A stretch of 64,000 nt of DNA from Bacteroidota bacterium (GTDB taxonomy: Bacteria; Bacteroidota; Bacteroidia; M30B66): the NCBI GenBank assembly GCA_027483445.1, contig JAIXUS010000013.1, positions 53,936 to 117,935 of the forward strand. Direction: 5' to 3'. Position numbers and translations under genes: made by a program. Shown in pieces: positions 1 through 64,000 of this stretch (its first letter is position 1; every line of letters starts with the position of its first letter). The notes beneath the pieces were generated by a model. That model had not been told where the DNA came from, ran no database searches, and saw only the letters and a program-made list of their open reading frames with translations.

Positions 1-225
1 AACAAATTGAGCATTCCTACCCTCATGATTCATGCTTTCGATGGAAATATCATCACCGATAGTACAACAGGGCTAACATCGCCTGTTTAACAACCTTTCC
101 CCCAACTGCTGCAATACATGGCCTGCAGTGGTTGGGGGAAATAGGTATATATCTGTGAGTGAATATTAGAGCATGCTCCTTTACTATTCACCAACTGTAT
201 TATTTTTGACCATCTACTTTACCCC

Positions 226-2298
226 ATGATGTTTAAATGCTCAAGAATACTTAAGATTTCGGTTTTTTGTTTGCTGTGTGCGTGGAGTTCGCTAAGCAGC
301 CTTGGTCAAAGCACCTTGAATTTGCCCACAGGCTTTGTGAAATTCAGCGCCGATGAGGTCATCAATAAACAACCCGGATTAACCAGCGGCATAAGCTCAT
401 TTTATGGAGCGCCGGGTGGTTTTATATCTGAAGATGAACTGATTGAAAAAGAACGCCAAATAAAAGCAAACAACGAACGTGTTGCCGATAGTTTGAATGC
501 CATCAAAAAACAAATCCTCGCACTGTCGCAAAAGCGCAGCGAGTTTACTTTGTTGAGAGATGTAAATAAACTCGATGAGCTCATCGCCGCCAAGAAGAGT
601 CAATTGGCAGCTGCTCGCAGCGACTTTCAGGCGGCTTTATTGAAAACCAGTTTGCAGGGAGTTTACGTGAGTGTTTTAAAATTTCCTTCAGGTCTTATCA
701 AAGAAAACGAGTTTCAAGGCCAGATACGCAGTAAGGTAGCCACGGTTGCCATCACCGACATCAATGGAATATACGTCAGCAGCATTACTGAGGTTCAAAA
801 TCAACAACTGATCAAAGACTGGATATCTACCACAAAAAGCGGAAAATACAAGGAAGTTGCCCCGGTTTATTTTAAGGATATTCAAGAAGGATATTATATC
901 GTGGTAAGTAAAGCCGAGGTGAGTCCTTTGCTAAGGGAAGACGGTGACAATAAAAATACTTCTACAGGCAATGGAGTTTTATACCCCATCAAAGTCTATA
1001 ATCCGGAAAATCAAACAGATTACCTGAATACCTTGAAAAACGAATATAACTTAGATACTGCCGATTTATCGGGCATTAAAAATAAAGTGGAAGAATATCT
1101 TAAGGCGGTCATAAAAAACAATAACACTGTGCAGACAGATTTAGCTGGCATCGAGCAAAAGCAAAATGCAGTCCTGAAAATTGCGGAGGCAGAGCTTGAA
1201 GAAGCGATGCAGAAAAAAAAGCAACGCATCAACACAGTTGAAAAGGCATTGTTGGAGTTTGGTGTAACCAACAAAGGGGATATTTTATTAAATATTGATG
1301 CCCTAACATCCGCAATGACTGCACGAATAAAAAGCCATGGAAGTAGACTTGTGTATTGGAAAGAACAGGAAGTAACTACAGTGGGTCCTCAGTTGGTAAG
1401 TGGGCAGGGCGATTACGATGTGGTAATTAGAGATGCAGCCATATTGTACGCCCAAAACCAGATAGAGGGAGCAAAGGTTGAGGAGGATTTTTATGAGGTT
1501 CGGGAAGTTGATCTTGGTAAGCTGGTTGGGCAAATCACCACACGCCAGATAAAAGCGATCCGCCAACCCAGGGAAGTTTTTCTCTATGCAAGCGCCAAGA
1601 GAATTGGCTACAAATTGCTGGTGGCGGTTCGTTATAAGGTAAAGGAAGGGGAGGTCCCAGTAAATTCTATATCACCGCCAAACCTAAAGAAAAGTGAGTG
1701 CCCCAGTGTAATTAAAGACATTGATGGCAACACGTATAAAACAGTGCAAATCGGCAACCAATGCTGGATGGCAGAGAATCTAAAAACAGAACATTATAAC
1801 GATGGCTCATTGATACCTAATATTATGGAGGATGAGAAGTGGAGAAATTTAGAAAGTGGGGCATGGTGCCACAAGGATAACGATGCTTCCTATGATAAAA
1901 ACTATGGTAAATTATACAATTATTATACAGTAAGTGATCCTCGAAAGCTTTGCCCTGCAGGGTGGCATGTGCCGAATGTTAATGAATGGGCAGAACTAAC
2001 AAATTATCTTGGAGGAGAAAAGTTCGATGGTATTAAGATGAAAAGCACTTTTGGTTGGAAAGATAATGGTAACGGAACCAATAATTCAGGATTCAATGGA
2101 CTTCCGGGCGGTATACGTTACTTAGGCATTTTCAAAGGCGGCTTTTCCAGCACTGGAGAACAAAGCTCATGGTGGTGCGATACAGAAACCGTTGATAAAC
2201 TTGTCTGGTCTCGTAACCTGTACTTTCTATCTGGAACTGCAGGCTGGAGTGATATCGCTAAGGAAAATGGTCTTTCAGTCCGTTGCCTTAGGGATTAA
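226..2298 (+). CDS. Secreted paralog 1: signal peptide, FlgT_N/LPP20-like module, coiled coil, C-terminal FISUMP (Fib_succ_major) domain
   Basis: 690 aa ORF; hydrophobic N-terminus; 'GIYVSSITEVQNQQLIKDWI..GKYKEV..GYYIVVSKAEVSPL' module; C-terminal 'IKDIDGNTYKTVQIGNQCWMAENLKTEHYNDG...LCPAGWHVPNVNEW..GFSVRCLRD' is typical FISUMP. Confidence 0.85.
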   Translation: MMFKCSRILKISVFCLLCAWSSLSSLGQSTLNLPTGFVKFSADEVINKQPGLTSGISSFYGAPGGFISEDELIEKERQIKANNERVADSLNAIKKQILALSQKRSEFTLLRDVNKLDELIAAKKSQLAAARSDFQAALLKTSLQGVYVSVLKFPSGLIKENEFQGQIRSKVATVAITDINGIYVSSITEVQNQQLIKDWISTTKSGKYKEVAPVYFKDIQEGYYIVVSKAEVSPLLREDGDNKNTSTGNGVLYPIKVYNPENQTDYLNTLKNEYNLDTADLSGIKNKVEEYLKAVIKNNNTVQTDLAGIEQKQNAVLKIAEAELEEAMQKKKQRINTVEKALLEFGVTNKGDILLNIDALTSAMTARIKSHGSRLVYWKEQEVTTVGPQLVSGQGDYDVVIRDAAILYAQNQIEGAKVEEDFYEVREVDLGKLVGQITTRQIKAIRQPREVFLYASAKRIGYKLLVAVRYKVKEGEVPVNSISPPNLKKSECPSVIKDIDGNTYKTVQIGNQCWMAENLKTEHYNDGSLIPNIMEDEKWRNLESGAWCHKDNDASYDKNYGKLYNYYTVSDPRKLCPAGWHVPNVNEWAELTNYLGGEKFDGIKMKSTFGWKDNGNGTNNSGFNGLPGGIRYLGIFKGGFSSTGEQSSWWCDTETVDKLVWSRNLYFLSGTAGWSDIAKENGLSVRCLRD

Positions 2299-2382
2299 GG
2301 TTTAGTTAATTTGATTTATTTGGTTATTCAAATAGCCACCACCGCGAGGCCATGCGAAATGGTAATAAGAACAAAACAAGTC

Positions 2383-4788
2383 ATGAATTTTTCTCTCTTC
2401 AAACTCCTCTTTCTAAGCCTACTTGCCAATTGTTTTCTGGTTTTTTTGCAACCAATTCAGGCCCAAAAACCTTGCCTGCCGAACAGCCCTCTGGTGATAG
2501 AGGCAGGACAAATGGAGGTAAGTACCCTTGCTGCCGAAATACGGTCGAAAAAAGCTCGTTTTACCGCAGTTGACATTGCCGGATTAAACCTTTCGGTTGC
2601 TACCTGCAATAGCGAGGTTGAAAAACGCATCTCCACCCTGCGCAATGGCTTGTTGCGCTACTCCACCCAACGGCAGGATTTATATGGCCTACGCGATGCA
2701 GAAGGCATCCGTAAGCAAATTGAAGAAAAAAAGAAGGCTCAGGAAGATATCCGTTCTCAAATGCTTCTCGACCTACAGGGCATTCAAATTCAAGGCTTGT
2801 ACATCGTGTATGCCGATAACGTAGATGCCTTTAGCGATAGCAAAGAATCGCTTATGAAACAAAGCGATGCCTGGATGGCTCCCAAGGTAATCGAAGAACA
2901 AAATGGTATTTTCCTGGAAAGTGCAACCATTGTAAAAGATGCACAGTTGGTGTATGATTATATCCGTACACAGGTTTCAGGCGAACTTACGGTAGCGCCG
3001 CAAAAAACATCCATCAACCCCGAAGCGGCGCATTTTGTGAACCTCACCCTCACTACAGTATCGGCATTGCGAAGGATGCCCGACATGCAAACTTCACAAA
3101 ACAAATCCACAGCGCGAAATTATCGGCTAATCAATGTGCTGCAAAGCAGCGATTTTGCTTCACAATTGCGCAGCTGGGGAGTGAGCGAAACGGTTATTGC
3201 CGATATGAACAAGCTGGTAGAACTCAAGAAAGAAAGCATCCTACAACAGAATCAATTGCAGTTAGAGCGTCAGCAACGCATCATGCGCGAAGGCCAAATG
3301 CGCATTCAACAAGCCGAAGCCGAAATAACCCAATTGGAAACCAGCCTCAAAGAGCGCGATGCAAGGGTGCTGACCTTCCTCAAAAAAAATCCCGATGTAA
3401 CGGTAGAATCCACAGGCAATACCGATGAGCAGATCAAAAAAATACTCGGCTTGCTCGACAGCCGTATTCAAAATACGATGCAAGAAATTAACCGCGAAAA
3501 GGAGCAGGAGTTAATTGCCAAAATGCAGGTAAAAGTACCCTTTGAGGGCAATGCGGCCGAAGACATAGCCCGCAAAGCCATGGATGTTTACGAACAACTC
3601 AAAAGCGCCTACGGAAAGGTGGAGAATTATTATGAGCAGGTGGAAGTCGAAAATGGCATCCTGAAAGGACAAGAGCAGCGCAAAAGCCGCGATTTATACC
3701 GCACTCCCGATAAGATTTGGCTCTATCCGGTGCCGCTTCCCGACGATGAATACACCTTGTCGATGGTTATATCATTTAATATTATTGAAAAGAAGGAAGA
3801 ACCTAAGCCGGTTCAAAATACGAGTACGCAGCAAAGTGCCAATGCAAACACGCTAATAGCCTCCAATGGCTTACAAATAGACCCGAGCTGGCCCGCTCCA
3901 ATACAGGACTTGGTGAGGGATATGGTGAAGATACCGGCAGGGAAGTTTAAAATAGGCAGTAGAGTAGATGAAATTGGGAGAGATACAGATGAAGGACCAC
4001 TCACTGAAATTACCCTAAACAGTTTTTACATGGGTAAATATGAAGTAACATTATCTCAGTTTATTGAGTTTGTTAGTGCAACTGGTTATAAAACAGATGC
4101 AGAAAAAAAAGAAAGTAAAGTTAATTACTTATTCGATGTCAATGGCAATAGAAGGTCCAAAGTAGAATATAACCATCCAGTATCGTATGTAAGTTGGCAT
4201 GATGCAGAGGCCTTTACCCGATGGGTAAGTGAATTCACGGGCATTTCACTTAAACTACCGAGCGAATCACAATGGGAGTATGCCTGCAGAGCGGGAAGCA
4301 CAACACCGTTTAATACTGGCGATTGCCTGAGCAGCAACGAGGCTAATTACGATGGGAATTATCCTTACCAACAATGTGCAAAAGGTAATTACAAGCAATC
4401 AAACACGCCGGTAGGCAGTTATAAGGCCAACGCCTGGGGTTTATACGATATGCATGGCAATTTAAGCGAATGGTGTCTGGACGTTTATCACTATTCTTAT
4501 AGTGGTATACCGCTAAATGGTAATCCTTGGGTAGGAGCTGAAGAATCGACACATATTAAAAGAGGAGGCAATTCGAATTATTATGCTGAAAACTGTCGTT
4601 CAGCATACCGTGGCAACTTTATTCATATCAGCAAACACCTAAACGATGATTCCAATAACGGCTTTCGACTTGTGCACAGCACCCCAAATACGATACCCAA
4701 CGCCCCTATTAAACCTGTTGAGAAGCCCCAAGCACCATCCAATTCCGGAAAAAGCAAAGGCAAACTCAAACAACCCCGATACTTCTAG
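2383..4788 (+). CDS. Secreted paralog 2: FlgT_N/LPP20-like module, coiled coil and SUMF1/FGE-sulfatase-like (C-type-lectin-fold) domain
   Basis: ORF 2311..4788; likely start at 2383 (MNFSLFKLLFLSLLANC signal peptide); 'MVKIPAGKFKIGSRVDE...LPSESQWEYACRAGSTTPFNTGD...GLYDMHGNLSEWCLD...RSAYRG..NNGFRLV'. Confidence 0.85.
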   Translation: MNFSLFKLLFLSLLANCFLVFLQPIQAQKPCLPNSPLVIEAGQMEVSTLAAEIRSKKARFTAVDIAGLNLSVATCNSEVEKRISTLRNGLLRYSTQRQDLYGLRDAEGIRKQIEEKKKAQEDIRSQMLLDLQGIQIQGLYIVYADNVDAFSDSKESLMKQSDAWMAPKVIEEQNGIFLESATIVKDAQLVYDYIRTQVSGELTVAPQKTSINPEAAHFVNLTLTTVSALRRMPDMQTSQNKSTARNYRLINVLQSSDFASQLRSWGVSETVIADMNKLVELKKESILQQNQLQLERQQRIMREGQMRIQQAEAEITQLETSLKERDARVLTFLKKNPDVTVESTGNTDEQIKKILGLLDSRIQNTMQEINREKEQELIAKMQVKVPFEGNAAEDIARKAMDVYEQLKSAYGKVENYYEQVEVENGILKGQEQRKSRDLYRTPDKIWLYPVPLPDDEYTLSMVISFNIIEKKEEPKPVQNTSTQQSANANTLIASNGLQIDPSWPAPIQDLVRDMVKIPAGKFKIGSRVDEIGRDTDEGPLTEITLNSFYMGKYEVTLSQFIEFVSATGYKTDAEKKESKVNYLFDVNGNRRSKVEYNHPVSYVSWHDAEAFTRWVSEFTGISLKLPSESQWEYACRAGSTTPFNTGDCLSSNEANYDGNYPYQQCAKGNYKQSNTPVGSYKANAWGLYDMHGNLSEWCLDVYHYSYSGIPLNGNPWVGAEESTHIKRGGNSNYYAENCRSAYRGNFIHISKHLNDDSNNGFRLVHSTPNTIPNAPIKPVEKPQAPSNSGKSKGKLKQPRYF

Positions 4789-4845
4789 TTTAATTTAAGC
4801 AACGCTTATTTTTGTAACCAGAAAAATCATCAAATCCCCTGTATT

Positions 4846-7272
4846 GTGAATGTAACTTGTAGAGTTTATTCTTTTTTGCTACTTTTCTTCATGCTGATTG
4901 GGCTTGCTTTTCCCATCGTAGCCGATGCCCAGCAAAATTGCAGCATTACAAATCCCATGGTGTTGGATGCCACCCAGGTAAACGCTGCGAGCATTGCATC
5001 TGCCATCAAGCAGCACAACCGAAGGTTTACCAAGGCCGAAATTGATCAATTAAAACTACAATTGACTCAATGCAATAGTAACATGAACAGTAATATCTCG
5101 GAGTTAAAGAGCAAACTGGTTGATGTTTCTGAGTTGCACAAAAGCTTCCTGCCTTTTCGCGATGTGGAAGGTGTTAAAAAACAAATAGAAGAAAAAAGAA
5201 AAGCACTCATTGAAACTGAAAAAGCCATTTTCCGCGATCTGGAAAACATCACCCTCCAAAGCCTTTATATTGTTTATATGGATCGGGTTGACATCCTAAA
5301 TGGCCAAGTAGAAGATTGGACCAGGGAACTTAACGAATACATGAGTCCACAGGTTATTGGCGATATCAATGGGGTCTTTATTGAAAGTACCACCATTGTG
5401 AAAGATGCTGCTTTATTGCAAGACCACATTAAAAAGCAGGTTAGCGGCGAACTCACTGCCTCTTCAATGAACACAGTGGTTGATGCCGAAAAGGAGTTTT
5501 TTGTCAATTTCTCGCGTGTAATAGTATCTCCTTTGAAAAAAGAAAAAAACACACTGGATCAACGCCAAGCAAGCAATTCGAATCGAACTTATAAAATCAT
5601 TAATCCATTGAATGAAAGTAGTTGGCAATTGAGTTTAAGAAACCTTCAGATACCCGAAAATAAAATAAACGACTTCGCAAATCAGGTAGAAGCGTTTCAA
5701 AAGGAGATTACCCTCGAAAACGAACGGCAGCTGAAACTTCAGCGTAATTTACTTGAAAAGGGCAAACAACAGATCAAGTTGTTAGAGCAGGAAATACGCT
5801 CCTTGGAGGATGGGCTGCGAAGCCGCGATGTCAGGGTGGATGATTTTATGAGACAATATCCCAATCTCAATTATCACAAAGGAAATACCGACGCCAACGT
5901 GCGGTTAATCCTGAGCCATTTAGATAAGGAGCGCAGCGCAACTTTAGAAGCAATTCGCAAGGAGAAAGAGAAGGAGTATGTAATGAAATCCGACATTCTC
6001 GTTCAAATTCAAGGCGATACACGCGAAGCATTAGCCCAGCAAGCTATGTTTGTGCTCAGTCAAATTCGAAAAAACGAAACCGTAATACAGGATTTCTACG
6101 AAAAAAATGAAATACAGGATGGCAAGCTCACTGAACAGGAAAGACTTGAGGCTCGCCGGCTTTACCGCGATCCGGATAAAATTTGGATTTTCCCTTCTCC
6201 CGGGCAAGGCGATCAGTATAAACTCGCGCTTGTAGTTACCTTTAAAGTACGTAGCGGGCCCTCGACCGGTCAATCCGTTACCGTTCAGCCAAATCTATCG
6301 AGCAGCAACAACACTCCCCAAACCACAGGCACATCCGCACAAACTTCACCTGGTGCAGGAAGTAAGCCACCAGTTGAGGCTCCAATAAGTGACAATAGGC
6401 AAGTATTGCCTAATGGCTTAACCCTCGACCCCACCTGGCCTACGCCTATTCAGGAGCTGGTGCGCAATATGGTTAAAATACCAGCAGGTAAGTTTGTAAT
6501 GGGCAGCCCAACCACCGAAAGCAAAAGAGAATCTAACGAAGGTCCACAGCAGGAGATAAGTCTTGCAGGCTTTTACATGAATAAGTATGAGGTTACTGTG
6601 GCTCAGTTTAGGGCGTTTGTAGAGAAAATAAATTATCAAACCGACGCAGAAAAAATCGGTAGCTCCTATTTTTGGAAAGAAAAAGAGGGTAAGTGGCAAT
6701 GGGTTGAAGAAAAAGGCATCAACTGGCGCCATGATGCTCAGGGTAATTTTCAGGTGAATAAAGACGACCCAGTAATTCATGTCAGCTGGAACGATGCGCA
6801 GGCGTTCATTCAGTGGCTGAATAAATTAACCAACTACTCATTCCAATTGCCGAGCGAGGCGCAATGGGAATATGTCTGCCGCGCAGGTACCACAACACCC
6901 TTCAACACTGGCGATTGCTTAAGCACCACCGACGCCAATTACGATGGCAACTATCCATACGAGGGTTGTTCAAAGGGCACTTATCTGCAAAGCACGAACA
7001 AAGTAGGTTCATATAAAGCCAATGCCTGGGGCTTGTACGATATGCATGGTAATGTAAGGGAATGGTGTCAGGACTGGTATCATGATTCGTACACGGGCAT
7101 CCCGACCGATGGTAAGGCTTGGGAAAGCCCTACCGGGAGCAACCGCGTGCTGCGCGGCGGCGGCTGGTTCAACTTCGCGCAGTACTGCCGCTCAGCCAAC
7201 CGCGGCTACAACGCGCCCGACTACCGTTCTTACGGCGCCGGCTTTCGCCTCCTTAGTTCAGGAACACCATAA
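4846..7272 (+). CDS. Secreted paralog 3: FlgT_N/LPP20-like module, coiled coil and FGE-like domain; candidate DGR variable protein
   Basis: 808 aa; signal peptide; 'MVKIPAGKFVMGSPTTESKRESNEGP...YDMHGNVREWCQDWYHDSYTG...RVLRGGGWFNFAQYCRSANRGYNAPDYRSYGAGFRLLSSGTP'. Confidence 0.9.
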   Translation: MNVTCRVYSFLLLFFMLIGLAFPIVADAQQNCSITNPMVLDATQVNAASIASAIKQHNRRFTKAEIDQLKLQLTQCNSNMNSNISELKSKLVDVSELHKSFLPFRDVEGVKKQIEEKRKALIETEKAIFRDLENITLQSLYIVYMDRVDILNGQVEDWTRELNEYMSPQVIGDINGVFIESTTIVKDAALLQDHIKKQVSGELTASSMNTVVDAEKEFFVNFSRVIVSPLKKEKNTLDQRQASNSNRTYKIINPLNESSWQLSLRNLQIPENKINDFANQVEAFQKEITLENERQLKLQRNLLEKGKQQIKLLEQEIRSLEDGLRSRDVRVDDFMRQYPNLNYHKGNTDANVRLILSHLDKERSATLEAIRKEKEKEYVMKSDILVQIQGDTREALAQQAMFVLSQIRKNETVIQDFYEKNEIQDGKLTEQERLEARRLYRDPDKIWIFPSPGQGDQYKLALVVTFKVRSGPSTGQSVTVQPNLSSSNNTPQTTGTSAQTSPGAGSKPPVEAPISDNRQVLPNGLTLDPTWPTPIQELVRNMVKIPAGKFVMGSPTTESKRESNEGPQQEISLAGFYMNKYEVTVAQFRAFVEKINYQTDAEKIGSSYFWKEKEGKWQWVEEKGINWRHDAQGNFQVNKDDPVIHVSWNDAQAFIQWLNKLTNYSFQLPSEAQWEYVCRAGTTTPFNTGDCLSTTDANYDGNYPYEGCSKGTYLQSTNKVGSYKANAWGLYDMHGNVREWCQDWYHDSYTGIPTDGKAWESPTGSNRVLRGGGWFNFAQYCRSANRGYNAPDYRSYGAGFRLLSSGTP
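7142..7239 (+). repeat. Candidate DGR variable repeat core VR-1
   Basis: Ungapped alignment to 9664-9761: 24 of 98 positions differ by eye, versus about 8 of 237 in upstream flank 6883-7119 and 1 of 33 in downstream flank 7240-7272. Confidence 0.6.
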
Positions 7273-7316
7273 AAAGCCGAGCCTCCGGCCAAGGGGCAGC
7301 CGGGCCATAGGCCCAA

Positions 7317-7348
7317 GGCAAAGCCCCGGGCAAGGAGGCGAGGTAAAA
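7317..7348 (+). repeat. 32-bp conserved downstream element, copy 1
   Basis: GGCAAAGCCCCGGGCAAGGAGGCGAGGTAAAA. Confidence 0.85.
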
Positions 7349-7421
7349 AACCAAACCATCCGGCCGGAGGCCGGCTAAATTTTAAAATTACAAACCCGAA
7401 CCGTTACACTTCATTTTAACC

Positions 7422-9794
7422 ATGCTGTTTCCATTCACCAAAGTCTTTATCCAAAGAAAGCTTCAACTAAGTGCATGTCTGCTTTTGCTCCATTTTAGCT
7501 TGCAAGGGCAAAATAGCTCATGTAAGTTTTTCTTAAGCCCACTGGAGTTTAATGCCGACAGTGTATTGGGGAAAAACAGCGTCGCACATGTCGAAAAGGC
7601 TATTCATGCTGCTGCAGTTAAAAAGTTGCGAATCAACTTTACCGAAGACACCATTCAAGCGTATGTAAAAACCTGGGAAGCCTGTAATCAAGAAATAAGT
7701 GAAAAGCTCTTGCAAATTCAGAAACAACGCGATCTTATTTCACAAGCACAGCAAAAACTTACCGACAATGATAAAATTGGATCGTTGCAAAAAAAGCTTG
7801 TTGAGTTGCAGGATGCGAAGGTTCAGTTAGCAAAACAAACTGGAGAAAATTTGCAGGCAATCAGGTTTCAGGCGATTTATGTTATAGTAATTAAAAATGT
7901 AGATGACCTAACCAGCACCCGTGAGGTAATGGAGGAACAGGTTTCAGCAGCCCTAAGAAATACTGCTATAAAGGATTTGCGAGGAGTATTTGTTCAATCA
8001 AAAACGACGGTTGGCAATCACCAGCTTTTAGATGATTGGATAAGGCTTGAAAGCAGCGGAGAACTGAGGCGCGAAGGACAGAATATATTGGAGGATTTTA
8101 ACTCTATCCAACACTATTACATCAATTGTTCTCAGTTGGTAGTGGCCCCGCTTAAGAGTGATTCATCGCTCCGCAAAGCAACTACGGCCAGTACAATTGG
8201 GCAGGTCTTAACCCCCATAAACGTTTTAGCAACAGCCAATTGGAAAGAGGTTTTGAGAACTCATCAGGTTTCTGAAGAAGATATTCAAGCAATTGAAAGG
8301 GCTATTGCCACCAAACAATCAGGTATAGATAAGAATACGCAACTTAACGCCGATAAAGAGAAGGAAATAATACGTGAATTTGTGGCCAACAATGCCAAAT
8401 TGAATGATCAAATGCTTGCTGCCGAAAATGAACTTAAAAACATCTACCAATTTTTACAAACATTGGTTGGCAACCAGATTCAGGTGAATGCAAACAATGC
8501 CATTCAAATCTTAAAGAGCCAACGGGAGGCCTATAATAACCAAGCAAAAGAGAAAACCACCGAATACGAAGTGCTTGAAGCCAAAAAGTGGGTCTGGCAA
8601 CCGCTTGAGGAGTTGATTTATGATAACAATGCCAATAATGCAATAGCGAATAAAACGGTTGACTTGGTTGCGATAATCGCTGCCAATCTTACTAAAGAAG
8701 AATCGCAAAGTTCTAGTATTGAAGTATTTAATGGACAATTAATCCGTGATGAAAAAAAGGAAGGAAGAAGGAAAGTAAAAAAACTTGTTAAAGTATGGCT
8801 CTATTTAAGTCCAGGGGCTTCAAATAAGCGCAAAATTACCATCTTAAGCAGTTTTGAGTGGGATTTACAGCAAGAAAGCACTACTCCCAAGCCCGTCGTG
8901 CCTAAACCTGTTGCCAATGAGGGGGATAAACTAAACAACGAAAAAAAAGAGGAACCATCAATTAAGCCGAATGAACGAATCAATAAATTGATTGAAGCTA
9001 AACAGTCCTTTCTTATCGATACCCTTTGGCCCAAATCTATTCAAGAACTTGTAAAAAGCATGGTTAGAATACCCGGTGGTGAATTTCTAATTGGCTGTGA
9101 ATCGGGCAATGCTCAGGATTGTGACGCTGATGGAAAAGAGTATGTTAAAATAAAGTTAGCGCCATTTTTCATGAGCAAGTATGAAATTACTCAACAACAG
9201 TGGTATGATTTGGTGAAGAACACTCCGAAAGAGAATAAAGAATTAAATCCTGTTCCCTCATCTAACAGAGAAAAAAAGTTGTGGAACAACCCTGTTACCG
9301 ATGTTTCGTGGGAGGATTGTCAGGAATTCATTGCCCGGCTCAATAAGTTAACCAAGCTGAATTTCCAATTGCCCAGTGAGGCGCAATGGGAGTATGCGTG
9401 CCGTGCAGGTACCACAACACCCTTCAACACGGGCGCATGCTTAAGCACTACCGACGCCAATTACGATGGCAACTATCCATACGAGGGTTGTTCAAAGGGC
9501 ACTTATCTGCAAGGCACGAACAAAGTAGGTTCATATAAAGCCAATGCCTGGGGCTTGTACGATATGCATGGTAACGTTTGGGAATGGTGTCAGGACTGGT
9601 ATCATGATTCGTACACGGGCATCCCGACCGATGGTAAGGCTAGGGAAAGCCCAACCGGGAGCATCCGCGTGCTGCGCGGCGGCAGCTGGAACGACGGCGC
9701 GCAGGGCTGCCGCTCAGCCGACCGCGGCAGCATCACGCCCGATGCCCGTCACTTCAGCTTCGGCTTTCGCCTCCTCAGTTCAGGAACACCATAA
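7422..9794 (+). CDS. Secreted paralog 4: FlgT_N/LPP20-like module, coiled coil and FGE-like domain; candidate DGR variable protein
   Basis: 790 aa; signal peptide; C-terminus near-identical to paralog 3 except hypervariable core 'RVLRGGSWNDGAQGCRSADRGSITPDARHFSFGFRLLSSGTP'. Confidence 0.9.
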   Translation: MLFPFTKVFIQRKLQLSACLLLLHFSLQGQNSSCKFFLSPLEFNADSVLGKNSVAHVEKAIHAAAVKKLRINFTEDTIQAYVKTWEACNQEISEKLLQIQKQRDLISQAQQKLTDNDKIGSLQKKLVELQDAKVQLAKQTGENLQAIRFQAIYVIVIKNVDDLTSTREVMEEQVSAALRNTAIKDLRGVFVQSKTTVGNHQLLDDWIRLESSGELRREGQNILEDFNSIQHYYINCSQLVVAPLKSDSSLRKATTASTIGQVLTPINVLATANWKEVLRTHQVSEEDIQAIERAIATKQSGIDKNTQLNADKEKEIIREFVANNAKLNDQMLAAENELKNIYQFLQTLVGNQIQVNANNAIQILKSQREAYNNQAKEKTTEYEVLEAKKWVWQPLEELIYDNNANNAIANKTVDLVAIIAANLTKEESQSSSIEVFNGQLIRDEKKEGRRKVKKLVKVWLYLSPGASNKRKITILSSFEWDLQQESTTPKPVVPKPVANEGDKLNNEKKEEPSIKPNERINKLIEAKQSFLIDTLWPKSIQELVKSMVRIPGGEFLIGCESGNAQDCDADGKEYVKIKLAPFFMSKYEITQQQWYDLVKNTPKENKELNPVPSSNREKKLWNNPVTDVSWEDCQEFIARLNKLTKLNFQLPSEAQWEYACRAGTTTPFNTGACLSTTDANYDGNYPYEGCSKGTYLQGTNKVGSYKANAWGLYDMHGNVWEWCQDWYHDSYTGIPTDGKARESPTGSIRVLRGGSWNDGAQGCRSADRGSITPDARHFSFGFRLLSSGTP
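9664..9761 (+). repeat. Candidate DGR variable repeat core VR-2
   Basis: Partner of 7142-7239 at constant offset 2522; no indels. Confidence 0.6.
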
Positions 9795-9796
9795 AA

Positions 9797-9828
9797 GGCA
9801 AAGCCCCTGGCAAGGAGGCGAGGTAAAA
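9797..9828 (+). repeat. 32-bp conserved downstream element, copy 2
   Basis: GGCAAAGCCCCTGGCAAGGAGGCGAGGTAAAA, immediately after the stop codon of paralog 4. Confidence 0.85.
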
Positions 9829-9854
9829 TCCAAGTATAGCCTAAGACAAAAAAC

Positions 9855-12851
9855 ATGAAAAAAACAAAGCGTATCGAAAAGCATTTACTTGATGAATTAA
9901 AGCAAGGTTTAATCGTCTTGCTGTTGATTTTGAACCCTTCTCATTACATGGCCCAAAGTAATTTGGCATTGCCCCCTGGTTATATCTCCTTTGAGGCGGG
10001 AAAAGTATTGGCTAAAAGTCAAGAAGTGGTCTCAAAAATTCAGTCTTCTGTAGAAAAGAATGACCTCACCTTTTTAACAGAAGCAAGACTTCGGGAATTA
10101 GAACGCCAATTAGAGGCCAGAAACAAAGTGGTTTATGATTCTGTAATTTCTAAAAAAAATCTATTGTTGGAGCTTTCCCAGAAACGCAGTGAATTCATAT
10201 TGCTTCAAGATGTGAGTAAAATTGATGAAATCATTAGAATACGAGAGGAAAACCTCAAAAATGCTCAAGCACAGTTTTTTCAAGCTTTATCCAATCAAAG
10301 TTTGCAAGGGGTGTATATTGGTATCAGACGTTTCTCTCCAGGGGTGTTTAGGCAAGCGGAATTTGAAAGCGACATTCGAAGCCAAATTTCGCCTTTAGCT
10401 GTAAAAGATATCGTTGGGGTGTATGTCAACAGTATTACTGAAGTTCACAACAAAAAGCTCATAAACGAAAAGATAAGTACAGAAAGTATGGGTAATTACG
10501 AACAGAATGCCCCATATTCAATTAAGAACAATGCAGCAGGCTATTACATCGAGGTAAGTAAGGCTATCGTAAGTCCATTGAAGAGTATTGTGAGCGGCAC
10601 CATAGATAGAAGTGCGAACCAAAGCAGTAACCAAGTGATGGTGTTTAACGCGCAAAATGCCGATTATGAGGCTTATTTAAAGAGCTTTCAACTGTCTGAA
10701 GCAGAAATGACTGAAATTACCACTAAGGTAAATGACTACTTAAACGATGTGGCTTCGCATAACAATAAGGTTAAAATTGATTTAGCGCAAATCGAAGCGC
10801 GGCAAAATAGCATCATTGCAAATGCGGAAAAAGAGTTGGAAGAGGCAAGGAAAGTTAAAGCCGAACGAACAACTCGTGTGAGAAAGGCATTGAGAGAATT
10901 CCGCTTAGCTGAGCAGCCCAATAATACTATGGCTGAAATAAGCAGCATAGTTTCGTTTTTGGCTGATAAAGAGAAAGTCCTCCAAAATGAAATTGTAATG
11001 TGGAAGGAAAAGGAGCTTACTAAATTCCTCACCCCGGAGATTAGTGTTCAGGGAGATTATGATCAGATTTTAGGTGATGGGATTATCACCTTTTCAAACA
11101 ATCAAATCGCAGGAGCGAAAGTAATTGAGAGCCTTTATGAATATAATGAAGTTGTAAAAGGTAAACTAACTGATTCGTTCGTAAAGATAAAAATTAATGC
11201 CTCTCGCACACCAGTAGAGGTTTATGCTTATTTTGCTAACACGGCTAATGGGTATAAGGTGTTGGTGGCAGTAAGATACAAGATATTGCCTGAGAACGGA
11301 TCAGAGAAAGATGATTTTGGAGATAGTGGACAAGCGAAAGATAACGAGTTGGAACCTCAAGAGGAAAATTTCGATGATTTAAGTTTATCCCATGCGGGTA
11401 GTGATAACATCTTCACACCAAGTGTTAATTGGCCTCAATCTATACAAGAACTTGTAAAAAGCATGATTTTTGTCAAAGGTGGTTATGTAAAATACGGATG
11501 TTTTTCAGGTAATGAATTTGAATGTAACTCAAAAGGTCTAAATTATTTCGATTTATATTTGACTGATTATCATTTAGGGCAATATGAAGTAACTCAGCAG
11601 CAGTGGTTTGATATAATGGGAACTACCCCTAGTTTAAAGAAAAATTGTCCAAACTGCCCTGTAACAAATATAAGTGAAAAGGAGATTTTTGATTTTATTC
11701 AAAAGTTAAATAAATTAACTGGTTGCGAGTTCAGATTGCCTAATTTTTTTGAATGGGAGTATGTATTGACTGAAAAATATACTTCCTTCCCGCCAATCAA
11801 AAAGTTCGAAAGGATTTATTTTATGGATGGATACAAATTGCAGCTAACAGAAAAGGAAAAATTAGATTTAGAATACTTATGGATGCGCGGCGGATTTAAA
11901 AACAGTATAATGGAATGGCCAAATAAACAGACTTTTATTGAACCTGTTAATTCACATGCTCCTAATAGATTGGGATTTTATAATATGTTCGGTAATGCTG
12001 CTGAATTTGTTGCAGCAAGTAAAGGTTTGAAAAACCACTTTGGTCGTTATGGCTACCTCGATATTGAAGAGAGAATGAAGTCTGGCCAAAATTATGATAA
12101 AAAGTATATACTCAATGTAATGATGGATAAAGAAAACCATGTGACCAACAGAAAGCAAAAGAACTTATTGCCCTTATTTTTTGGATTGGGTATGTATTGG
12201 CAAGAAACAAGAGGCAATATTGCTGGTTTCAATTATTATCCTAATGGTAATGGTACAGGATTTCGCCTAGTCCACTCAAATAAACTTTCAAATGGCGAAT
12301 TAATTTCTTTCAAAGAAGAAATTTCCGAAATAGATTATAATCGGATTATTGATCAATATTGTACTGTTAATAAATCTAAGTTTATCTTATTTATTGACTC
12401 AATAGAAAGACGAATCGAGCAAATTTCTATTGATCGTCAATTGAGTGAAGAAAGATTGGCAGAGGAAAAAAGAAGAAAAGAGGAGTTCGAAAAAATCTAT
12501 AAATGTATAATTTATAATTCTAATTTAACATATAATTATAATAATTATGAAAAAAAATTAGAAGTATATTTTACCTTTGATGTGCCTGATATTGTTAGCG
12601 AAATTAACTTTACAATGAGAATAAATTATTTAGACATAACTCTTTCTTCTGGCGAAGTTCAAAGATACAATATGTCTAATTTGTCAAATACAACTCAAGT
12701 GTTGAATGCAAGAAATTCAAAGGCTCGAATATCTTTTCCCTTAACAATTTCTGCATCTGAATCCTACTCCATTAGTTATATAAATTATAGCTTTTGGGCA
12801 TACGATCAGACAGATAGAAAAAACAATAGTATACCAGTTCTAGTTGAATAA
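9855..12851 (+). CDS. Secreted paralog 5: FlgT_N/LPP20-like module, coiled coil, divergent FGE-like domain and extra C-terminal region
   Basis: 998 aa; N-terminus most like paralog 1; divergent FGE-like motifs 'QYEVTQQQWFDIMG..LPNFFEWEYV..LGFYNMFGNAAEFV..NGTGFRLVHS'; ~190 aa C-terminal extension not seen in the other copies. Confidence 0.8.
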   Translation: MKKTKRIEKHLLDELKQGLIVLLLILNPSHYMAQSNLALPPGYISFEAGKVLAKSQEVVSKIQSSVEKNDLTFLTEARLRELERQLEARNKVVYDSVISKKNLLLELSQKRSEFILLQDVSKIDEIIRIREENLKNAQAQFFQALSNQSLQGVYIGIRRFSPGVFRQAEFESDIRSQISPLAVKDIVGVYVNSITEVHNKKLINEKISTESMGNYEQNAPYSIKNNAAGYYIEVSKAIVSPLKSIVSGTIDRSANQSSNQVMVFNAQNADYEAYLKSFQLSEAEMTEITTKVNDYLNDVASHNNKVKIDLAQIEARQNSIIANAEKELEEARKVKAERTTRVRKALREFRLAEQPNNTMAEISSIVSFLADKEKVLQNEIVMWKEKELTKFLTPEISVQGDYDQILGDGIITFSNNQIAGAKVIESLYEYNEVVKGKLTDSFVKIKINASRTPVEVYAYFANTANGYKVLVAVRYKILPENGSEKDDFGDSGQAKDNELEPQEENFDDLSLSHAGSDNIFTPSVNWPQSIQELVKSMIFVKGGYVKYGCFSGNEFECNSKGLNYFDLYLTDYHLGQYEVTQQQWFDIMGTTPSLKKNCPNCPVTNISEKEIFDFIQKLNKLTGCEFRLPNFFEWEYVLTEKYTSFPPIKKFERIYFMDGYKLQLTEKEKLDLEYLWMRGGFKNSIMEWPNKQTFIEPVNSHAPNRLGFYNMFGNAAEFVAASKGLKNHFGRYGYLDIEERMKSGQNYDKKYILNVMMDKENHVTNRKQKNLLPLFFGLGMYWQETRGNIAGFNYYPNGNGTGFRLVHSNKLSNGELISFKEEISEIDYNRIIDQYCTVNKSKFILFIDSIERRIEQISIDRQLSEERLAEEKRRKEEFEKIYKCIIYNSNLTYNYNNYEKKLEVYFTFDVPDIVSEINFTMRINYLDITLSSGEVQRYNMSNLSNTTQVLNARNSKARISFPLTISASESYSISYINYSFWAYDQTDRKNNSIPVLVE

Positions 12852-13014
12852 TTTAATAATGAAAAAGTCTTTTTTGCATTTATTATTAGATCATAAATGC
12901 TTTGTGAGTCAATTAATTTATTAAAAATATAAATTTAATTTTTATAAAATAATTCGGCATGGAATTTTTAGGCTAAAGACATCAATGAAGTGCTTTCTTA
13001 CATTCGATTAAATT

Positions 13015-13484
13015 TCAATTGCTCCTGATCGTTAATTGGAGTGATGCAAAAGCCTTTGTACTTTGGATAAGTAATTACACCCACATTGATTTCGGATAAC
13101 CCAATAAACAACAATGGGAGTATGCCTGCCGTGTAGGTTCAACAACTCCTTTTCACACCGGTAATTGTCTTCATTCTGATGAAGAGAACTATGACGGAGA
13201 TATTCTACGTTATAATTGCTTGGCCGGGGAAATTACATGGTAATACGACCGAAGTAGGAAGTTACAAATCCAATAATTTTGGACTGCATGACATGCATGG
13301 GAATATCTCAGAATGGTGCATTGATTTTCCAAATACATACAATGACAAAACAGTCCCAACTCAGGGTGGCTATTGGCGCAGTTCCGCTTAGACATGTCGT
13401 TCAGATTATTCCGAACGAACTAATCCTGACCTTAGTATCAATGTAATTGGCTTTCGCATCTTCAGTTCAGGCACATTTCGCTAA
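13015..13484 (+). pseudogene. Decayed FGE-like domain remnant (sixth copy)
   Basis: Conceptual translation across frames: '[56 protein letters not shown]' then frame change to '[33 protein letters not shown]..' then in-frame TAG at 13389-13391 then 'TCRSDYSERTNPDLSINVIGFRIFSSGTFR*'. Confidence 0.8.
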
Positions 13485-13524
13485 TCTGCCTCTCAGGTCA
13501 AAGGGCTATCGGGCGTTAGTTCAA

Positions 13525-13556
13525 GGCAAAGCCCATGGCAAGGAGGCGAGGTAAAA
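13525..13556 (+). repeat. 32-bp conserved downstream element, copy 3
   Basis: GGCAAAGCCCATGGCAAGGAGGCGAGGTAAAA, downstream of the decayed FGE copy. Confidence 0.85.
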
Positions 13557-13932
13557 ACATGACCGCGCGGCGGCAGGCTGGGAAGTCATAGGTAGATATC
13601 CCTATAGTATTCCTTGCGAAATCAGCGAAACAACTTGTGAAACAGCTTTCTCCAATGGGTAACAAGTAGGCAATAAACAAAGGGCTGACAGCAGTTTTGC
13701 GAAAACCGCCAAATGTTTTTTTGTTTATGAATCAAGCGCAATAAATAAAACTGCTTTGCGTTTTGGGTGTATAGTTAAATATTTTAGTCTTCTTATCTTA
13801 CTTATCCCACATATCCATTATTTTAGTGCAAATACTGTATTTATGTTTATCAAAGAAAAAAAAGCTGTAAATCAGCCGTTTAATTCCCTAAATCCTCGTC
13901 CAGTCACTGGTTTTTTCACGAAAGCATCTTCA

Positions 13933-15351
13933 ATGTTAGGTGTGTTGCTTTTCCTGTTTGGAGGGGGATTCAGTCATGCTCTAAAGGCACAGAAAGCCGA
14001 TGTAGCCAAAGTAGCTGCCGAAATTCTGGTCAGTCTAGATCAGGCTCAGGCTATGCGCGAATTGGTGAGCCTCAAACAAACTATGGAATCGCGGGTAACT
14101 GAAGCCAAGAAAAATCAGCTCGCCAATCTCGATCCGGCGCAACTTCAAAATTTCAGCAACCAATACAATGCTGTGGCACTCAGCTTTAACGAACTGCTTC
14201 AAGCCCTCAAACAGGATGTTTTGAGTTTTGGTCGGAAACCTGATTTAAATGCATTGTCGAAAAAGTATCAAACGAAAATTGACAACTTACGCACATCGGT
14301 TGATACATTCACTCAAATCAATCTGAATGGCATAGCCAAAGACATGCTTGGCAACCCTCCAATCGATTGGGGCCAAATAATAGGCATTGTCATTAGTGCG
14401 GTTCCATCCATTATTCAATCTATACAGAAGAATAAGAAACTAAACCAAGGCGATTTAGTTGGTGCAATAAATGCCCTTACTCCAGATTTCTTGCAGAAAT
14501 ACAAAATGTTGGGTTTCGAGGCAATCTGGCCTGAGGCCGAAGCATTTCTACGAAAACAATCATCAGGTAACTCAACTACTGAGAGGGTAGCTCCAAGTTT
14601 GCTGCCTTCTGTTGGCAACGCCAAGGTGAATGTATTGGTGTCTGAACCCTATGTCTTAGAACCACTCAAAGGAGATTTTCGCTTTACCGATCGCCTACCT
14701 GATGGCTCTGAAGTTGAAATTCCTATGACGATTCAGCAGGAAACGAAATCACAAACGATTCTTACCTCTGCCCCGGTAGTTATTGGAGATACTTATCGCC
14801 TGCAGCTTAGTTCAAAACAACCGTTTGTATATGTATTTAGCCGCCAAATGGCTACGGGTAATTATACTCTACATTTCCCCAAAATGGCTTCCGTTAATCC
14901 GGTAAGTCCAGCTGTAGCTCCAGGGAATCCCAAACCGAGCATAAGTGATTCAATGAACATGCGTACTAAACGTCAAATGCTAGAACTGACAAAAGACATT
15001 GATTCCAAAGATAAAAATGCGGTAATCATCAAGGATATCATCGAGAGATCGAAAGCAGATTATTATGTGTACCAATCAGCGCCAGCCGACAACCCAATCA
15101 CATTCACCTGGAGTGTTGACGATAAACCGGGTGATGAACAAATGATTATTCTTTTTTCGAATTCTGAAATCTTTTTCCCTGTGGAGTTTTTGCGTAGATA
15201 CTTGCAATTGCCTTCGGGAAATACCTCCGGGAAAGTGCTTCCAAGCCTTGCTTTTGGCCAGGATTTCGTAGCCAATGAAGGCAGCAAAAACCAGGATACC
15301 TTGGATAAACTCCTCAAGGCCTATATCATTTCAATTCCTAAAACCCGATAA
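13933..15351 (+). CDS. Secreted protein of unknown function, upstream partner of caspase-like gene
   Basis: ORF 13756..15351; likely start 13933 (MLGVLLFLFGGGFSHALKAQ signal peptide); helical N-terminus; only 19 nt separate it from the downstream start at 15371. Confidence 0.65.
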   Translation: MLGVLLFLFGGGFSHALKAQKADVAKVAAEILVSLDQAQAMRELVSLKQTMESRVTEAKKNQLANLDPAQLQNFSNQYNAVALSFNELLQALKQDVLSFGRKPDLNALSKKYQTKIDNLRTSVDTFTQINLNGIAKDMLGNPPIDWGQIIGIVISAVPSIIQSIQKNKKLNQGDLVGAINALTPDFLQKYKMLGFEAIWPEAEAFLRKQSSGNSTTERVAPSLLPSVGNAKVNVLVSEPYVLEPLKGDFRFTDRLPDGSEVEIPMTIQQETKSQTILTSAPVVIGDTYRLQLSSKQPFVYVFSRQMATGNYTLHFPKMASVNPVSPAVAPGNPKPSISDSMNMRTKRQMLELTKDIDSKDKNAVIIKDIIERSKADYYVYQSAPADNPITFTWSVDDKPGDEQMIILFSNSEIFFPVEFLRRYLQLPSGNTSGKVLPSLAFGQDFVANEGSKNQDTLDKLLKAYIISIPKTR

Positions 15352-15370
15352 TCACTTAACATCAAATTGT

Positions 15371-17107
15371 ATGAAGCGTTTCATTGTTAGTTTTTTCATT
15401 GTTTTTTTTAGCACCAGTGTGTTTGGCCAATTGGTTAAAGACATCACAATGGATCTCGAAGGTAAACCTTTTGAAGTAATCCGCACCAATGATCCCTTTC
15501 CATCAACCTTGTTTAACGAACGACGGTTAGCACTGGTTGTGGGTATAAGTAATTACCAATACATTACCAACTTGCCGAATTGTGGCAATGATGCTGATGC
15601 CATGACCACGAAAATGAACGAGATGGGGTACGATGTGATTCGTGATAAAAGCAACCCGACAAAAGCACAATTGCAAAATATATTCAGAAATGCATTAAAC
15701 TACTTCGTTCAGGGCAGATACAATTCATTTTTGTTTTACTACTCGGGGCACGGTACAGAGCTTGGCAGCATGAATGTAATTGTTCCGTCCGATTTCAAAT
15801 TCGACCGTTCCTGGTCGAGTGCCCAGCGCATCGAGGCTATCACCAACCAGGGTCTCCGGTTGGGTGAACTCATGCAACCCTTTATTAACCAAGCCGGTAA
15901 TAAATATTCCATTGCCATTTTAGATGCTTGTCGGAATATCAAGTATGAAACAGAGGGGAATCCCATTGCCGACTTGGATGCTGGAATTTTTAACAATAAA
16001 CCGGTAACACGCATTTTTTCGACCGCTTTGGGTGATGTGGCATACAATGAGCATCCCGAAGATACACGCATAAGCTATTTTACGTACTACTTGCTACGCG
16101 CTTTCAACAAGCAGGCAAAATCTCCTTGTGATATTCCCTCTTTAAAGAAGCAACTTTCCGAAATGATGAGAAAGCAGGATAAACAGATTCCCCATATTAC
16201 TGAGTCATCAAATATCAATTATGCTTTTCAGTTTTTTGATTGTAGCGGTAAAAATGATTTTGTGCAGTCTTTAGGTACAAATGGAATCCTCAATGTAAGT
16301 CGCGCTAAATTGGTCGCTGATGGAGAAGGATTTGTTAATCAAAAACACGTGGAAGAAGATAAAGGAGACAAAACTCGAGCACTTAGTCTTGCTAAAACAG
16401 CTGCGGAGGTTGTGGCCCTGCGAAATTTAGTTCTAGCTGCCGAAAGTTATGTTTCAAGTATTACTAAAGTAGTTGATGGGAAAACAGAACGAGTAATTGA
16501 TACGCGAATAATTGAAGCAAGAATAAGGCAAGCACAGAGAGTTGGAGATTATAAAGTAGAAGGTAATTCGGTTAAAGTCACCATGGAGGTAGACGAGGCA
16601 AATGTTATCAGTCTGCTGAAGGAAACTGACTCGGGCTTTAACAGTAAAATATACAACCGTTTTAACGAGAACTTTGATTTAGGTGCAACAGAGCAAGCCA
16701 GAATGATTGTGGATTCCATTATCCCTGTTCGGGAGCTTAAACCCAAAGTAGAGTTTCAAGTAGATGCCAATGACGCTAACCGCTTGTATCGCCCGGGCCA
16801 AAAGCAGAAGATTCATGTAGTGGATGAAGACGGTTCATTATTGTGGACAAATTACACCGACAAAGTCAATGAAAAAGATACCCCCTTGGGTGAGATGCTA
16901 TCTTTAGCAATTGAAGCAGGTAAAGCATCTGAACTTGCCAATTTAAATAAGGTGCAGGTTTTAGAAGATGGTACCTTGGTGATAAACATCAAAGACCTGC
17001 TGGGTGAGCAGCAATATAAAAAGTTGAAAGGAGGAGGCAAACTGCTCAAAGCCTTGCCCTATCTAATTCAGCTTATTGATATTGGAGTAAAGGTGGCCAA
17101 AAGATAA
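15371..17107 (+). CDS. Secreted caspase-family (peptidase C14) protein
   Basis: Start 15371 (MKRFIVSFFIVFFSTSVFGQ); 'RRLALVVGISNYQYITNLPNCGNDADAM', His motif 'FYYSGHG', Cys motif 'ILDACR'. Confidence 0.88.
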   Translation: MKRFIVSFFIVFFSTSVFGQLVKDITMDLEGKPFEVIRTNDPFPSTLFNERRLALVVGISNYQYITNLPNCGNDADAMTTKMNEMGYDVIRDKSNPTKAQLQNIFRNALNYFVQGRYNSFLFYYSGHGTELGSMNVIVPSDFKFDRSWSSAQRIEAITNQGLRLGELMQPFINQAGNKYSIAILDACRNIKYETEGNPIADLDAGIFNNKPVTRIFSTALGDVAYNEHPEDTRISYFTYYLLRAFNKQAKSPCDIPSLKKQLSEMMRKQDKQIPHITESSNINYAFQFFDCSGKNDFVQSLGTNGILNVSRAKLVADGEGFVNQKHVEEDKGDKTRALSLAKTAAEVVALRNLVLAAESYVSSITKVVDGKTERVIDTRIIEARIRQAQRVGDYKVEGNSVKVTMEVDEANVISLLKETDSGFNSKIYNRFNENFDLGATEQARMIVDSIIPVRELKPKVEFQVDANDANRLYRPGQKQKIHVVDEDGSLLWTNYTDKVNEKDTPLGEMLSLAIEAGKASELANLNKVQVLEDGTLVINIKDLLGEQQYKKLKGGGKLLKALPYLIQLIDIGVKVAKR

Positions 17108-17126
17108 ACAATGCCAGCTTAAGTCT

Positions 17127-20063
17127 TCAGGCAATAAGATCAAGTCTGAGCCGTATTAAAGGGACTTTTTCATCAAAGCCTTTTAATACGGCTTCTTCAT
17201 TTTGGTGTGTATAAGGTTTAAACCACTCTTTTTGTATTTCCAATTTTTTAATTTTCCGCTCAATACATACTTCATTCGCCATTGCGATACTTTCAAGTCT
17301 TGCTGCTTTATTCACAGCTTCGCCCCATACATCAAACATTACTCTTTCAGAGCCTAGCATACCGCCAATGATATCGCCGCCCGCAATTCCTGCTCTGGCC
17401 TCAAAACTGAGTTTATCGGATAGATTTCGCTTTTTATTGAGTGCCTGTGTAGCTCTAATCATTTCGATTGCACAATCAATAAGATTTTTCAGATACAATG
17501 CATTAGCTTCTGTTTTGTGCGTGTAAGCCATATAGGCATCGCCAATGGTTTTAATTTTCTCGACTTGGTATTTGGTACAAATGCTATCGAACATTGTGTA
17601 AAGCTCATCAAGATATTGGATTAACTCATCAGGCTCCATTTGTGATGTTTTAGATGTAAAATTCACTAAGTCTACAAACAACACTGCTGCATCTTTAATA
17701 ACAAATGTGCCGATTTTTAAGTTGTTTTTTTCTTGATTATTTAAAATTCTTTTTACTACAAAAGCTGGGAATACTTTATTGATAATTTTTCTGAAAAATT
17801 TGGATTTTGATCTTATGAGTATTACTGCGAAAGTTGTGGAGATTATTGTCAAGAAAATGAATAAAAACACAATAATAAATGAGGTTGTTTCATTCCATTT
17901 TGGCAATACGGTAAAGTTCAACTGAAATGCTACTTTTTGTCTTCCTCCGAAATTTCTCGCTTCAACATTAAGTGTATAATTTCCAGCATTTAAATTGGGT
18001 AATTCCTTCGTTGCGTTCGAATTCCAAGCACTAAATTCATTATCAGTATGTTCTGAGTTGCTGGATAGTTGGTAACGATATTCAATTTCATCCAAGAAAG
18101 TGTTCAAACCAGCATTGAAGAAGAATTTAATGTTATTCTCATCAGCTCGGAATGCGATAGGATAAACATCCTTTTTAGGTAAAAATAAGTATTCATACCA
18201 TTTGATTTTTGGCTTTCGACGCGTTTTGTAATCTTGAATAATCCCATTTACCGCATATGCAGTAGCATTAATTTCTTTAGGTTTTAATGAATCTCCATTG
18301 TGTGCAAGATCATGCAAATAGATTTCATCGCTGGACGCCCAAACAATTTTACGCTTATTGGATAAGAGCGCAGCTCCATCTCGCATAAAATCAATAGTCT
18401 TTAATCCACTTTGTTCTACAAAATGCGACATTTCTCCGAATTCCCCTGCGGAATTTCGTACTAATTTGTAAATGCCTGTTTCTGAACTTAAATAGAAGGT
18501 GTCCTGAATAGCGATTATTTTATAAACAGCATTAGGCAATTCTGGCTGCAAATCTATGTAGTTTTCTATTTGCCCATATTGGTTAATACTTATCAATCCA
18601 TGCGTTGAACTCGCTATATACAACATAACGTTATCAGTATCGAAATACAAGTCATTGACAAAACCGGTTTGTGAATAAGGTAATATCAATTGGGTTTTCT
18701 TCGTATTCATTGGAAAGTAAGCTATTCCAAGATTTTCAAGTGCAAGGAATAACCCTTTATCTTTGTATTTTTCTATAGCATAAGTATTCATTTCGCCTAC
18801 AAACAGAGTGTCTATACTCAAACTATCATTTTGCCAAAAAATCCGAAACACGTTACCTTGGTTTGTGCTAAAAACAGCTGTATTTCTATCTAAGGCTAGC
18901 ATATTTATAAAATCACTACTACTTGCCTTTAAATGATGAATCCTACCTGCTTTTTTATTTAATTCCTCCTCGTAAAGTCCGATGCCATCTTTGTAAATTA
19001 AGATTTTATTGCCATCTCTTAACATTAAATTCTCATTGATATTACTCTTTCTTTTGTGTAACTTAAGGCTATAATTATTTGCTGATGTAACTATTTCAGT
19101 TAGGAAAGATTCATTTGAATTATACTTGTTTTTCGCGATGTATGTAATTATTGAGTCTGCCTCTATAAAGTTAGATGCGTTCACACAAGGTAAACTTGAA
19201 ATTGGATTCGATCTGGTTTTAATTATTTCAAGTCCTTTTCCTTTCTTACTTGCCAAATAAAACCCATTGTTTAATTCGTGTATCCAGCGAATAGAGTTCC
19301 GCTCTTCATTGCTGTTTAAGATTAAATTTCTTACCGTTTCTAATTTTAAATGATTGTCATTTTCGTTTTCTTTAATTCCTATTTCTAATGTTTTATTTTT
19401 ATTTTGAGCAAACAAGAAATCAAGCATCGTGTTTTTAAGATTTATCGTTTGCCTTTGAAAAATAAGAGGATGAGTATGGTTGTAAACTATCTCTTGAAAT
19501 ATTTCATTAATACTTATTGGCCCAGTATTGGACGCTTTTAAGCGTATTGATTTATTATTTTTCTCTCTAAATTTTATGCAATAATTCTTGTATACTAGAA
19601 AAATTTCTCCATCTAGATTGGTCATTACAATGCCATTTTCGTCGATATTCTGAATTTTATTGATTGAAAAAAAATCTCTTTTATTTTTGACTGAACCGGC
19701 AAAAGTATACATCAGATTGCCTTTAATAACTTGCAGCGGCCCATTTAAAGAACCTATCCAGAGTTCATTATTCAATCTTTCTGCACAGAATATTGTGGCG
19801 CTTTTTAGTCCTTGATTGGCATTGAGCGAATAAGTACTAAATGTGGTATCTTTATAAACTGTTCTGAATGTAGGAATGGTATTTATTGAATTTGCCTCTA
19901 AATTGCTGAATTCAATACTGAATTCATTTAAAGAAAATCTCTTGTATAATATAATATCTTCTTGATCGCGGTTTAAAACATGGTCGAGAATAAGAAATAT
20001 TGTTGGAACAATTATTCCAATTACTAAAATAAATTTAATCCATTTAATGCCGAGTTTTGTCAT
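17127..20063 (-). CDS. Membrane class III adenylate/guanylate cyclase with N-terminal propeller-type/Y_Y_Y sensor region
   Basis: ORF to 20132, likely start 20063 (MTKLGIKWIKFILVIGIIVP); 'NLNAGNYTLNVEARNFGG' Y_Y_Y-like, transmembrane segment, then 'AAVLFVDLVNFTSKTSQMEPDELIQYLDELYTMFD..VEKIKTIGDAYMAY..VMFDVWGEAVNKAARLES'. Confidence 0.88.
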   Translation of the reverse strand: MTKLGIKWIKFILVIGIIVPTIFLILDHVLNRDQEDIILYKRFSLNEFSIEFSNLEANSINTIPTFRTVYKDTTFSTYSLNANQGLKSATIFCAERLNNELWIGSLNGPLQVIKGNLMYTFAGSVKNKRDFFSINKIQNIDENGIVMTNLDGEIFLVYKNYCIKFREKNNKSIRLKASNTGPISINEIFQEIVYNHTHPLIFQRQTINLKNTMLDFLFAQNKNKTLEIGIKENENDNHLKLETVRNLILNSNEERNSIRWIHELNNGFYLASKKGKGLEIIKTRSNPISSLPCVNASNFIEADSIITYIAKNKYNSNESFLTEIVTSANNYSLKLHKRKSNINENLMLRDGNKILIYKDGIGLYEEELNKKAGRIHHLKASSSDFINMLALDRNTAVFSTNQGNVFRIFWQNDSLSIDTLFVGEMNTYAIEKYKDKGLFLALENLGIAYFPMNTKKTQLILPYSQTGFVNDLYFDTDNVMLYIASSTHGLISINQYGQIENYIDLQPELPNAVYKIIAIQDTFYLSSETGIYKLVRNSAGEFGEMSHFVEQSGLKTIDFMRDGAALLSNKRKIVWASSDEIYLHDLAHNGDSLKPKEINATAYAVNGIIQDYKTRRKPKIKWYEYLFLPKKDVYPIAFRADENNIKFFFNAGLNTFLDEIEYRYQLSSNSEHTDNEFSAWNSNATKELPNLNAGNYTLNVEARNFGGRQKVAFQLNFTVLPKWNETTSFIIVFLFIFLTIISTTFAVILIRSKSKFFRKIINKVFPAFVVKRILNNQEKNNLKIGTFVIKDAAVLFVDLVNFTSKTSQMEPDELIQYLDELYTMFDSICTKYQVEKIKTIGDAYMAYTHKTEANALYLKNLIDCAIEMIRATQALNKKRNLSDKLSFEARAGIAGGDIIGGMLGSERVMFDVWGEAVNKAARLESIAMANEVCIERKIKKLEIQKEWFKPYTHQNEEAVLKGFDEKVPLIRLRLDLIA

Positions 20064-20116
20064 TAAAAATTTTATCTGTTTTGGATTCAAACATAGTAAT
20101 TTCTCACCATTATTTC

Positions 20117-20572
20117 TCACCCCTGCCACCATACCCCAATGCCATACGATACCACATTCATAACCAAAACAGTAATCACGAGATAAGCCTTGCTGAGCGC
20201 TGGTCTACCTTCAACTTGACTTTGAAATTCTGCTTTCAAGAGTCGCAGGTAGATGAGGGGTTCGGCAATCAGCGGAAAAAGTTCTGCCCAGTGGATGGTT
20301 TGGGTTTCGGCATGGTCATAGAGCAAGTATTCGGCTCCAACGAGTAAAAAGCTGAACAGCACCGTGAGGACATAGCTTAGGCTTTGCACCCCAATGAAAA
20401 GACCTAAGTATTTTCTGATGTTGGAAATTCTATGGTAGAGCAGGAGGTAGGCCACCAAGCCTTCGACGATTATGGCCAGGATAAACATCCACACATATTG
20501 TATAGGATCCAACATGGCGGGTTGTGCCACAATGGGATTCAGAAGGATTACCATACTTGCTTTGTCTAACAA
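20117..20572 (-). CDS. Small integral membrane protein, unknown function
   Basis: 151 aa ORF with several hydrophobic segments; same strand as the cyclase. Confidence 0.6.
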   Translation of the reverse strand: MLDKASMVILLNPIVAQPAMLDPIQYVWMFILAIIVEGLVAYLLLYHRISNIRKYLGLFIGVQSLSYVLTVLFSFLLVGAEYLLYDHAETQTIHWAELFPLIAEPLIYLRLLKAEFQSQVEGRPALSKAYLVITVLVMNVVSYGIGVWWQG

Positions 20573-20617
20573 ATTGGAATTATAAATATTGAGTCAACGT
20601 AAATTCACCATGTTGCA

Positions 20618-21118
20618 TTAGTCAATGCTCTCAAGCAGGTACCCTTGGCCATTTTTACGTGGATCTTTTCGTGACCGGTCAATTTCTGATGATAACTCTT
20701 TGAAAATGAACGATTCAAAGTCTCCCAATTCGGCATGCACCCGCTCATTCATAACCTCGTGGGGCTTATTCTTTTGGATGAAGGAGATTTGAACATCGAA
20801 ACAACATCTACATCGTCTGGATTTATACTGCTCACATTCCGACCATGCCAGGCTTTGTCTGCCGAATAAAATGTCATAGTACAAGCTGAAGAGTTTAGCA
20901 TTGTGTTCATTTTGTTTAAGGGTAAATCCGGTATTAATAGATATTCTATCTAGAACCCGCGTCAAAACAATCAACTTTTTTCGGTTCCAATGCGGATAAA
21001 TCCAAAACTCGGTATTCACTGCACCACTTTGTTCAAAATGCATTTTTTCATAGAGAAAGTTTACACCTCTATTGAGTATGTTGCTCAGGAGTATTTTTGA
21101 TTCGGCAACCATAGGCAA
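20618..21118 (-). CDS. Hypothetical protein
   Basis: 166 aa ORF, same strand as neighbours; no family recognised. Confidence 0.45.
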   Translation of the reverse strand: MPMVAESKILLSNILNRGVNFLYEKMHFEQSGAVNTEFWIYPHWNRKKLIVLTRVLDRISINTGFTLKQNEHNAKLFSLYYDILFGRQSLAWSECEQYKSRRCRCCFDVQISFIQKNKPHEVMNERVHAELGDFESFIFKELSSEIDRSRKDPRKNGQGYLLESID

Positions 21119-21372
21119 AGATGGTTTAACATGTTAATATACAGAAATATATAAACACAACCTAACTCAAGTGCCATGAAAAGGCTGTGTAGAGGCTGCT
21201 GCGAGTCTTGGATAGTGCCGCAGATGCTCTATTTGGAGTAAGCAAATTGTTGAATTTCCACAGAACAGCAGTGCCCAAGGATTTCAGGAAACAGGAAAAG
21301 CTTTGTATCAAGTTCAATTCAAGCAATAGTTTATCGTTTATAAACAAAATCATTTTGCGTTTACAGTAAGAT

Positions 21373-22206
21373 CTAATTAATATTGCTGTAAAATTCATAT
21401 AAATCATTTGAATGTTTGTCATCTTCTGAAAATTTATCTTTGAAAACGTTGCTAATATGAATGAGTAGGGCCTTATTGTTGGTTTTGCATGCTTCCTTTA
21501 TAATTTCGGAAAAAAATGCCTGTGCAGGTCCGAATTTGTGGGTTGTGGCGCAAAAGAGCGTTCTAAAGCCCTCTTGATAGTTTGAAGAATTCATATCGTT
21601 AGCTGACTCAAGTTTGTTTACAGCAAGAAAGTATTCGCTCAGTGGGTCGTGGTGTAAGCACCCTTCGAACCAGTAATCGTTCGCTTTTTCCACATCTTTT
21701 ATGCCTAGTACACCTGTGTAATGGAAAAAACCAAGATAACCGCAAGCCTCACTTGCCCCTTGGCTGTGAGCCATTGAAAATAACTCGTATGCATATGTAT
21801 AGTCCCTTCGAATGAGCATTCTTTCGGCTAAGTAAATTTTGGGTTCATAGTATAGCCTACTTAAAAGTGCAATTGCCATTTTATCAGCCAACATGTTGCC
21901 TTCATCGGCGTGTTTGTGAAATATTCTCATTTGTGCTAATGAATTACCCTTGTAAGCGGCTTCCAACAAATAAATATTTGCTATTTCATGCTCTCCTTTA
22001 ACTGTTTTTAAATTACTTAGTTCAAGTGTTGCTTCCGGATCTCCGAAAAAATAGCGAATTTCCATAAATCTATTCCATGCCGCTGTTTCGTATCCCCAGA
22101 CTTTAACAATATCTCCCAATAATTTAGTCACAGGAATAGGATTTAAAATAATAAGGAGAATCAGTAATTCTCTGAAAATGTAGCCTATAGCTCGAACAAT
22201 GATCAT
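21373..22206 (-). CDS. Sel1-like repeat protein
   Basis: 'YAYELFSMAHSQGASEACGYLGFFHYTGVLGIKDVEKANDYWFEGCLHHDPLSEYFLA' resembles Sel1/TPR-like repeats. Confidence 0.65.
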   Translation of the reverse strand: MIIVRAIGYIFRELLILLIILNPIPVTKLLGDIVKVWGYETAAWNRFMEIRYFFGDPEATLELSNLKTVKGEHEIANIYLLEAAYKGNSLAQMRIFHKHADEGNMLADKMAIALLSRLYYEPKIYLAERMLIRRDYTYAYELFSMAHSQGASEACGYLGFFHYTGVLGIKDVEKANDYWFEGCLHHDPLSEYFLAVNKLESANDMNSSNYQEGFRTLFCATTHKFGPAQAFFSEIIKEACKTNNKALLIHISNVFKDKFSEDDKHSNDLYEFYSNIN

Positions 22207-22367
22207 TTTTTTCTGAATTGTAATTTAGAGATTAGGTCTTAATGAAAGAGAATGGTCAATCAATGAATTTTCAATGCGTGCGTAGTATGTAATAAGCTGC
22301 AAGCAATCTATTATCATAAGGATTCTTTGAATTGGTTCACATTTGTTTAAGTTGGTTTCTAACTGCT

Positions 22368-23213
22368 TTAGAAACAAGCTTCTTCAAAGTCATTTTTCAA
22401 ATGAAATAAACGATCAAAATGCCCGGATGATTTTGTTGAATGACATTTAAGCGCCTGTGAAATGGTTAATAAATCATTAGTTTTCGCATTCTCAATGTCA
22501 TTTTTTATGATTTTCGCTAATTCCAATTGGCCCATGTAAAATCCATGGCTTGCTGCACAAACCAAGTAGTAAATGGCTTCTCGATATCCACTTAAATTTT
22601 TTCTCTTGTGTTTAGCCAGTTGTGTTGTGGCAAAAAGATACTCACTCAAAGGATCGTGATATTCAATCCCTTTCTTCCAATAAAACATGGCCATTTCGTC
22701 GTTTTTATTCTGAATCAATCCTTTATGGCAGATAAATCCAAGATGACCACAGGCCTTACTTTTGCCTTTCCACAAAGCTTGCATCAGCAATGTATAAGCA
22801 ATGTTGTATTCTTTATTCAGTAACATACGTTCTCCTAAATATACCATTACCTCAGCATTTTCGCGCTTTAGCAATTCAAGGGCCATAGAATCGGCTAACA
22901 TGTTTCCTTTTGGCCTGTTTACATAAAACACAATTTGTTGGGCTTTAATATTTCCCATTCGAGCGGCTTCCAGCCGATATGTGTAGTAAAGGTCATAGTT
23001 CTCTTTGGCTGCATTTAATTCACACAATTCAAACGCAGCATCCGAATCTCCAAAGAAGTAACATATTTCTGCGAAGCCACTCCAGTCGGCAGTTTCGATA
23101 CCGAGGTTTTTGGCAATTTCACCGAATGTTTTAGATAATGCTACAGGATTTGTAATCAATGCAAGAACAAACAATTCTCTTGCAAAATGCAAACTAAGAG
23201 CGAAAATTTTCAT
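22368..23213 (-). CDS. Sel1-like repeat protein, paralog of 21373-22206
   Basis: Shared features 'LFVLALITNPVALSKTFGEIAKNLGIETADW' and 'YWKKGIEYHDPLSEYLFATTQL'. Confidence 0.65.
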   Translation of the reverse strand: MKIFALSLHFARELFVLALITNPVALSKTFGEIAKNLGIETADWSGFAEICYFFGDSDAAFELCELNAAKENYDLYYTYRLEAARMGNIKAQQIVFYVNRPKGNMLADSMALELLKRENAEVMVYLGERMLLNKEYNIAYTLLMQALWKGKSKACGHLGFICHKGLIQNKNDEMAMFYWKKGIEYHDPLSEYLFATTQLAKHKRKNLSGYREAIYYLVCAASHGFYMGQLELAKIIKNDIENAKTNDLLTISQALKCHSTKSSGHFDRLFHLKNDFEEACF

Positions 23214-23362
23214 GGATTGTTAAATATATTTTTGCAATTTTGAAAAATCAGAGTGTCATTTGTATGATTCCGAAAAAGCAATTTACTGCCTTTAGTCGTC
23301 TCTCTGTTTCATTCCACAAGGTTTTAATTTTTCTTTGAGGTTTACAGTTTATTATTGAAAAA

Positions 23363-24553
23363 ATGAATCGCACAAATAGTAACGTCAAAGACTACGGCGA
23401 ATCAGTCTTTAAAATTGGGGTTCTAAATAGTAGTACTTTGCTTGTTGGTCTGTTACATTGTATTCTATGCTTTAGCGGCTGTGTGCCGCGAAGCGATAAT
23501 ACCGAATTTTGTGAAGAGGCTTTTGTGAAAGTTAAAACATCATCAGGATCCATAGGCTCCGGTTTCTTTGTAAATGACAGTTTGATTTTAACGAATTACC
23601 ATGTTATTGCCATGGATTACAATCCAATCTATTACATCGGTAAGGATACAACAACGGTTTTTCAAACGAAAGGAATTTTTTATTACAACGAGTTATTCGA
23701 TTTGGCATTGCTTAGTGTGAAAGAAAAATCGAGCTGTACACTTCAAATAGCTGATAACCCAATTCACCCTTGCGATTCAATATTTAACATCAGCAGTCCT
23801 CTGGGTAGTCAGTTCACCGAGCTAAGGGGCGTTGCAGAAGACACTGCTGCTCCAAAGCTTATTCTTCAAATCAATGCACAGAAAGGCAGTAGTGGAAGTC
23901 CGATACTCAATCATCAAAATAAGGTAATTGGTGTAATAAGCCAATCCAGGCAACGTATGCAAGGCTTTTGTAAAGCTATTAATTTACATATTTTAAAACG
24001 CTTTTTGAGCGAAGCATTTGAAGCTCCTTTATCTATCAATCGACCTAGGTTACTGTTTGAAATCTATACCTCGCTGAATAGACATGGTTTGTATCAATCA
24101 AACCTAAGTCAAGCAACATGTTGTAAAAGCCTTCCCTTTCGTTTTTTGCTTATTAAGCAGCTTGAAAAACTCCATCGTAGACTTCAATTTGCTGGGGAAT
24201 TTCATTTAAAACCCTATTATTTTTCAATCAATGATATGGGTGATTGGTTACTATTCTTTTCAGATGGCTCCATCTCTTTTTCTTCCATACCGGCTGATTT
24301 TTATGGTATTTATAACCTAGTAAAAGAAGACGGGTATCCTACAATTTGCGCTGCAATAAACAGTAAAAGAGATTGGATTCTAATCAATAGCGTATCTGCA
24401 TTTTCGAATAAAGCCTCAATAACAAATATTCTTCGAAACCCTGCGAATTCAGGAATTAGTTATACTCAAATTTGCTCTGAGGGTAATTCATTTTATCTTC
24501 GTTCTAAAGAAGCTGGTTGCAGTTTAAGAATTGATGTTTCAAGTCTGAATTGA
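23363..24553 (+). CDS. Trypsin-like serine protease, putative lipoprotein
   Basis: Lipobox-like 'CFSGC'; triad motifs 'LILTNYHVI' (His), 'LFDLALLSV' (Asp), 'GSSGSPIL' (Ser). Confidence 0.82.
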   Translation: MNRTNSNVKDYGESVFKIGVLNSSTLLVGLLHCILCFSGCVPRSDNTEFCEEAFVKVKTSSGSIGSGFFVNDSLILTNYHVIAMDYNPIYYIGKDTTTVFQTKGIFYYNELFDLALLSVKEKSSCTLQIADNPIHPCDSIFNISSPLGSQFTELRGVAEDTAAPKLILQINAQKGSSGSPILNHQNKVIGVISQSRQRMQGFCKAINLHILKRFLSEAFEAPLSINRPRLLFEIYTSLNRHGLYQSNLSQATCCKSLPFRFLLIKQLEKLHRRLQFAGEFHLKPYYFSINDMGDWLLFFSDGSISFSSIPADFYGIYNLVKEDGYPTICAAINSKRDWILINSVSAFSNKASITNILRNPANSGISYTQICSEGNSFYLRSKEAGCSLRIDVSSLN

Positions 24554-25011
24554 CAATCCCTAATTTTCCGAAAATATTTAAACATCATATTATCATGGTT
24601 CTGCAGCATGTTCAATTGAATTCTGTGGCAAGGTCTTTTCAATTCCTTCATCAGGTTTGGCCTCTTTTGTTATTAGCAGTTCCGGATTCCATCAATCATT
24701 CATGAACACCTTCTCCAGCCAATGCCTTCAAAGGGTAACTATGCCTTTTGGCCTTTTGTTTTCTGCCTCTTTGATTCAGTAGCTAAGGCAATAAGCAATT
24801 GAGTCTGGATAGGGCTCACTGTAAGTCAGTATATAATTAAAATTCAGCAGCTTGTCGCTTTGCGCTCTCAATTATCGGTTAAAGAAGTCACCAGTGTTAG
24901 ATTCTGGTTTCTAAGTAGTGATGCTTTGTAATCTTTCCTTTCGATAAAAAAACGTATATTTGCCCACTAAATTGGCTTACACTGAATAAAACCCAATTAT
25001 TAATCAATTTA

Positions 25012-25636
25012 TGGAAGAGTTTAATATCTATTCCGAAGACGAGTTTGAACTCGTTGAAAGGGAGCTCACCTACATATTTAATAAACAGTTGCCTTTTCCA
25101 ACACAACAGCTAATCGAAGAATTTTGCTCTTTAGCCGTTTACTTCGATTTTAACCTCTCCCTTTTGAGGAAAAGTTGGTCTTGTTGAAGCTGAATTTAGA
25201 TCCGGTTACGCTGCGCAAATTGTATTGCTTTCTTTTTGCCTACAGCCTTTCAGCTGTAGAAGATTATTTCCCACTCAGTTCTCTCAACCGTTCCATGTGG
25301 AATCTGACTATTGTTAGAAAGAATCCCCAGGCTTGTTTCTCTGATAGTATTCCTCATACAATTGGGCGCTTTGGTCTTGATCCTACTAATCCTATCCCGG
25401 TTTTTGGCTTTTTGGGGGCGAAAATTTATTTGGAGAATTTGATTTTCGAATCTGGTGAATTCCCTGATATCCATCGTATGGGTTCAATTTCTGTTGACGG
25501 AATTAATCAAATGGTAGATTGTTACAAGATTGATTCTCCTGCGTCAGGAGAAGCTGTTTTGATTTACCTAAGTAACTACCATTGGAAAAACTCCTCTCTT
25601 GCCCCTGAGGGACTCCTTCTTCTCCGCGATTTTTGA
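25012..25636 (+). pseudogene. Possible decayed gene: two overlapping out-of-frame ORF pieces
   Basis: 'MEEFNIYSEDEFELVERELTYIFNKQLPFPTQQLIEEFCSLAVYFDFNLSLLRKSWSC*' overlaps ORF 25175..25636 in another frame; no family recognised. Confidence 0.35.
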
Positions 25637-26469
25637 AAGATTCGGACTTATACCACCTTTTAATGAGCCCATTGTGAATTAGGGTATTGACTACTTGTTT
25701 GCTAAAGAATTAGATGCAAAGTGTAACTCAAGTTCAAATCCTTACTCTGACGCCTTCCGTCAATGTCTAAGTCGGACTTGATTTTTGAGTGAATATTATT
25801 GTAATGACCTTGAACTGATTGCTAATTCTTTCACAATAGAAATCACCAAAGTTCTCAAGATTAAAATCTCTGTAACCTATTAAAGTAAAGAGCTTTACTA
25901 CAAGCAATCAGAAAATTCCATCCAAAAATTTGGAATCTCCATAAGGTTTTCCAAAGGAAAGCATCTTTCCCCTCACCATGAAAAGTTTGGGAATTCTAAA
26001 TCCACCCCGACACGAAAAAACACATAATAATGAACAGGCCTGTTGATTTCTTTTTTCATTTTTCGCTTGACAATGAAGTCGAATTGGTCTAGGGAATCCC
26101 GCAGCTTTCCCCTTCCCGGTGAAAAGTTAAGCCTCCTGAAAACATGCCCGACCATCCAAAATTTTTGAAATCCACAAGGCTGTTGATAAGCCTGTTGATG
26201 TCAGGTGGAAAACGCTGGCTTTGGCTTTATTTAAAGTCGAAAGGTGCGCTTCCCAACTAGAAAAATAAAAGTATAAAGTCGAAAGGTCATCCCATCTACC
26301 CCATCAACCAATGATCTAACGGATAAATCCCAATGTTCCGAGAAAGAACGAAATACCGAATACGCAATACGTCATACCTTTCAAATTCAATACGATAAGC
26401 TCAAATGCAACGATAACATTTTACCTTTCGCTTCGCGATAGCGGCGCGCAAGCGGGTGCAGCGAATACC

Positions 26470-26503
26470 CCTTGTAGGGGCGGCGCGCAGTCGCCCTACA
26501 AGG
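26470..26503. repeat. Palindromic hairpin, perfect 10-bp stem
   Basis: CCTTGTAGGG (26470-26479) / CCCTACAAGG (26494-26503) with a 14-nt GC-rich loop. Confidence 0.8.
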
Positions 26504-26562
26504 AGTAGCAGCGAAACACGCGGTGCCCGGCGAAAAAGCATCATCGTTAATGTGCAGCTGAG

Positions 26563-26810
26563 CGAGGCATGCGCCCTCATGATCACAACAAGGACGAGGA
26601 TTTAACACGACAAACTCAAATGTTCACACAAATCCCACTAAAGACTCCAGACCCAAGACTCATTACTCCCTTCGAGGCATGCGCTCACATAATCACAATA
26701 AGGCTGCGGATTCAACGCGACAAACTCAAATGTTCATACAAATCCCACTAAAGACTCCAGACCCAAGCCTCACTACGCCCATCAAGGCAGGCGCCCACAA
26801 AAACTCAAAC
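26563..26810. repeat. 110-bp tandem repeat, about 2.2 copies
   Basis: Units start at 26563, 26673 and 26783 (partial); shared 'CAAACTCAAATGTTCAYACAAATCCCACTAAAGACTCCAGACCCAAG'. Confidence 0.85.
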
Positions 26811-26939
26811 CCTAAGGCTGTCTTTAACCGCTCAGTTTTACCAATCTTTCGCGTGCAAGTCGATGATTTTCAGGAAATAAACGTGGGCATAGTTCAGATG
26901 TCGGGAATTAAGCCTACCTTTGCGGCCTAATTTGTTAAA

Positions 26940-28778
26940 GTGATTTTATTTTCTGAAATGGGGCTTCGTAAAGAGCTCCAGGAGGCCATCGCCGATTTAG
27001 GCTTTACGTCGCCAACCCCAATCCAAGAGCAGACAATTCCGCTGCTGACGGAAAACACAACCGACCTTGTTGCCCTTGCTCAAACCGGAACCGGTAAAAC
27101 GGCCGCCTTTGGCTTGCCCCTGCTGCATACCATCGACGAAGGCCGCTTTAATCCACAAGTGCTCATCCTTTGCCCTACACGCGAACTTTGCCTGCAAATT
27201 ACCCGCGACCTGCAATCGTTTTCGACCAAAATGCCCGAAATCAACATCGTGGCCATTTATGGTGGATCAGCCATCACCACGCAAATCCGCGCCATCCGCT
27301 CGGGAGCGCAAATCGTGGTGGCCACTCCGGGGCGCTTGAAAGACATGATTGAGCGCAAAGCCATCAAACTGAGTGAGGTAGAAACTGTGGTGCTCGATGA
27401 AGCCGACGAAATGCTCAACATGGGCTTCCGCGACGATATCGACTTCATCCTCGCCACCACGCCCACCGAAAAGCAAACCTGGCTGTTCTCCGCCACCATG
27501 CCGCCAGAGGTTGCGGCGATTTCAAAAAATTACATGCTCGAACCGGTGGAGATTTCTATCGGGAAAAAGAATGCCTCAGCGGCCAACATCCGCCACGTGT
27601 ACTATCAGGTTGCCGCCTCACAGCGCTACGAAGCCCTCAAGCGGATTGCCGATTTCCACCCCGATATTTACGGAATCATCTTCTGCCGTACCAAGGTCGA
27701 AACGCAAGACATCGCCGAAAAGTTGATTCGCGATGGCTACAATGCCGACTCCCTGCATGGCGACCTCAGCCAGGCGCAACGCGATGCCGTGATGCGGAAG
27801 TTCCGCTCCAAGCACCTGCAAATGCTGGTGGCTACCGACGTTGCCGCACGCGGTATTGACGTAGATAACATCAGCCACGTAATTAACTACAACCTGCCCG
27901 ACGATATTGAAAGCTATACGCACCGATCCGGTCGTACGGCCCGTGCCGGAAAGTTTGGGATTTCCCTGGCCATCATCACCGCTAAGGACGTAACCAAAAT
28001 CCGACAAATTGAGCGGAAAATCAACGCCCAGTTCGAGAAACTGCCCGTTCCGGGTGGAATAGAGGTGTGCGAACAACAGTTGCTCAACCTCACCAACAAG
28101 GCGCACGATGTGGATGTAAATCCCGATATCGAACAATTCCTTCCGGCCATCATTGAGCGCTTCACCGACTTAGACAAGGAAGAGGTGATTCGTCGCTTCG
28201 TTTCTTTGGAATTCAACCGATTCCTCGAATACTACAAGAATGCTCCTGATTTAAATGCCAAGGCAAGCCGCGAACCCGGTGTTGAAGGGGCTTCGCGCCG
28301 ACCTGAAGGCCTCCCGATGAAGCGTTTCTTTGTAGGAGTAGGGGAGATGGATGGCGTGGACAAGTCGGGTATGGTTCGCCTGATTTGCGATACCACCGGT
28401 TTACCCAATGCCCGAATCGGCAAAATCGATTTGCGCCGTTCCTTCTCGTTCTTCGAAGTGCCCGAACAGTACGCACACATTGTTCTGGACAAGTTCCGCG
28501 ATGTGTATGTGAATGACCGTCCGATTAAAATCGAAGTGACCGAAGAAGGCGGATACCCACGCGACAAAAAAGGGAAACCCTACGAAGGCAAAGGCGGTTT
28601 TGGCAGCCGTGGCAGTCAGGGTGGGAAATACGGCAACCAAGGCAGCAAATACGGACAGGGCGACGGTGGCTCACGCCGCGATCGCTTTTCACAATCGGGC
28701 AAAGGTGGAGGATTCCATTTTGGCGGCGGTAAAAGCAAATCGGGCGACTATGACCGTCCGGCCCGTCGTCGCGATTAA
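26940..28778 (+). CDS. DEAD-box ATP-dependent RNA helicase with DbpA-type RNA-binding domain and Gly-rich tail
   Basis: 'AQTGTGKTAAFGLPLL', 'VLDEADEMLNMGF', 'SATMP', 'HRSGRTARAG'. Confidence 0.95.
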   Translation: MILFSEMGLRKELQEAIADLGFTSPTPIQEQTIPLLTENTTDLVALAQTGTGKTAAFGLPLLHTIDEGRFNPQVLILCPTRELCLQITRDLQSFSTKMPEINIVAIYGGSAITTQIRAIRSGAQIVVATPGRLKDMIERKAIKLSEVETVVLDEADEMLNMGFRDDIDFILATTPTEKQTWLFSATMPPEVAAISKNYMLEPVEISIGKKNASAANIRHVYYQVAASQRYEALKRIADFHPDIYGIIFCRTKVETQDIAEKLIRDGYNADSLHGDLSQAQRDAVMRKFRSKHLQMLVATDVAARGIDVDNISHVINYNLPDDIESYTHRSGRTARAGKFGISLAIITAKDVTKIRQIERKINAQFEKLPVPGGIEVCEQQLLNLTNKAHDVDVNPDIEQFLPAIIERFTDLDKEEVIRRFVSLEFNRFLEYYKNAPDLNAKASREPGVEGASRRPEGLPMKRFFVGVGEMDGVDKSGMVRLICDTTGLPNARIGKIDLRRSFSFFEVPEQYAHIVLDKFRDVYVNDRPIKIEVTEEGGYPRDKKGKPYEGKGGFGSRGSQGGKYGNQGSKYGQGDGGSRRDRFSQSGKGGGFHFGGGKSKSGDYDRPARRRD

Positions 28779-30523
28779 CCGTCTTGCTTCACAATTCGGC
28801 GCACAAAGCTCTGCTTGCCGTTGTTGACCGTAACGGTGTAAATGCCGCTACTTAACTTTTTCACGTTTTCAAGCTGTATAGGTGTATTCAAATAAGGGTA
28901 CACCTTTACTTTTTCCTGATAAACCCTTTTTCCACTGGCTTTGTGCACGGTAATCTGTATTTCCTGCTCCGTTGTAGAGAAATACTCGATGCTTAAGCCT
29001 TCAATAAACGGATTGGGATACACATTTACCAAACTGTCGCTTGGCATGCCCTGCAGCTCAGCTTTCGACAGAATACTGTGGGCTTTCATGAAATCCGGAA
29101 TGCCAAATCCGCGGCGAGCGTCGGGGCTCTCGTACTGATCGGCGCTCTGTTCGATGGCTTTAAAGATGTCCATCATCTTCGCTTTTGGATGCGCTTGCCA
29201 TAAGCAGGCTGCCGCGCCGGCAATGATGGGCGATGAAAATGAGGTTCCATTAGAGCGCGCCAGATTTCCACTGCTAACCACCAGATAGGTAAGTTGGCCC
29301 ATGGCCGTTACGTTTGGCTTAATTCTGCCGTCAGACGATGGTCCTAAAGAGCTGAATGCAGCGTAGTTACGCTCAGCGTTCACGGCACCGATCGTGAGCA
29401 CACTGTCGCCATCGGCCGGAGCGCCGATAAATTTCCAGGGATCGGTACCTGAGTTCCCGGCACTGTTTACCACCAAAATGCCTTTGGAAGCTGCAATATC
29501 GGCGCCTTCGGTAATGCGTGTGGTATTCCCGTTAAGGTCGTTGTACGTATGGTTTTGCGAGGGCTCGTCGAACTTGGTGTAGCCGAGCGATGAATTGATA
29601 ATCCAGGCACCGGCGCTGTCGGCAAACTCGGCTCCGGCCACCCAATTGTCTTCTTCAATCACAAATTCGGTGTCGGCATCTTCGGTGCGAATCAGCCAGT
29701 ACAGTGCCTGAGGGGCAGTTCCAATGATTTGTCCGGGCGTATTGGCCGCCATTGTTGAAAGCACCGAAAGGCCATGTGAATTGTCCTCATACACCGCATT
29801 GCCGCCGGCTACGAAATCGCGGGTTCCAAGAATTCGGTTGTTTTGAAAGAGCGAGTCGAAATGATTAAAAATATTCACTTTGAAATAGCCCGCATCCAGC
29901 ACAGCAATGGGTATCGATTGGCCGCGGTAGCCCAGTGCATGAAGCTTTTCGATGCCAATCATCGTGGTTTGAGCCGCAGCATCGCCATAGGCTTCTGTGG
30001 GGTTGCTGAAGGTGTTGAGTGGGGCCGCAGTTTTGGCCGGCGGAGTCGTATTGGCGTTTTCGATTTGTTCGGCCATGCGCATCAGATCGGCCATGAGCTC
30101 GTCGGCCGGCGATTTAATTTTGAGACGGGCCACCTGTGATGTTCTGTTCACGAAGGGCAGGCTGCGGATCTGCTGCATGAGCGAAGTGTCGCTCACTGAG
30201 ACCGTTACCCCGTTAAACCAGCGGCTGCGGTGAAGTACCGTCGCTCCGGTGGCCGCCACTTGTTGAACGTAGGCTGGGTTCACCGGTAAATCGTTCCATT
30301 GCAGCGAAATGCCCTGGTTGGCCCGTCGCTGTAAGGCCGCCTCACTGAGGAATTCAGAGGGATTGTCGAGGCTGAACGGCGAGTTGTTTTTATCGCTGAA
30401 CTGCACCCAGAATTTTCCGGGAGCACTAGATGACTGGGCTTTTGCGCTGATCGAAACCAGCAGGGCCATGATGCCCGCGAGGAAGTAACGTTGCATTTTC
30501 ATAATTGCGGTGGTAAGATACAA
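28775..30523 (-). CDS. S8 subtilisin-like serine peptidase with T9SS C-terminal sorting domain
   Basis: 'IAVLDAGYF', 'SHGLSVLSTMA', 'NGTSFSSPIIAGAAA', C-terminal 'VNVYPNPFIEGLSIEY...VRRIVKQDG'; likely start 30502. Confidence 0.9.
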   Translation of the reverse strand: MYLTTAIMKMQRYFLAGIMALLVSISAKAQSSSAPGKFWVQFSDKNNSPFSLDNPSEFLSEAALQRRANQGISLQWNDLPVNPAYVQQVAATGATVLHRSRWFNGVTVSVSDTSLMQQIRSLPFVNRTSQVARLKIKSPADELMADLMRMAEQIENANTTPPAKTAAPLNTFSNPTEAYGDAAAQTTMIGIEKLHALGYRGQSIPIAVLDAGYFKVNIFNHFDSLFQNNRILGTRDFVAGGNAVYEDNSHGLSVLSTMAANTPGQIIGTAPQALYWLIRTEDADTEFVIEEDNWVAGAEFADSAGAWIINSSLGYTKFDEPSQNHTYNDLNGNTTRITEGADIAASKGILVVNSAGNSGTDPWKFIGAPADGDSVLTIGAVNAERNYAAFSSLGPSSDGRIKPNVTAMGQLTYLVVSSGNLARSNGTSFSSPIIAGAAACLWQAHPKAKMMDIFKAIEQSADQYESPDARRGFGIPDFMKAHSILSKAELQGMPSDSLVNVYPNPFIEGLSIEYFSTTEQEIQITVHKASGKRVYQEKVKVYPYLNTPIQLENVKKLSSGIYTVTVNNGKQSFVRRIVKQDG

Positions 30524-30952
30524 ACGCTTTTACATCGGAACTGTTTTACACCGCACAAAAACCGGCTTTATCCAATTCGCCAAACCCCTAAGCTTCAATC
30601 AATCCTGAATTCATACATTTTATTGGTGTTTTTATGGTGTTTTTTTGGGGCGCCTTTTCGGGCTTTCCGCGCTACACGGTAGCTTGCTTCAATCCCGGGC
30701 GCAGTTCTCGGTTTGCCCGGAGCCAGCGGTGATTGCTGAGTTGTTTCGTCTTTACTAAACAGTATTTCGCATAATCCACAACGGTAAATGAATTGCCATG
30801 TGATGAATTTGCTTGATAAATTATAATTGAATTACACAATTCCGGTCAACGTTGCGCTTATTATCAGTGGGTGATAAGGCATGTAGTTTTGGAAAGTGAT
30901 GTTATAGCCTATGGTTCTTGTTTGCTAGAGCCCAACATTTTTACTTAAGAGT

Positions 30953-31483
30953 TTAAACTTGTTTTTTTGAAAGAAATGAAGATAGTTTCTGAGAATACGT
31001 AATTGAAAAGACTGCAATCACAATCTTAAAAGCTGATAAAATGATTACACTTGTATCAAACTCTTTAGTTGGCATTTCATTTATTATAAGGGTTGCATAG
31101 TTCTTTAAATTTAAAAAGAAATCTGGAATTGTCCAGAAAAACATAAGAAACGCAGCAATCATAATTGCTATTTGCAGAATTATTTGTTTATCTAAGTTAA
31201 TGCTAAGATTTTCTTCAGAATCTGAATTCCTGGCAATTTTATTTGCTATGCTTTTTGCTTTCCAAATAATTAAGCTAGAGGCTGTTGATTGAAATAGGAA
31301 GTTTAATCCTCCGATTTGAATTATCATTTTGTAAATGGAAGAGCTATCTTCATAGACTAAGCTTTCTTTAGAAAATAGCATAAGACTTGCTGATAAGATT
31401 TCCTTTAAAATTCCAATTGTTGATAGCAGAAAGTAGATTCCTATTATTTTGATTAATATTTCGTAAAGCTCTATCTTTTTCAT
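30953..31483 (-). CDS. Membrane protein of unknown function
   Basis: 176 aa with several hydrophobic segments. Confidence 0.55.
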   Translation of the reverse strand: MKKIELYEILIKIIGIYFLLSTIGILKEILSASLMLFSKESLVYEDSSSIYKMIIQIGGLNFLFQSTASSLIIWKAKSIANKIARNSDSEENLSINLDKQIILQIAIMIAAFLMFFWTIPDFFLNLKNYATLIINEMPTKEFDTSVIILSAFKIVIAVFSITYSQKLSSFLSKKQV

Positions 31484-31513
31484 GTTTTACTCAGATGCCT
31501 TTTTTGGGTTGTA

Positions 31514-31642
31514 GCTAACGTTTTGCCGATTTGCGCCGTTCGGGTTTCCTGTCCCAAATCTATCACACAAAACGAATTTTCCAAATCACCGAGATGCTTT
31601 CATGAATCTCGAAAGCCCGAATGGTGCGAATTGGCTGTTAGC
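31514..31642. repeat. Imperfect long inverted repeat bounded by GCTAAC / GTTAGC
   Basis: Left GCTAACgttttGCCgATTtGCgCCgTTCGGG pairs imperfectly with right CCCGAAtGGtGCgAATtGGCtGTTAGC. Confidence 0.6.
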
Positions 31643-31676
31643 GGTTCGTTGTTTTTCTTAATCATTTTATTTGTCA

Positions 31677-32144
31677 TTATATTTTTGCTGTCGGATTGTG
31701 CTTAACTGGAAAGTTTACAGAGCTTGCAATAAAGCAAAGTTCACTAGCTTTTTTATGTAACTCGTTAGCTTTGTCAACCATATATTGTTCTGTTACAGTG
31801 ACTATCGGATTTAAAGTTACTTCTTTAAATTGTCCACCACCATTTGAAGTTTCAACCATTATTCCTGTCGCATTGTCAATATAGTCTGAAACGATTACTC
31901 CTGCCTCTGAACATAAATGTAAATACCAAAGCATATGACAAGCTGATAAAGAAGAAACTAAAAGGTCTTCTGGATTATGTTTCGTCTTGTCGCCAAGAAA
32001 TGCTGGGTCTGCCGAGCCAAAAATTTCAGATTTGTTTTCGATGATTATTTGATGGCTTCTTTCGTAATTTCTATAATTGTCAGTTCCTGTCCCTTTGTTT
32101 CCTGTCCATTTAATTGTCGCTTTATATTGATGTTGTCCGCTCAT
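31677..32144 (-). CDS. OsmC family protein
   Basis: 'FLGDKTKHNPEDLLVSSLSACHMLWYLHLCSEAGV' is characteristic of the OsmC/Ohr family. Confidence 0.85.
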   Translation of the reverse strand: MSGQHQYKATIKWTGNKGTGTDNYRNYERSHQIIIENKSEIFGSADPAFLGDKTKHNPEDLLVSSLSACHMLWYLHLCSEAGVIVSDYIDNATGIMVETSNGGGQFKEVTLNPIVTVTEQYMVDKANELHKKASELCFIASSVNFPVKHNPTAKI

Positions 32145-32767
32145 ATTATTTGGTTCAAAATTTTAGTTTTTTTGACTTCAAATTTGTCTGTGTCGTTCAT
32201 TACAATGACCGCTAACTAGTGCATTCCCGCGTATTTGTTCGTGTTATTTGCACTTTAAGAGTCACTTGCGCAAGTTAATCGCTTCGATCGAAAGCGCAAA
32301 AGCTTATGCCTTAACGTATATTGTTGATTCTCATGAGAACGTGATCGGGTTTAATGTGTGAGGTAAAGCGCCATAAGGCCCAGTTGTTCGCGTATGATTC
32401 CGTTTGGGATGGATTCTCTTCTTCGAAATAGAGTGATGCAAGTCTTTTGAAATTGGATTATCAAAGGTGGTGAATTGGCTGCGGCAGACAATATATAATT
32501 TCTTTTTGGATAGTTGGTGTGGTCGGTTTGTGCGTTGGAAATCTTCAGCCCGCGTTAGCGGTTGCAGCGTAAAGCCCGGAGGCCGCGGAGTTGCGCGCTG
32601 AGCGTAGCCGAAGAGGGCGGAGCGGGCGAGGACTTGCAGCGGAAAACGCGGCCGCCACACGTAAAGCAGCAATACACGCAAAGGCTGCATTGCGGCAACG
32701 CCCAAAAAAATAATAAAAATCTTTTTGATTTCCTTTTTTAATGCCTGTAAATTCAAGCATTGTAGAT

Positions 32768-33457
32768 TTATTCCATCCCTTTTTCGATGGCTTTCATGGT
32801 AAATACCACTCCGCTTTTGATGCCTGTTGAGGGCGGTAAAACGTACTCTACATCGACCAGGCGCTTGTAAACCAGGCCGAAATTTTTAGCGAAAACTTCT
32901 GTGTCGCGGTATTCGTTGATTAAATTGCTTGGATCGGTGTTCTCTACCGTTACGGTCGAATCGAAGCTCAAACTGCCGTTGTTGAATGGCTCGTGCAGCT
33001 TTGTGGCTTCTACTTCTCGCTCTCCTCTGTTATTCAAGGCGTTGATGTTCCAGGTGAGGCTTTCTTTCAACGGAAAACGAAGCTTGAGCAAGCGCACGTC
33101 TTCCTCCACTTTCTCTACGGCCAATTCGTTTTTCACCACAAACCACACGTCTTTAAGCTGCCAGCTGGCAAGTTCAGATGCGCGTTTGTAGCGCTCAAGG
33201 CGGATGGCCCGGCGACCGGAATTGTCGGTGAATTCTGATTCGTAATACTCTTTGATTTGAAAACGAAATGTGTCGGTATTTCCTGTAAAATCGTTGTAAT
33301 ACAGCGAGTCGCAGTCGTAAATGATGTAACTTCCCACCTGATCGGGGAAATACTCGTTATAGGTTTGCTGACTCACATCTTCCGTTTCTTCTTTACAAGA
33401 ACTGATGAAAGCCGTTGCCATCAAGGCCAATAAAGCAAAGCGGATAGGTTTTATCAT
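32768..33457 (-). CDS. Putative lipoprotein, unknown function
   Basis: 229 aa; 'LLALMATAFISSCKEETED' lipobox. Confidence 0.65.
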   Translation of the reverse strand: MIKPIRFALLALMATAFISSCKEETEDVSQQTYNEYFPDQVGSYIIYDCDSLYYNDFTGNTDTFRFQIKEYYESEFTDNSGRRAIRLERYKRASELASWQLKDVWFVVKNELAVEKVEEDVRLLKLRFPLKESLTWNINALNNRGEREVEATKLHEPFNNGSLSFDSTVTVENTDPSNLINEYRDTEVFAKNFGLVYKRLVDVEYVLPPSTGIKSGVVFTMKAIEKGME

Positions 33458-33524
33458 AAGCTTATTTCAGTGCTTCAAGGTACGAAACAGCGCCGCCGAT
33501 GTTGCGTTGAAGTAAGTTCCAAGG

Positions 33525-34628
33525 CTAAATTGCAGGCTCTCGCTTGATGAAGCCGCCTCCGATGAGGTCTTCGCCTTCATAAAACACCGCCGATTGCCCG
33601 GGCGCAATGCCCGAAACAGGCTCAATAAACTCCACCTGCATATCGCCATCGGGCAACTGATTAATGATGCTCTGCGTACCGTCGTGCTTGTAGCGAATTT
33701 TGGTCAAAGCCTGCATGTCGTCGGGAATGGCTGCGTATTTCACCAGATTCACACCACGAACCTTCATGGTATGGCGCACGAGCTCTTCTTTTTCGCCCAA
33801 CACTACGGTATTGGTTTCCGGACGAATTTCGAGCACAAACATGGGTTTACCTAAGGCAATATCGAGTCCTTTACGCTGCCCAATGGTGTAAAACGGGTAA
33901 CCTTGATGTTTCCCGATTACGGTACCGTCGGCCAGCACAAAATCGCCACCGTTTACGCGTTCTTCAAGACCTTCTACACGGCGCTTGAGGAAGCTGCGGT
34001 AGTCGTTGTCGGGCACAAAACAAATCTCGTAGCTCTCGCTTTTGTTGGCGAGGTCCATAAAATCGGCATCGGCAGCCATCTTTCTGATTTCCTGTTTACG
34101 GAAACCGCCGAGCGGAAACCGCGTGCGGGCGAGGAAATCCTGCTTCAGGCCCCAGAGCACATAGCTTTGGTCTTTGTTCAAATCGAGTCCGCGTGAAATC
34201 ACATACCTGCCGTTTTCTTGGCGTTGGCGGGCGTAATGTCCGGTAGCGATGAATTCGCAGTCAAGCTTATCGGCACGTTTAAGCAGAGCTTCCCATTTAA
34301 TGTGGGTATTGCACAACACGCAAGGGTTTGGTGTACGTCCGGCAAGGTATTCCTCCACAAAATTGTCGATGATCGATTCTCCGAATTCAGAACGGATGTC
34401 GAGGATAAAATGCGGAAAGCCAAAGCGCACGGCCAGTGCACGGGCATCGTTAATGGAGTCGAGGCTGCAACAGCCGGTTTCTTTCTTGGTTCCGCCTGAA
34501 GTGGCATAATCCCAGGTTTTCATGGTGATTCCGACTACCTCATAGCCTTCTTCATGCAGCAACATAGCGGCCACGGAGCTGTCAACACCGCCACTCATGG
34601 CCACCAAAACTCTTCCGTGCTTACTCAT
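33525..34628 (-). CDS. mnmA: tRNA-specific 2-thiouridylase MnmA
   Basis: 'VLVAMSGGVDSSVAAMLLHEEGYEVVGITMKTWD', 'TPNPCVLCNTHIKWEALL', 'ATGHYAR', 'SYVLWGL'. Confidence 0.95.
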   Translation of the reverse strand: MSKHGRVLVAMSGGVDSSVAAMLLHEEGYEVVGITMKTWDYATSGGTKKETGCCSLDSINDARALAVRFGFPHFILDIRSEFGESIIDNFVEEYLAGRTPNPCVLCNTHIKWEALLKRADKLDCEFIATGHYARQRQENGRYVISRGLDLNKDQSYVLWGLKQDFLARTRFPLGGFRKQEIRKMAADADFMDLANKSESYEICFVPDNDYRSFLKRRVEGLEERVNGGDFVLADGTVIGKHQGYPFYTIGQRKGLDIALGKPMFVLEIRPETNTVVLGEKEELVRHTMKVRGVNLVKYAAIPDDMQALTKIRYKHDGTQSIINQLPDGDMQVEFIEPVSGIAPGQSAVFYEGEDLIGGGFIKREPAI

Positions 34629-34633
34629 TGTGT

Positions 34634-35371
34634 TTATTGACCGGGCATCGGTTCCCGGATTTCGTCTTCAGGTTTTTCAATCTTCATGAGGAATGGCTTC
34701 TCGCTTACTCCATTTTTAAACACCTCTGTGCCTTTGAGGTTGCCATTTTCTTCAAAATAATACCAGGTGCCTTCGCGCAAGTCGGCCACATAATTACCGG
34801 CATTTTGCACCTTGCCATTGGCGTAGAAATAGGTCATTTTTCCATTGAGCAGTCCCTCTTTATACGTTGCCGTTAAGCGGGGTTTGCCGTCTTCGTAAAA
34901 CTGCTTCCAGGCGCCGTCTTTCTTGCCCTTGTTCCAGTTGAGCTCTTCCGAAATCTGGCCGTTTTCGTAATACGTAAGTTCAGGACCTTGTTTTACGCCA
35001 TTTAGCCAGGTTTCGCGGCCAACCACAGCTTTTTTCTCGCTGAAATAGGTCCAAACCGAGTCTTTTTTCTGACCAATATAATTGCCCTCCGAAATAAAGT
35101 TGCCTTTTTCGTCGAAGCCTTTACAGCGCGAACGTTGGCCTTTAGCGTAGTAAAAGCAGGCCATTTTAAGCTTTCCCTCTTCGGTGTAATAGCGGAAAAT
35201 GCCTTCCGGTTGGTCGTCTTTAAACGAACCTTCGTAACGAATGCTGCCGTTAGGGTGATTTTTTCGCCACAGGCCTTGCTTTTTGCCTTTCGCATCAGTT
35301 ACGTTCAGGCCGGTCTGGGCCCAAAACGGACCGCAGCAAAACACGAGCAGGGCAATCAGATATGGTTTCAT
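34634..35371 (-). CDS. MORN-repeat (YwqK-like) protein
   Basis: Repeated 'G.w..yyenG.l......y..g' motifs; signal peptide MKPYLIALLVFCCGPFWAQ. Confidence 0.75.
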   Translation of the reverse strand: MKPYLIALLVFCCGPFWAQTGLNVTDAKGKKQGLWRKNHPNGSIRYEGSFKDDQPEGIFRYYTEEGKLKMACFYYAKGQRSRCKGFDEKGNFISEGNYIGQKKDSVWTYFSEKKAVVGRETWLNGVKQGPELTYYENGQISEELNWNKGKKDGAWKQFYEDGKPRLTATYKEGLLNGKMTYFYANGKVQNAGNYVADLREGTWYYFEENGNLKGTEVFKNGVSEKPFLMKIEKPEDEIREPMPGQ

Positions 35372-35527
35372 GAAAATGGGCTGCAAAGGTAATCAATTCC
35401 TTACCAGCCCTCAACGGTATGTTTTGGTGCGTATTGCCCGGCAAGCGGGGATGACCTTTCGCGCCGAGGCAGGGCCATTCGCCACAACTCATTGCTCCAT
35501 GGGCGCTCAGGCTTTATTGTTCAGCAA

Positions 35528-36232
35528 CTACAGCCCGGTTTGTTGGCGAAAGTCGGCTTCTTCGATGTATCCCGATTTTTCCCAGATGCGTTTCCCGTCG
35601 CGATAAAGTTCGAGGTGCGGAATACCCTTAATGCCTTTGTCGCTCAGCAGTTGCGCATTGGCGTCGGCATCAATTTTCAACAGGCTGAGGTCCGATTTCC
35701 GTTCATCGGCCAGTTTGGTAATCCAAGGCAGCATCTTTTTGCAGGGGGCACACCAGGCAGCATTGAAATCGACCAAAACATAGCCCGGCTTGCTCACGGC
35801 ATCATTGTAAGCGCTCAAACTCATTCCCGATTTAGCCGCAGGAGCTTTGCGGCCCTCAGCACGCCAGCGCACCATACCACCGTCCATGTTGTACACTTCT
35901 TTGAAACCCTTTGAGGCCATCATTTCGGCCGCCTTGCCGCTGCGACCGCCCGAGAGGCAATACACCAAAACCGGCTTGGATTTATCGAGTTTATCGAGGT
36001 TTTTTTCAAAATCGCCGCCATTCACGTTATAGTTTACCGCACCCGGCAAGCCTCCGGATGCGAACTCTTCGGGGCTGCGCACATCTACAACCTGCACATC
36101 GCTCTGGGCAAGCTTTTGTTCAAACTCAGCGGGTGGAATGGTTTTGTTGGCTCCCGATTGTTGGGCAAGCCCGTTGCAGGCAATCAGCAATCCGCCCAAC
36201 AGGGCAATAGAAAGAAATCGAATGATGGTCAT
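35528..36232 (-). CDS. Rhodanese-thioredoxin fusion protein
   Basis: 'VVDVRSPEEFASGGLPGAVNYNV..VLVYCLSGGRSGKAAEMM' rhodanese, then 'FNAAWCAPCKKMLPWI' thioredoxin. Confidence 0.9.
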   Translation of the reverse strand: MTIIRFLSIALLGGLLIACNGLAQQSGANKTIPPAEFEQKLAQSDVQVVDVRSPEEFASGGLPGAVNYNVNGGDFEKNLDKLDKSKPVLVYCLSGGRSGKAAEMMASKGFKEVYNMDGGMVRWRAEGRKAPAAKSGMSLSAYNDAVSKPGYVLVDFNAAWCAPCKKMLPWITKLADERKSDLSLLKIDADANAQLLSDKGIKGIPHLELYRDGKRIWEKSGYIEEADFRQQTGL

Positions 36233-36241
36233 GGTGCGAAA

Positions 36242-36577
36242 TTATAGCTCTTTGCGAATGATTGACTCAAGAATTTCTGTGGGAATTACGCCCGATTGCC
36301 GCCATTTGACTTCTCCTTTTTTGAACAGCAACAAGGTGGGCACGCTATGAATGCGAAAGGCTGCGGCGGCTTGCGGATTTTTATCGATATCAATCTTGAG
36401 AATGGTGGCCTTGTCGCCAATTCTGGCTTTTACTTCGCTCAGTATAGGAGCCAACATTTTGCAAGGGCCGCACCATTCGGCTGAAAAGTCAACAAGAACA
36501 GGCTTTTCAGCGTTAATGAGGTCTTGAAATCGAGGTGCTGGAGTTTCGGGTTGCATAGTGTGATTGATGAGGTGCAA
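36242..36577 (-). CDS. Thioredoxin
   Basis: '[35 protein letters not shown]'; likely start 36556. Confidence 0.93.
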
Positions 36578-36626
36578 AGTTCAACATAGATTTCGAATCT
36601 TTCCGTGACCGTCATCACACCCCATA

Positions 36627-36659
36627 AAAAAAGCCGCCTCTGAGGAGAGACGGCCTTTT
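36627..36659 (-). terminator. Rho-independent terminator of the 36678-38111 gene
   Basis: GCCGCCTCT/AGAGACGGC stem (one mismatch), GAGG loop, T-tract on the minus strand (AAAAAA on plus). Confidence 0.75.
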
Positions 36660-36677
36660 ATCTGAGAACGAATTAAC

Positions 36678-38111
36678 TTAATTCTTCACAATGCGCAGTA
36701 CTTCACGTACGCCGTTAGTTTCGGCTTGTAAGAGGTACATGCCTTCGCTGAGTCCTTGCAGGCTAATGTCTTGAATGATGTTTACACCATCGGCATTGAG
36801 GCGCTTGGTGCGTACAATACGACCGGTAATGTCGGTGAGGTTAAGCATTACGTCGCCGGGCTGGTTCATCATCAGACTTACATTGAGCACTTCCTGCGCT
36901 GGGTTTGGCCATGCTTCCATGAAAAGTACATCTTCAAGTACTTCAGCACTGTTTTCATAACCGCTCAGGTCGAGGCGCGCTGGAACTGAACAGTTTTGCA
37001 AACCAAGAACGGCGTCAACGTCGAAGCCATCGCCATTTCCGGGGAAGTTGGTGGTCAGAGTGAAGGTTACATCGGTAATACGGATGTAATTTGCGAACGG
37101 CAATGAACCGAAATCGAGGCGGCCATCGCGGCAGATGGTGTTGGAGCCGGCCGTTTCGCCATTTCCAGCATCTTCGGCAAGGATGACAAGTGGAACGAAA
37201 GTAACGCCATCGCATGAGCCTTCAACTGTGGCTCGTTCAGGATAATTTCCGCAGGTGCGCGAAGCTACATCATTGAATGAAGTTTCATAAATCTGCACAT
37301 CGGCACCCGGTCCGTTGATCAAGGCATAAGGGAAGCTCAAGGTTACTGAACCGTTGCGGCCTAATGAGAAGAAGTTGTTCCCTGAAGCCGGCGTGGTAAC
37401 ATCGTTCGCAAAGATGTTGGTTACGTTTAATGGTAAGCCAAGCATACGAGCCTGAATGTCGCGGGCAGCCGGTACAGGCGTGTTGTTCTCTGTATTCCCT
37501 TGAGTGGCTTGAGGGTTTCCGAGGAATCCATTGGCGGCGTAGCGGGCCAAACCTGTTTCGGTTGGGAAAGTACATCCGGTAGAATTGCCAATTACGCCAT
37601 CAACATCGTACCCATCGCCATCAACCGTGTAGTTCTCGGGTGAAACGTCGCGGATTTTGAGGTAAAGTGCCCAAGGCAGGCAGCCGAGGTCGAGTTCTCC
37701 ATTGTGACAAATTGGATTGTCTTCGGTGGTAAGTTCAACCCAATTGCAGAGGTCTTGAGAAGCCCAAACGCGGGCGCTTTCCGGATAGTTGTCGCAGGTG
37801 AAGCCCCAAGTGGTTTCTACCACGGTGAGGTCGTTGCCCGGTTGGTTGCAAATCGCACCGCTCATTTGAACGATCACTTCACCGCCCATACCAAGGGAAT
37901 AGAAGTTAATTGGACCTTGAACATCGGTGTTTTCGGGCGTTCCCTGCATGTTGATGGAAGAGGAACGCGCTGCATCTACAGAGGATACCTGGTCGGTTTT
38001 AGGTCCTTGCGTAGCTGAAATAACATTACTAATGGTCACCTGTCCGAAGACAGCTCCGGCTAAACATACCGCTCCTGCGGTTGCCGCCAACTTTTTTGTA
38101 AATGTAAGCAT
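36678..38111 (-). CDS. T9SS type A sorting-domain secreted protein with two similar halves
   Basis: Signal peptide; repeated 'RAATVEGSCDGVTFVPL..CRDGRLDFGSLPFANYIRITDV' and 'SARVWASQDLCNWVEL..CHNGELDLGCLPWALYLKIRDV'; C-terminal 'AWPNPAQEVLNVSL...LRIVKN'. Confidence 0.8.
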   Translation of the reverse strand: MLTFTKKLAATAGAVCLAGAVFGQVTISNVISATQGPKTDQVSSVDAARSSSINMQGTPENTDVQGPINFYSLGMGGEVIVQMSGAICNQPGNDLTVVETTWGFTCDNYPESARVWASQDLCNWVELTTEDNPICHNGELDLGCLPWALYLKIRDVSPENYTVDGDGYDVDGVIGNSTGCTFPTETGLARYAANGFLGNPQATQGNTENNTPVPAARDIQARMLGLPLNVTNIFANDVTTPASGNNFFSLGRNGSVTLSFPYALINGPGADVQIYETSFNDVASRTCGNYPERATVEGSCDGVTFVPLVILAEDAGNGETAGSNTICRDGRLDFGSLPFANYIRITDVTFTLTTNFPGNGDGFDVDAVLGLQNCSVPARLDLSGYENSAEVLEDVLFMEAWPNPAQEVLNVSLMMNQPGDVMLNLTDITGRIVRTKRLNADGVNIIQDISLQGLSEGMYLLQAETNGVREVLRIVKN

Positions 38112-38384
38112 TGTTTAAAGAGTTAGGGTTTATTTCAACAAACATAGAAAATCTTACATATACCATTATAGATTTTTTTGGGGAAAGATTCAATAGTTGT
38201 GCACAGGTGAATTGTTGATAACCTTTGGTAAGGTTAAATTTGCGTTTTAATGCACTAAAATGAGATTAATTATCCGATAAGATTCATGTTTGGCTATATG
38301 GCCCTTACATGAATTGCTTAATCCTCTCTTTTACAGGGAGTTCATGTGCGTATTTTGCAATTCAAGGGTGTAAAATACTGATTA

Positions 38385-40199
38385 TTAGGGCAATGTTGGA
38401 AGGGGAGGGTTTTTCTCAAATTCTTTTTCCCAGACGCTACGATTGCCCACGGCATCAATGGCCTCAATCCGAAGCAAGTGGCAACCAAAGGGCAGTTCAT
38501 CGGGAAAGCGGAATTCCCAAACTCCAGACGCTTCCGCGGGTTGAAGCAGAAACCAATCGTCATTCAAATAGGCCTGCACCGATTCGAGTCCTGAAAGTGC
38601 ATCGCTAATTTTTATTCTTTGCCATCCGCTTGCGGCCGGAATATTCTGAATGGGCTTCGCCACTGGAGCCTTGGCCTTCCCTTTTTTGGATGATTTTTTC
38701 TTCTTAGCATTTACAGCCGGTTTAGGCGCAATGCGGCTGATTTGCGGCGGCACGGTATCAAGCGCCAGCCAGAAGTCGCCAAACCGCTTCGAAGAGGCTT
38801 CCATCCAGCCGTTTTGGTACCGTGTTTTCAGGCCTTGGCTTTGGGAGCCGTGTTGTTGGACCATCACCAGCTTTTTCAACAATTCTTCTTGGGTGGTTGA
38901 TGGCTTAATGCGCACAACGATGGCTTCGTTCAAGGGCTCGTACATGCTGCCCAGCTCAACGGAAAGTCCCCATTTATCGGGCTTACTCCCTTTTCTGAAT
39001 TTCAGTTGCAGGGTATCGAACAAGGCGCGGGCACCCAGTTGAACCTCGGCCAGCTCGTTGAGGTTCCAAACCGAGGCTTCGCCGGGGAAGGCTTCGATGT
39101 AACCCTCTTTGGGCAAAGGTGAACGGGTGTCGAAATCGGGCGTTTTTCCCCGCACTTTAATCTCAAAGCTCCGGCTGTTGCCGGCAAAATCGGTAACAAC
39201 GTACTTCACCTGATAAATTCGATTTTCTCCGAAAAAATAGTACCCGTTGTTTTCCTGCGACTTGTAGATGCCAATCATCGCGTTAGATGGCACCACACAG
39301 CGTTGGATTTTTCGGTTCAACCGCAGTTTTTCTTCATAATCGATGTAAGCATTAACGGCGCGGGTTTCGGAAAAGGAGAAAGCGTCGAAACGGGCGTGAA
39401 AAATTTCGAGGCTGTCGACTTCCACGCGAATGTCGTAAATACCGGTTAGATTGCTGGTTTTCCCAATTACATCACCGCCTTGAAATCCAAATCCGACCCA
39501 GCCCGAAACCACCGGAAGAGGCGTTTTTGTGGAGAGGCTTTTTTTCTTCGTTTTTTTATTGAGTACTAGTGGCAAACTCAAGGTTTTACTGAGGTTATTG
39601 ACCCGACCGAATTGTTTAAACGGGATGATAGCCACGCTTTTTAAGACGGGTGGTGTTTTGTCGGGTTCTGAAAAGCCGAACAGCAAAGGGTTTAAGGTAT
39701 TGTCGTACTGCTGATCGCGAATTTCGAAATGCAAATGCGGGGCTGATGACGAGCCGCTATTGCCGCTAAAACCGATGAGTTGACCTTTTTTTACGGGAAA
39801 CTCAAGGCTGTCGGCGAATACATCCACTTCGTATTCCCTTGCGCGTTCCTGAATGGCGCGAACGTAAGCGTTTAGGGTGTCGTTGAAACTGTCGAGGTGG
39901 GCATAAACGCTGATAAAGCCGTTGGGGTGCGATACATACAGGGCATTTCCATAGCCGTAGGCCGAAACTTTAACGCGCGAAACATAGCCTTCGTCGATGC
40001 TGTAGATGGCCTGCTTTTTTTGATAGGTTGAAAAATCAAGTCCGGAATGAAAATGGTCGGGCCTGATTTCGCCGTAGCCCGCGGTAACCAGCAAAGGTAC
40101 CTTCATGGGCGGGTGAAAATTAAAAGGTTTGCTTTGAGCCCTCAATACATTACCCATGCACAACCCCAACAATGCGATTATCAAGCTTTTCACACCCAT
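38385..40199 (-). CDS. M23-family metallopeptidase
   Basis: 'EIRPDHFHSGLDFSTY', 'GNALYVSHPNGFISVYAHL', 'GSSSAPHLHFEIRD'; start at 40199 (MGVKSLIIALLGLCMGNVLRAQ). Confidence 0.88.
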   Translation of the reverse strand: MGVKSLIIALLGLCMGNVLRAQSKPFNFHPPMKVPLLVTAGYGEIRPDHFHSGLDFSTYQKKQAIYSIDEGYVSRVKVSAYGYGNALYVSHPNGFISVYAHLDSFNDTLNAYVRAIQERAREYEVDVFADSLEFPVKKGQLIGFSGNSGSSSAPHLHFEIRDQQYDNTLNPLLFGFSEPDKTPPVLKSVAIIPFKQFGRVNNLSKTLSLPLVLNKKTKKKSLSTKTPLPVVSGWVGFGFQGGDVIGKTSNLTGIYDIRVEVDSLEIFHARFDAFSFSETRAVNAYIDYEEKLRLNRKIQRCVVPSNAMIGIYKSQENNGYYFFGENRIYQVKYVVTDFAGNSRSFEIKVRGKTPDFDTRSPLPKEGYIEAFPGEASVWNLNELAEVQLGARALFDTLQLKFRKGSKPDKWGLSVELGSMYEPLNEAIVVRIKPSTTQEELLKKLVMVQQHGSQSQGLKTRYQNGWMEASSKRFGDFWLALDTVPPQISRIAPKPAVNAKKKKSSKKGKAKAPVAKPIQNIPAASGWQRIKISDALSGLESVQAYLNDDWFLLQPAEASGVWEFRFPDELPFGCHLLRIEAIDAVGNRSVWEKEFEKNPPLPTLP

Positions 40200-40288
40200 G
40201 GTTCGCAAATTATTAAGCCCAAACGTAAGTGTCACGCCTAAATTAAATACTTTTAAACCCGAAATGAACATACTGTTGCTCTGAGCCA

Positions 40289-40588
40289 ATGGAGACTTCA
40301 ATACCGATCGATGCACTTGAGCTTAACGTGAGAAAAATGCTAAATTTGCACGTCGAGCTGAAGGCCCGTTATGAGAGCTTACAGTCTGACAATCAAACAT
40401 TAACACAACAAATTCACGGGTTAAAGGAGGAAGTCCGAAAGCTCGGTGAAGAAAATCAGCTGTTGAGGCTGGCCCGCACTGTTCATGCAGAGTCTGTGGA
40501 GCAGACCGGCGATAAATCAGCGATGAAGGCCAAACTCAATGAGATGATCCGGGACATTGACAAATGCCTGGCCTTGTTGAACAAATGA
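40289..40588 (+). CDS. Small coiled-coil protein upstream of ZapA
   Basis: 99 aa, 'ESLQSDNQTLTQQIHGLKEEVRKLGEENQLLRLA'. Confidence 0.75.
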   Translation: METSIPIDALELNVRKMLNLHVELKARYESLQSDNQTLTQQIHGLKEEVRKLGEENQLLRLARTVHAESVEQTGDKSAMKAKLNEMIRDIDKCLALLNK

Positions 40589-40601
40589 ACATTCAGTTAG
40601 G

Positions 40602-40892
40602 ATGCAGCAGATATCGATAGAGTTAAAGATTGCCAACCGAACGTACCCACTGCAAATTCAGGCAGAGGAGGCCGAAACGGCACGGGCGGCAGCCGAACTC
40701 ATCAATCAAAAGCTTAAGGTTTTCGAGGAACGCTATGGTGTTCGCGACGTTCAGGACCTTTTCGCGATGGTATCGCTACAAATTGCCACACAACTGCTCG
40801 AATTTGAAAAACAAAGCAAGCATTACCATTCCGGCATCCAGTCGCGCCTCGAAATGCTCAATACTGAGCTCGACGCAGCGCTGAAAGTCTGA
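40602..40892 (+). CDS. zapA: Cell division protein ZapA
   Basis: '[63 protein letters not shown]'; adjacent to rny. Confidence 0.85.
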
Positions 40893-40939
40893 TTTTTTCA
40901 TCAGCCGAAGGCCAAATCCTTCCCACAAAAGGAAGAAAC

Positions 40940-42481
40940 ATGGACATTGTAATTTACCTCATCATTGCGTTGGGCGGCCTTGGAGGCGGCTACGCGATGG
41001 CCATGACGGTACTGAGAAAATCGATTGAGAAAAGGAGTGAGGATTTGGTCAAAGAGGCCGAATCAAAAGCCGAAGTGATCAAGCAAGAACGCATGCTGCA
41101 AGCCAAAGAGAAGTTTATTCAACTAAAGGCCGAGCATGAAAAGTCGATTCAGGCGCGTAATGCGGAAATTCTCCAGAGTGAGAACCGCGCCAAGCAAAAG
41201 GAAAGTACGCTGAGTCAAAAAATCGAGGAAACGCGCCGTAAGCAGGCCGAACTCGACGCCATGAAAGAAAGCCTAAAGTCGCAACAGGAAATTGTGGCCC
41301 GCAAAGAAGGTGAGTTGGAAAAACTACACCGTAAGCAAGTAGAGCAGCTTCAGATTGTGGCCGGGCTATCGGCCGAAGATGCCCGCAATCAGCTTGTTGA
41401 AGCCCTGAAAAACGAAGCCCGTACAGAAGCGGCCTCTCATGTGAAAGACATCATGGAAGAGGCTAAACTCACCGCCAACAAAGAGGCTAAGCGCATTGTA
41501 GTGCAAACCATTCAGCGCGTTGCCACCGAGCATGCGGTTGAAAATTCAGTGTCGGTGTTCAATATCGAAAACGACGAGGTGAAAGGCCGAATTATTGGCC
41601 GTGAGGGCCGTAATATCCGCGCCATTGAGGCCGCAACAGGTGTAGAGATTATAGTGGATGACACTCCGGAAGCCATTATCCTTTCGTGCTTCGACCCTGT
41701 TCGCCGCGAGATCGCCCGCCTGGCGCTGCATCAGCTGGTAACCGACGGACGTATTCACCCGGCCCGCATCGAAGAGGTGGTGGCCAAAGTGAAACGCCAA
41801 ATTGAAGAAGAAATCGTAGAAACCGGGAAGCGTACCTGCATCGACCTGGGAATCCACGGATTACACCCCGAACTTACCCGTATGGTTGGGCGCATGAAAT
41901 ACCGCTCATCGTATGGTCAGAACCTCTTGCAACACAGCCGCGAGGTAGCCAATCTCTGCGCCATTATGGCCGCCGAACTCGGACTTAACGTGAAGTTGGC
42001 TAAGCGTGCCGGGCTCCTCCACGACATTGGTAAAGTGCCCGACGACGAACCGGAATTGCCACACGCCATTTTGGGTATGAAGCTCGCCGAGAAGTACAAG
42101 GAGAAACCCGAAGTATGCAACGCCATTGGAGCGCACCACGATGAAATTGAGATGACCAGCCTTATTTCGCCAATTATTCAGGTGTGTGATGCCATCTCCG
42201 GCGCTCGTCCGGGGGCCCGTCGCGAAATTGTGGAGAGCTACATTAAGCGCCTTAAAGACATGGAAGCCCTTGCGCTTTCGCAGCCCGGTGTATCGAGTAC
42301 CTATGCCATCCAGGCCGGTCGTGAGCTCCGTGTGATTGTGGAAAGTGAAAAAGTGAGCGATAAGGATGCTGAAATGCTTTCGTTTAACATTTCGCAAAAG
42401 ATTCAAAATGAAATGACCTACCCGGGCCAGGTAAAGGTTACGGTAATTCGTGAAACCAGGGCGGTGAGTTACGCCAAATAA
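40940..42481 (+). CDS. rny: Ribonuclease Y
   Basis: N-terminal TM and coiled coil, KH domain '[34 protein letters not shown]', HD domain '[12 protein letters not shown]'. Confidence 0.96.
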
Positions 42482-42499
42482 AGACCAAGACGCTACGCT

Positions 42500-43597
42500 A
42501 TGCTACACGGAAAAACCGTTGCCGTTGTGGTTCCTTGTTACAACGAGGAAACCCAGATCGGAATCGTGATTGAAACCATGCCGGATTTTGTAGACCGGAT
42601 AATTATTGTGAACGACTGCTCCAAAGACCGCACATCTGAGGTGGTTCAGGAATACATTCGGAACGATAAGAAACCGGCCAAAGAGCTTCGGATGTTTCCA
42701 AGCCATGTTGCACGCAATCGTTTCAACGAAGCCGTAATGGTGCTCCAGGAGAATGCGGTAACGGAGCTGGAGAAATACACCCCTTCGGAAGTATGGAATG
42801 CTCATCCGGAGCGCGACCGGATTATTCTCATTAACAACCTTCAAAATGGAGGCGTTGGAGCCGGTATCGCCCGGGGCTACAAGTGGTGCAAAGATTATGA
42901 TATCGACTGCACGGCTGTAATGGCGGGTGATGCCCAAATGGACCCCGACGAATTGGAGTCGATTTGCACACCCGTTATTTTAGATGGCGTTGACTACGTG
43001 AAAGGCAATCGACTCATACACCGGAGCGCCTGGCTAGTGATACCGCGTATTCGTTTTTTCGGGAATTCCATTTTATCGATTCTCACCAAAATTGCATCGG
43101 GCTATTGGCGCATTTCCGATACCCAAACCGGCTACACGGCCATCTCGCTTGCCGCCCTAAAAGGAATCCACATCTACGATATTTACCGCAGTTACGGCAT
43201 GCCGAACGACTTGCTGGTGAAGCTCAATATTTCATCCTGCACGCTGCGTGAAGTTGAAATTAAGCCGGTATACAGGGTAGGGGAGCAGTCGAAAATGAAG
43301 ATATTCAAGGTAATCCCAAGGGTTTCGTGGTTGCTGATTAAGCTCTTTTTCAAGCGCTTGTATATCAAGTATTTGTTCCGCGATTTTCATCCGCTTTTCC
43401 TGATTTACCATGCCGCTTTCCTGCTTTTGTTGCTCGATATTCCATACTTGATGAAGGTAATTTCGGCATTCATTAACGGGCAAACCTTGAGTTATGAGCC
43501 ACTGTTGGCCTTTATGTTTCTAAGCTTTGGAGGCTTTTTGTCGTTGTTTTTTGCCATGTGGATGGATATGCAAGACAACGAAAGGCTTTACAAATAA
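42500..43597 (+). CDS. Family 2 glycosyltransferase
   Basis: 'VAVVVPCYNEETQIGIVIETMPDFVDRIIIVNDCSKDRT', 'AVMAGDAQMDPDEL'. Confidence 0.88.
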   Translation: MLHGKTVAVVVPCYNEETQIGIVIETMPDFVDRIIIVNDCSKDRTSEVVQEYIRNDKKPAKELRMFPSHVARNRFNEAVMVLQENAVTELEKYTPSEVWNAHPERDRIILINNLQNGGVGAGIARGYKWCKDYDIDCTAVMAGDAQMDPDELESICTPVILDGVDYVKGNRLIHRSAWLVIPRIRFFGNSILSILTKIASGYWRISDTQTGYTAISLAALKGIHIYDIYRSYGMPNDLLVKLNISSCTLREVEIKPVYRVGEQSKMKIFKVIPRVSWLLIKLFFKRLYIKYLFRDFHPLFLIYHAAFLLLLLDIPYLMKVISAFINGQTLSYEPLLAFMFLSFGGFLSLFFAMWMDMQDNERLYK

Positions 43598-43617
43598 CCC
43601 ATTGATACTCAAAATCC

Positions 43618-45654
43618 ATGTGTGGAATTTTTGGACTGATTGCCCGGGAGGGCGCCACGTTGAATGCGCAAACAGCCGCTTCGGTGCTCGAAGAGCTATT
43701 TATCCTCAGCGAGTCGCGCGGGAAAGAAAGTTCGGGCATTGCCATCCGCAACCCTTTGCGGCGTAAAATTGAGGTATTGAAGGCCGACAAACCGGCTTCG
43801 GTAATGGTGAAGCATCCACATTATCAGAGTCTTGTTAAAGGCCAGCTTGAAGAGCTAACCGAAGGCAACCGGCTAAAAGCGCCCCTTTCGGTTATTGCCC
43901 ATTCGCGTTTGGTAACCAATGGAACACAGGAAAACAACAACAACAACCAACCAGTAATAAGTCGCGGTGCGGTGATGATTCACAACGGGATTATCACCAA
44001 TGTAGAGGCACTTTGGGAAGGTTTGAAAGGCCAGGCCGAAGCCCAATCGGAGGTAGATACTGAGGTGTTTGCGACACTTTTCCGGTTAAAGTTGAAGGAG
44101 ACAGGTTCTGTTTCTGCCGCCTTGCGTTCGGTTTACGGCGTAATGGAAGGTGCGGCCTCGGTGGCCATCCTAAACGAAGACACCGGTCAAGTGGTTGCAG
44201 CTACTAACTGTGGCTCTTTCTACTATGCCTTTAACGCCGATCGCTCCATTTGCGTTTTTGCCTCCGAAGAGTATATCCTGAAACAGCTTTTGGCGAAGTT
44301 TCCGGCGGTATGGAGTGTGGAGAGCTGCACGTGGCTTCATCCTGGCGAAGCCTTGATATTTGAGCCCGGAAAGCCCGGAGAGTGTTTTCAATACGACGAT
44401 ACGGCAGTCAACTTCCCGTTTATTGAAGAGCCGGCATGCCATACTGAGAATGTTGCCTCACCCGACTTAAATCCCAAGCCGGGCAGGGTGTTCATGAATA
44501 CTGGCTCGGAGGCCCACTACCGCAGCCTGTTGGAGTTTCCGGTTGATGAAATCAAGAAGCTTAAGCGCTGTACAAAGTGCATTTTGCCCGAGACATTTCC
44601 TTACATCTACTTCGACGCTCAAGGGGTTTGTAGTTACTGCAACAATTATGTGAAGAAGAACCTCACTGTGAACAAATCCGATAAGCTGGAAGAGGTGTTG
44701 AAGCAATACCGCCGTAATGATGGTAAGCCCGATTGCATTGTGGCATTCAGTGGTGGTCGCGACTCGAGCTATGGCTTACATCTCTTGAAGAAGGAGTTTG
44801 GCATGACGCCTCTCACTTTCACCTACGATTGGGGCATGGTTACCGATTTGGCCCGCCGAAATATTGCGCGCATTACCGGTAAACTGGGCATTGAGAATAT
44901 TCTCATTTCGGCCGACATTAAAAAGAAACGCGACAATGTGCACATGAATGTAAAGGCCTGGCTGAAACAGCCGCGACTGGGTATGATTCCCTTGTTTATG
45001 GCCGGCGACAAGCACTTTTTTGTGCATGTGAATGAAATCAGGCGGCAAACGGGCATTCATTGCGACATTTGGATGGAGAATAAGTTGGAGAATACCGATT
45101 TTAAAGCAGGTTTTGCAGGCATCAAGCCCAACTTTACCAAGGAGCGCATCGACAAACAAACCACCTTGTCGAAGCTGCAGATGCCCTTGTATTACATGAA
45201 GAATTTCCTGACCAACCCGGGGTATTTAAATAGCTCTTTGCTCGATACTTACAGTGCCTTTAAAGCCTACTACACCGAGCCGAGAGAAGTGTACCTGTTG
45301 GTGTTTGATTACATTCCCTGGAATGAGCAGCAAATCAACGAAACGCTCATTAAAGAATACAACTGGGAACTTTCGCCCGACACAACCTCCACCTGGAGGA
45401 TCGGCGATGGCACGGCAGCCTTTTACAACTACATCTATTTTACCGTGGCCGGCTTTTCGGAGTTCGACACCTTCCGTTCGAACCAGATTCGCGAGGGTAT
45501 GATTACCCGAGAAGAGGCGCTGGAGCTAGTGTATAAAGAGAATATTCCACGCTACGATTCGTTGAAATGGTACCTCGACACCATTCGCATCGACTTCGAG
45601 TATGCCCTGAATACCATCAACCGTATTCCCCGATTGTACCGAAATCTCCGCTAA
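43618..45654 (+). CDS. Fusion of class II glutamine amidotransferase with WbpG-like N-acetyl sugar amidotransferase
   Basis: 'MCGIFGLIAREG' catalytic Cys2; 'CTKCILPETFPYIYFDAQGVCSYC' and 'DCIVAFSGGRDSSYGLHLLKKEFGMTPLTFTYDWG'. Confidence 0.88.
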   Translation: MCGIFGLIAREGATLNAQTAASVLEELFILSESRGKESSGIAIRNPLRRKIEVLKADKPASVMVKHPHYQSLVKGQLEELTEGNRLKAPLSVIAHSRLVTNGTQENNNNNQPVISRGAVMIHNGIITNVEALWEGLKGQAEAQSEVDTEVFATLFRLKLKETGSVSAALRSVYGVMEGAASVAILNEDTGQVVAATNCGSFYYAFNADRSICVFASEEYILKQLLAKFPAVWSVESCTWLHPGEALIFEPGKPGECFQYDDTAVNFPFIEEPACHTENVASPDLNPKPGRVFMNTGSEAHYRSLLEFPVDEIKKLKRCTKCILPETFPYIYFDAQGVCSYCNNYVKKNLTVNKSDKLEEVLKQYRRNDGKPDCIVAFSGGRDSSYGLHLLKKEFGMTPLTFTYDWGMVTDLARRNIARITGKLGIENILISADIKKKRDNVHMNVKAWLKQPRLGMIPLFMAGDKHFFVHVNEIRRQTGIHCDIWMENKLENTDFKAGFAGIKPNFTKERIDKQTTLSKLQMPLYYMKNFLTNPGYLNSSLLDTYSAFKAYYTEPREVYLLVFDYIPWNEQQINETLIKEYNWELSPDTTSTWRIGDGTAAFYNYIYFTVAGFSEFDTFRSNQIREGMITREEALELVYKENIPRYDSLKWYLDTIRIDFEYALNTINRIPRLYRNLR

Positions 45655-46730
45655 TGTCTGAAACTGCGCTACAGGCTATTCTTTCGCTGCTCATCAAGCA
45701 GATTGTACTTTTCCTTTTGCCGGCCTTTGCGGTGGCCGGATGGATGAATCAGCGCATGGTGCAAGGTGGTCAACACCCCGCCATTACGGCCATTGTTGCC
45801 CTTGGTTTAGGTCCGGCGGCGGCCATTGCACTGTTCTTCCACCTCATGCTGATTGCACCCAATATGCCTTATTGGCTTTACATTGGGCTTGTTAGCCTGC
45901 CTTTTCTGGTGCTGTTTGTCCTCTTTTTCCGGCAAAGCCTGATGTGTTTTGGCGAAGCCTGGAGCTCACTCCAAAAGCTCATTCTGCCGATCAAAGGTGG
46001 CGCCTTGCTTTTCCCGGTCGGGTTAGTATTGTTTCTTATGGCCTGGGTGCGCTATCTGTGGCTGAAGCCCGTGATGGAGCACGATACCCTCGAGTATGCC
46101 ACCCAAGGATTGGTATTTTTCCTCAATCCGGTAATTGAATACAGCGCCCACCGCTACGATGCAGCAACCGGGTTTTACTATGTGGGTTTGCATGGATTGA
46201 ACTTTCCGCTTTTTAGCACCTGGGAGCTCATGTTTAACGCAGCTGTAGGCACCACGTCTAACTTGTTGTTTCGGAGTTTAAACAGCTATTATGGATTGCT
46301 CATCGCATTGTTTGTATTTCTCTATTTGAGGCGATTTGCCCCTCGGGCAGCCTGGTTTGGTTTAGCAATGCTCATGCTGAGCTACATTTTTTTCGAGAAC
46401 ATCCTCAAATACCATATCGACAGTTACCGGCTCTTTTTTGGGGTAGCCGCAGTATGGTCCATGTTGGAGTGTATCGAAAGGCCTCAATGGAGGAACTTTT
46501 TCTGGTTTGGAGTGCTGAGTGGCCTGCAAGCTTCGGCCCATTCGTTGGGTGTTTTTCTTTCGGTAATCGAGTTCGCCTGCCTCTTCCTCTTTTTGCCCCT
46601 TCCGCTCTTGCCCCGAACAAAGATGCTTCTTTACGCCTTCGCCCTGTTTTTTACCGGTGGTGCACTGCATTATGTTCTCGATGTGAGCATAGGTACAGGT
46701 TGGATCTTTAAAGAAATCGCCTTTTTTTAG
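45654..46730 (+). CDS. Multi-pass membrane protein, N-terminal part of a GT-C-like glycosyltransferase
   Basis: Start 45654 overlaps preceding stop; 'VMEHDTLEYATQGLVFF' plus many TM segments; ends at TAG right after a T7 run. Confidence 0.65.
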   Translation: MSETALQAILSLLIKQIVLFLLPAFAVAGWMNQRMVQGGQHPAITAIVALGLGPAAAIALFFHLMLIAPNMPYWLYIGLVSLPFLVLFVLFFRQSLMCFGEAWSSLQKLILPIKGGALLFPVGLVLFLMAWVRYLWLKPVMEHDTLEYATQGLVFFLNPVIEYSAHRYDAATGFYYVGLHGLNFPLFSTWELMFNAAVGTTSNLLFRSLNSYYGLLIALFVFLYLRRFAPRAAWFGLAMLMLSYIFFENILKYHIDSYRLFFGVAAVWSMLECIERPQWRNFFWFGVLSGLQASAHSLGVFLSVIEFACLFLFLPLPLLPRTKMLLYAFALFFTGGALHYVLDVSIGTGWIFKEIAFF

Positions 46731-46732
46731 TC

Positions 46733-47668
46733 ATGAAAACCGGATTAACACCAAAACACTGGCGATTTCTGCTCACCTTGTTCATAGTACTGCTGGTGGT
46801 TGATGTGCTGGTGTACTACATTACCGGGCAAAAAGACCTCAACGCCGATCCAAACCTGCAAGACCGAAACATTGAAACAGCGGGGAAGCTTTGGCTGAAT
46901 GGTTACCTGGGCACGCTTTTCCATTTTCGCTTTTTAGGCAACATCAATTGGCTCATTTTGCCATTGGCCTGGATCTACCGGAAACAAATTTTAGCGAGCC
47001 GTGTGCTGCTCTGCCTGAGCGCATTTATGGTGCTTTCGCTCATTCTCATTGGATTGAAGGGCTATTTTAATCCGCGCTACCAGTTTACCTTGTTGCCTTT
47101 GATAGTAATGATTATCGTTGCCGGGATTTGGCAATTGCCAACCATTCGTCCCGACTGGATTTCCTTACGCCAACCAATACTCATTTTGCTTTTACTGGCC
47201 TGTATGGGCAACATGTTCCTGATTCTTGGCGGAGAAAGGGCCATCCGCAATTTTAACCGGGTGCTTGGCGATAAGTCAAAAGGTCCGGTACAAGTCACCG
47301 AGAGCCTTCCTGAAGGCGTTGCCTATGTCAAAGAGTTGCACCTTTGTCTCGACAGTCTTTTGGCGCCGGGCGAGAAGGTTTTGGTGAACAACCTTCCCGA
47401 GGTTTACTACTACACCAAAGCGTTTGGCCATTATTACTGGTGTGGCTCCGATTTGTTGTATGGACGTGAAGGGCCGGCTTTACTCTTTAAAAATCGCAGT
47501 CCTGAACAGGCCCGAAGCTATATTGTCGATACGCTGGGCTGCAGCTGGGTTTACACCTTTAAGAGTTACAATCGTTACAACCCGGCTTTCGAAACCTTTC
47601 TGAAGGAAGATTGCGAGCAGCGCTACAGCGATTACGATTTCACCGAACTCTATCGAATTCGTCGATAA
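46733..47668 (+). CDS. Membrane protein, apparent C-terminal part of the same GT-C-like glycosyltransferase
   Basis: 'GYFNPRYQFTLLPLIVMI'; a +1 insertion in T7 (46722-46728) fuses it in frame with 45654-46730. Confidence 0.65.
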   Translation: MKTGLTPKHWRFLLTLFIVLLVVDVLVYYITGQKDLNADPNLQDRNIETAGKLWLNGYLGTLFHFRFLGNINWLILPLAWIYRKQILASRVLLCLSAFMVLSLILIGLKGYFNPRYQFTLLPLIVMIIVAGIWQLPTIRPDWISLRQPILILLLLACMGNMFLILGGERAIRNFNRVLGDKSKGPVQVTESLPEGVAYVKELHLCLDSLLAPGEKVLVNNLPEVYYYTKAFGHYYWCGSDLLYGREGPALLFKNRSPEQARSYIVDTLGCSWVYTFKSYNRYNPAFETFLKEDCEQRYSDYDFTELYRIRR

Positions 47669-47669
47669 C

Positions 47670-48941
47670 ATGCTTGGGGCGGCCAACAAATCCGGTAGCT
47701 TTAGTAGCGGCGTCATTTGGAATATGGGCGCATTCGCGCTGATGGCTTTAATCGGCGTCCTGATGAACGTATTGATTCTTCGTTTTTATTCCAACGAAGC
47801 CCTCGGTGTGTTCAATCAGGTGTATGCCATCTACATTTTGCTCTCTCAACTTGCCGTGGGCGGCGTGCATCTGAGTGTTCAGGAGATGGTGCCACGCTTG
47901 AGCAACAGCCTCAAAGATGTAAAAGAAGCCGTTTCAACCGCTTTGATCTTGGCCCTGCTAAGCTCGCTGGTTGTGGTTGGACTAAGCCTGCCGATGAGCA
48001 ACACCATCGCTAGTTTGTTAAACAGCGAAGGCGTGGCTAAAGCGTTGCCTTTGGCCCTTCCGGGACTTTTATTTTTTTCTCTGAATAAGGTACTCATCTC
48101 CGGAATTAATGGCATACGGCACATGAAAACCTTTGCCGTTCTGCAGCTTAGCCGTTTTGTACTCATGCTCTTGGTGCTGCTGTTCTTGGTTGTTGAGGGT
48201 GCCGAGCCCGGCTACCTGGGTTTGGTGCTCAGCGTGCCTGAACCGCTCTTGTTTCTGCTGATTCTATTTCTCCGTAAAAACTGGCTGCCCGGACCGAAAA
48301 CGTTGCAAAACCGGGAAACCCTCCGCCGTCATTTTCAATTTGGCAACAAAGCCCTTACCGGCAATTTCCTGCTCGATGTCAACACCAAAGTAGACGTGTT
48401 TATTCTCGGCTTCTTCCTCGACGATGCGGCCGTTGGGCTCTACAGTTTTGCGGCCACCGTGGCCGAAGGTTTTATGCAACTGCCGGTTCTGCTGCGCAAT
48501 AACTTCAATCCGGTAATCACATCAGCCTACAAAAAAGGCCATTCCGCATTGTTTCAAAAGGTAATCAGAAGAAACATCAGGGCATTTTACAAAATACTGT
48601 TGCCTCTGGGTCTGCTCTCCATCCTTTTCTTTCCACTTTTACCCTGGCTTTCCGGGTCCAGTGAATGGTTTTCGATTAGTCTGGTATACGCAATTTTGCT
48701 GCTTTTCCTAAGCCTCAGCGCGGGGTATCAGCCCTTGCTCATGCTCTTTAACCAGTGTGGCTTGCCCGGACTTCAGTCGACATTTATCTTTTGGATTTTC
48801 CTGGCCAATTTGCTCTTTAACTTGGCCTTGGTGCCGTTTTTAGGGATTTATGGCTCCGCTCTTGGAACCGGCCTTTCGTTCCTTGTACAGGTGTGGCTCA
48901 CCCGTTATTGGGCGCAGAAACGACTTCAAACCTCATTCTAA
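47670..48941 (+). CDS. Polysaccharide flippase (Wzx/MATE-like)
   Basis: 423 aa multi-TM; 'SGVIWNMGAFALMALIGVLMNVLILRFYSNEALGVFNQVYAIY'. Confidence 0.8.
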   Translation: MLGAANKSGSFSSGVIWNMGAFALMALIGVLMNVLILRFYSNEALGVFNQVYAIYILLSQLAVGGVHLSVQEMVPRLSNSLKDVKEAVSTALILALLSSLVVVGLSLPMSNTIASLLNSEGVAKALPLALPGLLFFSLNKVLISGINGIRHMKTFAVLQLSRFVLMLLVLLFLVVEGAEPGYLGLVLSVPEPLLFLLILFLRKNWLPGPKTLQNRETLRRHFQFGNKALTGNFLLDVNTKVDVFILGFFLDDAAVGLYSFAATVAEGFMQLPVLLRNNFNPVITSAYKKGHSALFQKVIRRNIRAFYKILLPLGLLSILFFPLLPWLSGSSEWFSISLVYAILLLFLSLSAGYQPLLMLFNQCGLPGLQSTFIFWIFLANLLFNLALVPFLGIYGSALGTGLSFLVQVWLTRYWAQKRLQTSF

Positions 48942-50209
48942 TGGCGCTTTTAGACAAGGCTAAAGGCCTTACTACTAAAGGTTTATTTGTTGTTTTGAGT
49001 GGCTCTGCGGTGGCCTCTGTCATATCGTTTCTCAGTACACCGGTACTCAGCCGCCTGGCTACTCCAGAAGCTTTTGCTTATTTGGGTGTGTTGATGGCCT
49101 TGTTCAACCCTATTTCCGTATCAATCGCACTGCGCCTCGATACAGCCATTCCGCTGCCCAAGGAACAGTCTGAAGCCAAAACGCTCGTATGGCTCAGTTG
49201 GATTTCGGCTGCGGCTTTGAGCCTCATTGCCACACTCGTGGGTTTGCTCATTTTGTGGTTTTCCCCCGATTCTCTTCCGGCCTTATATCCACCGGTGCTG
49301 CAAATCTTTCCAGTTCTCCTACTCGCTTGCGGAGTGGTGATGCCACTTCAGTACTGGCTTCAACGGCAACAAGCCTACCGATCAATTTCGGTTTCCCGTA
49401 TCGTGCAAATGTCGCTTATTGCCATTACTTCGGTTATTCTGGCCGCGCTCGATTGGTCGCTCAGCTTGGTGATTGGTTATATTTTAGGCTGGTGTAGCTA
49501 CGCCGTTGTACTCTATCGTTTGGCCTTGAAAGCCGGTTTCAGCCCTCATTTTCCGGGCTGGAAAACCCTGAAAGTTAGCTTCCTGCAATACCGCCACTTC
49601 GCCGGAATGTATGCCTTGGGCAGCTTTCTCTCTGTGCTTGCCGTTTCTGTACCGGTGTTTGTGTTCAGCCGCGACTTCAGTGAAGCCGAAACCGGTTACC
49701 TCAATCTCGTTAGGCATATTTTGTTTATGGCCTCTTCATTCGTGGCCTCTTCGTTTATCCAAACCTATTACAGTCGTTACAGCCAACTTCGCCACGAAGG
49801 CCGTGCTTTGATGCCCTTAACACTCAAAGTGGCGCGTTTGATAGCTATTCCGGCGCTTCTCATGCTGCTGTTGGGCGTTTTTCTCGGTGAGCCGCTTTTT
49901 GTTTGGGTTTTTGGCGAGGACTGGAGTCGCTCCGGTAAGCTCGCCGCATGGATGGCTCCGGTTATTGCCTTACAGATGCTTTCGGCCCCGCTTTCTCCCG
50001 TGCTGCTGGTGTTGAATCGTGTTCGGCTTTTCAGCCTCTGGCAGATTGCCTATTTTAGCCTCATCGCTGCACTGATGTTTTTTCAGTTTTCCACGCCTGC
50101 CGCCTTCTTGAAGACCTACCTTCTGCTCGAGGCCCTTTGCTACGGGGCTCAGCTATGGCTTGTGTTTTACACGGTGCGCCGCTCCGATAAACTCCTCATG
50201 GCTTCCTGA
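48941..50209 (+). CDS. Second polysaccharide flippase-like (Wzx-like) protein
   Basis: ORF 48893..50209, likely start 48941; 'KGLFVVLSGSAVASVISFLSTPVLSRLATPEAFAYLGVLMALF'. Confidence 0.8.
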   Translation: MALLDKAKGLTTKGLFVVLSGSAVASVISFLSTPVLSRLATPEAFAYLGVLMALFNPISVSIALRLDTAIPLPKEQSEAKTLVWLSWISAAALSLIATLVGLLILWFSPDSLPALYPPVLQIFPVLLLACGVVMPLQYWLQRQQAYRSISVSRIVQMSLIAITSVILAALDWSLSLVIGYILGWCSYAVVLYRLALKAGFSPHFPGWKTLKVSFLQYRHFAGMYALGSFLSVLAVSVPVFVFSRDFSEAETGYLNLVRHILFMASSFVASSFIQTYYSRYSQLRHEGRALMPLTLKVARLIAIPALLMLLLGVFLGEPLFVWVFGEDWSRSGKLAAWMAPVIALQMLSAPLSPVLLVLNRVRLFSLWQIAYFSLIAALMFFQFSTPAAFLKTYLLLEALCYGAQLWLVFYTVRRSDKLLMAS

Positions 50210-51432
50210 TGCGCATCGTTATTCTCACCCAGTATTATCCTCCCGAAACGGGCGCGCCACAAAACCGGTTGTCAGACCTTGCCCTTCGCCTGCATGAAGC
50301 CGGAGATACAGTGGAGGTGTGGACCGCCATGCCCAATTACCCTGCCGGAATGGTGCATAAGGCTTACCGGTGGAAGTTCTTCTCTTCAGAACTGCGTGAT
50401 GACATCCCGGTTTACCGGAGCTGGATTTTTGCAACCTCTTCTAAAGCAGTAGTGGCCCGACTGCTCAACTATTTCTCTTTCGTATTCAGCGTTATGCTTC
50501 GCGGGCTTTTTCGCGCAAGGCGCGTGGATGTCATCCTGTGTGAAAGTCCGCCCCTCTTTCTCGGTATTTCTGCACTTTTCCTGTGCAAGCTCAAGCGGGC
50601 CCGGCTAGTGTTTAACGTTTCCGACCTTTGGCCCGAAAGTGCCGAGAAGTTGGGTATCATCACCAACAAACGCTTGCTTTCGGTGGCCACCAGGCTCGAA
50701 GAGCTGCTTTACCGTCGGTCGATGTTGGTGAGCGGGCAAACTAAAGGCATCCTTCAGTCGGTTAGTTCGCGTTTCCCTAACCTTCAAACCTGGTGGCTTC
50801 CCAATGGTGCCGATCCAACGCGTTTTAATCCGCAGCTCGATCGCAGTTGGAGAAAGCGTTTGGGCTTTGCCGATCAAGATTTTCTGGTGCTGTATGCGGG
50901 AATTATTGGTCATGCCCAGGGCTTGGAAATACTCATTGATGCTGCCGACAAGCTTCGGGAGAGCCATGTGCACTTCGTGGTGATGGGTTCTGGTCCTGTA
51001 AAGGCTGATCTCATCAGGCTTTGCCGGGAAAAACAGCTGGTTAACATTCATTTCCCCGAGCCTGTAGGCACCGATGCCATACCCTCAATTCTTGCAGCCG
51101 TTGATGCCACTGTGGTTCCGCTTCGAAAGCTCGATTTGTTTCGTGGGGCCATCCCTTCGAAAATTTTCGAAGCCCTTGCCATGCGAAAACCTATACTCCT
51201 CGGCGTTGATGGTGAGGCTCGTACACTCTTTGTGGAGGAAGGCCGCTGTGCCCTCTATTTTGAGCCCGAAGACCCCGAACAGCTGGCCGCTGCTGCGCTT
51301 GAACTGGCCTCTAATCCTCAGCTTTGCCATGAACTCGGCCTGCGCGGAGAGGCTTACGTAAAGCAGCATTTCGACCGGAGAAAAATTGCTGCCGATTTTC
51401 GCAATACGCTTATCCAAGGCATTCAGGCATGA
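50209..51432 (+). CDS. Family 4 glycosyltransferase
   Basis: 'MRIVILTQYYPPETGAPQNRLSDLALRLHEAGDTVEVWTAMPNYP', 'GAIPSKIFEALAMRKPILLGVDGEA'. Confidence 0.92.
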   Translation: MRIVILTQYYPPETGAPQNRLSDLALRLHEAGDTVEVWTAMPNYPAGMVHKAYRWKFFSSELRDDIPVYRSWIFATSSKAVVARLLNYFSFVFSVMLRGLFRARRVDVILCESPPLFLGISALFLCKLKRARLVFNVSDLWPESAEKLGIITNKRLLSVATRLEELLYRRSMLVSGQTKGILQSVSSRFPNLQTWWLPNGADPTRFNPQLDRSWRKRLGFADQDFLVLYAGIIGHAQGLEILIDAADKLRESHVHFVVMGSGPVKADLIRLCREKQLVNIHFPEPVGTDAIPSILAAVDATVVPLRKLDLFRGAIPSKIFEALAMRKPILLGVDGEARTLFVEEGRCALYFEPEDPEQLAAAALELASNPQLCHELGLRGEAYVKQHFDRRKIAADFRNTLIQGIQA

Positions 51433-52655
51433 ACTCTACAGCCACAACATACGGTGCCCGTTTGGAAGAAGCTCCCTTCGTGATGCTTGTTTTGGCTGCA
51501 TTCTTTATTCCTGTTTTTCAGGGTTTTGCAATCCTTTCGGCGCTCCTTGGTTTACTCTTCGCCCTGGTTTTACGCCATCCTCTTCATCTCACAACACACT
51601 CCAAATACTTTGTGTGGGTGGTTTTGTCTATCTGGCTCTGGCAGGCCGCAGGGCTTTTGTATACTAGCGATATTTCAACCGGACTTTTTCACCTTCAACA
51701 AAAACTAGGATTACTCCTGTTTATTCCCTGTATTCTGGCGCTTGGAACGCTAACCACGAAGCGGTTTTCGGTCATTGCTTCGGCCTTTGTTTTGGGCTGT
51801 TTGGGTAGTACGCTGTATTTTCTCGTGCGTTCGTATCTGGCCTGGAAGGCCGGAGCCGACTATTCTGTTTTTCAATATGTGCATCTCAGCGCACCCTTTC
51901 ATCCTTCGTATTTCGCGCTGTACCTTTCCTTTTCAATCGCCCTGCTGATTTGGCTTTTTACACGTCAAACGAAAACTATTTTTAAATGCTTATTGGTAGC
52001 ACTTTCCATTGCATTTTATCTCGTTTGCATCCTGTTGCAATCAAAGGCCGGGTTGTTTGCCGCCACACTGGTTTTGCCGTTGAGTATTTGGTTCAATAGC
52101 CCGGCAAAGCTACGCAGGCCCTTGCTGCTCGGGGCGGTTGTAATATTGGTGGCTGCCAATGCTGTTGCTTTAAGTTTGTGGTTGGCCAAAGGCGAATCTC
52201 GCATGGAGCAATTTCTCAGCTTGTTTGAGCGTAGCGCTGTTACCTCCACAAATCCCAACGATGCCAATGCGGTGAGATTTGTGCTTTGGAAAACAAGTTT
52301 GGAGCTCTCCGAACGGGCGGTTCTGGCAGGCTTTGGTTCGGGCGACGTGAAGCATGTTTTGCGAGAGGAGCTCACCAAGAACGGGCAAACGTATGCTGCC
52401 AGCAGCGAGTTTAACGCGCACAATCAGTTTCTTCAAAGTCTTCTTGCCGGTGGTTTGCCGGCTTTGTTCCTGCTTTTGCTGTATTTGTTTTTGCCCCTTC
52501 GGGATGGCATCACGAAAAAGCGCAGCCTCAACGTAATTTTAGTTTTCCTGCTTTTCCTGCAGTTTCAGCCAGAAGCCATGCTCGAAGCTCAGGAGGGTAT
52601 CCTTTTTTGTGGCTTTTGGCTGAGTTTACTCGTGTTAAGGCCAACCGAAGGTTAA
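51429..52655 (+). CDS. O-antigen ligase/polymerase-like membrane protein
   Basis: Multi-TM; 'SELSERAVLAGFGSGDVKHVL...FNAHNQFLQSLLAGGLPALFLLLL'-type WaaL/Wzy_C motif. Confidence 0.82.
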   Translation: MNSTATTYGARLEEAPFVMLVLAAFFIPVFQGFAILSALLGLLFALVLRHPLHLTTHSKYFVWVVLSIWLWQAAGLLYTSDISTGLFHLQQKLGLLLFIPCILALGTLTTKRFSVIASAFVLGCLGSTLYFLVRSYLAWKAGADYSVFQYVHLSAPFHPSYFALYLSFSIALLIWLFTRQTKTIFKCLLVALSIAFYLVCILLQSKAGLFAATLVLPLSIWFNSPAKLRRPLLLGAVVILVAANAVALSLWLAKGESRMEQFLSLFERSAVTSTNPNDANAVRFVLWKTSLELSERAVLAGFGSGDVKHVLREELTKNGQTYAASSEFNAHNQFLQSLLAGGLPALFLLLLYLFLPLRDGITKKRSLNVILVFLLFLQFQPEAMLEAQEGILFCGFWLSLLVLRPTEG

Positions 52656-55600
52656 AACGAACGCGGAATCTTCACGGCCTGCGCTTCGCCATTAAACACC
52701 AATTGCAGCGTGTAAACTCCTTTGGCCAGTTGAGCCGATGGATTCAAATCGAACTGATTGACGCCATCGTTGCTGTTCAGGCTTTGTTGAAGTACAAGCT
52801 TTCCATTCATGTCGTAACAAAAAACATCTACCCGACCTTTGCCGCCCGTGGTAAAGGATCCGCTCAGGCTTCCTGATTCATTAAAGGATGCGTGCACCAA
52901 CTGGAAACCGGCCTGCTGCTCGAACTGCACAGGAATGATTTCCGAATCGGTAAAGCTTCCGTTAAAGTCGACCTGCCGCAACCGGTAATACACCACCTTG
53001 TGGCCCAATCGGGCTACTGAGGCATCTAGTAGATCGTATTTCTTTACCGAATTTGAGTTTCCGGAGCCCGGAATGCGTCCAACAGGAGTGAACTGTTCAG
53101 CATTAAATGACCGATGTACCTCGAAGTAATCGTTGTTGATTTCAGAGAGTGTTGTCCAGTTTAGTAGCACATCTTCCTGTTGAGGTGTCGCCGTGAACTC
53201 GAGCAGTTCTACCGGCAGTGGCGCGCTGGAAAGAACGCCAAAACCAAACGGCCCGTAGAGTGAGGTAGCCGACGATTTGGCAAATCCCATGGTGGAAGAG
53301 CCGCCAACGCTTCCGTCTATTGGCCCCACCGACTCAAAATAGCCTTCGTTGTTGTTCCAGGCCAGCACCCTCAAGCGCATCATAATGTTGTTGTCTTCCA
53401 CAATGCCTGTTTCAGCGCCCCAATGGAGCGTAATTTCGGTTTCCTGTCCGGGCGAAAAGGCCGGTGGCGCAATTACCCAATATTCGTTGTTCTTCACTTC
53501 GAATTCTTCCGGCCCCCGTGCGTTAATGTCCCAATGGTTCGACAGCGGAGCGGCAAAAAACTCAGCTTTTAGGGCATTCCCGCCATCGTTCACCACTTCG
53601 GCTTTACGGTACCTTCCGTTTTTTCCAATTGGAAAGGTGAAATGCTGAATGCCGGGTGCAAATTCTTTCACCACCGGACCATCAATATAGTTGCTAGCCG
53701 AGCCAAAGCCAATCAACTTGCCCGATTGTCCAACAGTAAGCAGGTTTTCGGAGGTGGTAAACAGCACGCCATCATTCATAATGAGCGAGTCTATAACGGT
53801 GAGTGCTGTACCAAGTCGTACCCGTCCTTGCGCATTCCGGTTGAGCCTTAATGTCTTCACCACATTGGCCCCATTTTTAAACTTCAAAGCTCCGGTAACA
53901 CTCGAAGAGCCATTCACGCGAAAACGGGTAAGGTGGTCAGAAACAAAGCGCCCTGTCGACAATGAGTCGATGCTGCCATTAAGCTCAACATGTCGGTTAT
54001 TGGTAATTATCTCCGTTAGGTCCGACAGAAACAGCGAACCTGTATTCCGAATTCTTAGGGTTTGTTGGCTATTCGTTCCGGCCATGCTAAGTTTTCCTTC
54101 ACGAAGCAGGCGCAGGCTGTTGAGTTCCACCAATTGGGCGCTACCTTCTAAACGAATGCTATCGTGTGCTGCGTTGAATTCCGCCATAAAGTTCCGCAAG
54201 CCATTTTGATTGCTGAATAGGGCTTGAGTGGAGTCGTTGTTCATCAGCCAAAAGGCGGTGCCGGGTGTTGAGGTGCCACTCCATTCGAGATGTCCGGCCA
54301 AGGCTACCGTGCTGTTCTGCAACACGATGTTTCCTCTGTTTCTGAGTCTGCCATCATACCAACACCCCTCCAAACGAGCAGTTCCGGTGAGCGTAGTTGT
54401 GGTTGTCGGACGTAAATCGAGGCTCATGAAATGCCCGGTATTGCCTGTTGCAATGGTTGGAGTTCTAACAACGCTAACTGAGCCAGCCGGTGTTGAAATG
54501 CTTGTTCCTGTTGGTGCAACAATTACGCTGTCGGCGCAGGCCGGCCTTTGGCGGGTGTCCCAGTTAGCGTCGGTATTCCAGTCGGCAGTGTTGAGTCCGG
54601 TGAATGTTTTTACGTGCAGGAACTCGTCGGCACCAATATCGGTTCCTCTTCGAAAATCGCCATCCATATCGGTTCGAATGGCTAAGGGTGAACTTACCAC
54701 CATTCCTCGGGCATTGACACGAATTTCGCAATTAGAAATGTGCAAATCGGCCTGGGCCAAATTGGTAAACACGCTGCCTGAGCATGCGGTTAATGTTGTA
54801 TTTACCGCGGCCATATTTTCAAAAATCGAGTGCGCATCCTGACTGCTTGCCGATTGCCATCCCGCCAGGTTGGCCCAGCTGCCTTCTCTGCGTGTGGTAT
54901 TGTTGGCGTTGACGGCGAAAACGATGTTATTGTTTGAAGCGTTCCAGCCTGAGCTGCTCTTCTCCAGTCCAATGGAGCCATTTCTCGAATTTCCGCTGCG
55001 GGCATTCACCAAAATGTTGTTGTAGAGGAACAATGGTGAGGGAATGGCAATGTCCCAAAAGTTACCCCTGAAATAGGCAAATGTTGCATTTGAACCTCCC
55101 GGCTCGGAGCCGGCAATTACTATGGAGTTGTGGGCGATTAACACCGACTGATTGCGAACGTCGTTGCCATCAAAAATGCCCATTAGGGCAGCACGACTGG
55201 TGTTGTTGGAGCCGTTGGGAAGAAGTCCAAGGCTAATCATGTTGTTGTAAATTGCCAGTCTTCCTCCAGCTTCCTTGTCGCCGGTGTTAATGCCGGCTGC
55301 AGTAGGCGCCTTTACGTGCACCCGTGTAGAGCGGTTCGAAATATCGTAAATGCGGTTTCCGTGGATATTTGCCGTTCCCAAGCCAGCGGCAACAATGCCG
55401 GCACTGTGGTTTCGAAGGTTTATCGGGTTTGCGGCGTAAATGCTGTATATGAGATTGTTGCGAACAGTTACTTCGCCGGTATGGTTGGTTAAATGGACGC
55501 CGCTCACTGCCTGATTTATTCCCCAACTCGACATTGGAGAGAAAGATTGGATTTGTGCAATGGTATCGCGGTATAGGTTAGCACCTGCCGAACCTGCATG

Positions 55601-57919
55601 GTGATAGCCTCGTGCAAATGAAGCCTGCGAAAACGACGAGTCGCATAAGCCTCCAATGTAGTTGTCGAAAATTTCCGCCACATTTTGGCCTGTACTCATG
55701 TTCAGGATACCAGTAACGCTCTGTATGGCGGCTCCTGATGCAGTTCTTAGGCTGGCAGTTTGGGTTTTGTGACCAATGCGGTTGTTCCGCACCTGTAAAC
55801 CGCTAAACAAGGGCTGAATACGTAGACCTACGACCGAAATGCCGAAGCCATGCACGTCGTCATCGTCATCATCATCATCGTCATCATCATCGTCATCATC
55901 ATCGTCATCATCATCATCATCATCATCGTCATCATCATCGTCATCCTCGCAGGAGTTTGAGGGCACACTGCCTCCTGAAATAGCACGTCCTGTAATGCCT
56001 TGAACCACATTGCCATCCACAATACCACCATGCCCCATAAACTCAATGCCGATGGCCGAAATGGTACCGGCAGTATTGTTGGCTGTACAGGTAAAACGAA
56101 GCGAATCGCGGCTGCCAATGATGTTTTGTCGAACCTCAGCAATACCACCGTTAATGAAGATTCCTCTGAATGAGTACTCGTTAGTATTCAAGGTTCTGGG
56201 GAACTCCATGTTAAAGTTGTTGATCACATTGCCTTCCACTTGAGCAAAGGCGTTGGCCGCGAAACGAATATCGATGCCTCGTATCCGCAAGGGCATATTC
56301 GAGCTGGTGGTCATATACCAGGGTGTACCTCTTGCAAATCGGGCGCCTCCGCCAATATAGTTGTTGCGGATAAACACCGAATCGGTATTGGTTGAGGTTC
56401 CTCCCGAGCGACCACCAATGATCGATACATAGGTAGCCGAATTTCCAGGGGCGCCAACACTGGTTTGGTAAAGGTGGTTGCCCTCAATGGTGATGTTGCG
56501 CAAGTGTTCTCCGAGAATAACGTATCCCGACGAAGATGAAGGCTGATAACAATTTACTACCTCATTGTTGCGCACTACGATCTGCCGCGATTCTCGTCCG
56601 CTGGTACCACTCAGGTAAACACCATGGCGTGGCATAGCGGTGCCGTTGCGGATGACATTGTGAGCAATCTGAATGTTTCGGTTTGCCGTGGTACCTGTTG
56701 CGTCGCCCACCAATACCAACCCATTCGCAAGGTTGTTGTTGATACCCTCGATGGTGCAAAAGCGAATCTGGTTGTTTTGGGCACCATTACGAAGGGTGAA
56801 CACGGGCGAATTCGTGATGTTGTTGCGGAATGTGAGGAAACGCGGAGTATTCAGATTTTCAGAATTATCGCCAGGTGCCCGGCCATCAAAAATTACATTG
56901 TCGGCACCGTTCATTACAATCATTCCATTGCTGCCAATGCCCGTAACACCGTTGATATTGCGGTTGGTGGCGGCCGATGGCCTGATGGTAATCGTGTACT
57001 GATTCATGCCCGTTAACTGCTGCAGCGCAACAGCACCGGTTTCGTTCAGGTCGGAACTGATGCTTAAATTCAGGTCGGAACTCAGTCCGCCCATATTGTT
57101 AAGCACATCGAAAAACCCACCTGGATTGGTGATGCTGGTGAATTCGCCACAGTTGCCGATGCTCAGGTTTGCCTGATTGAGGGTTGAACCAAAGCCAAAC
57201 ACGAAGAAGTTGTCGAAATCGACCGTTGCAAAAAAGGTATTGGTAAAGGTGATTTTGAAGTTAACCGGGTTTACAGTTCCCGTTTGTGCGTTGATGTCGT
57301 TGTAAATGCGGGTGTTACCCACCCAAATGTCGTGACGGTCGTTGGCCACAGTTTCGTTGCTGCCGTTGGGAGCCAAATAGGTGTAAGTGCTTCCGGTATT
57401 GTTAACCACCCATGTGATACGTCGTATGCCAGTTTGGTTTGTAGTGTTGTTGTTGTTTCCGGTAATGTCGCGAAGCCGAAAGGTATTTGCAGTGTTTACG
57501 AAATTGATGGCAAACTGACTGTGTACGCGGGTATTCGCTTCTACGCCGGGTGTGCTGCTGAAGCTCGAGCCCAACTGAATTACAATACCGGCATTGTTGT
57601 TTTGGGTATTTTCGGAAACTGCTAGGTCGAACGCGAAGATTAGTCCCCCAGACGTATTCCCCGGAAGCGCTGTAGTTCTGCTCAGTGATCCTTCGTGGGG
57701 GTTGGCGCCATTCTTACTTACTCTAAACATCTGGTTAAAGATCTGGGCACTTACCGCGCCACCCGATGCTTGCCAGGCATTAAACTGCGAGGCGGTCGGA
57801 CTTGCACCGGTATACGCTGAAACCGTGTTGGACGAACAGAAGTTTTGTTGAAAAAACTGAGCTTCCAACGAAGAGAAAGCAATAAGAATAATTACGGAGA
57901 GGAGTAGTTTTGCCTTCAT
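52652..57919 (-). CDS. Giant T9SS-secreted right-handed beta-helix protein with a 30-Asp tract
   Basis: 1755 aa; signal peptide; repeated 'NNEVVN..NITIEGNHLY..' beta-helix motifs; 'LPVELLEFTA...NNDYFEVHRSFNAEQFTPVGRIPGSGNS'; C-terminal sorting domain. Confidence 0.85.
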   Translation of the reverse strand: MKAKLLLSVIILIAFSSLEAQFFQQNFCSSNTVSAYTGASPTASQFNAWQASGGAVSAQIFNQMFRVSKNGANPHEGSLSRTTALPGNTSGGLIFAFDLAVSENTQNNNAGIVIQLGSSFSSTPGVEANTRVHSQFAINFVNTANTFRLRDITGNNNNTTNQTGIRRITWVVNNTGSTYTYLAPNGSNETVANDRHDIWVGNTRIYNDINAQTGTVNPVNFKITFTNTFFATVDFDNFFVFGFGSTLNQANLSIGNCGEFTSITNPGGFFDVLNNMGGLSSDLNLSISSDLNETGAVALQQLTGMNQYTITIRPSAATNRNINGVTGIGSNGMIVMNGADNVIFDGRAPGDNSENLNTPRFLTFRNNITNSPVFTLRNGAQNNQIRFCTIEGINNNLANGLVLVGDATGTTANRNIQIAHNVIRNGTAMPRHGVYLSGTSGRESRQIVVRNNEVVNCYQPSSSSGYVILGEHLRNITIEGNHLYQTSVGAPGNSATYVSIIGGRSGGTSTNTDSVFIRNNYIGGGARFARGTPWYMTTSSNMPLRIRGIDIRFAANAFAQVEGNVINNFNMEFPRTLNTNEYSFRGIFINGGIAEVRQNIIGSRDSLRFTCTANNTAGTISAIGIEFMGHGGIVDGNVVQGITGRAISGGSVPSNSCEDDDDDDDDDDDDDDDDDDDDDDDDDDDDDDVHGFGISVVGLRIQPLFSGLQVRNNRIGHKTQTASLRTASGAAIQSVTGILNMSTGQNVAEIFDNYIGGLCDSSFSQASFARGYHHAGSAGANLYRDTIAQIQSFSPMSSWGINQAVSGVHLTNHTGEVTVRNNLIYSIYAANPINLRNHSAGIVAAGLGTANIHGNRIYDISNRSTRVHVKAPTAAGINTGDKEAGGRLAIYNNMISLGLLPNGSNNTSRAALMGIFDGNDVRNQSVLIAHNSIVIAGSEPGGSNATFAYFRGNFWDIAIPSPLFLYNNILVNARSGNSRNGSIGLEKSSSGWNASNNNIVFAVNANNTTRREGSWANLAGWQSASSQDAHSIFENMAAVNTTLTACSGSVFTNLAQADLHISNCEIRVNARGMVVSSPLAIRTDMDGDFRRGTDIGADEFLHVKTFTGLNTADWNTDANWDTRQRPACADSVIVAPTGTSISTPAGSVSVVRTPTIATGNTGHFMSLDLRPTTTTTLTGTARLEGCWYDGRLRNRGNIVLQNSTVALAGHLEWSGTSTPGTAFWLMNNDSTQALFSNQNGLRNFMAEFNAAHDSIRLEGSAQLVELNSLRLLREGKLSMAGTNSQQTLRIRNTGSLFLSDLTEIITNNRHVELNGSIDSLSTGRFVSDHLTRFRVNGSSSVTGALKFKNGANVVKTLRLNRNAQGRVRLGTALTVIDSLIMNDGVLFTTSENLLTVGQSGKLIGFGSASNYIDGPVVKEFAPGIQHFTFPIGKNGRYRKAEVVNDGGNALKAEFFAAPLSNHWDINARGPEEFEVKNNEYWVIAPPAFSPGQETEITLHWGAETGIVEDNNIMMRLRVLAWNNNEGYFESVGPIDGSVGGSSTMGFAKSSATSLYGPFGFGVLSSAPLPVELLEFTATPQQEDVLLNWTTLSEINNDYFEVHRSFNAEQFTPVGRIPGSGNSNSVKKYDLLDASVARLGHKVVYYRLRQVDFNGSFTDSEIIPVQFEQQAGFQLVHASFNESGSLSGSFTTGGKGRVDVFCYDMNGKLVLQQSLNSNDGVNQFDLNPSAQLAKGVYTLQLVFNGEAQAVKIPRSF
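55856..55945 (-). repeat. Trinucleotide (GAT/GAC) repeat encoding 30 consecutive Asp
   Basis: 90 nt of ATC/GTC triplets on the plus strand between GTG (Val) and GAG (Glu) codons of the 52652-57919 CDS. Confidence 0.95.
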
Positions 57920-58243
57920 AGGCTATGTTGCATTTACAACAGGCTCATACTGCTTTGCCTTGGTGCAGGTTTTCTTTAGTCTATGTAGCAAAGAGTGTCA
58001 ATTAGCATTTCTTTTCAAGGTAGGTGAAAATGTGGCTCAACCTTGATGGCATTCCGTTAATTCTTACATGTTTTTATTGAGGTGGGATGACCTTTCGTGC
58101 TTGTAAATGAGAATAATCATCAGCCTTTAGGCGCTTTGTTCAGCGTGGCCTGCATAAATCTTACATCCCTCAGAAAAGAAGAAAATTTGTTGAATTGTGG
58201 CTCGCCCCACACTCCGCATGAGCCCGAAAGTTACCTTTGCTTC

Positions 58244-59464
58244 ATGATTCCGTTTTCACCGCCACACCTGAGCGAGAGCGCTATAGAGGAAGTAGTGGCA
58301 ACCCTGCGTAGCGGTTGGATTACAACCGGCCCTCGCACCAAGTTGCTGGAGCAGAAATTGGCAGATTATGTGGGAGCCCCAAAGGTTTTGTGCTTAAATT
58401 CGGCTACTGCCGGACTCGAAATTATGCTCCGTTGGTTTGGTGTTGGTCCGGGCGATGAGGTTATTGTGCCGGCCTACACATATTCGGCCACCGCAAACGT
58501 TGTTGAGCATTGCGGGGCTACAGTAGTGTTTGCTGATGTGAGGGAGGCTGATTTTAACATACAGGTGTCGTGTGTAGAGAAGCTCATTACAGAGCGTACC
58601 AAGGTGATTATGCCTGTAGATTTTGCCGGCTGGCCATGCGATTACGATGCGCTTCAGGCGCTTGTCGAAAGACCTGATATTCTCCAGCGATTCAATCCTC
58701 AAACAGAGGCTCAGCGGCAGTTGCGACGAATACTTCTGCTTTCTGATGCAGCGCATTCTGTTGGTGCTCGCTATAAAGGCCGCCGCACCGGTACGCTTGC
58801 TGATGCTACCGTATTTTCGTTCCACGCGGTGAAAAACCTCACCACTGCCGAAGGCGGGGCTGTGGTGCTCAACTTGCCTGCTCCTTTCGACAATGAGGCC
58901 ATCTACACCTATCTGGCTATGGCCACTTTACACGGGCAAAATAAGGATGCCCTCGCCAAGACCCAGAAGGGCAATTGGCGTTACGACATTCTCGAGCCGG
59001 GTTATAAATGCAACATGACCGATATTATGGCGGCCATTGGACTCGTAGAATTAGAGCGTTATGAATCGGAAATTTTACCCCGCCGGCGAGAAATCGTGAA
59101 GCGTTATGATGCCTTTTTTCGAACCACTTCCTGGGCCGAGCTCCCCATTTCGGAAGCGGGCGACTCCTATTCCTGCTTCCACCTTTATCCTTTGCGTATT
59201 TACGGTATCACCGAAGCGCAACGCGACGAGATCATTCGACGCATTTTTGAGCAAGACGTGAGCGTGAACGTCCATTTTATTCCAGTGCCCATGATGAGTT
59301 ATTACCGCTCCAAGGGCTACGACATTGCGCGTTATCCGATGACGTATTACAACTATAGCCGGGAGATTAGCCTTCCGGTTTTTGAAGATTTGCGTCCTGA
59401 GTTGCAGGATCGGGTTATTCAGGCGGTATTGAATGCAGTTACCTCAGTGATTCAGCAGCCTTAA
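58244..59464 (+). CDS. DegT/DnrJ/EryC1/StrS family PLP-dependent aminotransferase
   Basis: 'MIPFSPPHLSESAIEEVVATLRSGWITTGPRTKLLEQKLADYVGAPKVLCLNSATAGLEIML', 'VFSFHAVKNLTTAEGGAVV'. Confidence 0.95.
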   Translation: MIPFSPPHLSESAIEEVVATLRSGWITTGPRTKLLEQKLADYVGAPKVLCLNSATAGLEIMLRWFGVGPGDEVIVPAYTYSATANVVEHCGATVVFADVREADFNIQVSCVEKLITERTKVIMPVDFAGWPCDYDALQALVERPDILQRFNPQTEAQRQLRRILLLSDAAHSVGARYKGRRTGTLADATVFSFHAVKNLTTAEGGAVVLNLPAPFDNEAIYTYLAMATLHGQNKDALAKTQKGNWRYDILEPGYKCNMTDIMAAIGLVELERYESEILPRRREIVKRYDAFFRTTSWAELPISEAGDSYSCFHLYPLRIYGITEAQRDEIIRRIFEQDVSVNVHFIPVPMMSYYRSKGYDIARYPMTYYNYSREISLPVFEDLRPELQDRVIQAVLNAVTSVIQQP

Positions 59465-59544
59465 CAGAGTACCGACCCTCATTTTGAACTTGGTAGACAT
59501 TTTAATCGCAGAAAAAACTACATTTGCGTTTCGAGTTGATAACC

Positions 59545-59751
59545 ATGCAGAAAGCACTGTTTCTATTTGGCCTCGTGGCCCTCATGCTCTCGGCTCCGGC
59601 TTGTAATAAAGATTGCTACAATCCCAGTCTGGAAGCTGAATTCTCTAAAAAAGCTTGTCCAACCGATTGCCCCGGCGTGGTAGGGTGTGATGGAAAAACC
59701 TATTGCAACGAATGCGAAGCCAATAGAGTAGGAGTAGCAGTTGACAAGTAA
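59545..59751 (+). CDS. Kazal-type protease-inhibitor-domain lipoprotein
   Basis: 'LMLSAPACNKDC' lipobox; 'CPTDCPGVVGCDGKTYCNECEANRVGV' Kazal motif. Confidence 0.8.
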   Translation: MQKALFLFGLVALMLSAPACNKDCYNPSLEAEFSKKACPTDCPGVVGCDGKTYCNECEANRVGVAVDK

Positions 59752-60079
59752 GTCTGATCAAAATCGCTTACCAAAATTGAAGGCTTAGGCTTTTCAAGTT
59801 TACTGTTTCAACCGAACGATGCCCCTAATCTCCGCTGAATGAAGGCGATGGCCGTAACGCATCAATTTGCGCGTTGATGTTCAAAGGGGAAAAAACACGA
59901 AAACGAATTGTTGGGCTTCAGGCTTTGATTGTCGATGTTCGATAGAGCATTGGCGGAAGTTGTTGGTAGCGTAGGTGAATTCTGCATTTTCCTATGAGGC
60001 TGCTGTTGAGGTGCTTGCGGGGGCCTCCAACCTCCTCCCCGAGTTCAAGATCGGAAATCATAAAATCATCCACAAGCGT

Positions 60080-60099
60080 TAAACGTTTATAAACGTTTA
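60080..60099. repeat. Perfect 20-bp palindrome
   Basis: TAAACGTTTATAAACGTTTA. Confidence 0.9.
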
Positions 60100-60586
60100 G
60101 TTTTCAACAGTTTCGTTTATAATTTATCTTGTTCATAAGTGGCTTTTTTTTGAACTTTATGTCAGGGCGGGGACGCGTGTCTCCCGTGCTAACCGGTTGG
60201 CTTTAGCGACCGCGAACGAAACGGGTGCATGATGGATTTCCCGGGGTACATGCGTTCGCTATAAATCCTCACCAATGCCAACCCTGATGGTATTCTCGAC
60301 ACGAAACATTTTATGCACAGTACTATTCAATATTATTGCCTTAAACGTATGATGCTGTAGGTGCAGCAAAGCATTCATCGAAATTGTTGTTGTCTTATCA
60401 AGTAAACCCGCACTACAATTCGTTCCAGTTTCAAAAAGGCTCAATTTTCAGCATTTTTACCACCCAAGTCCCTTGTATACTCCTGACTCATCATTTGCCG
60501 GCCAAAACCATTAGCGAAACGGGGCGTCACACACTATCGACTTGTAGTCTGAAGAGATTCGCTATCATTGGAGTCTCATTCGTGTG

Positions 60587-61150
60587 ATGAATTACCTAGA
60601 TACCATTCAGCAATACATCAACAATTTACCACACGAGGTACACCAAGCCTTAAATGGGGCTTCGGTTATACGACATTATAAAAAGGGCGATTTGCTCCTA
60701 AAACAGGGCGAGGTATGCCAACGGAGTTTCCATCTACATTCTGGAATTGCACGGAAATATTATCTGAATGATGGCAAGGAAATCACAACCGAAATTTATT
60801 TTAAAAATGACCTTGCTCTATCTTTTGAAAGCTATGTGCTTCAGACGCCCGGACACGAATATATTGAGGCCCTAAGTGATCTCGATGCCTCAATAATGCC
60901 CTTTCAGGCCTTCCGCGCATTGCGCAAAAAGTTTCCGGCCTTAATGGAATTGGATGTGATGCTCTCTGAATACTACGCCATTTGGCTCGAACAAAGGCTT
61001 TTTCAGTTTTATACCCTCGATGCCACATTAAGGTACAAGGCTATGCTCGAAAAGAGTCCACAGCTTGTGCAATTCATTCCGCTTACCATACTGGCCTCCT
61101 ACCTTGGGATCTCTCTCGAAACGCTCAGCAGAATACGCGCTAAAATCTGA
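60587..61150 (+). CDS. Crp/Fnr family transcriptional regulator
   Basis: 'HYKKGDLLLKQGEVCQRSFHLHSGIARKYYLNDGKEITTEIYF' cNMP-binding domain; C-terminal HTH 'LTILASYLGISLETLSRIRAKI'. Confidence 0.9.
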   Translation: MNYLDTIQQYINNLPHEVHQALNGASVIRHYKKGDLLLKQGEVCQRSFHLHSGIARKYYLNDGKEITTEIYFKNDLALSFESYVLQTPGHEYIEALSDLDASIMPFQAFRALRKKFPALMELDVMLSEYYAIWLEQRLFQFYTLDATLRYKAMLEKSPQLVQFIPLTILASYLGISLETLSRIRAKI

Positions 61151-61338
61151 GACCCTTTCTTTGACATAAGTCAAATATTTTCATTCGGTTTCGCTTCAGT
61201 TTTGCACTGCCCGTTTCTTGTTGCAACGAAGGTCATCCGCGGTTTACCGCAATTTACCCTCTAAGAGCTTCAGGCCACGACAAAGTTTCTGATTGTTAAA
61301 AAACGATAACTGTTTTACCCAGCCGCAATTACTTCAGC

Positions 61339-62421
61339 ATGAAAACTCACCGAATACCGGGTTTCGATCTCGCACGAGCCTATGCCATTTTTGGAATGTT
61401 TATTGTAAACTTTAATACCGTTTTTGGAAATGTTACCAGCCAAGAAGGCCTGTTTGGCTTGCTCAATGCCTTCAACGGAAACTCCAGTGTACTCTTTGTT
61501 ATTTTGGCAGGTATGGGCGTTTCACTGATGACAAGTCAGGCACTCCTCCAACCTCAGCAACAGCCCCAGAGTAAAGCAATAGTGCTTAAGCGATCGTGGT
61601 TTCTCTTTGTTTTTGGGCTCCTGTTTTTTCTTTGGTGGCCGGCCGATATCTTGCATTTCTATGGTGGCTACATGCACCTTGCCGCCTTTCTGCTCTTTGT
61701 TCCGCGTAGTACTTTGCTTTGGACAGCCTTTGGTGCTATCCTGGTGTTTCATTTGCTTTGGCTGTTTATTCCGTATGATACTGGTTGGGATTTCCAAACC
61801 TTTGCCTATCAAGACTTCTGGACAGTCACAGGCTTTCTTCGCAATACCTTCTACAACGGTTGGAACCCCATTTTTCCGTGGCTGGCCTTTTTCCTTTTAG
61901 GTATGTTTCTCGGTCGACTTAATTGGCAGAAACATCAAACTGCTCAGCAAACGATTACCATTGGTGCATTGGTGTATGTGCTGTTCCGGGTATTTCAATA
62001 CCTACTTACCCTTCGTGATATACACCCGGATATTAAACTCTATATGAATGCCGATTACCTTCCGCCTTTTCTTCCATTTATGCTGAGCACCGCCTCATTC
62101 TCATTGTTCATTATTGGCCTTTCGATAGCTTTGGGTAAGAGGGCAGAAGAAAAGACATGGCTGCGCGTGGTGGTTCAAACTGGCCAAATGACCTTGAGCC
62201 ATTATTGTCTCCATTTAACACTAGGCTTGTGGGGATTGGCCTGCCTGAGTGGAAAATCGCTCAGTCTTGATCTTATTCTTCAGCCTCCAAGCTCAGCCTG
62301 GCTCATTCTTGGCTATGCATTAGGCTATTTCTTGCTCACAGTGATATTCTCCGCCCTTTGGCGCCGTCATTTCTCACTTGGCCCTATGGAATGGCTTATG
62401 CGAAAGCTAACAAAAACATAA
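61339..62421 (+). CDS. DUF418-family membrane protein
   Basis: 'RIPGFDLARAYAIFGMFIVNF..', C-terminal 'VVQTGQMTLSHYCLHLTLGLW..ALWRRHFSLGPMEWLMRKLT'. Confidence 0.85.
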   Translation: MKTHRIPGFDLARAYAIFGMFIVNFNTVFGNVTSQEGLFGLLNAFNGNSSVLFVILAGMGVSLMTSQALLQPQQQPQSKAIVLKRSWFLFVFGLLFFLWWPADILHFYGGYMHLAAFLLFVPRSTLLWTAFGAILVFHLLWLFIPYDTGWDFQTFAYQDFWTVTGFLRNTFYNGWNPIFPWLAFFLLGMFLGRLNWQKHQTAQQTITIGALVYVLFRVFQYLLTLRDIHPDIKLYMNADYLPPFLPFMLSTASFSLFIIGLSIALGKRAEEKTWLRVVVQTGQMTLSHYCLHLTLGLWGLACLSGKSLSLDLILQPPSSAWLILGYALGYFLLTVIFSALWRRHFSLGPMEWLMRKLTKT

Positions 62422-62641
62422 AGGTGGTAGGATGTCGTTAACGTTTTAGGCTCTCCGAACGGCACTGCCAAAGGGCTTTCCTTAAGCCGGAAGTGCGCCC
62501 ATTGCAATAATAACAGTTGCAAATCCGATTTTGAGTCAATCAAACCTAGCGAATTTTGGCCTATCGAGATTGCGGTAGTTTATGGGTTTTATCCCGATTC
62601 AGGCTGTTGATGACCAACTATCTTTACCCAAAAAGAATTCT

Positions 62642-62932
62642 ATGATTATGGCAAGCCGTTGGTTTTTTTTAAGTGTGGTTGTGATGACCCTCTATTCCTG
62701 CAATAGCCTAAGCGAAGAGGTTGAAAAGAAGATGAACAACTTACAGAATAAAGCCGATTCGCTTGATGCTCTGATTAATCAAGAAGTAGAAAAGGTAACC
62801 AACCTCGATTCTCTGGTGAACACTGAGCATGAAAAGGTAAAGCAGCTAGATTCGCTTATACAAAAAAACGGCTCACGCATCGACTCTCTGGCCGGTTCTA
62901 AGGCAAAGCAATTGGAAAAATGGGTGCACTAA
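62642..62932 (+). CDS. Small coiled-coil lipoprotein
   Basis: 'MTLYSCNSLSEEVEKKMNNLQNKADSLDALINQEVEKVTNLDSLVN' lipobox and heptads. Confidence 0.6.
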   Translation: MIMASRWFFLSVVVMTLYSCNSLSEEVEKKMNNLQNKADSLDALINQEVEKVTNLDSLVNTEHEKVKQLDSLIQKNGSRIDSLAGSKAKQLEKWVH

Positions 62933-63191
62933 ATTCCTGTAATTTAGGTTTACTGAAAAAGTTAGAAATGCAGCAAATTCCACACGACAGGGCGAAGCCG
63001 CGTATTGAATAAGGCAGGCCGAGGGCTGAACAGTAAATGCTAAACTTTTGGCTAACGTGACATCTCGCTTTAAAAAATTTGAGGGTCAAGGATTTTCGAA
63101 TGCCTAACTAAAACCACCAGAATTAGACCTAATCAAAGAGGGTTTAAAACTCTATGAAAACCGCGGTTGAGTTTTTTTCAGTAAGTCTTAC

Positions 63192-63623
63192 CTAATAATT
63201 CATTGGGTATTTCTTGTCAATCCAATCTTCGTTAATCCCCTCGATAAGATTGAGGATTTTTACGTTTTTGAAGCCCAGTGCGCTAAGCTTTTCGAGGGCA
63301 ATGGGTATGTTCGGACAGTTTTCTAACTTACAACAACCGCAATACACCACAATTTCTCGGTTCTTGGGTACCTTTTTCATCGCTTCAACCAGCTTTTGAT
63401 ACTTAGATGGAGAGCTTACAATGCCCACTTCAATTGCGTTTTTAATGTTGCGTTCAACACCCATATTCAAAATAAGAGGCTGGGCAGAGGCCGGCTTGCT
63501 GTAAGCCTCATTGAGTTTTGAAGGCTGTAAAAGTTGCTCGGCCTTAAACGAATTGGGCTGAGAATATATGAATTGGCTGAATAAGAGCGAGCAGAGGAGA
63601 GTGAGAAGTCTTGTTGATTTCAT
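63192..63623 (-). CDS. Secreted rhodanese-like protein
   Basis: 'NREIVVYCGCCKLENCPNIPIALEKLSALGFKNVKILNLIEGINEDW'; signal peptide MKSTRLLTLLCSLLFSQFIYSQ. Confidence 0.7.
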   Translation of the reverse strand: MKSTRLLTLLCSLLFSQFIYSQPNSFKAEQLLQPSKLNEAYSKPASAQPLILNMGVERNIKNAIEVGIVSSPSKYQKLVEAMKKVPKNREIVVYCGCCKLENCPNIPIALEKLSALGFKNVKILNLIEGINEDWIDKKYPMNY

Positions 63624-64000
63624 GGTACAATAAAACACACATTTAACGCAACATTAATGCATTTAGTTCAATCGCCCAAACCTCATCTACCCCTGTAGAA
63701 GTTAAAGAGCCCAAAAATCCAACTCTCAGAGCGCATTACGGATTATCTCAAGCCTCTGGTTGAGTATTGGCTTCGGATTCCCAATGGATATTAATCAAAG
63801 CAATTATTTTGGGGTGGCAGAAAGTCAGAAGAGCAGCTTTAGCTTCCATTGTTGAATAAAGCCAAAGCTCCAGGCTCAGTGTGAACCCGATTTTATACTG
63901 TGCAATGATCAAGTGCATTTCTGCCGGCTCAACAAAATAGCTACATAGCTCTCGATAAAATAGAATATATACTTAGATTTGGGAAGCATACTGTAATATA

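Follow-up and report, generated by a model that had tools for sequence, protein, structure and literature searches.

The locus examined here raises a simple question, namely why two neighbouring genes that have diverged over most of their length should end in almost the same DNA and still differ at a quarter of the positions in one short core. The two genes lie on the forward strand of the window (the whole 64,000-nucleotide stretch that was analysed). Target gene 1 (4846-7272) encodes 808 amino acids, with an N-domain followed by a C-terminal FGE-sulfatase/C-type-lectin-fold domain (residues 540-803) and a hydrophobic N-terminus that by eye resembles a signal peptide, and target gene 2 (7422-9794) encodes 790 amino acids in the same architecture (FGE domain at residues 545-785). 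Their N-domains are only about 21% identical, but the last 400-450 bases of the genes share about 95% DNA identity outside the core. Inside these ends lie the two candidate variable repeats, VR1 (7140-7251, forward strand, hypervariable core 7142-7239) and VR2 (9662-9773, forward strand, core 9664-9761), and upstream of VR1 is the shared part of the 3′ module (6790-7141, forward strand; partner 9312-9663), in which identity rises through about 6790-6880. As the diverged N-domains and the nearly identical ends do not match, the VR-bearing 3′ module was, judging from the alignments, probably exchanged recently and is thus common to two otherwise diverged genes. We put a probability of roughly 0.87 on the two cores being variable repeats of one diversity-generating retroelement (DGR), the core components of which, the reverse transcriptase (RT) and the template, have been lost or were not assembled.

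The two gene ends align without gaps at a constant offset of 2522, and the difference counts given in the initial annotation were recomputed exactly: 8 of 237 bases in the flank (6883-7119), 24 of 98 in the core, and one of 33 in the tail up to the stop codon (7240-7272). The short stretch 7120-7141 differs at 2 of 22 bases. The homologous block is longer than was described there, since identity already climbs from about 6790 and a common 36-base 3′ element follows the genes. When the 41 differences of 6841-7272 were placed at random, at least 24 of them fell in any 98-base stretch in just 1 of 20,000 placements. The changes were said to sit mainly at codon positions 1 and 2, as is indeed the case (12, 10 and 2 at positions 1, 2 and 3). 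Among the 33 core codons there are 15 non-synonymous differences and one synonymous one, against four and five in the 86 flank codons, so that the NG86 estimates are dN 0.37 and dS 0.09 (dN/dS about 4) for the core, and dN 0.022 and dS 0.109 (dN/dS 0.2) for the flank. The dS values are similar across core, flank and tail, and the counts are too low for a date to be put on the last homing event. The cores are also rich in GC (69% and 73%, compared to 45% for the window). It was further proposed that the changed codon pairs can be reached from AAC; this does not hold for every pair in the core, as GCG/ACG requires a template ACG, and in GAC/GAT and TCT/CAC the third base has changed too, either from a template A at that place (GAA or AAA, for example) or through ordinary later C/T changes.

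Such figures could also arise with no DGR ever involved, had the 3′ end lately been duplicated or copied by gene conversion and the FGE loop then come under strong diversifying selection. FGE domains are naturally variable in this loop and have the RGG-W...GFR scaffold in common, and no RT was found in the assembly. We nevertheless regard this course of events as improbable, since selection does not account for a skeleton in which 25 of 26 codons are NNC, for the locally raised GC (69-73%), or for the restriction of non-synonymous change to the A positions of independent templates, and since FGE genes of genomes that yielded no DGR show none of these features.

The independent templates came from a scan of 85,462 species genomes with a degenerate pattern built on the invariant bases. 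The scan found 17 stretches, several of which are templates (L069, L071, L075, L079 and L074). In L069 (Eisenbacteria) and L071 (Bacteroides UBA939) the N-rich template adjoins a DGR RT; the genome of L075 (Fermentibacteria) also has a DGR RT, and L074 belongs to a same-class relative, G010, which carries its RT on another contig. The L069, L071, L075 and L074 templates align without gaps to both VRs, and the variable positions face a template A at 20/23 (L069), 19/23 (L071), 20/23 (L075), 17/23 (L074) and 15/23 (L079). Since the invariant bases in the first half were already set by the search pattern, only the second half of the repeat, tested alone, gives unbiased statistics; the p values there are 2e-4 for L069, 1e-4 for L071, 4e-5 for L075 and 1e-3 for G010, and only 0.06 for L079. 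The 24th variable position (7142) belongs to an AAC codon, for which the G010 template likewise has AAC, and the third-position differences at 7221 and 7230 face a non-A base in every proxy template.

In VR1 and VR2, about 65% of the proxy-template adenines have been replaced, and all three other bases occur as replacements. This can be compared with a bona fide pair of template repeat (TR) and VR in G010, in which 18 of 28 template adenines are changed (64%) and only one non-A position differs in addition to these 18. G010 has a DGR RT of 335 amino acids, 52% identical to that of L071, as well as template/VR pairs. Measured against external templates only, the substitutions in the present repeats thus appear confined to template adenines. 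Real templates, such as that of L071 with RGGSWNNNAQNCRSANRNNNTPGNRNNNLGFR, encode almost exactly the template peptide predicted in the initial annotation.

The codon usage of the repeats is equally distinctive. At the 13 codons that read AAC or AAT in the templates, the form NNC is found 12 times in VR1 and 13 times in VR2, which corresponds to binomial p values of 3e-6 and 1e-8 on an NNC background in genes of 0.25-0.28. FGE genes taken from genomes that yielded no DGR reach only 3-7 of 13, including 4/13 for an FGE gene on contig C47 of the same genome (L016); a G036 protein with the array N-domain (L103) likewise gives 4/13. In genomes that do have a DGR RT, on the other hand, most of the VRs and templates show an NNC skeleton like that of VR1 and VR2. 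The controls L064, L089, L090 and L092 were retrieved by way of the RT and not with the pattern; in L064 two VRs and one template give 10/13 each and a third VR-like end 6/13, and the VR/template pair of L092 gives 10/13 each. The skeleton is the strongest argument against ordinary diversifying selection, and it looks AAC-derived and stop-avoiding, as in DGR targets.

From the observed substitution pattern, its agreement with genuine templates, the NNC codons and the fold described below, the following course may be proposed. The lineage would have used a DGR with a template of roughly the form CGCGTGCTGCGCGGCGGC(AGC)TGG-AAC-AAC-AAC-GCGCAG-AAC-TGCCGCTCAGCC-AAC-CGCGGC-AAC-AAC-ACG-CCC-GAN-AAC-CGT-NNN-(AAC)n-GGCTTTCGCCTC. 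An RNA copy of this template would be reverse-transcribed with random bases placed at A, and the cDNA would take the place of the 3′ ends in two paralogues whose proteins, probably secreted, end in C-type-lectin (FGE-like) domains, altering the ligand-binding face and keeping the scaffold codons.

The predicted structure fits such a role. The AlphaFold model of the VR1 domain (pLDDT 84, pTM 0.88) has formylglycine-generating enzymes as its best matches among solved structures (TM 0.83) and also matches Treponema TvpA (PDB 2y3c; E 4e-14, TM 0.68), in agreement with the FGE-like C-type-lectin domain with a variable C-terminus that had been annotated initially. The VR ends about 20 bases before the stop codon and so lies at the C-terminus of a domain with a predicted C-type-lectin fold, as in known DGR targets. 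The first catalytic FGE cysteine (human C336) aligns with a variable Asn/Asp position in the targets, which makes FGE catalysis by these domains unlikely, as far as the alignment tells; they may rather serve as binding scaffolds, with the variable ends probably contacting a ligand.

The two targets belong to an array of five paralogues (226-12851) with a common N-terminal domain and a C-terminal Fib_succ_major or FGE-sulfatase domain. The first member (226-2298, forward strand) combines the array N-domain with a Fib_succ_major domain, which is another domain reported among DGR targets. The second (2311-4788, forward strand) has an FGE domain whose RGG..GFR segment does not align gaplessly with the VRs and has no NNC skeleton, and we read this segment as older or non-DGR. 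In the last (9855-12851, forward strand), the FGE domain is diverged and partial. A sixth copy (about 13040-13487, forward strand) is a degraded FGE paralogue with stops and frame breaks, and it retains the 3′ tail of the target genes. The N-termini of the array proteins resemble signal peptides by eye, and proteins with T9SS sorting tails are present in the window; these tails, and the fact that the closest relative with similar repeats is a MAG of the class Bacteroidia, indicate Bacteroidota. Elsewhere in the window, a tandem pair of 110-base direct repeats, 87% identical, occupies 26563-26782.

The sequences downstream of the repeats were also inspected. The 36-base element occurs after target gene 1 (7314-7349, forward strand), after target gene 2 and VR2 (9794-9829, forward strand), and after the pseudogene (13522-13557); outside these three array copies, the genome gives no strong match to it. 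The element contains AGGAGGCG, the reverse complement of the CGCCTCCT that stands in the repeat tail (at 7246 and 9768), and an 8-bp inverted repeat therefore joins each VR tail to the downstream element; within the window, these 8-mers are found only at the VR tails and the downstream elements. Just 3′ of target gene 1 is a long GC-rich hairpin (7275-7376, forward strand; z = -5.25 against shuffles), which is shortened after the second target gene. In the phage BPP-1, a hairpin downstream of the VR, with a 7-10 bp stem and a 4-nt loop, is needed (PMC3240598). A canonical 7-10 bp stem with a 4-nt GRNA loop was not recognised downstream of the VRs, so the long hairpin and the inverted repeat are only suggestive of a DGR-type downstream structure.

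If the repeats belong to a DGR, its core should be sought in the same genome, and the initial annotation had expected a template and a DGR RT there. Neither was found in the assembly (4.26 Mb in 87 contigs, rated 100% complete). No RVT_1 domain was detected in it, with control searches giving matches, and the G010 and L071 DGR RTs as queries gave no match in this genome and strong matches in DGR-bearing genomes. Half-repeat patterns with up to three mismatches match only VR1 and VR2 in the genome and revealed no RT or template fragment at contig edges, and blastn found no third full copy of the repeat. The blastn matches on contigs C34 and C40 are weak (16-20 bp), with no FGE or repeat-like gene in the C34 stretch, and were rejected as a third copy. 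The Avd accessory protein is common in DGRs, if not universal; no plausible DGR Avd gene was found in the genome, and three four-helix-bundle genes (TIGR02436) were rejected because they lie in unrelated contexts with no RT or template. On contig C39 (L125, G000:C39:1-7000), a Fib_succ_major gene (229-2782) has an Avd-like four-helix-bundle gene just upstream, 229 bases from the contig end; mixed third bases at its end are the reason for not calling it VR-bearing. Among the four same-genus genomes searched, none has a DGR RT, and the one RT found there, in G003 (L062, G003:C105), resembles retron RTs. A weak RT match in G008 (L094) was judged spurious, its neighbours being translation genes. 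Searches of phage and plasmid records returned only FGE relatives below 60% identity.

Of the two findings that had been named as speaking against a DGR, the absence of an RT and template is thus what the assembly gave, and a spread of changes over non-A positions is not what the repeats show. The variable-repeat reading is upheld by the A-facing positions and the NNC signature, and the proposed search for RT and template was negative in the assembly; the designation as DGR target genes holds, but does not extend to a functioning DGR in the genome. It is very improbable that the gene ends are an assembly or binning artefact derived from a DGR-bearing relative, for the array is embedded in a 118-kb contig where paralogues are intact and the flanks continuous, even if the contamination estimate is 2.4%.

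There remain two ways in which DGR targets could stand without a core, which we consider about equally likely because in the comparison genomes it is frequently a short contig or a contig end that carries the DGR core. To the first, loss, we would give nearly even odds: a lineage that once had a DGR, or received the 3′ modules from one that did, would have lost RT and template, leaving frozen repeats that evolve ordinarily. The missing RT and template under working controls, the lack of a DGR RT in the four same-genus genomes searched, the pseudogene state of the third copy, and the two third-position differences and one tail difference, which could be post-homing drift, all favour loss, and there are precedents in T. 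denticola isolates (PMC4891356) and in degenerate loci of Thiohalocapsa (PMC10907252). Both target genes are intact, however, with no clear ordinary decay of the core, and an 87-contig assembly can miss a repeat-rich cassette. A complete DGR acting in trans from an unassembled or unbinned contig, plasmid or phage falls somewhat short of even odds. RT and template contigs are often short elsewhere (3.7 kb for L071, 5.6 kb for L069 and 5.8 kb for L075), the RTs of G102 begin at base 1 of contigs C115 and C40, the RT and one template of G010 are on different contigs, and a Sumerlaeota genome (G106) with three matching stretches has no RT match either. Non-assembly must be set against the completeness rating of 100% and against the contig edges, at none of which the half-repeat patterns detected an RT or template fragment.

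Close downstream of the array is a caspase-like gene (Peptidase_C14; 15275-17107, forward strand), and in the array and its surroundings PADLOC recognises no more than the caspase domain. Paralogues that look exported and have exchangeable C-lectin-type ends, followed by a caspase gene, could form a sensor/effector neighbourhood. A more far-reaching version, which we hold to be unlikely, is that both targets are still being diversified by an RT and template that a mobile or unbinned element supplies in trans; the exported lectin-fold array beside the caspase gene would then be a variable sensor set dependent on a visiting retroelement.

Surveys of DGRs usually begin with the reverse transcriptase, and targets whose RT is absent or unassembled are therefore missed. 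The pair described here shows that such targets can be recognised from two paralogues alone, by core-only non-synonymous change, the NNC skeleton and a local rise in GC, which templates of distant bacteria then confirm. A nearly identical 3′ VR module on N-domains so little alike is what a swapping of VR ends between genes would be expected to leave.

Earlier work has described targets of the FGE type, C-lectin folds with a VR at the C-terminus and the combination of VR ends with other domains (PMC8144416), and DGR-linked FGE domains also occur in proposed conflict systems (PMC7159879), although the caspase gene here is only a neighbour. Orphan or incomplete DGR targets, too, are already described in Treponema denticola and Thiohalocapsa. 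T. denticola isolates lacking RT or TR retain VR-bearing targets (PMC4891356), and TvpA and its orphan relatives share with the present proteins an FGE-type C-lectin domain, a C-terminal VR, A-directed variability and the occurrence, in some strains, of targets with no RT or template; they differ in belonging to another phylum, whereas here two adjacent targets with an unrelated N-domain stand in a paralogue array. Thiohalocapsa PB-PSB1 likewise has FGE/C-lectin-ended targets at loci with no RT or TR, for which diversification is best explained by activity in trans (PMC10907252), but it carries intact RTs elsewhere in its genome. Ordinary FGE, SUMF1 and GldK/PorK-like proteins share the fold and the conserved scaffold residues; however, they have no NNC skeleton, and the C336 position is variable (N or D) in the window targets. 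Another close counterpart is G010 (MAG Bacteroidia bacterium Co_bin.136; RT on contig C60, template/VR pairs on C51 and C60), which encodes a nearly identical template peptide and FGE-type targets but, unlike the present assembly, possesses both RT and templates, and whose targets do not carry the N-domain of the window proteins.
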